Positions 1 through 64,000 of a stretch of DNA of 64,000 bases are shown here, in pieces; positions within the stretch are counted from its first letter, which is position 1, and every line of letters starts with the position of its first letter. Made by a program: the position numbers and the translations under genes. The notes under the pieces were generated by a model. It ran no database searches, had not been told where the DNA came from, and was given only the letters and a program-made list of their open reading frames with translations. Origin of the DNA: Jaapia argillacea MUCL 33604 (Eukaryota > Basidiomycota > Agaricomycetes > Jaapiales > Jaapiaceae); NCBI GenBank assembly GCA_000697665.1, contig KL197709.1, positions 1,673,791 through 1,737,790 of the forward strand, given 5' to 3'.

Positions 1-2
1 AG

Positions 3-1290
3 GAGGACACTCGCCTCCCGCCCCCACCGTTCTCTCTGGAAGGCCCGTCTTACGAAGGCCCTCGATACGAGGAGGTGGCAACGCCTCCCCACATAGATAC
101 CCCACCTCCCACAGTCCTGTCGTACCAGGAGCCGGACTCCAGGGTATCTTCGCCTCTGCAGTCCCCACATTCACCACCTCCTTCTCTATCCTTCCCACCT
201 CCCCGATCACAATCCCGTCACTCTATCAGCTCTCTTTCGCAGCACTCGCATCCCTCTTCACCTCTACCGCCGGTCCCTAATACCACCCAGATTCATCATC
301 AGTCGATGCCTCCACCACCGCGGAACCCAGTCAATCGCGTTGTGCCTCGACCAATTACCACCTATTCAACGCCAGTCAAGGCAAAGACGTCCCGGTCATC
401 AACGTTCGTGCGCGTAGGCGATTTTGACCCATCGGTGGCGTATAACAGGCATCGCACGCACGCCAGGCCGATCGATGAGCCTTTGCCTTCCGTTGTGGAC
501 GCTTCTGCATTTTATAAGTATGTCCCTGAGTCTTCGCGCTTTAAGCACGTACTAATCTATCATTAGATCTTCGGTTGCGGCCCACATCCCCACAACTCCT
601 GCGAGGTCATACATTACTTCACATCCGTACGTTCCACTGCTTCACACGATTTCCTCCATATTTAGACTCCCTTCTTGCAATAGTGCTGCTCCCTCCACTC
701 CGGGACTTCGATCCCGCCAATCTTTTGGAGCTCACAGCGGAGGTGGCTTCGTTACTCCCTCTAGACAGGCTCCTCCTGTTCCTTCAATCTCGCCATCTTT
801 GTTTGCTGGGTCACAAATGTCCCACTTCCCGAGTTCTGCTCCGGCACCTCCGGCACTCTCCCCCGCACGACAGTCTGTCCAACAGTCGTCTTATGGTCAG
901 CAACAGCAAACATCCTACGCCCCGCAGCAGGAGCCGTCTTACGCGCAGCAGCTGCAACAGTCATATTCTGCTTATTCCCAGCAACAGCCGTCGTATACTC
1001 AGCAGCAATCGCCTTACGGTCAGCCTGAGGCTTCGCAGGCGCAGGCAAACCCACAATACAACCAAGCCAATTATGCTGCATCTACGTATGCCCCATCCCA
1101 GTATACCCCTTCGACCTATGAGCCCTCAGTATACGCTCCAACAACGTACACTCCGTCTCCGTCAACCTACGCCCCAACGTCGTACGCTCCGTCGACATAT
1201 GCCCCCACAGCGTATGACTCGGCACCACCTGCGCAATCTCAATGGGCTCCGTCCCAGTATGGCCATGGAGACCCATACTATCGATCTTGA
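3..1290 (+). CDS. Pro/Tyr/Gln-rich low-complexity protein, 3' part of gene
   Basis: The gene is open at the left edge, so its start is missing. Exons are 3-517 and 567-1290; the 49-base intron runs from GTATGT to a CATTAG acceptor and joins the two frames exactly, leaving 412 visible residues. The first half is rich in Pro and Ser. The stretch around VRVGDFDPSVAYNRH is the only part that looks folded. The last 150 residues are a low-complexity tail of Gln, Tyr, Ser and Pro with short tandem units such as TYAPS and SYAQQ, ending in YYRS. No catalytic or binding domain is visible, so I assign no function. The tail resembles prion-like or coat-type disordered segments, which is an inference from composition only. 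The gene runs in the same direction as the kinase gene 290 bases downstream. A long overlapping frame at 575-1369 is basic shadow sequence. Confidence 0.75.
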
Positions 1291-1577
1291 ATTTCTTGGA
1301 CGTTGCTGTTATTTATTTTCTCATTCCTTGGATTCAAACGCTGCCATCCCGTTAGTTAGTTGTTTATGATCTTGGTCAATACTGTTGTCTTTTATGTCTT
1401 TGTTGACATCAAATAGCATGTTGTCGTGTACGTCGTTGTACTATCACTGCCACCTGCTGTATCGGCAATCTTGATTCTTGCGAATTCTCTCGCGGGATGC
1501 TTCCAGAAACGGATATGCAACTAAATTACATCCCAGGTTGAGTTGGAAACAAGGTCTTCACCCTTGCGACGGATAAA

Positions 1578-3453
<1,876 letters not shown>

Positions 3454-3659
3454 TGAAGGACTTCATCGCTGTACATGTTGCCGAGATTCTGAGTCCGGTT
3501 TGTCTAGTTATATCATTGGATCTGTAGACTGCATACATCAAGGAGGCACATCCGGAAGCAAGGTGTCCGTGTGTTGTTACATACAATTACATGAAATTGT
3601 CGAGTTCTAGTTAACCTTGATACTAGAGTAAGATGTGGGATATCGAACGGATGGATCAC

Positions 3660-6600
3660 TCATGCTTGCTGTGGTCGTAATAACGGTCTCATCTAGATCA
3701 GAAACACAATTCAGATTCTTGCACGAGAAGACGAAGCCAGAAACGCCTCACCATTTCTACAAACACGGGGAGGAGCTGAGGTAAATGGTTCAACTCAGGT
3801 TTGGTGATAGGTTGAGGCGCAGTTCGTTTCCGCTTCAGCTTGGGCTTCTCAGTTGGCGGACTGGCGGCCGGTCGCGGCGGTCTCTGCTGTCGCCGAGGTT
3901 CGTCTAAGGAAGCGTGTAATCTCTGGGGACTGAGTGGGAGTGGCTTGTCCCTGGAAGACCTTGGCGGCTGTATCGACGACAATGATGGAGATCCTGAACG
4001 ATGCTTGGAATGTAAATGGGGGACGGGGGGTGGATGGGTATCTCGTCCAGGACGGGATGAATGGGAAAATGTCATCGATCTCGAGGGGCGAACGGCAGGC
4101 GTTATGGGCTTCTCAGGTGGAGGAGGGACGATAGGTGCTTGCCCCAGAGGTGATTTAGGGATAGGAGTTCGATGCGACTGAGCAGGACCAGGACCGTGCC
4201 CTACAGTCCTTGACCTCACCACAGGTTTCGTCCTCGGGCCCTCCTCAGTCTCCGTACTACTCTCCGTATCACTCTCACTCCCACTCCCACTACTCTCTTC
4301 ACTATCGCTCTCGCTCTCACTCTCTTCTTCCCGGTCGTCCTCATCATCATCATCACTCTCATCCTCTTCAACCTCAGCAGCAAGTTCATCAGCATCCCCC
4401 CTAACCAACTCCCCAAAGCTCAAATCCCTAACAACACCATCAACAAGCTGAGCAGCAACCTCATCCTCCCCAGCCTCCCCACCTCCTTCCGCCCTAGTCT
4501 TCCCAAACCTCCTCCTAATCTTATCCTCATAAGCCAGCTTTAACTTATAATGATACTTTGCAACTTCATCCACTTCCTTCAATACAGCTTCCCGGTCGGG
4601 ACCGATATGGGGGAGGAGGTACTCGAGGCTGATCTTGTTTGAACCGGGGATAAAATCGACTTCCGGAGAGTGAACGCCTTCTCGTATCACGGTTAGGAAA
4701 AGTTCGATCCACCGCATGAGGTTATCGAAAAGTCCTTCGCCTTTCGAATGAACCTTGTGTACGAAATTGTAAAAGGCCTGTTCATGCCGCTGAATGAGAT
4801 CAATAAAGATCTGAACAGTCTTTCCCGGGTCTTCTTGACTCACTACCCCCCAAAAAAATCAAAACTTCTCGCAGAGAAAGGAGGGGGTGGGGAGACTCAC
4901 ATTCTTCAGTGGCCTCAACAGTCTTGATCAAATCATTAATAAAAGTCTGCAAATCCCCAATGGAATCAGCAATGCTCGCAGCTCTATAAACCTGCGCAAG
5001 GGGAGCATAGAATATCGTAATGATATCCTTCAACAACTCCGCCGTCACACCCTCAAAAATCAACCCAATCAACTCTTGTCGATCGCGAAGACGTTCGTAC
5101 AACCTAGCCAGAACACCTAGATCCTCGTATAACCAAGCATCTTCGTCTTCTGGTCCTTCGTCGTCGTCGGGATCAGATAAGGAGGAGCGGTAACGAGTGT
5201 ATTCGATGTGGGCGCGATGGGCACGCATTACGCGGTGGAGTTGGGGACGGGAGAGGGTTGGGTTTTCGGATGAGCGGAGGATTGATGTTAGGATGTTCAA
5301 GTTTTCAGCGGCTGTTTCGAAATGGGAGGAGAGTTGAGAGGTACGATTCGCTAGGTAACAGGAACGGATTCGGGGAGCTCACCGGCATCAGCTTTGTAAA
5401 CTTCTTGGATCTCCCTGGGAGCATACACAAACAACCTAATCTTCTCGCACAACATCGGGTCATCAACTTTATCCTTGACAGCTTCGATATCTTCCTCTAG
5501 CGCTTTGACCTCTTCCATCAAAGAGCTCGTGAACATCCTAAAAGCGACGAGGAGCCGTCAGGATACATCAACACGTTTTAGGTGACCAAAGGCTTACCGC
5601 TGTAACAAACTCCTCCCACCAAAAGGTTGAGCGAGGAACAGGTCCAACACGCCTATCCAAAAACGACATTAACAATCATAATCCCAACGCAAAGACTAGT
5701 GGGTTGCACGGGCGTACAACCACCAAAAAGGAAAAGAAACTCACTTCGAATCATCCCCACAGGATTCGTAATCTTCAACGCAGCTTTCAACATGAAATAA
5801 GGCATCAACCCGTGTATCCTCTTCAACGAAGCAAGAGTCTCAGAAGCGTTATCAGCCGCTACCAAATGATGAAACACCGTCGAAGCTAGTCTATCCAGTC
5901 GACCAGCATTACATCAGCACCAATCAAAAGAAGAGACTTGAAAGGAACACGCACGATATCCTAGCCCATTCCAAAACAGCCTGATAATTCGCAGGTAAAT
6001 CCCTAACATTCTCCGTCACTTTAATAGTCCCAAATATATGCGTCAACCCATCTACCACCAAAAACCCATCAGTTCCCTCCAACCCCACCCATTCAAAAAC
6101 AAACACACCTTTGCCAACAATCTCCCCCCTAACACCTCTAACAGCCTCCCTCAACCCCTCAACCCTCCCTTTAACCTCCTCCCCAAACCTCTTCCTCCCC
6201 TCCTCCCTCATCCTATCAGCCTCCTCCCTCCTCCTCGCATCATCCCTCTCCCCAGAACTCAACACCGTAGGACTCGAAGTCAAAAACGATCGTAGCACAG
6301 GCGAAGAAGCCAATGCAGGGTTGGAGAGGAGGAGATGGAGATACGATCGTAACGTTAACCGATTCTTCTCCCTTGATAACGAACCTCCAGAGTTTTGTGG
6401 TGGTGGTGGTTGGTTTGGGAGGAGTGTAGCTGTAGAGGCAGAAGGAGAACTCAAGGAAGGTGAGACGTGTCCGTTCCCATTCTGACCACCACCACCACCA
6501 CCAAAAGATCGTTTGGTAGGGGAATTACTACCACTGCCACTCCATCCCGAAGTGGTATGACCGAGGGATTCTTGGCTGCCTGAAGCGCTACTCGAGGGCC

Positions 6601-7673
6601 AGCCGAACATGGATGAGACATAGGCAGATGTGGAAGAAGCATAAGAGGTGGAAGTGGGTGAGGAGGGAGGGGCGGTTACTATTCTTCGGTCCTTTGCGGG
6701 AGGCGGTCGGATTTGTTCTTCGGGGTGAACTTTTCGGAGCTAATGGAGGATAAGGTGGGGGGGATGCGGTGGGAGGGGGAGATGGACGTACCTCGTCGAA
6801 TAAAGTCCTGAAATCACCGTACCGTCTCGAAACGAATGTGTCGGGCTGGTTATTCCGCCTCGTCCTAATGACAAACTCCTATAGGGATGAAATTAGTGCA
6901 CGCCGCATGGAGATGTGAAGGAAAGAACGAACTTCATGGACCCTACTCCTGACTCTGCCCTTCTCCACCACAGTCCTCACACAAACGACATTAACATCAA
7001 AAGTATCCCTCATCCTCATCTCCCTCGCATACCTCTTCTTCGCGACCATCTCCAATCTATCCAAATCACTCTGCGATAACCTAACCACCTCCTCCTTCTC
7101 GGCCAATTTCGTAGCGCTACCCAAGAACATGGCCAAGTTCTTTTCGAGTTTTCCAAGTAGTTTCAGACGGGTGGCTTGTTCGGAAGCACCGGATGAGGAG
7201 GGGTCATCGAATATGGATGTCGGGGAGAGGTTTCGGGAGAGGAGGGAAGCCATGAAAGGCTGCAACTTGTCTGGAAAGAAATCCTTGGGAGCATCTTTCA
7301 AGAAGGGGAAGGTCAAGATGAACTGCCTGAAGACCCATCGTAGGAATGGCAAGTCGAGATGGGGAGCATCTTTGGGAGGGGGATGGAAAGGACGGCCGAG
7401 GTAGGAGAAAGTGGAGACGTTGTTTGGGACTGCGGTAGTGATGAGATCGAGTTCGTGGTGGAATTGGAGTTGGATGAGAGATTTCTTGAGGTAGTGGGCT
7501 AAGATTGGGGTGAGAGGAGCGGAGGATGTGGGAGTGGACGAGGTTGGTGACACGGTTAGGTGTGCTTCCGGTGGTGGCGGTTGATTCGTGTTGATTCTGG
7601 GTGGATTTGGAGTATCCTTTGATGAATCTTGTGCGATGTTACCCTGTACATTGTGAATTTGCTGTTGATCCAT
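3660..7673 (-). CDS. PXB-PX-DUF3818 membrane-binding protein (Lec1/YPR097W-like)
   Basis: Read on the minus strand, the exons are 6933-7673, 6792-6878, 5955-6739, 5745-5890, 5599-5652, 5383-5538, 4901-5311, 3752-4842 and 3660-3692, giving 1167 residues. An N-terminal PX-associated helical domain (residues about 55-230) is followed by a PX phosphoinositide-binding domain whose core spans exons 1-3, with the basic segment around VSRRYGDFRTLFDEL. A Ser/Gly-rich linker follows, then the large helical DUF3818 region ending near KGEGLFDNLMRWIELFL. The tail has an acidic Asp/Glu/Ser tract and Pro-rich segments. The last intron (3693-3751) was recognised because it restores the family-like C-terminus LLPVFVEMMRPLL; reading through it gives an unrelated ending. 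The budding yeast relative affects lipid droplets and sterol distribution; a similar role here is inference. The gene lies head to tail behind the dehydrogenase kinase gene. Confidence 0.88.
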
Positions 7674-8056
7674 AGCAGAGGAGGAAAGAAAGAGAAACGG
7701 TGGAGGATAAGCGGACGCAGGCTCGCCACAGTTCCGCAGGACTTGATCATTACGTCATGGCTCACACACCTGAACTGCGAACAGACCCGACAATCGCAAT
7801 CCAACGGTATCAGCTGCGTCTCACAGCCTGACAATCACTCATCAGTTTTGAATCAGATGTCGTGCCTACACAAGCCGCAACGGCCTACACGGCGCGAACG
7901 TGCAGACACACATCAAATCCTCAGTCAGGCCAATCTTATCAGATAATTCCCCAGCTAAACTTTGATCATCACCCCAGCGCTCAACCGATGTGGTTCTTGC
8001 GATGTACGTGCGAAGTCCCAGCGGTTATCTATCAGAAAGGCACGCGCAAAGGTACA
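7674..8056. other. Intergenic region, no gene seen
   Basis: These 383 bases lie between the end of the dehydrogenase kinase gene and the start of the PX-domain gene, both on the minus strand. The region should hold the terminator of the first and the promoter of the second. The open frames in it are short and show no protein-like composition. Confidence 0.5.
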
Positions 8057-10168
8057 TTACACCTCTATCCCCTCATGGTTTGTTCCCTACACCACACCTC
8101 CATCAATCCAAGACAAACATACCAAGAACCAACACACTCACCAACTTCGGTAATCTCACAAACGCATCCGTACCTACCCAAGACCCCATCAGTCCTCGCA
8201 CAGCAAACAGCCAAGAAAAGACCTACCCCATCCATCTAACGAAACCAACTCCAACGATCCCCCAAAGTACCTGCACAACACCCTAAGCAAAACCTCCCCA
8301 AACAAGAGAAAAAGGGACACACGTAGCGAATATATTACTCATAGGCAACCCAATCCCAATCCTAGCATGAGGGGCAACCCCAGCCTCACTCTCCACGTCC
8401 TCCTCCCCACTTGCCAACCCCTCCCCAGGCCGAAGCGCAGCAACCTGTTCATCAACAGTAGCCTTCATCCCTCTCGCACTCTTACTCACACTCCTCAACG
8501 CACCCAACCTCGCTTTCTCCAACCTAGCCGCATTTCGGATATGAGAGAATGAGAAGAGATCCGAAGGGTGCGTTATGTAAGAGGTCGTTAACCCTCCTCC
8601 TGGATCATCATTACACGTTAATGCGATATCGCTAGGAAGGGAGGAAACGTACCTTGATCAGATATACGGATCCCGACTTGGTCTGTCCCCGCGACGATAG
8701 TAATCCGTATAGGCGGCAAAACATCCTCATCCCGATGTTTCGACCCAGTCGCTCTCATCGACTACCCCCAATCAGCTTCCAGCCACGAACCAAAAAAAAA
8801 AAGTAACGCACATTCTTCAACAACTCAAATATAATATACCTAAAACCCACAATCAGCCCCCAAACCACATGATTCGCAAGAAGGAAAAGCTCACTCGAGA
8901 TGTTCCCGAATATAAGGAAACCTAGTATCCAAATGCCCATCCACGATGACCTCGGGCCATTCCCTCCCTTCAATATACCTCCTCCCCTTTTCTTTTCTAT
9001 CCCCACTCCCACTAGGCACCTCCTCCCTGAAATCCTCCAACCAAAACGGTCGACCCCTCAACAACCTCTTACACTTTTCCACACTCCTCAAAACATCAAG
9101 CCCCGTATCAATTATCCCCACATGGCTCTCGGACGGCATCACCGAGCTCGCTCGACCCCCTGGCGAGTTTGATGTGGGATTTGAATGAGAACTATGACTT
9201 GTGGTATTTGAGTCTGTCGTGGAACTTGAGCCGAAACTCGAATGAGAAGAAGCCATGAACCCTTTCGAAAGCGACAAATGATGCTCCGCCAAAACCCTCC
9301 TCGATATCCTAGAAACCAACATCCGTCTCATGAAAGAATCCAATTGGTCAGGTGGGAGGTAAGGGGACGATAACGATAATCCCAGTGATAGATTCGGTAT
9401 CACTCCCGCACTGGTGATGTAGGGATGAATAGCTTGACCACGAATGCAGGGGAGGGGGACTTACTGCTCTTCGAGTAAATTCCGCAGAAAGGAACAAAAG
9501 GCCTCGTTCTCCTCCAAGTTATGTATATGTGGATAACTCCTGAACCTACAAACCTCATCAACACCCACTCCACCACCTCAAGTGCTTCACGTACTTTTCA
9601 AAAGCAGACCAATACAACTACGCCAACCTCAATCATCTTCCCCGACACATGTGGGTGAGGTGTACACACACCTCGTAAACCCTAGCTACACCTTCTTGTG
9701 TAACGACGATAAAAGGTAACGCTTGCAAGTCCCTCAACCGATGTGCGATCCGAACAGGCAATTCGGTCCTGACATAATTCGCGCTCTGCACTTGCCCCAA
9801 AACAGATCGACGTCAACTCTAACCCTCCCTACCAAATGAAAGGGGGGATGGGTAGGCCATACCTTGACAAGCCGTTCCTCAGTCATACTTCGGCCGAAAA
9901 AGACCTACACCACAAAACATGCGGCTGAGTTTCGTGGAGAGATGTGAGATGTGAGACGGATGGAACGAGGACGTACGAGTTGTCTCAGAGTCAATCGATT
10001 AGCTTCTTTCGCAGCGTACAACTCCAGTTGTCTATTCTGATAGAAATGAAGGGCGGTATTGGTCGACTTGAATCGTTTACCACTTAATCCCATGAGTACT
10101 CCTCGTGATTTGTGAGCTGTCGTTGGACTGAGGAGTCGGGTTGAACATGAAGGGCAGGTCCGCGACAT
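8057..10168 (-). CDS. Mitochondrial pyruvate/branched-chain 2-oxoacid dehydrogenase kinase
   Basis: Twelve exons on the minus strand: 9977-10168, 9863-9904, 9672-9785, 9595-9617, 9465-9545, 8895-9410, 8812-8839, 8653-8761, 8323-8599, 8227-8270, 8142-8173 and 8057-8086, giving 495 residues. The enzyme phosphorylates and switches off the E1 subunit of a mitochondrial 2-oxoacid dehydrogenase complex. The basic Ser/Arg-rich N-terminus starting MSRTCPSCSTRLL looks like a mitochondrial targeting sequence. The four-helix domain includes TELPVRIAHRLRDLQALPF. The GHKL ATPase fold has the N box YIIFELLKNSMRAT, the G1 box ISDQGGG and the G2 box GIGLPMSNIFATYFGG. The C-terminus GTNHEGIEV is family-like. 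A Ser-rich insert (around 9160-9260) and an acidic insert in the ATP lid are extra. The N box is closer to branched-chain kinases than to animal pyruvate kinases, but the substrate cannot be fixed from sequence. The start at 10168 is the first ATG; a longer frame starts only at TTG. Confidence 0.93.
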
Positions 10169-10420
10169 TTGGGGGGAAGAGGGGGGGATGAAGGTGAAAT
10201 GAGTCAAGGACTAGCTCGAGAAGATGTGCCGGTACTGGTGTTGGTACTTTGTCCGAAGCATGCTCGTGTGACCGCGATCGACGAAACACGTGCGACACGC
10301 GTTGGTCACAAATTTGAAAGGGATTTCAGTCACTTGTTAGAATTCACGCGTAGGTAGTGGCATACGACGGTAGAACAACAAAGTAGATGTTCCAAATGTA
10401 AAGGCAAAAGAACACAACAA

Positions 10421-11652
10421 TCAAAGGATTCCCTCAGACCTCAACGCTCCCATAATCAAGAAAGCAGACCTCCCATCCCTATCCACACCAACCCAATCCC
10501 CCTTCTTCACCTCACCCTCCTTCCCCATCTCATCACCAAAAGCATACACATCATCGTCTTCTCCTGCATTCTCCACAGGTTTCCCCTCGGATTGTTGAAG
10601 CGCCCGTTCTCGCATCGCTTCCTCCTCCTCCCGATCCCATAAACATTCTTCCCATTGAGAATCACTAACAGTCACCGCTACCACCTTCGAATCCCGGATG
10701 TTAGGGAGTATGGAAGTGAGGAGATTGGAAATTAATTCAGATGTCCCGTCTGCCGTTGCTGAGTGGAGAGTCGGGAGGGGGAGGTATTCGGCCTACATCC
10801 CAAGTAAATATGCCACCCAGGCGTAGTTTAGTTATGCTCGGCTCACCTCAAGAAGCATCCCTTTCACAGCCCCACCGGCAAGTATGACGTTCCCAGCCCT
10901 AACGAGCCAATCACTCCCAATAGCAAACACATACCCATCAATCATCAATTGTTGTCCAGCAACAGCACCACCACCCCTCTGCCCTCCAGCTCCAGCTCCG
11001 GCACCAGTCGTGTCCCCTCCACGAGTAGTCTGTCGAACTGATATCCAACGAGCCCGAAGTTGCTGGAGGAGTTGTTCGAGTGCGTTGGGCGGTCGGACGG
11101 TCATGAATGTTGAACGGTAGTGAGTGGGTGCGGGGATTTCTGGTGGGGGTGGGGGTGGAATGGGTGCTGTGGGAGGTGGGTTGGGGTCGGGGTTCTCGCT
11201 GCTGAGCGGTGGTGGTTGTTGTTGTGCTTCAGCCTGAGCTTGGAGGTGAGCTTGGTTATGAAGTGCTGTTTGGGAAGCTACGTGATGTAGGAAATCGGCA
11301 CGAGTGGGCGCAGAAGGGTCGTCGATCAGGACGAAAACGTTTTCGTTCATCGTCAATGCGCATAATGACCGTTCGGAGTGGATACGGAAAGCGGGGATCG
11401 TACTGAACGTCGAACGGTACGTTCGTATTGTCAACTGCCATCTCCCCCGATATTGACCCTGTTCTTAACATCAATGATAGAAATGCAAGAGTGAAGAAGG
11501 GAGACAGACGTGGTGGTTTCTGATGATGTTTTCGTTGATGATCTCGAGACCTGTGGTGGGTGCATTCTGCCATCGAGCAAGGCTGTTCTAACCTCGACGT
11601 TAGTTATCAAAAATCGGCGACACAAGCCAAACACAGACCCAGTAAATCCCAT
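10421..11652 (-). CDS. MED20: Mediator complex subunit 20 (Srb2/TRFP family)
   Basis: Exons on the minus strand are 11639-11652, 11510-11582, 10847-11458 and 10421-10792, giving 356 residues. Med20 is part of the Mediator head module and binds Med18 during RNA polymerase II initiation. The family signature is visible at the N-terminus, LARWQNAPTTGLEIINENI, then GRWQLTIRTYRSTF, and in the strand region SDWLVRAGNVILAGGAVKG. The first coding exon is only 14 bases long (MGFT plus two bases); its intron has a good branch-like sequence (CTAAC). The protein is longer than usual for the family because of a Gln/Pro-rich insert, a Pro-run and a Gly-rich loop. The C-terminal part after the beta barrel is acidic. 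The gene is divergent from ORC4, with only 158 bases between the two starts, so the two probably share a promoter region. Confidence 0.9.
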
Positions 11653-11810
11653 CGTCGATAGTTCAAAGGCAAGGGACCTGGGTGTGACACGACAATGTGT
11701 GATTTATGTGACAGTTTCGTGACATAACGCGATACCACCATCGCGTGCTTAATTTGGTTCAAGACAAGTCCTCGTCCACATCTTGAACTTGACCTTGACT
11801 TTTACCTGCC

Positions 11811-14587
11811 ATGCCTCCTAAACGCAAAGCTCCTCCTGCAGCTCCTGCAGACGAACCACCCTCTACCAGAATGCGAACTCGATCTGCTGGCCCCCTCGTC
11901 GCTATGCAACCAGCTCCACCACCACCCAAACGCAAACGCGGGAAACCCCCAGGTATCCCAGCTAAAGAGATCGCGTCTACCTCTACTCAGGTAGTCGAGC
12001 AAGCTGCTCCTGTTACGGCAGCACCAGGTGTAACGAGAAGGACGAGGAACAAGACCTATACGTGTCAGAACACTCCCCCTGGGAAGCCAGTTGCCGCTGC
12101 CGTTCCTCCTGTGAACGATAACCGAGAGGAGGATGCTTCAGAGGATGAGTTGATTTTGTCTCCGACGAGGAGACGTCCCACCCTTACAGTTTCTCCACCA
12201 CCATCACCCACACCTCGAAAACTAGCTACGCCTAAACGTGCTACTCCCCGAGTTATCATGGACTCTGTAGAACTCGTCGCTCGCCCTCGAGTAACTCCTC
12301 TCCATCTAGGAAGAGCTGGTTCACCTGTCCCCACGCACTCGAAAGCCCCTCCCACACCTGTCAGGAAACCCGTCGTTCCTGTGTTATTCTCCCCTCCTAA
12401 ACGGCGGACGATCTTAAGTTCGGAGCAACAACCACGTTCCGTTACTCCTCCTCCACGTCCTTCCACGCCTATCGCTTCATCTTCGAAGCAAATATTGGCA
12501 ATAATCCCAGAAACTCCTCAACGCGAACGAGCGTCATCTCCGCCACCACCTCCTCCGCAGACTCCAGCCAAACGACATCCACCCACACCTCGAGCTTCAC
12601 CATCCAAACGAACAAAAGCCGTCGCTGCACCAGCTTCACCTCCCAAACTCCCTCGAGTCCTACCATCTCACCTTCACCCGTATCTCGAAGCTCAGAAACG
12701 TGCTGTCCTAGCTGCATTACGAAACCCTCCTGAGGTCGAACAAGATGGTCAAACGGATGTACAAGGGGATGGGGAAGATGATGATGATGATGATGGGCCG
12801 CCGACTAATGTGCTTGCGGCTGAGCAATTGCGGGATTTGTTAAAGGGGACTGTTGATCGCGGCGAGGGGAACAGTTGTTTCTTGATTGGACCCAAAGGAA
12901 GTGGGAAGACACGAGTAAGTCCTATACTTCGGCTTTCATATCCCAGAATCTCTTCTGAGACAAACTGTATTGACAACACTCAATCGAACAGATTGTAGAG
13001 AACGCGATATCGGCTCTCCCAAAACCTCCAATCGTAATCCGTCTATCTGGACATGTCCAAACCACAGATCGTCTCGCCCTGCGCGAGATAGCCAGGCAAC
13101 TATCTTTCCAAACCAATACTTCATACTTGTCCGATGTAGACGCCGAAAACGATTCTATGATGGACGATGCAAACCCTTTCCTCACAACTGCTGACACACC
13201 GATAATCTCCCTCCCCCCACCCACGCACCTCCCTTCCCTAATATCCATCCTCCCCACCCTGGCTAGACCGACCATATTAATATTAGACGCAATAGACTTA
13301 TTCGCTCTTCACCCTCGTCAATCCCTCCTCTACACTCTCCTGGACACGGCACAATCTATTCGTGCTACACCACAAACGAAAGGGTTGGCTATTATTGGGG
13401 TCACGAGTAGGGTTGACACCATTAATTTGTTAGAGAAGAGAGTTAAGAGTAGGTTTTCGGGGAGGATAATTAGGTGTGCTGGAGTTGGAGGGTGGGAAGG
13501 AGTTGTGAAGGGTGTGTTGAGCGTTAATATTGCAGAGGGAAGGGAGGAGGAGAGAGAGGAATGGGCAGGACTTTGGAAGGAAGGTGTGAGGATGTTTTTG
13601 GAGGATCGGGGAGTGAGAGATGTGATTAGGGAGACTTTTGCTTTGGTCAAGGATGTTAGTTTGCTTGCTCGGATATTCGTAAGTTCACGTCTTTCTTTCG
13701 CCGTTCGCTCGGGATTTTTGCATTGCGTCAGTTACTGATCTTTGGGGTGTTCGGTGATACAGACGGGCCCGATACTCGAGTTGACTCCATCATCACCATT
13801 CCCCGCTCCCTCGCAACTGCAATCAATCATCACTGTGCAACGGTGTCCACCCCGGTTTCCGTTCCTCAACGGTAAGCATCTTTGTGCTCCAACTTCTTCG
13901 ACTGCTGATCTCCAACCTCGCCCTTTCCACATCTCTTCTTCAACGCGGATCTAAATGCCAAATCCAATGATATACTCGCCTGACCATCCTTCTTTCCTCG
14001 TACACTGTTCCTTTTCTCTTCTATCACTTGTCGGTGACGCACATGACTTCTCGCCCTCGTTACAGCTCTTCCATATCCAAGCGTCTGTCTCCTCATAGCA
14101 TGCATCCACGCAAGAACATCAGGTCATGACGTTTTCACCTTCGAGATGCTCCATGAAAGCTTCCGGGATCAAGTTCGGACGTCCTTATCTGCTCCCATCC
14201 AGATCGAGGGTGGGGGAGTTGGGATGGTGAGGTGTAGTAGGGCAGTTATGATTGGGGTGAGTCATGCGTTCTTTTTCTCGACTTCGTTGCCATTCTTCGC
14301 TTCCTATTCTCCTATTCTGTGTTCGCGAGTTCCCGGTCTTTGTCTGATTTTGTGGAAGCCTCGTTGCTGACTATGACTTCACGATTTTCCACCCTCTCGA
14401 CTTATTCCAGGCCTTCGAACACCTCGTAGATACGAGGGTATTTGTGAACGCCGGGCCCGCAGTTAACGCGAACAGCGGGAGGGAATTTGTAAAGTATCGA
14501 TGTGTTTTGGGGAGGGAGGATGTCAAGAGGACAGTCGAGAAGATCGGACAGACCAACCTGAAGAAATGGTTCAGCAAGGCACATTGA
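11811..14587 (+). CDS. ORC4: Origin recognition complex subunit 4
   Basis: Exons are 11811-12914, 12992-13678, 13763-13871, 14066-14256 and 14411-14587, giving 755 residues. Orc4 is an AAA+ family subunit of the complex that marks replication origins and loads the MCM helicase. The first 330 residues are a disordered Pro-rich, basic extension with many SP/TP sites and KRKRGKPPG-like patches. The AAA+ part has Walker A GPKGSGKT at about 360-367, the conserved HPRQSLLYTLLDT segment and a Walker B-like ILILDAIDLF. The winged-helix part includes SVCLLIACIHARTSGHD and HDVFTFEMLHESF. Introns are longer here (77, 84, 194 and 154 bases) than elsewhere in the window. The 194-base intron was placed by the acceptor that restores the winged-helix start; I found no exon hidden inside it. 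The extended basic N-terminus could contact DNA, as in the AT-hook-bearing fission yeast Orc4, but true AT-hook cores are not present. Confidence 0.93.
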
Positions 14588-14867
14588 GCTGCTGCGTAGC
14601 TGTATAACAATACTCCGGATCGGTTGCTGTACCCATTTCTAGCTATTCGTTTCATGGTGTGGGGAATCGGGGGAATCGATTGGCTTTGTGTTATAATTGG
14701 AGCGATCGTTGGATATTTGGAATAGACTTGAACTAATTCTTATCTGATCTGCAAGGTCGATCGGTGGCACAGTTCGTTTGCAGTTCACTCCGTTTGATCA
14801 AAAACTTGTTCAGCGTTATCGGATACACAACAATTGTACAAAAATAATCCTTCTCGTTCCCGCCACT

Positions 14868-15466
14868 CTAGTAGTTGCTGTAGTCACCAGAGTCGGCAAG
14901 GGCCTGCTCAGATTGTTGACGGGCTACGATGATAGTGATCAGGTCTGAACTGAAAATCGATTAGAGATAGGGTGACATACCTTGGTATTTGGCCTTCTCG
15001 GTGTCGATGAAGTCGAGCTACAAAGGAACACGATGAGTGAGTTCATCCATGGATTGTGTTGTCAAACACTCACTCCCTTGGTCTCAACCATGCGGTCGAT
15101 GAAGGCACCACCGAAACCAGCGCTGCGAAAGGTGAGTCTGGGATATAGATACGCGAGTGAAGGGGACCTACATAAGCTCCTTGGCCTCCGCGTGCGAGGC
15201 GGGCTGACCGTTCTCTGCGCAATGCTTCTCGTAGGCCTTGGCAGCCTATGGAACGGGAGGAGTCAGGAGAGGGGGTGGCAGAATCTACGACGAAACTGAC
15301 CTCGTAGGAAGCGGCACCAGCAATCAACTCATGGGAGAGCTCAGCCTTATGAGGGGCGTTGCACACCTGAGGAGGAGCTGGTCAGGATTGACGAGAGCTG
15401 GATTCAAGTGTTACACACCTGGTCGTAGGCGTTAGCCTGGTCAGAGTCATCACCGAACCAACCCAT
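14868..15466 (-). CDS. CipC-like (DUF3759) stress protein, copy A
   Basis: Six exons on the minus strand: 15419-15466, 15301-15366, 15172-15245, 15074-15122, 14981-15017 and 14868-14923, giving 109 residues. The family signature is complete: MGWFGDDSDQANAYDQ at the start, KAELSHELIAGAASYEAAK in the middle, then ETKGLDFIDTEKAKYQ. Proteins of this family are small, soluble and often strongly induced; CipC was first seen as a concanamycin-induced protein in Aspergillus. The molecular function is unknown. A TATA-like TATTTAAA lies about 85 bases upstream of the start. The first five exons have exactly the same lengths as those of the neighbouring copy B, so the pair arose by tandem duplication. 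The last exon is nine bases longer, encoding a tail ending DSGDYSNY. Confidence 0.93.
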
Positions 15467-16475
15467 GTTGAATATGTAGAAGTGGAGTGTTTGAAGGAGG
15501 AGTAAAAGCAGAAAAGGGAACTGAGGGTTGTACCTCCTTTCGACCTCGTTTAAATACCTCAGGACGACAACACTGATGTAATGGGTTAAAAATAGGTGGT
15601 GAACATATTGACGTATCACATGAGGACGACGGCGCAATGGTGCCTCGGAATAGCGCTGGATGTGGAATTGGCAACGAGGGACATCTTGATTATCTCTGGC
15701 GAGACATTATTCTCGGAAGTACGGCCGGAGCTGGGTTAGTTCCCTAAAGCTGTGGATCTGAAATTGACCGTCCTGTTTGAGTTAAAGAAAGGCCACACAG
15801 AACTAGATGAAGCGGCCGGCGCGGATTGTGAGGAGACTGAAGCGGACGTTGTTCGTGTCCGGTGACGTTCCATGTGGAGGGCTGAGTTCATCGAGATGTT
15901 TGGGCTATTTTGGCAATGATACGTGTTTGCGCGGATGAGGGGTTAGCTGGTGGAGAAGTGGGGGCTTGAACAGATTCTAGAAACAGGCCCACTTGCGAGA
16001 TTGGACGCGGGGTCCAACTCCTGATAAAATAGACACAGCAGTCTGACATCCCCATTAACCGCGGCCGAAGGAGCATGGACATTAATCCAGAGTGAGGCTT
16101 GGGCGTCAAGTAACGAGGCCATTGTGGACAGAATGCCTCCAGGGAACAGTGCTTGTGCTTCAACCTCACCACAGGACATGTTACGAACAGTTCACGATAA
16201 TAAGGTGACCATACAGGTTTCAAAGTTCAACTTGTAGAGATAAAGAGTAGATCAGCCGCAAATCGCAGCCTCAAGCAAGAAGTTGAAGGAGCCTCCATGG
16301 GCATGTGACTGAGTTCAAGCGACGTGACTGAACACGTGGGGCACAGCCACATCTCTGCACTAACATTATTCAGACAACGAGGTTATCATGATGCCCTTCT
16401 CATTCAGATCCGACTACTGGTATGCCAATGATACAGGGACAATGTACAAAGGGAAAACTGCCCATCCACAACTCT
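15467..16475. other. Intergenic region between the CipC copies, no gene seen
   Basis: About one kilobase separates the two CipC-like genes. It holds the promoter of copy A (TATA-like element near 15549) and the 3' end region of copy B. Open frames here are short and overlap each other without protein-like composition. I saw no recognisable remnant of a third CipC copy, although I could not align it by computation. Confidence 0.5.
15549..15556 (-). promoter_or_regulatory. TATA-like element of CipC copy A
   Basis: TATTTAAA on the minus strand lies about 85 bases upstream of the ATG at 15466. The distance suits a fungal TATA box of a highly inducible gene. This rests on position and sequence only. 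Confidence 0.45.
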
Positions 16476-17077
16476 TCAATAATCACCGGAATCGGAGAGA
16501 GCGGTCTCAGCCTGCTCCTTGGCTGAGGAACATGAGCGATCAGAAATTTTGTCAACAGAATGAAGAGAGGAGGTTTGCGTACCATGGTGCTTGGCCTTCT
16601 GCTTGTCAACGAAGTCGAGCTGTGAAACACCAAGATCAGCTGATAAATACATGGCTGCCACCCGTAGGACTTACACCCTTGGTCTCAACGATTCGGTCAA
16701 CGAAAGCACCAGTGAGACTGGCCCTACAAAATACAGAATTTGAGTAATTTCTCAGGATAGGAAAAGGGAGAGAAGGCATACAAAAGGGCCTTGGCCTCAG
16801 CATGGGAGGCGGGCTTGCCGTTCTCCTCGCAATGCTTCTCGTAGGCCTTGGCAGCCTGGGGGCGAATGTTATCCAACGGTATGCGCAGGGGGGTGAAGCA
16901 GAAGAACAAACCTCGTAGGAAGCAGCAGCAGCGATCAGCTCATGGGAGACATGGGCCTTGTGAGGAGAAGCATTGACCTGCAACCATCGATCAAGATGGC
17001 ATCGAGACGGAGAGTAGAACGGAGCAGACCTCGTTGTAGGCATTGGCCTGGTCAGATTCAGAGTGGAACCAACCCAT
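16476..17077 (-). CDS. CipC-like (DUF3759) stress protein, copy B
   Basis: Six exons on the minus strand: 17030-17077, 16912-16977, 16782-16855, 16675-16723, 16583-16619 and 16476-16522, giving 106 residues. The protein starts MGWFHSESDQANAYNE and carries KAHVSHELIAAAASYEAAK, ASHAEAKALL and ETKGLDFVDKQKAKHH. It ends ETALSDSGDY, shorter than copy A by the final few residues. Exon lengths 48, 66, 74, 49 and 37 match copy A exactly, as do all intron phases, while the intron sequences differ. This indicates an older tandem duplication with both copies kept under selection. A TATAAG element lies about 75 bases upstream, and an AGGGG run (the yeast stress-response core) near 17200. Function is unknown; involvement in stress or interaction responses is inferred from family behaviour. 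Confidence 0.93.
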
Positions 17078-18043
17078 GTTAAGTAGATGTAGAGGTAGTA
17101 GGTAGAGGTGGTTGGAGCGGTATGGGTATCTTGCTTCAACGAGCCGTTCTTATAGCAGCGAGGAGGCGATTCATTTGTAAACTCCATTCATGTCACATGA
17201 GGGGGGGAAAGCACCCAAGAATAGTAGTATTGTCTTGGCTCTGGACTCGGGTTTCACAATCGCCTCGAATCGCGATCATCAGTACGCGTTGATTCTGCGG
17301 GATCCTGCTCGGAGATGGTTAGAACCTGAAAGCAGTGCCCGATTAAGGGCGAGGGAACGAGGCGAAGCAGAGTTACTAGTCGATCGTGATTTTCGTAAGG
17401 ATTCCGATGGAAGGTGGTAGCACGGCCTCGATAAGGATGGTGGCCGAAGCCGCGGGGCGGTCGTTGAAGACGACAACGGTTGGCAGCAACAGTGGAGATA
17501 GGTACACAGCATCACGGAAATATTTTGTTCGCAAGGGAGGGTGGTGATAAGAAGTGAAGCATGGATCAGTGAAGCATCGGAGGAAACTTGGGGGCGACGG
17601 AGCAGACATAGATTACGAACAACACCATCTATTCCTGGGTCTTGCCGCGCAGAGGGAGGCAAAATCTAACCCCATGATACCCGCGCGTATGGTAGCGTAC
17701 GGTGTTCATGCTATTGATGGAAGGCTTGCCTGAATCCGGTGTGGTTGGCAGAACCGCCTCCTGGCAAAGGATGGGGTTGCTTGAACCAACAAGGTTGTCG
17801 CTGGGAATCGACGCCGACTGCTGGATGACGGTAAAGAGCAAGGGGCCAACGGAGGATACTTGGTAGAGGATGGGAGTGGTGACGCTGGTTCGGATCAGAG
17901 GCTCACGTGGAGACCTGCCACGACGAGCACACCGTCGTCGACGTCACTTCCACTGTCTCGACACTTTTCCTAACCTGCCGTTACACTTCCGACCTGCCCC
18001 AGGATCGGAATTCCATTGTACCATAACTGCACACACACATTCG
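17078..18043. other. Divergent intergenic region, no gene seen
   Basis: These 966 bases separate the start of CipC copy B (minus) from the start of the lipase gene (plus). The side next to copy B has a TATAAG element and AGGGG. A plus-strand open frame of 76 codons (17190-17420) shows no family resemblance and I do not call it. The 3' part is probably the lipase promoter and leader. Confidence 0.5.
17149..17154 (-). promoter_or_regulatory. TATA-like element of CipC copy B
   Basis: TATAAG on the minus strand, about 75 bases upstream of the ATG at 17077. It sits at nearly the same distance as the TATA-like element of copy A. Confidence 0.45.
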
Positions 18044-21000
18044 ATGCCGCAGAATGCCTCGCATGCATCAATTGCGTCTGTAGAAGACGAGTTTACTGTC
18101 GACTTTGTCAATGAATCGTCAGTCCGACCCTCTCTGCACCCCATTCACTGGTTCTAACGGGGGTTTTCTCCGTGAACCAGGCATATGCAGTCATTTGCCG
18201 AGGCTCTTGCCTCTGAGGACCTCGTTGACACACATCAAGTCGCTTCTCCAGGGAGCCACTCTGGCGCATTAACGCCTCGCGGAGAACGGGTTCGGAAAGT
18301 CTCGGCGTTGTCAGACTTTGCCCCAGTGAATCTGAAGGTTTCAAGGTAGTTACATTCATATCTTTGAATCCAATTTGGGTTGCTGAAACGGTGGAGTGAA
18401 GACGAAGGAGAGGGGACAAGGTCCATGAAAGGAGGCCGGATTGGCTATTCCTCATCCTTAGATGGCCGCTCTTGGTATTGTCTCCCTTCCAGAAATAGTT
18501 CCGTCGAGGCTGACTTCTCATTCTCCCAGTTATTGATTTTCTTATTCATTTCCGTTGAGTTCGGATTCTATGTCTTAATCCGACAACTTGTGAATGCGAA
18601 AGAATGGGTGTCAGCATGTAAGCAGTTGCTTCGAGTAAGGTCTCCCCCAAGTTAATGGCTATCTAGGGAGAGGCAGGAAAGGCCTTCTAAGAAAGCGGTT
18701 GCGAGGTGCAAGGAACTACCAGGTAAACCAATAACAATCTTCTATTGTGGAAGCTACCATGCATTACCTTTGAAAGCCGTTATGCGTACATGTGTATCCA
18801 ATTGTTCGCTAACGTCCGGTGTTTTTATTCAGGAGTGGAAAGACGCGGCCACAACATTAGATGAATATATGCACTTTAATGAGTGGAAGACTGTCGACGA
18901 AGACCCGTTCTATGATTGGAGACTTGTTAGAAAGGTCAGTTCCATCAAATCACGGACATCCGATGTTCTCATTCGGTATACTACCAGGTTCGACGCTCTC
19001 TCAGGAACCTCCGCGAAAAGAACGACGTCCGGGGCGTCCTTGGCGTTCTGGAAACCTGCATCCGTACCAATTTTGCTGGGATTGAATCATCTAGGTTTGT
19101 ACTTCAGGAGCTGAATCTTGCAACACTCTAACGGCGACGACAGACTTTACAGCGAAGTGAGAAATTTTGCAAGCAATGTCGCGACTGCAACTTATGCCAC
19201 TTCTCTAGACCTTTTTCGGAACAAAGACCCTCATCGAAGGTAGACATCTATTTTGAGTGTTGATTGATGCCTTTTTGTAAACATTGTACCCAGAGTACAT
19301 CACCGAGCAGGAGACGGCTTTCCAGTATATCCGTGATTCAATATCTTTATCCAACGAAGAGAAAAGACGTTTCTTCAAGACTGCGAACACCAATCTTGGT
19401 ACCTCGGCCTTGTGTCTCTCCGGTGGTGCTTCCTTTGGCTATTGTGAGTTATCCCAATTGCTCTTCGCGCTTTGAACAGGAGCAAGCTTAATTATCGAAA
19501 CACAGATCACGTCGGAGTCGTCAAAGCCTTCCTAGATGCTGACTTGCTTCCGAGGGTCATCACCGGTACATCGGCGGGTGGCCTCATTGCCGCTGTAAGT
19601 TCCACCGTCACCGAAATCCAACAGAACACTAATGTCACCATCAGCTTGCATGCACTCGAACGGATGCCGAGTTGAAGCATTTGTTGGTACCCGAGCTTGC
19701 CCACAGGATCACCGCTTGCGAGGAACCGTTCCCAGTATGGTTCAAGAGATTTCTCAATACAGGTGCCAGGTTTGACAGCCTTGCGTGGGCCCGAAAGGTA
19801 AGATTTATTCATTGACTTCTATCGCCCAAATTTTCACTCCTTGGAAATCCAGGCGTGTTTCTTTACCCGAGGATCTCTCACCTTTAAAGAAGCCTATATC
19901 AAGACTGGTCGTGCTCTGAATATCTCTGTCATCCCGGCTGATCGACACTCGTAAGTCGTGTGGATATTTCATGGACTCCCTGCTTCCATAATCACCACTC
20001 TAGCCCCACCAAGCTTCTGAATTACATGACGGCCCCCGATACAGTTATTTGGAGTGCTTTGCTTGCCTCTGCTGCTGTTCCTGGTATCCTGAATCCCGTG
20101 GTATTAATGCAGAAGCTCAAAGATGGTCGCATTGTGCCATGGAACTGGGGAAGCAAGTTCAAGGATGGGTCTTTGAGGTAGGCTGGCCCGCCAATGCATC
20201 GCAGATTATAACTGAACTTTCACAAGAGTCGATATCCCTCTTCAATCCTTGAATTTATACTTCAACGGTATGTTTAAAATACAGAGGCGAAGGAGATCTG
20301 CTACTGACATACTGGGACAGTCACCCACCCTGTAGTTTCCCAAGTCAACCCCCACGTCCACCTATTCTTCTTCGCACCGCGAGGATCTGCCGGGAAACCA
20401 GTAGCTCACAGCAAGGGCAAAGGTGAGCGGCGCGTTTCACTTGTTCGAGTCAGCTATTGACATTATCATTCAGGATGGAGGGGCAACTTTTTGTTGTCAG
20501 CGGCGGAACAGTGGCTAAAGCTCGAACTGACGAAAAATTTCAAGGTAGGAGCAACTTACACGTTACTCTGTGCATAACTTAGATGGTTCTGGAGGTGATT
20601 CGGGACTTGGAATTGCTACCGCAAATACTTGGTCAAGATTGGTCAAGTGTTTTCCTTCAAAGGTTTGAGGGCGCTGTAACGTACGTGAATGCAGAAACAT
20701 CTCTCAGTATCCTCTAACTATCTCGGCTCCCAGGATCTGGCCCCGGACAAGATTTATGGTGTGGTGAATATTGACCTCTCTCGCGTTGTCGCGCTCACCA
20801 CAGTTTTCTAGGATTGGATACGCATCCTAAGCGATCCGGACCCCGCAGAGTTGGAGAGAATGATTAGGGTTGGGCAGATGGTAACGTGGCCTAAGGTTCG
20901 TTTGGCAATCCCCCCTCCGCGCATCGCACGCGCTAAATGTGTGCAATAAGTTGCACATGATCGAGAATCGCTCTCGTCTGGAGAAGCAGATATACATCGG

Positions 21001-21745
21001 TCGACAGTCAGTTCGGAGATCGGTGCAAAGCAACCGCGACAGGGAGCGCGCAGCTCTACAAGTGCGCAAGGCAGAGAAACAAGACGCTGTCTCCTTGGAC
21101 ACAACAGGAACGCGACCTCCACAGATTGATATCATCTCACCGGTCTTACCAGCATCGATATCAAACGAGATGCCTCTCGCCGTTGATACGGACGCAGAAG
21201 CTGCATTCACAAATCGCTCGGCCAGATTCTTCAAACGGACTCGCCATCCACCTTCCCCTCGAGCAATATCGACGCCGCCTGATCTCGGGACTGTGCAAGA
21301 TCCTCTTGCATCACCCTCTGCCAGAAGAAGATGGGCTACGGAATTGTTTGAAGAGCGAAATGGTGCCACAGATGCCTCAAGTAGAGTCCCAACCCCTGAC
21401 CCTCCGCCGGACACATCAACGTGCGTTTCACCGATTCCCAAGCCATCGTCTCCGCCCTCTCCTTCATCGCTATTCGCAAGGCTCAAGAGCCCATCATTCC
21501 CCATCTTGACGTCACCCTTTGCCACTATGCGAAGGAGGGAAAAGGAAAGGGAGGAGGCAACGAGAAAGGACTCCACGCCCGAGGATGTATACCCAACTGA
21601 CAGCTCCTCTGACGATGACTTCTCTGTTGGCGGACGAAGGCCAACTCGCCCTCCCTCGATTCTCAACTTTGCGAATGATTTCAGTCGCGTGGACAGAGGG
21701 GGGATTGACGATAGCCGAGGGGATGCCGCGGACGACGACTACTAG
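18044..21745 (+). CDS. Patatin-type triacylglycerol lipase (Tgl3/4/5 family)
   Basis: Twenty-one exons: 18044-18117, 18181-18345, 18402-18474, 18530-18617, 18667-18722, 18833-18934, 18988-19094, 19144-19156, 19209-19239, 19294-19443, 19506-19594, 19645-19797, 19853-19950, 20004-20177, 20227-20267, 20321-20422, 20474-20544, 20583-20680, 20734-20758, 20812-20895 and 20951-21745, giving 862 residues. Family members hydrolyse stored triacylglycerol on lipid droplets. A hydrophobic segment LLIFLFISVEFGFYVLI (about 105-122) precedes the DUF3336 region with EWKDAATTLDEY and DEDPFYDWRLVRK. The patatin core has the oxyanion loop SGGASFGYYH, the nucleophile motif GTSAGG (Ser near 306) and the catalytic-Asp motif KDGSLR. 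The 265-residue last exon is disordered, rich in Pro and Ser, and ends in an acidic tail. Exons of 13, 25 and 31 bases are unusually small. Which yeast paralogue it matches best cannot be told by eye. Confidence 0.93.
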
Positions 21746-21947
21746 TGGCGTTGAAGGCCTATATATCCCTTCACCCTTGTAACCTTAACTTAGCGCATCG
21801 TAATCGAGTACTTGTGTAACACGTTGTGAACCTATCTTAGCATGATCACGTGGACTGACTGGACCCCTATACGGCGGTGCCGCCCAAAGGGCTGGCTTGA
21901 CTCCCACCACATTGCTATCCCTGCTCTGTACATTAATTGGCTATACG

Positions 21948-22955
21948 ATGTCTTCTCCGACCCCCTCATCCAGCAGCGACCATATTCGTGCCGGCATCGC
22001 TGCTGCAGCCGAGCGCCGATCACAGGCTCAAATTCATGCTGATGAAGTTCTGCATGCTAAAGAGCATGAGCGGCGCCAAGAGTTCAGACGCCTCATTGAT
22101 CCTGGCATCTTTCGACCGAACTCGAAGGAGACAGCGTTAGCTTCGATTCAAGTAAATATTACTTGCTCTGCCGTCACTCTGTGGTCTTTCCAACAATTTG
22201 GTCCTACAGACCCTATCGACTCTCGCCGAGAATCTGCTGCGGGAACCTGATAATCCCAAGTTTCAGAAGTTCAAGCCCACAAACCATGTCATCAAACAAC
22301 GTCTGATCGACCCAAAGGGCGCTTTAGAGTACGCTGTTGGCGTCAGTTCTCCATTCCCATCTTCCAATCAACTTGTTGAGCTTACTGGCTTCTCTATAGC
22401 TCGGATTCCGCGCAGAGGTAGTTAGTCCCTTGTTGGCGCAGCTTGGAGTTGCTCAACTTTACGCTAGGTTGAAGATTTCCAGCCGTTTTACGTTTGGAAC
22501 AAACGATTTATGAGGGACTTACGCATCGGCGCAGAAGTCTTGAAAGAAGTGCTCCAACACAAGACAGAACAAGAAGACCGTATCAAGCAATGGAAGCGGG
22601 AAGAGAAGGCTGCAGCGGAAGCCGTCCAAAGAAATGTAAGCCAGTCAGGGCTTCACCGTCAGCCTGAGAGACATTGGGAGTTCATTGACCTTTCTCATAG
22701 GTGAAGCTCGCATTCATGGATGATCGTAAAACGAAACAGATACTGGACAAGAGGGAGCGAGAGCGACAACAAGCGAAAGCTGAGGCCGCTGCAAGAGGAT
22801 CTGTGTCACCTCCAGGGTCGCCAAATATGCAAGCGACATCCTTCGACTCCTTACCAGGGGCGGGGAACACCGTTGGCGGTCGCAGGTCGAGTACCAGTAG
22901 TGACCGTGGCCTTGGAAGTCCTCCACCATACCACAGTCTTTCAGGCGATGAGTGA
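21948..22955 (+). CDS. PUB-domain protein
   Basis: Exons are 21948-22151, 22210-22341, 22400-22417, 22468-22635 and 22701-22955, giving 258 residues. The central part, from about residue 69, matches the PUB fold: TLSTLAENLLREP, KFQKFKPTNHVIKQRL, GALEYAVGLGF and VEDFQPFYVWNKRF. PUB domains (as in peptide N-glycanase) bind the C-terminal tail of the AAA ATPase Cdc48/p97, so the protein is probably a Cdc48 cofactor; that is inference from the family. After the domain comes a charged coiled-coil-like stretch rich in Glu, Lys and Arg, then a Ser/Pro-rich tail ending HSLSGDE. No transglutaminase core or UBX domain is visible, so it is not a full peptide N-glycanase. The third exon is only 18 bases. 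It follows the lipase gene by 202 bases in the same direction. Confidence 0.85.
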
Positions 22956-23117
22956 TATGGTCACCGGGTATCGCATGTTCATTCCATCTGTGAGGCTGTA
23001 TTGAAGGGGAAGCTCCCTTGTCACATTACAATCAAGGGGCTGAAATATACACTGTATGTAAAGTATGAAACATTGATGGAGAAGGGGCGAAGGAGGGAAA
23101 ACAAATACACAAAGAAG

Positions 23118-26100
23118 CTAAGCGAAAGGATACTTTGACCGATCCAACTTGGACACAGGCCGAATTCGAGTTGGAGTTGAAGGAAGAGGAGGAGCGGGGG
23201 GCATGGGGAATTGCGCCAGGGCGGCCATGGTGATCTTAGTTGGAGGCTCCGGATCACTCAACCCAGCTATAACCAAAGATCGGTGAGCGACAGAGGTTAT
23301 GGTACGCCAGCGCCAGTACTCACAAGACGATGTGGAAGAATCGAATGCCCTCATTCGTTCTGAGATCAAACTATCTCGCCGCCGCGAAGGCCGCCTTGTT
23401 CCTTCCGACATCGAGTGGGCACGGTCGAGCGTGACTGGATTGATCAACGTGCTGTTTGGTCTTGAGGGCGAACCCATTGATTTAGCCCTAGACAGTGATG
23501 GGCCGTCGCCGTCGGTAGATTCTTGGACAGGCGAGAGGGGCGAGAGGTCTCTCCGTCGTTCGGTAAGTTGTGGAATCCCAGTACCAAACGCGACTGACGA
23601 AGGCCTCGGTCGACTTTGTGCGGGGCTCGAAGGAAGTCCGACAGGACGTTGCGTTGGAGGGCGGACAGACTTCGCCGAAACGGGACTGCCTTGCTCTGCA
23701 GTTTGCAAACTCATCGGGCGCTGACTGACAGTTCCCGAACGGGAACGAGCAACACGCGATATACTTGGAGCAGGGGACTCCAAAGCTGATGACAAGAATG
23801 AGACCTTCTTCTGGACAGGGGATTCCATGGAACCACTTGGCTGCCTCATTGGGGTAACTGGCTGCTGCCGAGCTGGAGATTTTGGAACGGAGGCGCTTTG
23901 CTTCAGCACGGAAGCCCGCAACTCGGAGTGCGTCCGCCTCCTCTTGGCCGGGGTGGACGATAGCGCTACAGCGTCTTGTTGTGGGCTTGTTTGGGAGGCG
24001 TTGATGGGAGGATCTGCAAAATATGTCAGTGGTACGCCTCATCGGATACATGATATGGTTGCCTCACAAATGTCGATAAGAGGATACCGTGTGGTGACCG
24101 TGGCTACTTGCCCATGAGACGATGCATGTGGCAGCTTGATAGGGGATAGTGACTTGCTGGTATCCGTGTTAGAGCCATCACACAGGACTCCGGGATAAAG
24201 CTCAAAGGACGGATAGATAGTTGTGTCTGACATTCAATGAGTTCAGGGTCATGATCCACGAAACCAACGACAACACTCACAAAGGCTGATGACAGGATAC
24301 CTAGCACTCAATGAAGTGGGCGTCTTGGTGGGTGAATCTGCGATAAGTGGCAGCGGTGGAGGATACAGGTCGAAATGAGGATAAACAGGAGGATCTATAT
24401 TATATGTTGAGCCAATTCAGCTGTATTGGAGCCGAATGGACACTCACAAATAACGATGAATGGATAAACGAAACTGGGGTAGGGTTTTTCAGATGGGGGT
24501 TGCCCGCCATGGCATAAATCCACTGGTTCACGGTGGGGGTCGGCTGAAAGGGATTGTATTCGAGGATACAAGTCGAAGTGAGGGTAGACAGGTTGATCTG
24601 ATACGTTTCAGCGGAGTAGAGGAGGAGACGCCAGAGAAAACTCACAAATAACGATGAATAGATAGGTGAAATTGGGGAAGGTCGTTTCTAAGACGGAGTG
24701 CTTTGGAGATGCAGGTAGAGCGGGGTACAGATCGAGTTGAGGATAAACAGGAGGATCTGAATGGAGAGTCAGAAAAATTCGAGGGCTAGGACGGTAAAGA
24801 ACTCATACATGGAGAGATCGAAGGGTACAAGCGTGGCAGCCGAACAACGACAGTCTTACTTTGCTTCAGCACGGAAACGCGCAACTCCGAGTGTGTCCGC
24901 CTCCTCTTGGTTGGGGTGAACGACACTCCAGCGTCGTGTTGAGGGCTTGCTTCTGAGGCGTTTATGGGAGGATCTGCAAAATATTTCAGTGACAAGGTTC
25001 AGATACACTACTGGGTCGGCTTACAAAGGTCGATAAGTGGATACCCTGTGGTGACCGAGTTGGCTGCTCGCTCATCCACCTCTGCATATGACGGCTTGGC
25101 AGGGGATAGTAATGCGCCACTATCTGCGTTGGAGCCATCACATAAGACACCGGGATAAAGCTCAAAAGACGGGTAGACAGCTTTGTCTGACGCTTCATCA
25201 GTATGGGACCATAATCCACCAAACTAATGACAACACTCACAAAGGCTAATGACAGGATATCTAGCACTCAGCAGGGCGGGCGTCTTGGTGGGAAGATCTG
25301 CGAGAAGTGGCGGCGACTGAGGGTAGAGGTCGAAGTGAGGGTACACAGGAGGATCTACATCGTCTGCTCAGCCAACTCAATCGGATTGGAGTTGAATGGT
25401 CGCTCACAAATAACGATGAACGGATAACTCAAACTGGGGTAGGTTTTTTCAGATGAGGGTCCGCGATGGTACTTATCCACCGGTTCGCGATGAGAATTAA
25501 CTGAAAGGGACTGTGCTTGAGGGTACAAGTCGAAGTGAGGGTAGAGCGGTTGATCTGATCCGCGTTAGCGAGGCTCAGGTGGAAATGCTAGAGAAAACTC
25601 ACAGATAACAATGTAGGGATAGTTGAAATTTGGGAAAGTCGTTTCTAAGTTTGCGTGTTTTGGAGGTGCAGGCAGAGCGTGGTACAGATCGAAGTGAGGA
25701 TAAGCAGGAGGATCTGAACGGAGGGTCAGAAAATTTTACGGGTTATGGGCGGCAAGAATTCTCACATGGAGAGATTGAAGGGTACAAGGGTGGCAGCCGA
25801 ACAATGACAGTCTTGTCGACAGCGGGAACCACTTTTAATGCCGATGATGCGGGGGCTAAGGATCGAGGTAGCGAGGGCACCGGGGGGATCTCACGACTCA
25901 GTCCCGAGCGAGTGAGAGGAGGAGGAGATTTGGATCTGACGGACGGACGACGACTCGACTGAGATACAGCAAATCGCGACGTGACTCGCGTGGTAGCATT
26001 GGCGCGAGGAGTGGTCTTTGAATTGGGGATTTCCAAAGTCACTGAGGGATAAATGTCAAGATGAGGGTACACCGAGTCATCTATGAATAGCTGATAAATA

Positions 26101-29100
26101 ATAGTGTGGGGTGAAATATACAGTGTCCCACTCACATAGTTTTATCATTGGGTAGGAGGGAGTTTCAGAACGGAGACTTGATGAACGCGACGAGACGGGT
26201 CTTTTTGACGAAGCTGGATCTTTAGAAGTAATCCAATTATTACAAAGAGGAAAATGAGGACAGATATCGTGCATACAGAGGTCGAAGTGGGGATATCCAT
26301 CGTGAGGGTCACCAGCAGGAGGACTAGCCCCGATTGCCACTGGGGGATATATATCAAACGCGGGATACACAGCCGGATCTGTTCGTTGGATACGGTCAAT
26401 AGACATTCCGGAAGCATTGACAAGGTACATACAAATATTGAGTCTTGGATAAGCCGCGCTCTGCGCAATTGGATGAACTTCATGGGATTCCGTAGCATAG
26501 AGAGAGTCCAACGATTCGGGTCGTGTAGGTTGTGCAGGTGGGTAAATGGATATCAAGTTCCAGGGATATACGTTAGAATCTAATGCGGAAAATTGTCAGC
26601 ACAATTCGCCACGACGAAACGTATGTGAACATACAAATACGAAGACTAGGATATGCGGCCTCCAGAGAAACGGAGACCTGAGTTTTTGGAGTTTCTTGGA
26701 CATGGGATGAAACACTCGGATATAGCTCAAAATGTGGGTACGCAACAGGATCTACAAGTGAAATGCTCAGCGCAATCATGGCAGTGAGGAGGCAAAGGAA
26801 CACCAACAGATTTCAAGGAACGGATACTGCAGTTTTCTGTTTAGAGAGTTTGAGTCATTTGCAGACGGAACCACTGAACCCTCAACGACAGCTGGATAGA
26901 TCTCCAAATGAGGATACCCTCGTGTACCTGTGGAGAAACACGTGAATTCATGCAAAGAAGTGGCACAGGTAGATAGTAAGCTTACTGGTCTTAGTCGATG
27001 AAGGGCTCTCCGTCGGTAACCCAACATAGGGCCACACGTGATTCCAGCCACTGGGACGAGTGGAACCCTGCACACGATAAGGCCAAACCTGATCCCATGG
27101 CAAAGCTTGCGATACGAACTTCGATGATGAACCTTCCACAATTTCACGTGTGACAGCGGCTGCCAAAAGTGGCTGCGACGATGGCTCAGGTGCATCACCA
27201 GTTCGTGAAAGGTCTCGGCGATATGGCCACACATGATTCCAGGGAGCAGGTGAAGTCGACGTGGATCCATTATGGTATGGCCAGACTTGCTGCCATGGAG
27301 CGGCAATCGGTTCAGGTGCATCCTCAGATTCGGGCGAGGAAACAGAAGCTCGTTTCTGAACTGTACCATATGGCCAAACGTGACTCCAAACAGCAGGAGA
27401 CACTGTCCCAACCGCCGATCTCGCCGTATACGGCCAAACTTGAGGCCAAGGAGCGTCGACCATTCCTGGAGCAGGCTGTTCGACCCGACGATATGGCCAA
27501 ACTTGGCTCCAAGGTTCACCGCTCCGGGAATCAACAACGTTTGCTGACGAAGATGATGCCTTGGAGTAAGGCCACACCTGCTTCCAAGGTCCAGGTGCCC
27601 GCGACTTGTCATTCTGGTATGGCCAAACTTGATTCCAAGGACCATCCACCGAGCCATTCTCCTCCTCGGATTCTTCTGAAGCAGCGGTATAAGGCCACAC
27701 ATGACCCCACGCCACATAACCTCCCTGAACCTCCATCCGATACGGCCAAATCCCCCTCCAAGACCTCCCAGGCCCACCCTGATAACCAGGCGAAACCATC
27801 CCCCACCTCTCCTCCTCATCCTGCTCTCCCTCAACTGACATCTCCATCTCCCCTTCAAAGGATCTCTCCCCAATATCCGGCGTCCTCACAAACTCCCTCC
27901 CAACAGGACTAGGCGGGTAACTGGTGGGTGGTCCCCACGAAGTAGCAGTACTCGGCGTCCCAGGTCGACTAAACATACACCTATACGCCAAATCCACACT
28001 CCTCGCATACCTCGGCTGGGGTGCAAAGGGAGAAGGAGGGTAAGAAAGAGGTGGGCCCCAACTTGTAGCTGTGGAAGGAGTGGGCGGCACGTCTTCCAAC
28101 ATCCTTTGTCCGAGATCAGGTGAAGGCACCCTCGAAATACTTGAGATTTCAGAGTAGATCTCCTCGTCGTAGTCTGGTGGACCAAAGGAGGTACAGATGG
28201 ATGGGGTCAGACATACAGATCCTTGTAACCTCCTATCCAAATGGACAGAAAGAACCCGTTCAGAATCCATAGGTGACTCGGGGTCCATCTCAGTCCTAGG
28301 TCCAGCACTCGATATCGACCAAGTAAATTCATCCAAATTCAACTCGCTCTCGACACCAGCCTCCGCAAGGCCGTGGGGAGGAAGAGGAGCGTCATCAGGC
28401 TTGACGGGAGGCGACAAGGTCACGCTATTCGGCATATTGGCAGGATCAAGACTGGTTTGACCTGTAGCCTCTACCAACGGACTGGGAACCAACGAAGCGC
28501 TCGCCCTCCACGTCTTTACTCGTTTCTCCAAGTCGATGTTTAGGTTTTTGGCTGACTGGGGTTCTTCTTCTTGGACTATGGGAGATAGGACTGGTGCGAT
28601 GGGTTGTAGTACGGGTGGGAGTCGAGCGGGAGCTTGAGCAGGGGGTGGAGGTGGAGGTTCAAAATACTCTTGTCGACGAGGAGAGATAGCTGGTTGTGAC
28701 ATTCCAGCACCATACCCCGACCTATTCGAAACCGAATCAAAGCGATCCAGAAGCGATAGTTTCCGAGGAATATGTCTTGGTCGAACGGGATGCGTAACCG
28801 ATTCCTCTTCCTGCGGCTGTTGCTGCTGTTCCTCAGCCTCTCCAAACGTAGTCGTCCTACTATCTCCCCTCAAATGCTGCGGCTGGGATTGGGACATGGA
28901 AGGATGTCTCGAGTGAGAGATTGAAATGGGCATATCCAATCCTTCCAGCGGCCTTTGAGCAACAGCAACCCAAGCATCATACCACCTAGCCTTCCTCAGA
29001 TCAATGTCAAATTCGATCCGACCACCGATAGGTAATTGAGTTGCTGTCATTGAAACATGCGTTTGCGGAGGAGGCGAACGGAGCGGGTCGAATAGGTGAC

Positions 29101-29734
29101 CCCAGAGTGATTGCCATGATTCGTCCGAAATGCGTGGTGTGAAGGTGAAACCGGCTTCGGAGATGTGGAGGTATAGACATAAGCCCGCCGTACTTGGGAA
29201 ACTGAACTCGCGAGCGATGGCGGTAAGTTGGGCGTACATCTATCAAACGCAAAATACAATGCGGGACGAAGGGCCGAGTAAGGGACTGGAAACGACCTAG
29301 AGTCATATAGTGAAACGTACCGTTGGGAAAAGGGGCATCAGGATACCATGCTGGAGTCGGTGAGATGGGCCGGAAGATAGAGTTGGACCTAACGCGTTTT
29401 GCTCGCGAGGAAGGCTTTCGGGTGGAATGACTACGACTAGCCAGCGAGTTGTTCGGTCCATTGGTCTCTCGCGCAAAGTGGGTTGGGGAGGAGTGTTCCT
29501 ATACGACAGTGTCGACACCTTCCTAAAGCGGCTTCCCGCAGTGTCCAGTGGAGGAGGGGTGGACATGCGGGGGATTGACTGATCTAAGTCCATTGGGAGT
29601 CGCCTGGAAGTGGACGGCTGGGGCGTAGCCAGTAAATCCGAGTCTGTCTCTGGGGGTGTGAGAGGGTGGACGGGGCGAGGGACATCCATAGGCAAATGTC
29701 TGTGAAAGGGTGTTGTTGAAGTAAGCCGGGACAT
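23118..29734 (-). CDS. Large aromatic-proline repeat protein (WPY and YPxxxIY arrays)
   Basis: Nineteen exons on the minus strand: 29321-29734, 26986-29239, 26808-26927, 26635-26751, 26433-26579, 26277-26378, 26136-26219, 25766-26080, 25603-25713, 25408-25554, 25241-25354, 25025-25186, 24809-24973, 24646-24756, 24448-24597, 24281-24394, 24068-24226, 23324-24013 and 23118-23266, giving 1874 residues. The only part that looks folded is at about 90-235, including PLFPTMYAQLTAIAREF, WQSLWGHLFD and GGRIEFDIDLRKARWYDAW. I half recognise this as a conserved fungal domain but cannot name it. Then come three TPSxxTSxGPP units, eleven W-x-x-[VI]-W-P-Y units (about 633-880), and an exon-encoded array of Y-P-x-x-x-[IL]-Y units (about 890-1600). 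The C-terminus is a basic Ser/Pro-rich tail. No signal peptide or membrane segment is seen. The last intron (57 bases) is in frame and could be retained. The function is unknown; a multivalent scaffold binding one partner repeatedly is an inference. Confidence 0.85.
23898..24857 (-). repeat. Tandem duplication of five exons, copy 1
   Basis: This block contains the end of exon 13, exons 14-17 and the beginning of exon 18 of the repeat-protein gene. Exon starts match those of the neighbouring block at a constant offset of 957-960 bases, and intron positions and much of the intron sequence match too. It ends at the word KQS in exon 18. Confidence 0.85.
24013..26927 (-). repeat. Exon array, each exon one Y-P-x-x-x-[IL]-Y repeat unit
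   Basis: Fifteen consecutive exons (26808-26927 down to 24068-24226) all begin and end in phase 1, and every junction between them splits a Tyr codon as T|AT or T|AC. A typical exon begins PPVYPHFDLYP, has a variable spacer and ends in a second copy such as YPFIVI whose final Tyr is shared with the next exon. Individual exons are 84-315 bases. I count roughly 28 copies of the motif. Two degenerate versions (YPSISPY, YLFIVIY) are included. Confidence 0.88.
24858..25814 (-). repeat. Tandem duplication of five exons, copy 2
   Basis: This block contains the end of exon 8, exons 9-12 and the beginning of exon 13. The seam with copy 1 lies inside exon 13, where a piece homologous to the start of exon 18 (SELRVSVLKQS) is fused to a piece homologous to the end of exon 8 (KTVVVRLPRLYPSISP). 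Exon 13 is therefore a chimera made by the duplication. Confidence 0.85.
27018..27765 (-). repeat. Coding array of eleven W-x-x-[VI]-W-P-Y motifs
   Basis: Within exon 2 of the repeat-protein gene the motif occurs eleven times, for example PWNQVWPY, PWKQVWPY, PWSQVWPY, PWDQVWPY and GWNHVWPY. Spacers are 6 to about 40 residues, rich in Ser, Glu and Pro. The DNA of the motif is partly conserved, so on the plus strand it shows as a recurring TATGGCCA/TAAGGCCA-type word. The spacers are unrelated to each other, which argues for selection on the motif rather than very recent copying. Confidence 0.9.
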
Positions 29735-30218
29735 GATGGGCAATGGGAATGAGGGTCAAATATAGCGAGTGAGGAGTGGGAGGGGTGTCTGACAGCGACG
29801 ATGGCTGGACGAATGGGCGGTGGGCAGTCAAGAAAAGAAGGAAGCAGGCTGACTACGAGGGTTTGGATATGTGTGAGGCGGGGACATCAGAGCGGAAATT
29901 TACTGATGGGATTACTGACTTAGCGTGTCCGTGTGCACGGCTAATTGCCAGGGCGACGACGGCAACTGTGTAGCGAATATCTGGAAATGCAGAATATGAT
30001 GATATGAAAGATTGGATAGAAGGCCAGCCCTCTGCAAAAGCTCAAGCTCAGGTGCAATGCCAACAGTCGTCAATCGATACAACCAAGTTTCCAACAAAGA
30101 ATGTCTACAACCGCTAACAGAACCATTGCACTCTAATTGAAATATTCCCACGCATGTCGCCCTGGATGCACCGCCACCGCGCCCTTCCCGCTCGCTCATC
30201 AGAATCACCGACAACACA
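29735..30218. other. Divergent promoter region, no gene seen
   Basis: These 484 bases separate the starts of the repeat-protein gene (minus) and CSN4 (plus). No convincing open frame is present. No strong TATA element was noticed on either side. Confidence 0.5.
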
Positions 30219-31794
30219 ATGGAGGCTAAACTATCCCAATTCTCCTCCCTCTCCCAAAAAGACAAAGGCCCTGCATACATCTCCCTCCTCTCAGAAATCC
30301 TAGCCCGCTCAGACCAATCCACGATCCCACAAGACATCCACATCCTAGTCGATAACGTCGTCAATCAAGATAGCGTCGGTCTCGTGGTCGGAAGACAAGT
30401 TCTGTCTGAACTAGTGAAAGCTCTCGGGGATGGAGCGATCAAAGATACAGAACTGAGGAAGAGAATCGTAGAGGATACACTCGATGTTGCCCAACCTAGA
30501 GTAGTTAGCTACGAAGAGCCAGTGAGTGCAATCCGTGTATCGACAGTGTTCAAACCTAACCATTGATCAACGCAGGTAAGCCAACTGAGATTCCAACTCG
30601 CAGATATCCTCGAAGGAGAGGAAGAATGGAGCGAAGCCGCTCGCGTCCTAATGGGCATCTCCCTCGAGTCAACTCAACGGTACGTCCCCCCCATTCTCAA
30701 TCTACCATAATCCCCCCAACGCCCCACATACAGCTCAGCACCAGACTCCCTCAAACTCTCCATCTACATCCGCATAGTCCGTCTCCTCCTCGAAGACGAA
30801 GACTCCATCCAAGCCGAAACTTACTACAACCGCGCAGCCCTCATAGCCCACACAGCCACAGACAAAGAAACCCAACTAGCTTTCAAACTATGTCAAGCCC
30901 GCATCATGGATTATGGCAGGAGGTTCTTGGAAGCTGCACAACGGTACCATGAATTAAGTTGGGTCGCAGAGATCGACGAGGACGAGAGGAGACACATGCT
31001 GTACGTATCTCAACACCCAACCTGCCCCCATCCATCCATTCAAACATCCATCTTCTCAGATCAGCAGCAGTAACATGCGCAGTCCTAGCCCCAGCAGGAC
31101 CAAACCGTTCCCGCGTCCTCGCCTCTCTCTGCAGGGACGACCGAACTCCTTCCCTCCCATCCCACAACATCCTCTCCAAAATGTTCCTCGACCGCATCCT
31201 CCGTCCAACAGAAGTCCAATCCTTCGAAACAACCCTCAAACAACACCAACTCGCAAAAATCACCTTATCATCAAACGATCGTCTCGCTTCCGTTCACGTT
31301 GACGACGACGATGGTGATGGTGCGGAGAGTACGAGTAAGAGAACGGGACCGTCGACTGTGTTGGACAGGGCGGTGTTGGAACATAACCTCCTGGCTAGTT
31401 CAAAGATTTACAACAACATCACTTTTCGAGGTTTAGGTGCCCTGTTGGACCTTACACCTGGAGCGGCAGAGACGATGGCTAGAAAGATGATCGAGCAGGG
31501 TCGACTGAAGGGTTCCATCGACCAAGTCGAGAAACTGATATGGTTTGATACCAAGGAGGAGGAAGAGGCACAGGGCAAAGCCGGTGGCCTTGGGGACGTT
31601 GAGCAAGATATCGAGGACACTGGAGCTCCACACACAAAGAGGTGGGATATGCAGATTCGAATGACAGCTGCAGAAGTAAGTTCCCCATGTCAAACCGTGT
31701 CCACTCACGCACTTAACAATCTGCTCAGGTTGAATCGATCGTTCAACACTTGTCGGAGAAAGGTCTCCTGAGGACAACAGCAGTCGGTGCATAA
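30219..31794 (+). CDS. CSN4: COP9 signalosome complex subunit 4
   Basis: Exons are 30219-30521, 30576-30679, 30734-31000, 31060-31675 and 31729-31794, giving 451 residues. The COP9 signalosome removes Nedd8 from cullins and so controls cullin-RING ubiquitin ligases; subunit 4 is a scaffold PCI protein. The N-terminal TPR-like helical repeats include VSQLRFQLADILEGEEEW, the TYYNRA segment and MDYGRRFLEAAQRYHELSW. The PCI winged helix includes VLEHNLLASSKIYNNITF, LGALLDLTPGAAETMARKM and GRLKGSIDQVEKLIWF. The last exon encodes a short helix ending LLRTTAVGA. An acidic insert (DDDDGDGAE) and an acidic stretch before the final helix make the protein longer than the animal subunit of about 406 residues. 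The fungus therefore has at least part of a full signalosome. The gene is convergent with CTK1, 136 bases away. Confidence 0.95.
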
Positions 31795-31930
31795 CTCTCC
31801 GCCATCAGTCAGCACGTATGTCATTAGGTAGCTAGCTAAGGTCAATGATTGCAGCAAGCAGCAGCAGTACGAGTGGTTTACATTGCAATGCGATAACGAA
31901 TAACAAACGGTCCCAAGTCTCAAAACGTCA

Positions 31931-34900
31931 TCAAGTCAATTGTGGCTCCCCTTCAGTTTTCCTCCTTTTCTTGGCCCTTTCTCGTTCTCGTTTCGCCTCT
32001 AGTTCGTGCCATTCGCCTTCAAGCGTTGATAATCTGAGAGAAAGGAAATCATCGTCAGTCAAACATCACCGGAACAACGTCGGGCACGAACGCAGTTGGA
32101 AGTGCAGGAGGTGGTTCCTCCTGCGTAAAGTACGGTGCTTCCATTGCTTGAACGGCAGTGACACGCCGCATGGGATCATAATCGAGTAACGACTCAGCAA
32201 GGTCAAGGGCAGCAGGTGATAACCATCTATCAACACAAAGTCAGTATTGTGTCCCGGGAAATTTCAGTATACACCCACTTCCTGAACAAGGTCCTAAAGT
32301 GATTGGGGATGGCCTCCTTTGGCTTGACGAGCTCATACCAAGGCATTTCTACCATTCCAGGCCATCGCTCCGGAGTTGGAGTACCAAAGATCTTGTAGAT
32401 GCAGTCAAGCTGGGAGATATCGTCGTTGCCCTGGAATACTGGTTTCTTCGTGTATAGCTCCAGCATTATGCACCTGGAACGAATCCGTGATTAGACCGCT
32501 ATTCACCCCAATTCTGAAGCAGTAAAAAAAGACTCACCCTGCGCTCCACATATCAACTTCAGGCCCATAAACCGTCGTCCCAAGAAGTAACTCCGGCGGA
32601 CGATACCACAGAGTAATGACACGGTTCGTATAATCATTACGCCGCCGCTTCTGGTAAAACCGCGCCAAACCAAAATCTGCGAGCTTCAGTTCTCCACGAT
32701 TATTAATCAAGATATTTGAACCCTTGATGTCGCGGTGGATGACGCCTTTGTGGTGGAGATACGCGAGACCAGAGAGCATTTGCCGACAAAGAGACTTGAG
32801 GTTCGCATCAGTGAACGAAAATTGTGTCTGCGTCAACACTCCTGTCAAATCGTGATCCATGTACTCGAAGACCATATACACCGAGCCTAAGCGAGTGCGT
32901 GAGACAGTGTTGTACAGCAGAACAATAGATCGGACTGACCGTTGGACACCATCATCTCATACAACCTAACCACGTTCTCGTGTCGAAGTGACTGAAGAAG
33001 CTTGATCTCACGCATGGCCGTGACGGGGAAACCATCGCGCTCTTGTTCCATCCGAATTCGCTTCAGCGCCACATGGACCCCACTGACAGTATTTTTGGCC
33101 TTGTATACTTTCCCAAAGGTACCCTCTCCAACTTGACTCACGATTGCGTACAGCTCAGACGGTGCGCTCGGTTCCAATGGAAGCTCCATACTCTGTGTGG
33201 GAGTGGTAAGTCCACTGGGGTGTTGACCATCTTTCGCGTCACGAGAGGACTCTTGAAGGGAGGACCGACGAGATTCCTCATGGGGCGAAGTTGACACCCG
33301 TGACGCCAATGTGGTTGAAGTGAGCTGGGTACGTATCTCGGCCGATGATGGGTGATCAGTCCGGTCGTGACGAGAGGGAGGCCTCAGTGTCTCTGTAGCG
33401 ACCACCCGAGGGGACTTCCTTTCGGGAACGAAGGAAGGCGTCGTATCAGCGGTGCGGACTTCGGATGATGGAATTGGTCGTGAAGGGGCAGTGGTAATGG
33501 CGTCCGATTCGTCTTCATCTTCGTCAGGGAAAAATCGCTTCAGTGAGTTGCTCGATTGTCCAATGGGTCGGAATCCAGGGGCTTTGGCGCGAGGGCCATT
33601 CTGCCGCTGGTCCGCGGTAGATGTCAGTGGGGATGTTTCTGGACCACTTGGTACATTGCGAGCGCTAACAGGCGGAGGTGGAGGGGGCATCAGTATGGTG
33701 GACGCCGATTGCTTCAACGGTGTTGGAGTCTGGTAATCATGATGCAAGTGTCAACGCCGCGATGAGAGACACGGATCAGAGACACTCACATCTGGGGGCT
33801 TGCCATTGACCTTACCAGTCCCATTTCTTTGAACCTCGGGGTCGTTTGACAACAGGTCTCGAACTTTGGAGGAGGGAGCCTTCGAAATAGAGATTGCGAT
33901 ATCGTCAATGGAAGTTGCGGGAGGCAAGCGATGCACAGCCTTCGGTCGTCGAGGAGGACTGCTGGTTGGGCTCCGACTCCTGGACCTGCTCCTACTGATA
34001 CTAGAAGCGCTAGTAATGCTTCTCCGCCGCCCCCTCCCGCGGCTATCGTAGCTTCGATGGGTGGATGCAGGGGATCTGGAATGCCGACCTCTCTTCCGAA
34101 CACTCTGGGGAGCGCGTTTACTGTCGCGACTCCGACTCCGACTCCGTGGCGCAGTCGTACTGGAGTCACGCCGTCGCTGCTTCCCAGGGGGCGATCTGGA
34201 CCTTGAACGGCCCCTGGAAGAGCGACGTGACGTGTACGATCTGGCAGGAGAACGGGAGGGGGAACGAGAAGGCACCAGCGGACGAAGTCCACCTCGAAAC
34301 TTCTTCTTGGGTGGGTCTCTCTTCTGCCAGCTGGAGAGGGGTGAGTAGGAACGCAATTTACGATGGCTGGGAAACTTACTTGTTGGTGGCCCCGTCGTCA
34401 TTACGCCAGTCGCGCTTCTGATTATTGCTGTTATTATCGTTATTCTTGTTGTTGTTGGTGCTGCTGTTGTTATTGCTATTGTTATTGCTGATGGTGGTGT
34501 TGTCGCCACCACCACCCCCACCCCGTCCTTTTCTGTTTCGATGCCGACTTTTCTTGTTTGACGATTCGTTTCGAGAGTTTTGATTGCGCTGCCCATGGTT
34601 TCCACCTTGCCGTTGGGGTTTCCAGGATGGTGCGGGCTCCCAAGATCGATCATCACCCGTGCGCTGTGAGGTGGAAGCTGGTGCGGTAGTCCATGGCTGG
34701 GAGGAGTCGGCTTCCCAACTCTTCGGTCGGTTTTCGTTCATCCGTCGAGTATCCCAACCAGAATCTCGCTGCCACTCTTGTGGATTTCCTTCCCTTTGCC
34801 CATCCCTCCGCCAGTCGTGCCCATCTCTCTCCACACGCCGGTCATCGAGCGGGACGCGGGAAGATCCTCGACCGTCATGAGTGCTTCGGGTATCCTCAGC

Positions 34901-35398
34901 TGACCAGTGATCGTAGTTAGACGAGCGATTATCATAATGAGATGAGTTTCCGTTCCAGGAGGTTGCTTCGGGGTATTGTGATGAGTAACTGTGGTCGTAG
35001 TGGTCGTCCCAGCCTCTGTCTGAAGGATAATGAGATTGCCCGGCTGCACGGCTAGACCAACCCTCGTCCCTTCTCGAATCCACTACTCCATAGCTGTCCC
35101 GGCCTCCTCTATGATAGTTGTCGCTACTGGACCCATGGTATCGATCATGCGAAGAATGTGGGGTCTCAGCAGTTCGCCAGTCATCGACGTCGATACGTCG
35201 AGGCGGAAGTTCCTCCCTGCTGGGTTCATACGAGGCACCAGCCCCATAGCTCTCATCATGCAGCGAATATTCAGAGGAACGAGAATACAGCTCAGGATGA
35301 GAGCCGTCTGTTCGTGGGACCAACAGTGGTGCCCCACCCTCGCCACCTTGCCCCTTATTGTTACGCTGTCTCCGAGATCTGCTACGGCCTGATTGCAT
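31931..35398 (-). CDS. CTK1: RNA polymerase II CTD kinase, Ctk1/CDK12 type
   Basis: Exons on the minus strand are 34380-35398, 33790-34330, 32940-33729, 32538-32886, 32279-32473, 32092-32226 and 31931-32033, giving 1043 residues. Ctk1-type kinases with cyclin K/Ctk2 phosphorylate Ser2 of the polymerase II CTD during elongation. The first 700 residues are disordered: an Arg/Asp/Ser-rich part, an Asn-rich run near 34420-34500, an SR-rich part (SRSPSRSPARSYTSRRSSRG) and Pro-rich segments. The kinase domain starts near 719 with VGEGTFGKVYK. It has the cyclin-binding helix PVTAMRE, where PITAIRE is common, then HRDIKGSNILI, ADFGLARFY and the T-loop YTNRVITLWYRPPELLLG. The tail is basic (KRRKTEGEPQLT). 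The SR-rich N-terminus resembles animal CDK12/13 more than yeast Ctk1. Confidence 0.94.
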
Positions 35399-36136
35399 GG
35401 GTGGCCTGCTGAACCAGTGAAGTGGAATGAAGGATGGTGTTGTGTGAGGAAGACGTGAGGTTGGACAGCGTTACGTGTGGTGGTGATTGAAAATGGACAA
35501 GCGCTTCAAGCTCGAGTCCTGCTGGCAAATGTACCCGCCCGCTCATGAACCTCAATATCAAGAACACTCTCAACCCTCGCAAGCACAGGATGGAAGCTGA
35601 TGGGCTATCTTGAGGTGATGCAGGACGTCGCAGTGAGCAACCTATCCCGGGGAGTAAGCCCGACGAGAAAAAGAACTTACATCCAGTGTTGAAAGAATAT
35701 CTGCGCCGGAAGGATCAAGGTTCGGACTGCAAGGAAAGCAACCGAAATGTAACTGACAACAGGACTTGAGGAGCGGAACAACCAGCTGCAGGGCTGGTCA
35801 CCGAGCAAAGCAGAAGGGTTGGAAAGAATCGTGGCCACAGGACACCAGTCCCATCCCCGTCCCAACGAATGCCGAATAGTAAGCTACAATATCCTCCGAT
35901 TCCACCCAAAGATACGCATCAACTGGATAAGAACAGAATATACATGATCCTATGTCGAGGTCGAGGTTCGAATGGGCTTGAGTGTCAAATGGCAGGGAAC
36001 TTGACGCTCGTGGCAGAATGTCAACAAAACCTGCAGCCGCCATCCGATATCCATGAGAAGTGATTGGAATCTCTGTAACATACAACAATTTAGGGCACAT
36101 GGTCATACAACGTAGGATTACAACGATCGAAGAGGC
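35399..36136. other. Intergenic region upstream of CTK1, no gene seen
   Basis: This stretch separates the 3' end of the WD40 gene from the start of CTK1, both on the minus strand. It contains a minus-strand open frame of 102 codons (35798-36106) with no family resemblance and no splicing logic, which I do not call. The space should include the CTK1 promoter and leader. Confidence 0.45.
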
Positions 36137-36191
36137 CTACAAAACCTCAGACTCTGAATCCACAAGACTACCCGACCAGACATAGTCCGAA

Positions 36192-38415
36192 TCACTGGAA
36201 TGTACATGTTGGGCCCTCGTTACCTTCAGTTCCATCCGAATCGTCTCCTACTCCAGAAGCCCTCATAGCAAGGTCATACTGAAGTAGAAGGCCAGCTAGA
36301 CTGATTCTCCTATTTGGCGGATGTTCTGAAGCCTGGCGATTATGTTCGAGGATAGACTCCGCATCCTGCATGCGGGAGAAGGCGCTTGGTCCGCGGGCGG
36401 GCGCAAACAGCTAGGGATAAAGTTAGCTTCCATAGATATGTCGGAGACTGACGTAAGGACTCACTTTCACGGTTGTATCGATGCCACTGACAGCGACGAG
36501 GGGTAGGTGAGGATGACCCTCAATGACGTTGACCACGCTCCCGTCGCCCTCATACACGCCGTGTAAGGAGCCGGTAGCTTTCTTCCACATGAAGAAATTG
36601 CCGTCATCAGACCCAGAGACTACAAATTCATCTTGAGGTCCAAGGAAGTTCACTGTGATCAATTCGGTCAGAGCGAGAGGTTCTCAACAAAATTCGACCG
36701 CACCATCTTTGACGGTTCTTATATTGCACGCGCCGGCGAAACGACGACGGGGCAAAATGAGAGGAACATTACCATGGGCCGTGGGCTGTTCAAGACCGAG
36801 TTCGTCGTCGTCGTCGTCTTCCTCATCATCACCGTCTCCCTCATCTGCCGATGCACGATTAGGAGGGATGATGATCGGGATACCAGCGGCGTCAAGATCT
36901 GGACCAAAGTCATCCTCCATCTCAATGTCCGACGATTCACGATGGTCATCAGAGGTATGGTCACCTAGGACAGTAGGCGGAGCTTCATCCACCTTTCGTC
37001 TCTTGGCGTTGGGGGTCACCACACTCGATGTGGTCGCGGCAAAGTCATCTACTCTCCCTGGAGAATCTCGTGTTGAGAAGAGATAAACGGCATCTCCACT
37101 GTAGGCTGTGGGTCCACAAGATTCAGAATAAAACCCTAAAATTGGCAATAGGTACTCACAAAGAAGGACCTATGATCCTGTTAGCACAAACGCCAAGATC
37201 ATCAACAGCCTACCCACCTCATGGCCATTACTCTCTGCCATACGTGCACCAGTGACGTGTTCAGAACCTTTCCGCTCCCCAGGTCCTCTTGACTTGCGTC
37301 CAAACCGACGAACACAAGTCACGACGTCATCACTGTCCGGTACCATTCCCCACTCCTCCTTCAGAATTCGTCCTGCTTGTCTGCGGTCAAACAAATATCC
37401 CTAATCTTGTCGTCAAATTTGGGCCGGGATGAGCCTCGGGGTGGAACGGTGTACTCACATAAGGTGACTCTCCTGCGACTACGATTTGATAAGGTGTCAG
37501 CGGAGATTGAGCTATAGCAGATAACTCGCGCGGTAACTGGATCAAAGGCGGGGGACAGGCGCCCGATCCACATATATGAGGGTGTCGCAAGTCGTGTTGA
37601 CGTACAGCTCCATCCTATATGAAATTCATCACAACTCAGATTGACAGTATCAGAAGGTGGCACTCACTTCGCCAAGTGTAAGGAAAAGGTCCGGACTATC
37701 CTCAGTAATAATCCTCTTCGTACGACCCTTATGACACCTGAACACCCGAATGCACGACTCCCTCGTTGAATATGAAGTTTCGCGAGCACCTATCGAGTTG
37801 CCAACGGCACTGGAGATATCAAACACTCGAACCTGTTTGTCCCCGGCTACAGTGGCTCTAACGAAATCCCACCTGAGTCAGGCGAGCATGTACTCATCTG
37901 TCGGGCTACACTCACATTCGGGAGGAGAAGGGTAACATTTGATTATTGAATATGTTGCCTCTATGCCCAGTCTCGATAATGGCTTCGCAGACGAAGGGGT
38001 AGTCGTGTTCCGCATTAGCGGAATCGCTCTTCCATATCCTCACGCTAACACATCAGGGCAGTCAATAGGGATGTAAGGATCTCATAGAAAGGACGTACGT
38101 AGTGTCATCTCCGCCGGTCAATAATATCTGCCCACCTTGCGCCCAACTCAAGGCGTTTACACACCTGAAAACAGGACACCCTGTAAGGACTGACTCCTTG
38201 GATCAAGAAACGAATGCACCCCACCCCGTGTGCCCTGTCCGGTCATCTCCAAGCACATTCACTCGATCCAGCGCCCGACTCAGCGAACGAGACAAGAGCA
38301 GTTGTTTCCAGTTTTGAGACCGAGATGCTGATGGTAGGTTCCGTCGTAATATATCTCGGCTGTATGGGATGAACTGGTTGCCCTGGACAGATATGAAAGT
38401 ACTAGTGTCCTCCAT
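36192..38415 (-). CDS. DCAF-type WD40 protein (DCAF6/DCAF8-like)
   Basis: Ten exons on the minus strand: 38225-38415, 38099-38164, 37916-38044, 37668-37872, 37459-37614, 37218-37400, 37160-37169, 36704-37105, 36465-36652 and 36192-36410, giving 582 residues. Proteins of this type are substrate receptors of CUL4-DDB1 ubiquitin ligases. WD repeats are visible as GHTGCVNALSWAQGGQILL, TGGDDTTVRIWK, DFVRATVAGDKQVRVFD and EDGAVRQHDLRHP. The two last repeats are split by an acidic insert and then NIRTVKDVNFLGPQDEFV, SGSDDGNFFMW and AVSGIDTTVKLF. The seventh exon is only 10 bases long. Its downstream intron of 54 bases is in frame; removing it restores VLLSYSGDAVYLFSTRD, the form expected in the family. 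The C-terminus is uncertain: a donor before 36192 spliced to a later acceptor would give the alternative end ESEVL, stopping at 36137. The DDB1-binding role is inference. Confidence 0.85.
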
Positions 38416-38694
38416 AGCTCGCAACGAAGTAATTGTAAAGCTTGACACAGGTTGACATGGACGAAATTCGTCCCAAGAAGTTGGAGTTGGCGAGAGCTGA
38501 GATCGACAACTTCCAGCTTAATCCCTCAAGAATCAGGTGACGAAATCGCAAAGAAATATCAATTAGTTCCTTCGCCTCAAGATTGTATCCTACAAGCTAC
38601 GAGAAATGACAGGGTCACTACGTAGGGAATGCATGGGTTTGCCAGTACACAATTGGAGATTAGCGGCTCAAGAATAAACACTCGATGAGGTGGC

Positions 38695-40262
<1,568 letters not shown>

Positions 40263-40464
40263 GTCGTGGTAGTGGAAAGAGAAGGGCGACGCGTTTCCGT
40301 TGGCTGGGAACAGAAATCGAACTGCGCACCAGGTGACGTACAACCACGCGGACAGGGGTCATTCCGAACCGCGAGCTCGCTCGACCCAACTCGGTTCACT
40401 TCGCTATGCCCCTATTAGCATTGTCAACTCTCCTCTGAAGCTCATTCCCTTAACTTTGTACATC

Positions 40465-42745
40465 ATGGCCTCAAAAACTCGGTCAGGCAGAAAGACTGGT
40501 CCTGTTGAAGTGGATGTATCATCCCTCACGAATATTGAGCGTCTCCTGCTCGCTCAGGCCGTCTATGAATTCGGCTCAGATTCTTGGAATGAAGTGTCAA
40601 AGCTTCTCTCAAAACACCCTCTGCTCACCCGACCAAAGACCTTCTTTACCCCTCATGTCAGCGTGGTCGCAATTTCAAGAGTCTTCTACTTGACCAATCC
40701 TTTGCATCATAGTCCTGCAATGCGATTTATTCACATCTTATGAAAGACGCGGGACTGGAACGGTAGGCCAATATCACTTTGCACTTAACGACCCCATCTC
40801 AAACGCAATGATCTAGCTCAGAAAAGGATTTGGCAGTCCACAGTAAGGCATTCCATCGTTTTCCAAGTATCAGACGCTCAAACACAACAGGCCCCGTCAA
40901 CTTGAAGTTGGCACAAAAACACTATCAAGTCCGGATGCTTGAACTTCGCGACCTCATCGCTGCAGAGGAGGCCAGATTCAAGTATGTGCTTGCGCCGTCA
41001 TATAGGATGGGGGATTAATTCCCTGCAGGACGCTCGTGCAAGAAATTGACGAAATTCGCTCCGGATCTTGGGACGACAAAATCATTGGCAAGACTAGCGA
41101 AGCGACGGAAGAAGTACAGGTCGACGAGCAAATGGACGAACCTATGGACGTTGAAGCTTCTGTAGAGGCAGAAGGGATGGAATCTGAACTAACTGTTGCA
41201 AGTTCCTCGCAAGACATTGCACCTGTGAGTGCCCCGTCGTCTAGGTATGGCAATTCTGACTTCTGTCAAGGAGCCATCACCTCCTATAGGTGAAAATGAC
41301 GACGAAGAAAATACTCACCTCCCAGAAGCTGCAATTGAACCTGAGATCCCGACAGCTCCAACTGAGAGGATTCCGGATGACGGTTCTGACCCAGAGTCCG
41401 ACCAGGACGAAGTTCCTTTGGCTGCTCGATCCAAAGCCAAGACCACCTCACCTTTAGTTCAAACCCAGAGTCCAGAGGCTCCTGAGGTACCATACGCGTC
41501 GTCTTTCTCCTGTCCCTCAACCTCTCATCTCCTCCCAGGTCCAGGTCCAGGTTGTAACCCCCGTCGGCGAAATTCATAACGAAGTACAATCACCAGCTAG
41601 GCCACTTTCAGAGAACAAATCACCTGGAGTTTTCTCCACAGTGGATGACTCTGAAGACCGTCGTCAGTCTTTCCTACTGCTTTCTCCGAAGCTTATCAAC
41701 TTTTCCCTTCTAGGTCGTCCACCTTCCCGTCCCCTATCTGCAGCATCATTCACATCCACAGGTCTCCCAGTTCCCTGGACAATTCGTGATAGCAAACCGC
41801 GGCGCGCAGCCAAAGAACGGCGCCAACTCGAAGAACTCGCGCGGCGCAGCTCGGAAGAATCCATGCACCGCTACGAATACCGGTCTGCAACACCTCAGGA
41901 AGTTGCACCTTCGCCCTTATCCAAAGCAATTGACGTCGTACCCGTTGCTGACCAGCCAGTCGCGGAGCCGTCGCCAGAGGAAGAGGTTAAACATGAGCCG
42001 AAGGCACCGTCGCCTATCCCCGAGGAGCCCCCATCACGTCGACGTGAGAGTAAGTAATTATTATCGCAGAAGAGCTCCCTAATTGACAGCTGATTCAGGC
42101 AAGCGGAAAACTATGGATGTCGAACTTGTTGAGCCTGAACTGTCTCGTGACAAGAAGCGAGCTCGTGACGAGTCTGAGCCAGTGGAAGAGGAAGAAACTG
42201 CCGGTGGGTATAACTCACTTGCGAGCATGGATGCCAACCTCACCATGATGTATTTCCATGTTGACAGGTCCGAGTGCTGGTCCCTCAAGACGGCGTCGCG
42301 ATAGGCAGCCTCAAACTGAAGAGCAAGTCGCCATCAAGCGGTTCCAAAACATTATTGGCATGGTTCACTCCCAAATCTCTCAACACCGCAACGGAGCCAT
42401 CTTTCACAATCCAATTAGACATTATGAAGCACCGGATTATCATGATATTGTCAAGCGACCCATGGATCTCAAGACTATCAAAGGTCGGATCAAGGATGGT
42501 GTCATCGGGAACTCACTCGAGTTCCAGCGTGACATTTATCTGATGTTTGCCAATGCCATGATGTACAACCGGCCAGGGAGCGATATATACAAGATGACCG
42601 AGGAGGTGTGTACACATGATGTGTCGCCGCATGTACTTGTCTGACTGATTGACGATGTGCTGGCTCTCAGATGATGGGAGAGAGTGAGAAACATATCAAT
42701 GAGTTCCGACAAACTGAAGGGCTGGTACGTTCGCATCGCATTTAA
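40465..42745 (+). CDS. BRD8/Bdc1-like bromodomain protein of the NuA4 complex
   Basis: Exons are 40465-40656, 40713-40762, 40817-40981, 41029-41224, 41271-41486, 41539-41662, 41714-42049, 42099-42203, 42268-42605 and 42671-42745, giving 598 residues. The N-terminal helical, Myb-like domain (LTNIERLLLAQAVYEFGSDS, SWNEVSKLLSKH, CNAIYSHLMKD) is typical of BRD8 and fission yeast Bdc1, subunits of the NuA4 acetyltransferase. A long acidic, Glu/Pro-rich linker follows, with an RRAAKERRQLEELARR helix. The C-terminal bromodomain (about 477-590) has FQNIIGMVHSQISQHRNG, NPIRHYEAPDYHDIVKRPMD and the acetyl-lysine Asn in MMYNRPGSDIY. The last exon stops soon after the bromodomain. A stretch in exon 3 (HSKAFHRFPSIRRSN) is poorly conserved and could contain another intron; removing it does not keep the frame. 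The gene is convergent with TRA1. Confidence 0.88.
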
Positions 42746-42925
42746 AGTGCAGCTTCGGCCACGTTGTCGTCTTCTGCTCTCCATATCCTCCGGTCGTTAC
42801 TTGCATATCGAAAGAATGATTGCAATTGATGTTACATAGGATTTACAATGTACGTCGAAAGAGGAATAAATGGTCTATCACGTTGAAGGCTAGATGGATA
42901 CGAAGTAATCGTACAAGGACATACA

Positions 42926-45900
42926 CTAATACCAAGGATAGTAGATTTCAGTCATTTTTGCGAGATTGATAGGGTTGGTGGCCATCGAAATGAGGTTTGT
43001 GACAGTTTGCACAGCGGGTCCAGTACCAGGGTTTGTTGGTGTTTGCAGTGCCTGCAATGAATATGATGCAAACAACTCATCGAAATAGGTATCAAAGGCT
43101 ACTCACTTGTTCTCGCTCGATCTTGCAAGCCATAGTTTCAGCTCGCTTGACAACTCCATCAATATTCATGGCGACGTTGTTACGGAATGAAATGTCTTGA
43201 GCATTCCAGGGCTTACCCCGCCCGTGAAGCCAGGTCATCACTTCATCTCGGGCGAAGAGGCAAAGTTGCTGCTCCAAATCAAACTAAGGGATACTCAGCT
43301 TCAGGGTCAAAATTAAGGCGAGCGACATCTTACCTCTGGCTCTGTGAGGGAGCGACCGATAGCCATAATGGCGGACGTTAAAACTCCTTCTGTGAAGATG
43401 GGGCCGACAAAACGCTGCATATTCGGTGTGAATCGGAATGGAACTGTGTCATTGGAGTGAAGTATTGGCCCTTGCCCCGACACGCCTGATGCGCACACAG
43501 CGATAATCAACATTTGTCATTCAAATTGGCCGTAAGCTTACCTGGTAAAAGTTCGCTCATGGCTATCTGACCGGAAGCACGCGATAGATGGAAGCGAGAG
43601 GGAAGGCGACTTGTGAGACATAGGATATAGGTCATAAATGCAGTAGCAGCAATTTGCGTTGTGAATTGCTTTCTGATTCGCCACAGCTCCCCAGGTCCAT
43701 TCATGGTGCGCAACATATACTATGAGGTAGTGAATTCATGAAGATCAGCGTGGCGATCGAGGAACATGATCATAATGAATTACCTTGGTGAGAATGTCCT
43801 CTGGAACAATCTTCGTCATTACTTCATCGAGGATCTCCTTTTTCAGGGTGAAATATTCAGACTTGCTAGGCTGTTCGCGGAGTTGAGTCGGACATATGTA
43901 AATAGTACAAGGTGTTCGTACCATTCGACCCATGGATTGATTGAAATCACGCAGCACAGCTTTGACCTTTTCGCCGACGGCCAGAATTGGGTCCTCTCTT
44001 GTAACACCAGGGGCTTCATAGGATTGGTCGAAGATGTCCCCCAGAGTGATATAGGAGGAGTCATTCTGAAGAAGACGTAGGCCAGGACTGCAAGAGATTG
44101 CGGCCGGAAGATGGAAGGTGAGATTACGCTTTCGGCTCTCCTTCTTTCGAGTCAAGGTCCTGCAAATTCGAGTGAGTAGCAAGATTTGTAGGCTAAGGTT
44201 GGACCCACCCGTTGAAGGTTCGGAAGAGTTGCATCACTCTTTCCTCTCGACGACAATGACGGCCTGATGGATGCTGCACAGCGAAGGTTGTCTTCGAACC
44301 ATCATTGCCATGAATAGTAAAGCGCCGCCAACAATATCCGTGAGTTCGGCAGTTTTCGAATTTCGGGTGGAACTTCTGGATCCGAATGAAGTTTTGATTA
44401 CTGTCCTTATCCTGTCGGGAGGTATTTCAGATAGGGCTACGAAGGTGGGAGTCTCAGGACAAACCTCAGTGTATTGGCCCGGAACCTCCAATTCGTCGAA
44501 TTTGGTGTACTGAAACTCGGTGAGATAATGACTGAGGAGGTCCAAAGGTTGTGTACGAGGCCGTGAGTCGAGGTGCTTCTCATATTTATCCCTCCAGCGC
44601 TGGAGTTGTCTAATGTAATCGTAGTGCGATTGCTTTGACTTCAAGAAGTCTTCCTCGTACTCTTTCTGCAGCAACAATCAGTAACCGAAACAAGATTGCG
44701 CATGAGACTTACGCGGGTGGGGCCAGTGAAGTTGACGGCCATGCGAGTCAGATTAGCCACGGTTGAGGGCTGAAGCTGACCATCATCGTCGGGAGAATTC
44801 ATGCGAAGCACGTAGTTCTGGTGGGAGAGTAGCGGTTTAGTCGCATGGCCCGTTAATTGAAGGATAGGATTACCTGAATTGCGTCTTGCAACAGCATACA
44901 TGTGAACCGATAAATCTCTTCCTCCGGACCTGGCTTGAATCTTTGATTGATCTGGTCGACAAGAGTCTCCAAACTTAGCACCAAGAGGGGGAATGCGGTT
45001 TTGAGGATCGCAACAACTTCCTCAACATATTCCCATGTTTGACGCTGCGGCAGGTACGGTGTTGCATCAGCAGATCCCTGGGTGTGAGGAACAGCCATGG
45101 CTGGGCGGGAACTGTCCGAGGTTGAGGGCTGAATTTGGGGCGCATCGGCGCCTGGTCGTGTGGCCCCTTGCGGCGGCTGGGGAGCTTCCGTTCCCGACGT
45201 CCCGTCGTACTTGTTCTCTGATGTATTGTCGTTTGAGACATTCTGGACGGGACGGTCAGAGTCCGGTCGTTTCGAGGGATCCAATGCAGCCGGTGACCTC
45301 ACGGAGGCCTGCGTGTTAAGGGCATTAGCTCGAGCCGCGGCAATTGTTGCAGCCTGCTTCTTGACGATCGCCATGTCCTCCCTAGTATTTCTTAGGGGAA
45401 AGAACAATGCCTGCGGAAATTGTCATTAGAGAGCTGAGATCACAGAGTAGATCCCGCCAAACCTGAGGGTAAAGTTTTGCCAGGTTCAGAAGTAAGTACC
45501 GAGCTTGCTTGACCTCTCGCTGGGAAATCGACAGGCATAGTTGAGGTATGAGTGTGATCCAATACCAGAAAGCAGCATCTCCCTTGTACGTGTCAAATGC
45601 TCGCGATATTGTCAGCGTCCCATCATCAACACTGAGTAACCATAGAACCCGTGTTAGGAGTGGCCGACTCTTCCCACTCTTGTACAACCCCGCCGCTTGC
45701 AAGTAGCAACTTATGGCATTGGCGGCAGACCCCATCTCGTTCGGTTTTTCCTTAAACAGGCGGTCATTATATCGGCCCCATTCCGCCCATGCTTTGGCCT
45801 GATTCATATCCAACTGTACGGCGGAACCGAAGGCTTGGTTGGCTTCCTCTGGGCGTTGCAATCGAGCATGAAACATGCCCTTGAGGGTGAAGAATTCGGC

Positions 45901-48900
45901 CTTCTGGTTGTTCTGGAAGTACATCAAATTCGTGTTGTTGATGACTTCCAGCCCAGCAGCTAGATCATTTGGCTTCTGATAGTGGCATCGAGCTTGCTCT
46001 CGGAGTTTTAGGAAGGCCTCCGAAATCTCGATATTGGGAAGGGTGTAGATCTTGTTGAGATAGGTGAAGCAGACATCCAGAAGATCATGTTTACGGGCGA
46101 CATGGGCAAAACGATTGATGATCCAGGCCGTTTCATGGTATCCTCGATACCCAGCGGTGTTTTGATTCGTGTTCCCCGAATTCGTCGGGGGTGGTGGAGC
46201 GTTTTGGATGAGAGGTACATACGCCTTGTTGATGGCGTGGAATACATTCTGCCTCCATGCAACGAGGTCACTCCATATGCTGATATCATCGCATCGGTCT
46301 GGAAGGCGCTCTCTCCAAGCCTGAAGAATCATCTTCAAGTCCGAAGATTGCTTCTCTAGATTTTGGGCGTTTGTGGCGGCTAGTGAGCCGAAAATCTGGA
46401 CAGCTTCCTGTAATTCGACGAACTGCTGGAACAGTTGGAGGAGGGGGACATGCGCGGGGGAGAGATGAACCGGAAGCCCAACCCACTTCCGAAGAGACAG
46501 TTGCATTCCGCTCTCAAGGAGCTGCGGGAATGTGAGGTCGTCGGGAGATTTCGTACTGCTATTTTGCTCCGTACCATCCTCTTTCGTATCTTTCATGAGG
46601 AGAGAAAGGAAGGCCTGGTAAACGCGAACTCTGGGAGGCGGAGCCTCCAAAGGAAACGACTTGGCGTGGTCTCTGACAAGTCCGTCCAATGTGTCTTTTT
46701 CTTCCGCCCAATTCTTGATTCTCCAGGCGCTTTCCAACTGTAGCTCCAGGTTTCCTTCATTCTTTCCAAGGTCATGTAGCACGTCCCATTGCTGCAATTT
46801 CTCGGCCGCCAAAATCCAGTGATCCTCCCAAAGACAGTATTCGGGTTCAGAGAAAGGGATGGCACCAGCCCTAGCTTTCGTCTGTGCCACCTCGTAAACG
46901 GTACTGGCCTGTTCCCACAACCCATTTTGCTCGAAAGAGATGGCCACATTGGTCTCCGAATGGAGACAACGGCGTCGCCATAATCCATAGAACATGTCGT
47001 CTTCTGCTAACTCGGCGTACACGTCCGCCAGGGCATCAAAAACAGTGTCTCGAACGCCCACTTCATCCTCTCGGAGGTGATCTAGAGAGTTTTCGAGTAA
47101 CTCTAAGGCGACGTGCCAGGCGTTGTAATTCTTCGCCAAATATCGGACGAGGTGAGGTGGGAGCGTCATTGGTGGAGAGCACGCGTGAATTCCGCTGAGC
47201 AATGTTTGGATGATGTTTGGCCGTAGCTCTGCTTGCCTGATGTGGTGGTCTTTGCTAAGGAGGGTGATCATATGGTGTGTTGTGTCGACTTGCTCCCGTC
47301 GAGACAAGCGACTCCACAAGGACGAAAACACGGACACCCATGTCTCGTGTGCGACAGAGGCATCAAGGAATAATAGCCGCTGCATTGGTCGGACAATGTC
47401 GTGAGCTCGCCGTTGATTGATAGCAGGTAGAGGTGACGAATCTAACGGCCACTGGTGTTCATCCGTCAATGGAGCGTCATTATCCACGGTGCCAAGAATG
47501 AGGTGCAATGCGAGAAATGCCCAATTGACTTCGGCCAAGGGCTCCCAACTCTGGACGCCGAGGACATATGATAATCGTCCCAGGAGTGAGCGAGGGACGC
47601 TTACGTCCAACAGGTCGATGAAACGCTCCCGGAGGACAGGATCTTTACATCGACATCCGAGAAGGAAAGGCTTTTCCAACCTGGTCGTAAGATCGCTGCG
47701 ACGTAACCCTGGATCTGTGTAGATGTCGTATATGAGCTCCAAATAGCTGTTGAACAAGCCCTCTCCACGGTGCTCCAGGGTGTCCATCTTCTGCAGCAAG
47801 CTTGCTTTCTCCTTCAGGGTAGGAAATGAATCGCGTTTATGGAGAGCCCAGTCACGGGCGACATCCAGAATGTAGCGACACAGGCCAATATTTTTGGACT
47901 TTTCGGCGAGGACCACCAGGCTGCTCAGGAGCCACCTTCGCTGATCTCCTAGCCACACCACTCCTATTTGACAAATCTCTAGAGTGCTCATCAACAAGCG
48001 GGCGCCACTGTCCAAGCCATTCGACGTCTGCAAAGTGGTGATGTGCTCCTTTGCGAGTTTGCTTAGTAGTCTCATGAGATTTGACGCAAAGGGCTCGATT
48101 CGCTCCGGATTGACTTGCACGACTGACTTCAACATCAGAAGCGCACCCCGCAAAGCGGTGTTGTTGCGTAATGCATCCCCGATCGCAGAGTACGCCCATC
48201 GATGGAACTCGCTCAACTCGCTCTGTTGCTCCTCATCTTCTTTGGGGAGGGGGAACAGGCGTAGCAAGCGGTCGAAGATAGGATGTAGAGAATCATGAAG
48301 GCCGTGTTCTTCGGAAGTCATGCCTTTCCTCACCAACTTTTGAAGGATGTCAGCGTTGGTAGTGAACCACGAGTCACTTTTATCGGCCGAAATGACATCC
48401 AGGACTCTGGCAGAGCTCACGGCCTGGCTAACAGCCGGCTCACTGTTCAGTTCATTCTGAAAAACCTTTAGAGGGGTGATCATGTTCCGCCAGCGGTTGG
48501 CAACGTACCTGCTCAAGAGATCGAGAGAAGTAATTCAACTTAACAGTCACATCACTCCAACCATTCGGGCTGACCATTGAGCGCAGCAACGCGAGCGCAC
48601 GAGGCACCACGACGGATCTCGCCTGAGGTTCTTGAGTGGAAGTTGCGAGGCGCACCAGGAAGCTGACTATTGTCTCCCGAAAAACGAGAGGTGTCGTCCA
48701 GCTGTTGACAGAATTGGGATGGTCAGATCCAGCCGAATCGCCTGCAGCCCTGGACTCAGACGCTTTCTGCTCCCACTCGAAAACAACCTGGAGTATATCG
48801 ATCGAGAGGAGTCTTGACTCTGGATTGCCTTGGCTAGATAAACCCAATTTCGACAGCGAATTGACCACATGAGGAATAAACAGAGCCCGGACAGGATAGA

Positions 48901-51900
48901 ACAACTGCGGTTGGCGAACGATAAGCTGATATATGATGATGATCTGGGACATGCCCGAGCCTTCCTCTGCCAGCAACCGGCGAGTGTTTTTTGCCCACTG
49001 TGGGTAACCAGGTTCGTCTGTGCACGACCGCGGGATAACGGGAGCTAAAATGTCGAGTGCCTGTCGAATGAGTCCCCTCAACTCTGTATGAGGACCCCGC
49101 AAAAGGCCAGTCCATGCACGAAGAATGAATTTCGGCGGCGTTTCGAACGCTTCGAAAAACCTCGCCGCCAGAAGATAGGCGCTCTGCTTGACGACAGGGT
49201 CATCACTGGCGATATAATGCCATGCAACCTTGAGGACATCCTTCTTGACGTCCTTCACATCCTCGAGAGAATTGTGGTAGTGCTGAACCATGACAGTCGT
49301 CAGATGAAGCAACTCGATTTTGAAAATATCGTCGGCGTCTGAGAAAGTAGCGGAATCTAGCATTGGCTGCCAGACCTTGGTCAAAAATTGCAAAACCATA
49401 TCGGCGTCCAGTAAGCCGTGCTTCTCATCCGAGTTTGAGGCGTGAACAAGTAGAGTCGGTGTGACAATTAGACGCAAAAAATGGGATTTGTATGTCCAAG
49501 GAATTGTCTGATCTGGGAACCAGATGAGGAACCTAAGAAGAACGTTTCGACGATAGATCGTGCTGGTGTCGAATGCGACATGGTCATAGAGGAAATGGGT
49601 AAGGCGAATAAGGTCGATCGGCAATTCACGTGTGTAGATTGAAACGATTTTGAACAACAAGTCGATCCGAGGAGTTTGCTTCAAGGCTTGCTGCAGAATT
49701 TCCAACAAAAGGGAGTAACGGCGAACGATGTCGGGGGATGGGATCATGGCCGGTTCTACCCGCGGGGGTTCTGAGTCCCAGATACTCAGCAGCGCGTCCA
49801 ACGCCCAGCCATTTTCGAGAAGCCAACTCGGCCTTAAAGCGGTCAGATCGGCGCAAAGCTGTATACCGGGTAGCACGAGAGACTGGTCGCTGCCCTGCAG
49901 ACAATTTCCAACGATAAAGGAAGTCCGCGAGGCCAACTGCTGCAGCAAGTTGGGTCCGAGCCCCGCTTGCAAGATCGTCCTTAAAGTGCGAACGTGTCGT
50001 GGGAAATGAAGATGGCGCATGAAGAAGTCGATGGCGTCAACAGGGTAACGATCTAAATACTTCGCTAAGGGATCAGAAAATGGGGTGATCCCAGAGAAAT
50101 GCATTTGAGCCTCTGTTTGGACAATGGAATTGACAAGATTCTCCAAGAATATATTCGCCGCAGAAGGCAACAAGTGGAATATGTTCGCCAATCGAACGAG
50201 TTTCGTGATGCCCTCGTTGTCTGGGAGGGGTAGTCGCGATGATGCTTGCAACATCTGTGGATCGGCTACAATTCGGAAATGATCAAGGAGTTTGTGTCCA
50301 ATCTCGACCTTGAAATAGTTGGTCAAGAGCTCAAGTAACCGAGCGAGCCCTTCCAAGCCGGGAACAGATAAGCGATTTGGATCCGCCAAATTCATGAGGA
50401 TAGGGCGCAGGCCAGTTTGTAAAAGCTCTTTGGGCAGTCGACTTTGGTGGGATAGAACCATGCGGAGGCCCTCGTGCGCGACTTCCTTGACTTCAGGAGA
50501 CGCTGAGTACAAAGACTTGAAGTATACACTCGTGACCCTGGTGAACAATCAGCAACTGTTCGAGGGAGGATTATGGGGACTGACCTTTGGCGCGTCTGTG
50601 GTTGGCGGGAAAAGAAGTCGGTGATGGGCATCGATGCGGTCAGCAATCGGATACAAGCAACGCGGAGCTTGATGATCTCGATGGTACCCTGACGGGGATT
50701 GGTGCGTCCAAGAAGGCTCACATCATCTGCATCGGCCAACCCCAATGTCTCGTGCAGCAGACGCAGAAGCTCGTCGTTCAGCTCAGGCAATGGAGGTTCG
50801 AGGCTGACACAGAATCGCACCGCTTCCACCATGCCTATTTGAATTGGCAGTGGGACAGCTCTGAGGGGCTTCGTGTAGATCGATGAGAGGACCCGATCCC
50901 GATGGGGCAAAAGGAGATCGACAACGGTTTTCCCGCTCAGCTCGACCAACAAAGCGGTGCAAGTTTGAGCAGCTCTGCGAACGATGGAATTTGAGCTTGC
51001 GAGCTCACTGAAGAAGATCCCTGATAGACGGACTGTCTTCTGCTGGGCACTCAGCGAAGCAGGGGGACCCTGTTCAAGAGTCTGTTGAAGCTCAGCATGG
51101 CTGACTTTAAGGATGCGGGTGAGAACGTCGATAACTTCGTCCACATCACGAGGAAGGTCAGAAGGGAGCTCCTTCAGAACGTGCAACAACGTCCGGACAA
51201 GGTCAATGTCCCGCTCGCTGATCCACTTGGCACCGACATCAGGCGTGAATGTCATAATCTTGATACCGCTACACCCGGCACTCTTACGAACCCAGGAGTC
51301 TTCCTGGCACAGTGCGCTGAATCGACTGGCAATCTGGTGTAAGGTGGGGATGACGTCTTGCATCGCTATAGACACGTCGTTGCCCAACGCGATCAGATCT
51401 TGGATAATACATGAAACGAGTTTCTGGGCTTTTTGTGCCTCCTGCGGGTTTTCTCGCGCCAGAGCATGTGGTAGTGCATTGAGGTAACAGGACAGGAGCG
51501 GAGTCGGATAGCGGCGAGGGCCACTTTCTGTGGGAAAGCCTCGCCGAGTTTCAAGGCGAAAGACATGCCGCGACAACTTGCGAATGAAGTCCTCCGCCCG
51601 TTCCTGGATTTCATCGAGGTGGACAGCGTCATACATGCCCTCGAGGGACCGAACAAACACCACTTCCTGATCTCGACCATGAATACCCTATAATCACAAT
51701 CAGGAATTTGTTTTTCTGATAATTGTTCCCCGTACCTCATTCAACAAAACAAGAAGGCAGTTCTCCAGATAATTATATCCATGAAGACGATAATGAGAGG
51801 GTCCCCTCCTCAGAACACGGATAGCAAGCTCCGACACTGGACCCAAGTTGATATCTTGAAATCGCCCACTGAACGGTACAGAGACTTTGGCAGGCGTCGA

Positions 51901-54652
51901 TGGGGGATGGTATTGTAGAGAAGGTTCCTTGTTCAGTAATCGTCTATTCCTTCCGCCTAACTTCCCAAGGATCCGAATGGTGGTATGAGCATGAGGATGA
52001 TTGGCAGGTAGGGGTTTCAGAAGACTGTGCAGCGCCTCCATCAATTCTCGGAGGACGGTATTCAAGGTGGGATCCAGGAAATCGGGAGTAAGATTGTCGA
52101 TACACAGCTCCAACGTCCGAAGACCTTGGGAGATTAACTCCGGGGTTCCACGCAGCGCCAATGCAAGAGGCTGCATGAGATACGTCAAATGGGGAAGCAA
52201 ATGGGTGAGCCGTAGCGGCACGGTAAGACACAACTCCACGATCATATCACGATTCGTGCCTTCCGAGGCTTGCAGTTGGCGATTGAGGCTTTCTAGCATA
52301 TCAGGAAGTAGTGGTAATACCTCCTTGTAAAGTAACTCGAACCTCCCACCGCCGCCTCCGATGGCTCGGAACAACCCTCGCAGCAAATAATAGTAGTTTG
52401 CTGGCTTGGTCGCCTTCGCCGCCAGAGGGAAACAATCCATGATCAACTTTCCCAAATGCGACGCAAGAAGGGTTTCGTTGGTCGTCGGGAAAGCGGTGAC
52501 CGCGCTGAAAGTCATCTTGTACAGCCTAATCGTAACGAGGGCGACTTGGTCATTCTCCTCTCCAAGCAACGACAACCTGTCAATCAAAAATCGGAGGACG
52601 ATAGCGACGAGGGTAGGGGATATGGATTCCTTCATGTAAAGACCTTGACAGATCTGGAGGAGCGCGGGACGTTTCTGAGCGCACTCGAAGAAGAAGCCGA
52701 TCTTATGCGTCCAGACTTCCTGTAAGACATGCAGATTGACTTCAGTAAGACCTTGCACGAAGAAATCCATAGCTTCGGATAACTCGCGAGGATCAGCTTC
52801 ACAAAGACTCATCCCCTTGAGACACCCCTCAAAAAGCGGGGTGATAACGCGACCATCAGGGATCGGGGCATCACACTTCTTGAGGCCCATGAGACAGGCT
52901 TTCATGCCAAGCAGCAACGTGCGAAAGAGGAGCCTTGACTCTGAATGAAACTTATGTCAGGAAACTATCAAAAGCGTATATTGCGGCCTACCATGCAAGA
53001 CGTCTTCAGGTTTCTCAAGAGCATATGTCGCACCCCCTACGGGTCGAGCCTTCTCCACAAACGCGAAATCCACAAGCTTTTCTCCCTTTTTCATTCTATC
53101 CAACCTCACCAAAGCTTCTGCCTGAACGACATTCATGGCTTCCAGCCTGTCAACGCACGCATCCAGAATAGCACCAATGACGCGTGCACTATTCTGCTGC
53201 GTATCCTTGGTCAAGATGGGTTCAATGAAGTTCATCATCATCTTGATAAAGACGGTGTGAACGTTGCTCGTGAAAGCCGAGTTGTGGATGAGGCGAGTGT
53301 AAGTGTAGGATATGCGGGTTAGTTGAATGGTGGTGAGTTCAGCCCGACATTGGAGGGAGAAATCTGCTACAGATCCATATCCGGATGCTCTATGGGACGA
53401 CGAATCGGTGAGTTTGACGCGGAGATAGAGTCAAGAATGATTGACCTCAACATTTCTTTGGCCCCAACACCTCTTCCTAGCAGGATATTTTCGTCAAACA
53501 ACTGATCAAGCTTAGGAACGAGCGCCCGGCGATACGGAGTACTCAGTAAGTGTCTGAGGACTATCAAAAGGTCCTGGGTGGGAAAACGAGCGAATTAGTG
53601 GCTGGTTCCAAGAAGACTTTGAGGGACTGACCCTTCTTGCTGTCATTGAGGTGGAGGGACAATCCTGCAGTAGACGCAAAGCAGCGATGATCACAGTCTC
53701 GCCGTACGTGTCGTACTGCTCTGGAATACTACGCAAAACATATGCAAGGTAGGAAATTGTCTGGTTGATTTCGACAAAGGTTAGTCATGTATCTTGATCG
53801 GAATGAGGGAATGGGCACCTTGATCTGAGCGTTTGTGAAGTCTGCATATGCTTGAGGATTTCTGACTTCCGGAGCCATACCGGTCCAGTGACTTCCCATG
53901 GCTTCGCAATTCTCCCTCTTGCGTTTCTGCGCCGGACACTCTTTGGCAAGGAACTCGAAGTTGAGGGGAAGCAAGGTCTGGATCAGCGGGGTAATGACGG
54001 TGCGGTGAGTCTGAGCCATGGTGACGGCCACCATCCCCATCTCTGCGAGAACCTTGAAACTACGAATGCTGGGGAGAACGACATTCGGATCCTGTGGCGG
54101 GGAGTCGTCCGCGAGAAGCTCGACCAATAGCCCGCTGGCATTATGGAGCATGTCTGTGATGAGGGACATGACCTCTGTGACGTGCTCTTCGGTTGAGGCA
54201 CGGTACGAGCGACCAATCTCGATGAGAGTTTTGGCGCAAGTAACACCGTTCTCTTCATTGTCATGGCGGAGGAGGTAGATCAGGCCACTGAAGAGTGCAG
54301 TGGACTGTGCGCGCATAGCTTCGACAAAGGGAATGCGGTGGACAATTTCGAGGACGGCACGACGAAATTGGAACTCGATGGCGTCCTTCCTGTACACGGC
54401 CTCTCCTGATCGCAATATTTCCAGAAGCACTGGGAGCATATGTGGTAGGACACGAGCAGAGTCCTCCTTTACTGTATCGATCATCTCTCTGAGTTCATTG
54501 ACAACGGTGAGTTTTGTTTTCAGATCTACATAGACGGTGGTCAGAATAATAGGGTCGATGAGGAGGACAAGCATACCGATGCCAGGATCAGCTATCTTGG
54601 CTGCACGAATTTCCAGGTCCGAGGCCGAGCCCATTGGAGGCACATTGTCCAT
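42926..54652 (-). CDS. TRA1: Tra1 pseudokinase, activator-binding subunit of SAGA and NuA4
   Basis: Nineteen exons on the minus strand: 54577-54652, 53819-54525, 53632-53760, 53446-53573, 52992-53389, 52940-51736, 50585-51687, 48509-50537, 45463-48456, 44874-45410, 44713-44817, 44465-44665, 44209-44411, 43922-44159, 43784-43870, 43542-43719, 43334-43485, 43107-43283 and 42926-43051, giving 3590 residues. Tra1/TRRAP is a PI3K-related scaffold that receives transcription activators. HEAT repeats start with [20 protein letters not shown]; the FAT region fills the 998-codon exon 9. The kinase-like region includes [19 protein letters not shown] and [11 protein letters not shown] but lacks a normal catalytic loop, as expected for this pseudokinase. 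The FATC end reads [16 protein letters not shown]. Introns at 54526-54576 and 43871-43921 are 51 bases and in frame, and were removed because family residues then abut. The exon 9 acceptor was placed at TTTTTCAG. The length is close to the yeast protein (3744 residues). Confidence 0.95.
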
Positions 54653-56077
54653 GATGGGCGAGTTCGAAATGTAACAGACAAGCAAGAGTGGTAAGTGGGG
54701 GACACCCACGAGAGGCGGCTCGAATTCTGTGAAAGCGTTGGGCTTATTGGTAGGACTAAATCACGTGAATGTCACATGCTCGGTATCAACAGTCTCCGCC
54801 AGGTTCGCCGATAGACTGCCAATGAACAGCTGGAACGGCGTTTCTGGTCCATGGGGTCTCCTCTGGTCCGGGTGGACTCCGTAAATTATATCTCCAGATG
54901 CTGATGCACATGTGCATATACATATCATACAGTAAATTATAATACAAGCTTACAGCACGCTAGAACAAAGTCTTTCTACCTGTACACTTTTCACAATCTC
55001 CGCCACCACGACTGACGCAAAAACAAGTCATGCAACAAGGTGGAATTTCATTGTGTCGACGAGAATCTGTGAGTTTGAATTGATGCGATATGTTCCTGAC
55101 CCTGCGTGGAAGAGTGATACGAACGTGATGAACAATGTCGCGGCTGGTGAGGGGCACGCTGCGCAGCGGGTGTGAAAGCAGGAGTCGCGAGGACTGGTGT
55201 GCGGAGAAACAAATTGAGGACTTACCAACGGCGGGAGGACGAGAAATGTTCAACGATAGTATCAACCCCCGAAGACGAGATCGTTATGGAGACTTCAAGC
55301 AGCCTATACTTGACATCGAGAAAGAGAGAAGCAACAGAGTTTCGTTGATGTGCTCGGGGACAGAACCGAGAAACACGATCGGAGGTCCGGATAGTAAAGC
55401 GATGGAGAGCTCTCAGCACCGTAGAAAGCGGGCGAGTAGATTGGCAGTCTCTTGGAAGAACTCAGCCGACGAATCAGCACGTTTCATTGCCATGAAGCTG
55501 CTCTCAAGGCTCGTCACCAAATAAATCATCGCTCGAAGAGGTGTCATCGACTGACCAGCTCGCCGAAGTTCCCTCGAAACGGCCTCGAAGTACCGCCTGC
55601 GTAGCACTGCAGACTTGAAGTGGTCGTGATGACCTGGCGGCAGTGAATCCCGGGAAATTTGGCATACAAGAACTCACCACATGGTGACCGGTGCAATGAT
55701 TCGTCGTGAAACTCGAAGGTGCGAGATGGAAACGGGATTCATGGCCCCCTGTAGATGATCCTGGAGGAGGAAGCGTTCTTATTACCTAGATCTGAGATAG
55801 AGGGTGCCACTGGGTCATGCATGGTCAAGCTTGAATCTGAACGAAGTTGGACAAGTCCAATCGATCGATGGAGAGCTAAGGACATGAACCTGTGCGTTGG
55901 ATTGGAAAGAACAATGGCTGCGGAGTCACTGCAAGGGTTGGATACTGTGCTGCGACAGCGCTGAGGAGTCAGTCAGGACTGTGCGCGGCTGTGCCAACCT
56001 CGATATTTCAATCGAGTCGGTATATTTGGCGCTATTTATCACAGACTTGAACTTCTTTGTCCCTCCTCACTCTAACG
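54653..56077. other. Divergent region of 1.4 kb, possible unannotated small gene
   Basis: This region lies between the starts of TRA1 (minus) and verprolin (plus). I could not support a complete gene. A minus-strand frame in 54960-55240 encodes a Cys-rich tail with CCMTCFCVSRGGGDCEKC, and an upstream frame around 55250-55330 (YRLLEVSITISSSG) joins it in frame if a GTAAGT..GCGCAG intron of about 67 bases is removed. No ATG-led first exon could be found. A plus-strand frame of 129 codons (55135-55524) overlaps the same bases. Confidence 0.35.
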
Positions 56078-57701
56078 ATGGCGTCGTCGGAGCTGCTGAA
56101 ACAAATTCAAGCTGGCAAGCGACTGAAGAAGGCAGAAACCAATGATAGAAGTGCCCCTGCTGTAGACACGGCAAAGGGAGGTGGAGGTGGCTTCGGAGGA
56201 GGCGGAGGATCTGTTGGAGGGGGTACTTCCTCTTCCACATCTTCAGCGGGACCGATGGCAGGAGGAGGCCCGCCGCAATTAGGAGGACTCTTCGCAGGAG
56301 GAATGCCAAAGCTCAAGCCGGCTGGTCAGTCTAATCTGGGTGAGTGATGTTGCGATGGTTTCTCTGGAGTGATTTTGATTCCAGACCAGGTAAACCTCCA
56401 GCTCTCGGCAAACCACCATCCATTCCCAAACGTGATGCACCGGAGCGACCAGCAGTACCAGCACCTCCTCCTCCTCCAAGTAGAGGACCTCCAAGCAGAG
56501 CACCGCCACCCCCTGCGCCGCCACCACCCAGCAGAGGACCTCCTCCTCCTGCACCTCGTGTACCTTCACCCCCGAGCAGAACACCACCACCACCCGCACC
56601 ACCACCGCCACCTCCCAGTCGAGCGCCTCCACCTCCTGCGCCACCACCAGCACCTCCGAGCCGAGCACCTCCCCCTCCGGCACCCCCTGCACCAGCACCT
56701 CCTAGCAGAGCACCTCCTCCTCCAGCGCCTCCGCCAGCACCTCCGAGCAGAGCTCCTCCTCCTCCAGCACCCCCCGCGCCAGCACCTCCGAGTAGAGTAC
56801 CACCACCTCCAGCACCATCATTGCCAAATCGCGCAACCCCTCCGCCTAGGCCAACACCTTCTCCCACCCCACCAAATAGACAACCCACTCTACCCGCTCG
56901 TCATGTCCCTGCACCCCCGCCTCGAGCCCCTCCCCCTCATCGACCCGCTCCTCCTGCGGCAAGGGCGCCAAGTCCCCCAAGTCGAGCTCCTCCTACGCTT
57001 CCTGACCGCAATTCCTCCCCATCTCCCGTGTCGCCTCAGACGCCAGCTCGTCATGTACCCGCGATTCCACCGCGCAATAGCCAACAACTTCATTCCAGTC
57101 CTAGTCGCAGAGTTCCTGCGGCTCCAGTAACCCCAGGGAGAGCCCCACCTCCACCACCCCCTGCGCGGCCATCCTCCGTTGGAGTTCCCGACAGAGCAGT
57201 GCCTCCGCCGCCTGGCCCAGCACGTAGACCCCCCAATGGCGCACCCCCTCCACCACCCATACGACAAAGATCACACTCCGAATCAGAGCCCTCTCAGCCA
57301 CCTCCTCGACCTTCGACTGGTCCATCTCCACTTCTTCGGCAGAGCCTTGCACCTCCTGCACCTCCTGGTCCATCGCCTGCAGCCCGGACTAGAACACTCT
57401 CAACGAGTGATTTGCCTGCATCCATCCCTGGTTTACGCTCAACAGGCTCCTCACTCGGTCTCACGAATGGTGCAGTGAACTCAGTAAATTCACGGAAGAG
57501 TACGTTTGTCTTATGCCGTCATCCACGTCACTCTATTCACCCTGTGTTCTAGTACCTGATCCCCCACAGAATGTGGGAGCGCACACCTTCCCTGTGGCCG
57601 ATTTCCCCCCGCCCCGTCCGTTCAGAACAGCCGTGAAGCAGTATGGAGGGGGACGCCAGAAAGGGAGTGAATTTGACCTGGGAAGCTTGCAGACCCTCTA
57701 G
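56078..57701 (+). CDS. VRP1: Verprolin, WASP-interacting actin regulator
   Basis: Exons are 56078-56339, 56390-57499 and 57553-57701, giving 506 residues. Verprolin/WIP proteins bind actin and the WASP homologue Las17 at cortical patches during endocytosis. The N-terminus carries a WH2 actin-binding motif: SELLKQIQAGKRLKKAE followed by the conserved TNDRSAP. A Gly-rich segment follows, then about 330 residues dominated by Pro with repeated SRAPPPPAP and SRGPP units that would bind SH3 domains and profilin. The C-terminal Las17/WASP-binding motif is visible as FPVADFPPPRPF. The start at 56078 is directly followed by the WH2 motif. Long frames in the other two phases (such as 56369-57130) come from the repetitive codons and are not genes. 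The gene runs in the same direction as the PDI gene 328 bases downstream. Confidence 0.93.
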
Positions 57702-57938
57702 ACAATGCGCATATGGACACTGCTGCTTTATCCGTATTTCCTCTGCCTTCTACTTAACTTAACATCAATGCGCATGACGCATCTTGAGAACTGGTCAGGG
57801 ACCGAGTGGAGAAAGCATGGGATGCACGGCAGGGACACGTTATCCCCGAACTTAGAGCACACCGAATGTCACATTGCTTGAATCACCGAGAACAGCTTCG
57901 GGCAACTCCGATCAACCGGCCAGCGTTGCAATCGAAGC

Positions 57939-57948
57939 TGACACGTCA
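57939..57948 (-). promoter_or_regulatory. Candidate unfolded-protein-response element
   Basis: The word TGACACGTCA contains TGACGTGT on the minus strand, close to the UPRE core TGACGTG[GA] bound by Hac1-type bZIP factors. It lies 82-91 bases before the PDI start and just upstream of the TATA box. PDI genes are classical targets of this response, so the position makes sense, but the match is to a short motif. Confidence 0.45.
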
Positions 57949-57961
57949 GTTTAGCAAGTAG

Positions 57962-57968
57962 TATATAA
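57962..57968 (+). promoter_or_regulatory. TATA box of the PDI gene
   Basis: TATATAA lies 62 bases upstream of the ATG at 58030, the distance expected for a TATA element with a short leader. Confidence 0.6.
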
Positions 57969-58029
57969 GTCGGTCCTCCCTTTTTCTTCCGTTTATCCAT
58001 CCTCTCATCTAATCCTCGACCTCGGAAAG

Positions 58030-59816
58030 ATGCGTCTCTCATCTTTCCTCTCGACGGTCAGTGCTCTGGCAATCTTTGGCCTTGTCGCCGCCGAAGAAAC
58101 TGCCTCCGATGTGATTGACCTCACACCCGCCAATTTCGACGCGGTGGTCAACCCGGAACCGCTGATTCTCGTGGAATTCTTCGCGCCATGGTAAGGCAAC
58201 ATCTTTTACTCAGTGTTATTCTTCGCGGACCTGAATTTCTTTCCAGGTGCGGCCACTGCAAAGCGCTGGCGCCTCATTATGAGGAAGCAGCCACCACGCT
58301 CAAGGAGAAGGACATCAAGATTGCAAAAGTGAACTGCGTGGATGAGGCTGACTTGTGTCAAGCCAACGGTATCCAAGGCTATCCGTGAGCAGCTCCCGCC
58401 CTTTGGTCGCCGAACCTGACGCGAACTTGTCATTAGCACTCTGAAGGTTTACCGTCATGGCGAACCCTCCGACTATACTGGACCTCGCAAAGCTGACGGT
58501 ATCGTCAGCTACATGGTCAAGTAAGCTGCCACATCGTAATTCAAGTTCTGTATTGACCTTCCCCCCCTAGGCAATCTCTCCCTGCGGTTTCGGAAGTCAC
58601 CGCCGCCAACGTTGATGAATTCCAGAAAGCCGACAAGATTGTCGCCATCCTCTATGCCTCTTCAACTTCATCTGTCCCTGCTCCCGAGTTCAGCGCCACG
58701 GCTGAGAAGCATCGCGATGACTACCTCTTCGGTGTTTCCACGGACACGGAAGTCATGACTGCCCAGCGTATCACACCCCCTACCATTGTCGTCTACCGGT
58801 CCTTCGACGAACCCAAGGTCGAGTATCCGTATCCTATCGCATCGGCTACCGTGAAGGACCTCGAGGAATGGATCCAAGAGCTTTCCATTCCCATCATCGA
58901 CGAGGTCAACGCTGAGAACTATCAAGTCTACGCTCAGAGTGGCAAGCCCCTCGCGTACCTCTTCCTCGACCCCACAGACGAGAAGAAAGATGAACATGTC
59001 GCTGCCATCCGCCCTATCGCAACCCAATACCGGGGCAAAGTCAACTTTGTCTGGATTGATGCCATCAAGTTCGGCGACCACGCGAAAGCCCTTAACCTCC
59101 CTGAACCCAAGTGGCCCAGCTTTGTCGTTCAAGACCTGACCCAACAACTCAAATACCCCCTCGACCAAAGCAAGCCCTTCACTACTGAGGTTGTGGGTGA
59201 ATGGATTGAACTCTTTGTTGCTGGCAAGTTGGAGCCTCAGTTGAAGAGTGAAGCTATTCCTGAGAGTCAGGACGAGCCCGTCTTCGTTCTCGTTGGCAAG
59301 CAGTTCGATGAAGTTGTATTCGATGATGAGAAAGATGTTTTCATCGAGTTCTATGCAACCTGGTTCGTGATCGACTTTCTGCGCCTCCCTTTTCGTTTCC
59401 TCACTGCTGTCATTCAGGTGCGGACATTGCAAGCGCTTGAAGCCTACCTGGGATTCCCTTGGTGAACGATACGAAAGCATCAAGGACAGAATCACTATGT
59501 ATGTCACCTGGACCTGCGGCGAACTCGATGATATTGACCACTCCCTTATAGCGCCAAGATGGAAGCAACTGAGAACGATCTCCCTCCTTCTGTTCCCTTC
59601 CGGATCTCTGGATTCCCAACCTTGAAGTTCAAGCAAGCCGGTTCTCGCGAGTTCATCGACTATGACGGAGACCGCTCATTGGAGAGCCTGATTGCGTTCG
59701 TGGAGGAGAACGCGAAGAACTCACTGGAGATTCCGGAGATCCCAGAGCCTGTTGAATCTACCGAACAGGTTCCATTGGCAGAGCCTGAGGAACCTTCCCA
59801 TCACGACGAGTTGTGA
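58030..59816 (+). CDS. PDI1: Protein disulfide isomerase with HDEL tail
   Basis: Exons are 58030-58190, 58247-58384, 58437-58520, 58571-59362, 59418-59498 and 59552-59816, giving 506 residues. The enzyme forms and rearranges disulfides in the endoplasmic reticulum. A signal peptide (MRLSSFLSTVSALAIFGLVA) is followed by the usual a-b-b'-a' thioredoxin domains. Both active sites are complete: FFAPWCGHCKALAPHY (Cys near 54 and 57) and FYATWCGHCKRLKPTW (near 392 and 395). The cis-Pro segments GYPTLKVY and GFPTLKFK are present. An acidic Glu/Pro-rich tail ends in the retrieval signal HDEL. The introns before the two CGHC sites fall at the same place, after TG of the Trp codon. The upstream UPRE-like element suggests induction by ER stress. 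Confidence 0.96.
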
Positions 59817-60097
59817 GGTCGCGGAATGTAGGATGGACAATGCGGTGTATTTATGACAGTTTTGGTTTTGGGCGCTTGTCACAAAAAAGGTTTCGCCACT
59901 TATCGGTGTTGCATTTGCGGTGTGGGGCGGCGCGACAAATCTTGATGCCTACAGCTGCCTAATGTTATTCACTTGCTTTACTTCAGTCGAAAGTCTGTTC
60001 AGATCGTGATGAAGATTTTGTTGTACATCATAGATTGTACAAACAGCATCGAAGAGGAAAGCGAAGATAGAGCGACAGAAGATGAGATGCGAGAAAG

Positions 60098-60936
60098 TCA
60101 GAGCTTGACCTCCTTGACTCCATCTTTCCAGAATGTGAAAAAGGCTGCGAGGGATAGGTGAGACGGGAGGAACAGCAGGATGATCAAAGCAACCTACGAG
60201 TGACACCATCCGCCTACAAAGATATGCAAGAATGTCAGTTGCGATGTGGGCGACGATTGCGAGTAACGAACCCTGTAGTTCAAAAGAGCAACCATGCCCT
60301 CAGGGTTCATCCCTTCACCAGTGTACTGCAACGTGGGACATGAGTGAATAAAAGAAAATGAGGGATTTTCGACTGACAAATTCGTAGTCCTTGAAGTTCG
60401 CAACGATCTTTTTGGCATAGGCAGCTGCACCCTTCTCGAATGCATCGACCCGGTCGGGATTGGTTTCAGCGAGCTTAGCTTTGACGGCCTTCATATATCC
60501 CTGCGTAGAGGACAACAGTTTGTTAGATGGCTGGTTATGGAACGGCGTGATAGGTAAGTACGAACCTTAAGATAGGTGAGGAATGACTTCTTGTCAAAAC
60601 CCGTGCTATTGAGGCGGAAGGTGTGGACAACGTTGTTGATCGTAACGGCACCGTCCTCCAAGGCTTCTTCCTGCTCCTCGGAGGACGGATTGGCACCTGG
60701 ATGGTGATCAGCTCGAGAAATTTCGGGTGAATCAACGAGGACACACCAATGTCCACATCGCCCTCCTTTAACACGACCATCTGGCAATCAACTTCATATA
60801 CAATGTCGTCAATCAATTTCCTGCAGATACCAGTCCGTTGAAGATTGAATGACTATGACGATGAATGGGATACATACATGGGGAAGGCGTCAGAGAACAT
60901 CTCGTCCCCGGAAATGATGTCAGTGTACAACAACAT
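60098..60936 (-). CDS. TMA19: Translationally controlled tumour protein homologue (Tma19)
   Basis: Seven exons on the minus strand: 60878-60936, 60747-60820, 60566-60696, 60378-60500, 60272-60325, 60198-60213 and 60098-60144, giving 167 residues, the normal length for the family. TCTP/Tma19 is an abundant ribosome-associated protein linked to stress responses. The start MLLYTDIISGDEMFSDAFP and KLIDDIVYEVDC are family hallmarks. Further on are TFRLNSTGFDKKSF, YTGEGMNPEGMVALLNYR and the end GVTPFFTFWKDGVKEVKL. The sixth exon has only 16 bases. Stopping at an earlier in-frame stop would lose the conserved C-terminal strand, which supports the two last introns. It is convergent with the PDI gene, 281 bases away, and divergent from UTP15. 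Confidence 0.95.
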
Positions 60937-61177
60937 GATTGACTTTTGAGGATGGGGAGGAATGTACAGTCGGGGGGAGGGGACAAGCAAAAAGTTCAAG
61001 ATCAAAGTGTAGTAGCATTTTTGTGCCCATAAATCTGGAGTTGACAAGATCTCCGCAATCGATAATCGTGTCACACTGGTGTCACACTTGGAAGATCATG
61101 GCCACGCGAGGAACTCCCATTTTCATTTTCTCAAGTTCCCAAAAGTCTGAAGCCAATTTGGCGACGGCTGTTCAACC

Positions 61178-62985
61178 ATGGATTATCAGCCCGTCGTCGT
61201 GCAAAAGCACCCACGACCGACGTCTGCAAAACACAATCCTGAATCAAGGTACTGGAGACAGTTCAAACATCCAGTATTTGTCAAGGAATATGCCCCCGTC
61301 ACCTCCATCCACTTTTCACCTTCAAAGCCACACAGATATGCGGTTACAGCCGCGACTCGGGTTCAGATATACGCCCCACGTACTCAGAAAATCACAAAGA
61401 CCATCTCTAGATTCAAGGACATTGCTCGGAGCGGTTGCATTCGAGGAGATGGGAAACTTGTGGTAGCTGGCGATGATACTGGTTTAATTCAAGTGAGCTT
61501 CTCATTCTTTACTTTTCCAAGCGAGGCTGAACGACTTAAAAGTTTTCTTCATAGGTGTTTGATATCAATTCGAGAGCTATCCTCCGGACCTTGGACTCCC
61601 ATAAGCAACCCGTCCATGTTACAAAGTTTTCCTCCCTCGACCACACGCAAATACTTTCCTGCTCGGATGACACCACAGTCAAGCTATGGGATGTCCCCTC
61701 TCAATCACCCATAGTTACTTTCACCAACCACTCCGACTACGTTCGCTCCGGCCAAGTCTCCACCTCGAACCCTCACCTCATTCTAACCGGCTCGTACGAC
61801 ACTACAGTCAGGTTATTTGATTCTAGAACGGGCGAGTGTGAAATGATGATGGGAGGTAACGACATTGCCTCAGGAAGTCGCAGCGCAGGTCCTGTGGAAC
61901 AAGTTCTATTGTTTCCATCTGGAACTGTTGCCTTGTCCTCGGCCGGCCCTATTCTTCGTGTATGGGATCTCGTAGCTGGAGGACGTTGCACACGTGCACT
62001 ATCAAACCATCAAAAGACGATTACCTCCCTTGCATTCGATCCGAATGCTAGTCGTCTTCTTACAGGAGGGTTGGATCATATGGTCAAGGTATACGACGTG
62101 AGCACATACAAGGTAGTACATACTATGCGGTATCCTGCCCCCATCCTCTGCCTTGCCCTATCCGTACGTACCCATTCCGTTATATATAAGTCTTTGCTTA
62201 TTCTGAGATTCCAACCCAGCCCGATGAAACACACATCGCAGCAGGGATGTCAGACGGAACACTCTCAGTCCGTCGACGCCAGCCCAAAGCCTCAGAAGCC
62301 ACTGCATCTGACTCTCCATTCTCCGCTGCCGCTCTCCGCGCTGGCACCTTCGAATCCTTCCTCGGTGGTGCCATTCCTACCATTGGCCAAGGCCGTGTCA
62401 AGAGCAAAGTCAAATCTAAACCTATAGGAGATGTAGACGAATTGCGAATAGAGAGCAAACGAAAGAAGAGATTAAAGGAGTACGATCGTTTATTGAAAAG
62501 CTTCAAGTATTCGGCTGCCTTGGATTCGGTTTTGCGAAAGGTTTGATCGTTTTCGCCATTCCTCCCTGATAAAATGCTCAGACTCTTTCAGCAAGTCCCT
62601 CCCGCAACCACGTTCTCGCTTGTACAAGAGCTCATTCATCGAGATGGCCTTCGGAGTGCCCTCTCTGGTCGAGACGACGTCCTATTGGAACCCATCCTTC
62701 GGTTACTATTAAAGCATGTTACGGATCCCCGATTTGGAGAGATGGTTTGCGACATTGCAAGTTTGGTCATCGGTATGGCTCTCTTCTTTTTCGGTTTGTA
62801 TGCTTATTCTGACCGTCCCTTCAGATATGTATGCTGCGGTTCTTGGCCAATCCCCTCTCATCGACTCCTTATTCCTTCGATTACGCAAAAAGGTTGCCCT
62901 GGAGCTTCGATTTCAGAGAGAACTCGTCAAGACGAAGGGTGCCCTCGACATGGTGTTTGCCTCCGTTGCTTTGGCTGTAGTGTAG
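61178..62985 (+). CDS. UTP15: U3 snoRNP/small-subunit processome protein Utp15
   Basis: Exons are 61178-61492, 61555-62163, 62220-62540, 62592-62772 and 62825-62985, giving 528 residues. Utp15 is part of the t-UTP/UtpA subcomplex that starts 18S pre-rRNA processing in the nucleolus. The N-terminal leader ESRYWRQFKHPVFVKEYAPV is typical. The WD40 propeller includes SCSDDTTVKLWDVPSQSP, TGSYDTTVRLFDSRTGE and TGGLDHMVKVYDVSTYKVV. After it come a basic linker (KSKVKSKPIG) and the helical Utp15 C-terminal domain with YDRLLKSFKYSAALDSVLRK and VQELIHRDGLRSALSGRD. The fourth acceptor was placed so that QVPPATTFSLVQELI continues from VLRK. The start at 61178 precedes the conserved leader. The stop is only 52 bases from the convergent CTNNBL1-like gene. 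Confidence 0.94.
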
Positions 62986-63037
62986 ATTCGACTTGTTTAT
63001 ATATTATGCAGATACATATACTTGGTCTGGCCGTCGC

Positions 63038-64000
63038 TCAGCACCCTTCCAAGAAACCGATTAGGGCTGTGAGGATCTCCTTTTGCGATGGTGCACGGGC
63101 CATGTCTTCTTCGGGTGCGGGTTGCTCAGCTTCATCGACATTGTCGTAGTAGATCTGGAGAGTCTTGGCAATGTCCTTCAACGACTTGCTTCGACGATCA
63201 AGCATCTGCTGGACGTGGCTTCGAATCTGTGAACAATGTGCACGACCGATGAGCGAGTCAACGGTAGGTAATCGCGGGCTGAACATACGCCGTCGTCTTC
63301 CATAACAATCCAGGCCAAGATATAATCCACTGTTTGTAGAGTGTAAAGGCCTTCATCCAAACGTTGCAGGTACCATGCTTCCTCTTCCTCGGGGCCAATC
63401 TCTTCTCCTTCGTCCAGTAACTCCTAGAAGGGTGGTCAGTGGTCCACCGCGATCGACTATCAGGAGCTACTCTCACCCGCTTCTCGATCTCGATGTTGGC
63501 CTCCGCTGCCTTCAATCTCACCTGGGCAGTTTCCCTAATTTCGAGGAGTTTGTCGACCTTTTCATAGTTGCTTTCCACAAATTTGGCTAGTACTCGTACG
63601 CGAGCTGGCCCATCTGAAGGAAGGTTGGAAAAGAGAGATGATGTGATACTGAGAACATGAGATGTGTCTTCAGAAGCTGGGGTTGCCCCAGTCTTGTGCT
63701 TCTTAGAGCCCTAAAAGACCGATGTCACTTACAACATAGACTGAAGAACGAATGTTTACTTACCTTGCCCATGAGTGCCGCAAACAGACTCTTCAGGCCC
63801 AATGCTTCGACGAAAGTTTCGCAAGCAGTTGTACCAGCCGAACCTGACATGGCGTGGTCGAGGACCTTGATGGCTCTTGAACGGGACTCCATTTTCTCCC
63901 TGCGATCGATCTCAGTCAAGTAGGAAGTTGACAGCAGCAGTTGGAACGAACTTCATCATGAGCACCATCAAATCGACACCCTCGCTCTTGAGGAATAGGT
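63038..64000 (-). CDS. CTNNBL1-like armadillo protein, C-terminal part
   Basis: The gene runs off the right edge. Visible exons on the minus strand are 63952 to the edge, 63764-63899, 63477-63710, 63289-63423 and 63038-63226, giving 246 residues of the C-terminal half. CTNNBL1 is a nuclear armadillo-repeat protein associated with the Prp19/spliceosome complex. Recognisable segments are LFLKSEGVDLMVLMMKEK, the next helix KMESRSRAIKVLDHAM, KFVESNYEKVDKLLEI and RLDEGLYTLQTVDYILAW. They are followed by HVQQMLDRRSKSLKDIAK, then YYDNVDE and the end LTALIGFLEGC. The splice joints are all supported by frame. The upstream half, with its N-terminal nuclear signal, lies outside the window. Confidence 0.88.

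Follow-up and report, generated by a model that had tools for sequence, protein, structure and literature searches.

The 64,000-nucleotide window from contig KL197709.1 of Jaapia argillacea MUCL 33604 carries a long repeat-coding gene on its minus strand (Table 1). Spliced translation of the 19-exon model gave 1874 residues with one stop codon, at the end, which bears out the coordinates, exon number and length proposed in an earlier note on this DNA. All 18 introns are of the GT...AG type; intron 1 has 81 nt and introns 2–18 have 48–58 nt. Support for exon 1 (138 residues) comes from its open frame, a GTACGT donor and weak codon bias. Its ATG frame obtained the best codon score in 8/8 sliding windows lying within the exon, at scores near zero (−2.8 to 1.2) and with a lead of 0.1 in one of them. 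The frame that it outscored there contains PDAPFPNG and looks protein-like; among the pairings inspected by eye, none joined it to the frame of exon 2. As exon 2 opens with an ATG immediately 3' of its acceptor, a product of 1736 residues is also possible.

Table 1 Features of the repeat gene, given as positions in the window
Feature	Position	Strand	Content	Basis
Whole coding region	23118..29734	-	19 exons, 1874 codons and stop	spliced translation
Exon 1	29321..29734	-	aa 1–138; Pro/Ser/Thr/Arg-rich; less certain	open frame, GTACGT donor, codon score
Exon 2	26986..29239	-	aa 139–889; N-terminal domain candidate, linker, W array	open reading frame
N-terminal domain candidate	28949..29239	-	aa 139–235; no relative in Pfam, PDB sequences, viral contigs or GTDB	
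W array	27026..27760	-	aa 632–876; 11 copies of W-x-x-[VI]-W-P-Y	counts, shuffles, spacings
Exon 3	26808..26927	-	single Y motif (aa 894), doublet 1 A half	
Exon 4	26635..26751	-	doublet 1 B half, doublet 2 A half	
Exon 5	26433..26579	-	doublet 2 B half (variant YPWNLISIYP), doublet 3 A half	
Exon 6	26277..26378	-	doublet 3 B half, single motif (aa 1046)	
Exon 7	26136..26219	-	doublet 4 A half	
Exon 8	25766..26080	-	doublet 4 B half, linker, doublet 5 A half	
Exon 9	25603..25713	-	doublet 5 B half, doublet 6 A half	
Exon 10	25408..25554	-	doublet 6 B half, doublet 7 A half	
Exon 11	25241..25354	-	doublet 7 B half, doublet 8 A half	
Exon 12	25025..25186	-	doublet 8 B half, single motif (aa 1357)	
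Exon 13	24809..24973	-	breakpoint chimera, head exon-18-like, tail exon-8-like; doublet 9 A half	
Exon 14	24646..24756	-	copy of exon 9, 82.9% DNA identity	
Exon 15	24448..24597	-	copy of exon 10, 81.6%	
Exon 16	24281..24394	-	copy of exon 11, 81.6%	
Exon 17	24068..24226	-	copy of exon 12, 78.0%; doublet 12 B half, single motif (aa 1590)	
Exon 18	23324..24013	-	tail rich in Ser/Pro/Arg, with KRRRTHSELR	translation, composition
Exon 19	23118..23266	-	C-terminus and stop	spliced translation
Tandem duplication copy A	24859..25814	-		blastn against copy B
Tandem duplication copy B	23896..24857	-		blastn against copy A

The start of exon 2 encodes the candidate for the domain described earlier as possibly folded. 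A single-sequence AlphaFold2 model of residues 139–235 has a mean pLDDT of 39.7, which neither supports nor excludes such a fold. Toward the end of the same exon lie all 11 copies of W-x-x-[VI]-W-P-Y, the number counted before, at spacings of 17–48 residues; 2000 shuffles of the protein gave a mean of 0.0 and a maximum of 0. A proline directly precedes the first tryptophan in 7/11 copies. Three synonymous codons are in use for the valine and four for Pro-6 (CCA 5, CCT 3, CCG 2, CCC 1).

The 1874-residue protein has 24 copies of the strict pattern YP...[IL]Y, compared with a mean of 0.06 and a maximum of 2 in 2000 shuffles, and position +3, left free by the pattern, is F, I or L in 24/24 copies. 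With four near-matches added (YPSISPY twice, YLFIVIY and YPWNLISIY) the number reaches the roughly 28 given in the earlier note. However, these are not 28 equal motifs as pictured there, since most of them pair up into doublets with two unlike halves: exactly 10 residues separate the motifs in 12 of the 27 inter-motif distances, the other 15 being 24–95, so that the array resolves into 12 doublets and 4 singles. The doublet consensus is Y-P-x-[IL]-x-[IL]-Y-x-x-[VAIL]-Y-P-x-[FL]-[DE]-[LI]-Y-P. Position 4 is I or L in 12/12 A halves and position 2 is P in 11/12. B halves fit YPxxx[LI] in 12/12, keep a Phe and an acidic residue of their own, and are followed by a Pro in 10/12.

The Y array is spread over exons whose boundaries follow the motifs. 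Fifteen phase-1 introns each cut the Tyr-7 codon of a Y motif, and each of exons 3–17 has a length divisible by three, which means that the frame survives when one of them is skipped or copied. The 15 consecutive symmetric exons contain neither frameshift nor stop. We also note that the junctions of symmetric exons 4 to 17 always restore the Tyr codon of a motif. Part of the array lies in a 0.96-kb tandem duplication, whose copies A and B are 79.1% identical over a 966-column blastn alignment. The doublet arrangement, the uniform introns and this block duplication are absent from the earlier note.

Comparison of copy A with copy B indicated different constraints on motifs and linkers. Since the duplication dS has been similar in the two (0.392 in motifs, 0.399 in linkers), whereas dN is 0.037 in motif codons and 0.209 in linker codons, corresponding to 6.0 nonsynonymous changes over 164.2 sites in motifs and 65.0 over 356.7 sites in linkers. 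The resulting dN/dS is 0.10 for motifs against 0.52 for linkers, and a ratio as low as that of the real motif mask never arose in 234 circular shifts of it. Therefore the motifs are under purifying selection relative to the linkers, a conservation read from one internal duplication. The low motif dN/dS lends indirect support to one part of the multivalent-motif proposal made earlier, namely that the motifs have a function; its multivalency we infer.

Searches for relatives agreed with the earlier statement that no described family has this layout, as far as Pfam, PDB sequences and the literature go. No Pfam family scored over the cut-off with exon 1, exon 2, the spliced arrays or exons 18–19 read through their intron, the last giving two weak matches below it (E 0.05 and 0.33). 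The N-terminal candidate and both arrays had no match among PDB sequences at E up to 10. In the literature, six exact octapeptides were without any match, searches on YP-repeat terms found nothing for part of the terms, and, by title and abstract, searches on WPY terms found no fungal repeat protein and those on symmetric exons nothing on fungi. Pattern matches in viral contigs (3) and GTDB genomes (39) were in no case confirmed, which says little because both collections are non-fungal.

Within the same genome, pattern searches found clustered repeats in this gene only. A DNA pattern approximating YPx[FL][DE][LI]YP had 11 matches, 10 of them in this gene; the remaining one (contig 11, L040) has no second full in-frame motif within 1.5 kb and looks like chance. 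The corresponding W pattern, which misses GTG valine codons, had 9 matches, 7 of them here, and the two outside are at chance level because a reversed control gave 16. A 196-residue Y-region query matched solely the gene's own exons, and the exon 2 protein matched itself but no paralogue, the second match having E 0.156 at 28%.

On balance, we favor the view that the gene encodes a long, mostly disordered multivalent scaffold that works by valence. The 11 W motifs and, C-terminal to them, the 12 bipartite doublets and 4 single Y motifs would be candidate docking sites on flexible linkers, by which one chain may gather many copies of a partner. Growth of the Y array would have come from duplicated exons and blocks of exons, all using the same phase-1 intron position, and for this reason copies could be gained without loss of frame. 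Disorder and docking are likewise part of what we infer. The W array probably binds a partner other than that of the Y array.

Regular aromatic motifs on linkers rich in Ser and Pro could also be mainly self-adhesive stickers that drive condensation and have no specific partner. Stickers are expected to tolerate scrambled order, but the Phe and acidic residue specific to B halves and the exact 10-residue pairing have been kept, which suggests that the doublet is a putative shaped binding site, and we consider the sticker explanation unlikely. It is highly improbable that the repeats are a neutral array expanding under low constraint in a dispensable tail. Such an origin would agree with the block duplication and with linkers that evolve fairly freely, but it conflicts with the low dN/dS of the motifs, the mixture of synonymous codons at invariant motif residues and the intact run of symmetric exons.

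For the docking-scaffold reading that we prefer, the most likely class of Y-array partner, as a guess, is an ESCRT-linked YP reader, either a Bro1/PalA-type V-domain protein or an ALG-2/Pef1-type calcium sensor of the penta-EF-hand kind. Contigs 12 and 13 of this genome carry matches to the V-domain family (Bro1/PalA), and two ALG-2-type penta-EF-hand genes lie on two other contigs, the exon fragments of both having human ALG-2 as the best match among solved structures (E 6e-21 and 7e-20). As genes for both types of reader are widespread, their presence does not discriminate between the partners. Nor is the excess of motifs enough to point to one reader, because Yxx[LIMFV] is abundant as well (59 copies, shuffle mean 19.25).

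The Y doublets might tentatively be seen as V-domain ligands of a Bro1/PalA (Rim20)-type protein, in which case the chain would concentrate ESCRT-III-linked adaptors. The YPxL(I) motif is established in a fungus, where PalA is described to bind PacC via two such motifs flanking a protease site (PMC4832277). In our protein L or I follows YP after 1–3 residues well above expectation, with 21 YPx[LI] (mean 1.48 in 1000 shuffles) and 27 YPxxx[LI] (shuffle mean 1.47), consistent with the composition of the A and B halves. However, this motif leaves Tyr-7, the Pro after the B half and the fixed pairing unexplained, and PacC, the sole fungal client named in the material cited, has two motifs, not 28. 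Docking of an ALG-2/Pef1-type protein, which would form a calcium-tuned hub at membranes, may be proposed just as tentatively. The spacing YPx4YP, found 20 times (mean 0.09 in 1000 shuffles) and in 6 of these as PxYPx4YP (shuffle mean 0.02), is that of the ALG-2 type 1 motif PXYPXnYP with n = 4 (PMC3397542, PMC5037681), and according to a preprint GRA8 of Toxoplasma is an ALG-2 ligand with three binding elements in tandem. Nevertheless, the PPYP core of the strict type 1 motif is present in 0/20 copies (no PPYPx4YP in the protein), PXYP being described as a weaker binder than PPYP (PMC5037681), and the hydrophobic positions 4 and 6 are left unexplained. The same source states that no ALG-2-type motifs have been found in the homologues of ALIX and Sec31A from yeast and invertebrates, and Pef1p of S. 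cerevisiae is reported to bind Sec31p only when calcium-free, a reversed calcium dependence (PMC3394733). Neither YPxnL nor the type 1 motif accounts for all conserved positions of the doublet.

A more specific version, which we regard as improbable, is an undescribed fungal two-client hub: the 18-residue YP doublet would be a new element for an ESCRT-linked reader (V domain or penta-EF-hand), W-x-x-V-W-P-Y would recruit a second client, and valence would be set by adding, losing or skipping the symmetric exons 4 to 17. If the doublets are true docking sites, they could be a ligand class so far missing for the YP readers of fungi (cf. PMC5037681). The gene would then be an unusually clean system for the evolution of binding valence, with site number written in symmetric exons, sites separable from linkers and selection readable within one gene.

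Several known systems can be compared with this protein. PacC/Rim101-type clients of PalA/Rim20 are also fungal and use YPx[LI], for which the A halves have I or L in place throughout, but they carry two motifs around a protease site in place of the present Y motifs, mostly fixed doublets with a second Tyr (PMC4832277). No zinc-finger match was found in our protein by Pfam. The ALG-2 type 1 ligands ALIX and PLSCR3, together with GRA8, are alike in the YP-x4-YP spacing and the Pro-rich setting, and GRA8 also in its tandem elements. Unlike these, the present protein has conserved hydrophobic residues between the YP pairs and far more copies, and neither the PPYP core nor the type 2 motif PxPGF (0 matches). 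The tyrosine sorting signal YxxPhi, read by AP complexes, has a Tyr and a hydrophobic residue at +3 with a free middle, a layout that explains neither the second Tyr of the Y motifs nor their constant Pro at +1. The Atg8-interacting motif (WxxL/I/V) is W-x-x-[LIV] with acidic neighbours. Its core alone, W..[LIV], occurs 18 times (shuffle mean 5.87, maximum 16), but the 11 W motifs fit this core by the search pattern itself, and W-P-Y after it is not explained. The clathrin W-box PWxxW has 0 matches, the spacing here being W-x-x-x-W. FG nucleoporins and similar multivalent scaffolds carry many copies of short linear motifs on disordered linkers, as this protein probably does. Unlike in those scaffolds, an intron lies at a fixed codon within each doublet here, and the two dissimilar kinds of motif occupy separate arrays.

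The spliced translation of the repeat gene ends in a single stop, which upholds the 19-exon, 1874-residue product proposed in the earlier note at 23118..29734. The genome that holds it comprises 43.7 Mb in 95 contigs; its short introns and the Tra1, ORC4 and PCI matches among its gene content suggest a fungus. All 18 introns of the gene have GT...AG borders, with a length of 81 nt for intron 1 and 48–58 nt for introns 2–18. Exon 1 is the weakest part of the model. Its codon scores lie near zero, its frame outscores both alternatives in all 8 windows inside the exon with a smallest lead of 0.1, and exon 2 starts with an ATG of its own. We take the PCI-domain neighbour to be CSN4-like.

Features of the repeat gene and its neighbours (window positions unless marked aa)
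Feature	Position	Strand	Remarks
Coding region	29734 to 23118	minus	19 exons, 5625 bases, 1874 residues, one terminal stop
PCI-domain gene	30953-31768	+	head-to-head neighbour
PUB-domain match	22156-22422	+	tail-to-tail neighbour; just under Pfam cut-off, E 7.8e-8
Exon 5	26433-26579		YPWNLISIYPP variant
Tandem block, two copies	25814-24859; 24857-23896		79.1% identity, 966 aligned columns
Exon 13	24809-24973		chimera at duplication breakpoint
KRRRTHSELR.SVLKQS stretch	23324-24013; 24809-24973		one residue differs between copies, rest kept
Lone Y motifs (n = 4)	aa 894, 1046, 1357, 1590

The W motif W-x-x-[VI]-W-P-Y occurs 11 times, every copy within exon 2, and the strict Y motif YP...[IL]Y 24 times, or 28 once YPSISPY (twice), YLFIVIY and YPWNLISIY are added, so the earlier counts stand. 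Across 2000 shuffled proteins the strict W pattern never appeared (mean 0.0, maximum 0) and the strict Y pattern averaged 0.06 matches, with at most 2 in any one. The unit of the Y array is a doublet of two motifs 10 residues apart, a spacing found in 12 of the 27 successive distances; the remaining 15 span 24 to 95. The doublet pattern fixes only Y1, P or L2, Y7, Y11 and P12. Elsewhere, the 12 doublets carry I/L at position 4 (12/12) and 6 (10/12), V/A/L/I at 10 (12/12), F/L at 14 (11/12), D/E at 15 (11/12), L/I at 16 (12/12), Y at 17 (11/12) and P at 18 (10/12). The two halves are unlike, the fourth place being I/L in the first and mostly F (9/12), followed by D/E, in the second. The exon 5 variant shares P-W-N with two of the 11 W motifs (PWNQVWPY and PWNHVWPY), a possible link between the motif types.

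Introns 2–18 are all in phase 1, and 15 of the 18 introns (exons 3/4 through 17/18) fall between the first and second bases of a Tyr codon, this Tyr being residue 7 of the first halves of doublets or of three of the four lone motifs. Exons 3–17 are all divisible by three in length, so skipping or duplicating one would leave the frame intact. On the sequence, the junction formed by a skipped or copied exon 4–17 would respell Tyr and restore Y-[PL]-x-x-x-x-Y.

The copies of the tandem block are 78.0–82.9% identical in their exon pairs (n = 4) and 69.2–74.1% in their intron pairs (n = 5). An older exon-plus-intron duplication relates exons 14/15 to 15/16 (70.6% over 143 columns, junction aligned). 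Exon 13 starts like exon 18 (KRRRTHSELR...VLKQS) and finishes like exon 8 (KTVVVRLP.LYPSISP); the basic stretch is possibly a nuclear-import or kinase site. In this single pair of blocks within one gene, dN/dS is 0.10 for motif codons (dS 0.392, dN 0.037; 6.0 nonsynonymous changes over 164.2 sites) versus 0.52 for linker codons (dS 0.399, dN 0.209; 65.0 over 356.7). The motif mask was built from the motif pattern and may favour conserved sites; masks from one copy alone, which need no conservation in the other, left the picture unchanged (0.08 and 0.10). None of 234 circular mask shifts gave as low a motif/linker dN ratio.

In agreement with the earlier claim of no described family, exons 1 and 2, exons 18–19 and the spliced arrays matched no Pfam family over the cut-off, exons 18–19 giving two weak matches below it (E 0.05 and 0.33), and three queries found 0 matches among PDB sequences. 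Protein searches found no paralogue in the same genome. The N-terminal candidate, a possible folded domain at aa 139–235, had no confirmed relative among viral contigs and GTDB prokaryote genomes, and its single-sequence AlphaFold2 model is uninformative (mean pLDDT 39.7, pTM 0.30). Across the whole genome the Y DNA pattern gave 11 matches, 10 inside the gene (reversed control 0), and the W DNA pattern, which leaves out GTG codons, gave 9, of which 7 lie inside the gene; as its reversed control gave 16, only the clustering of W matches carries meaning. Real and striking, the repeat protein is undescribed within these sources.

A PalA/Bro1/ALIX-type V domain fits in part as a reader of the Y motifs. 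PalA is described as binding PacC via two YPxL(I) motifs (PMC4832277), and the ALIX ligand as YPXnL or YPxL (PMC10532540, PMC4276913). The repeat protein holds 21 YPx[LI] and 27 YPxxx[LI], and the same genome has five V-domain matches over two contigs, but this motif does not call for all the conserved doublet positions. The same objection applies to an ALG-2-type penta-EF-hand reader, which also fits in part. The ALG-2 type 1 motif is given as PXYPXnYP with n = 4 (PMC3397542), with PPYP ranked as strong and PXYP as weaker (PMC5037681); the protein has 20 YPx4YP and six PxYPx4YP, but no PPYPx4YP. Among solved structures, ALG-2 is the best match to exon fragments from two genes, one on contig 5 and one on contig 14. 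Judged from these fragments, the genome has two separate ALG-2-type genes; both retain FGY and DGWIQ-x-N-Y stretches, the Tyr of the latter presumably corresponding to human ALG-2 Tyr180, and the protein from contig 5 is extended at its N-terminus by a Pro/Gly/Tyr-rich segment. Yeast Pef1p binds Sec31p only without calcium (PMC3394733), which counts against a calcium-sensor reading. Were the ALG-2-type reading true, the setting would be that of the fungal Pef1 proteins, which PMC13232526 presents as guards of membrane integrity and polarised growth.

As neither YP motif demands all conserved positions, the V domain and ALG-2 together are no likelier, and no less likely, than a novel type of reader or some third partner. 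V-domain and penta-EF-hand genes are expected in many fungi, so their presence in this genome is weak evidence.

Many motif copies kept by selection on freer linkers point to repeated docking, and the repeat protein probably offers repeated docking sites. The multivalent scaffold suggested earlier gains partial support from this, with condensates and a common partner as possible features; the disorder of its chain is a call from composition. The W motif fits no reader that we can name. Its core presumably resembles the Atg8-interacting motif, which leaves the conserved W-P-Y after the core in the W array unexplained. As a whole, the repeat protein would belong with the multivalent short-linear-motif scaffolds, a known kind.
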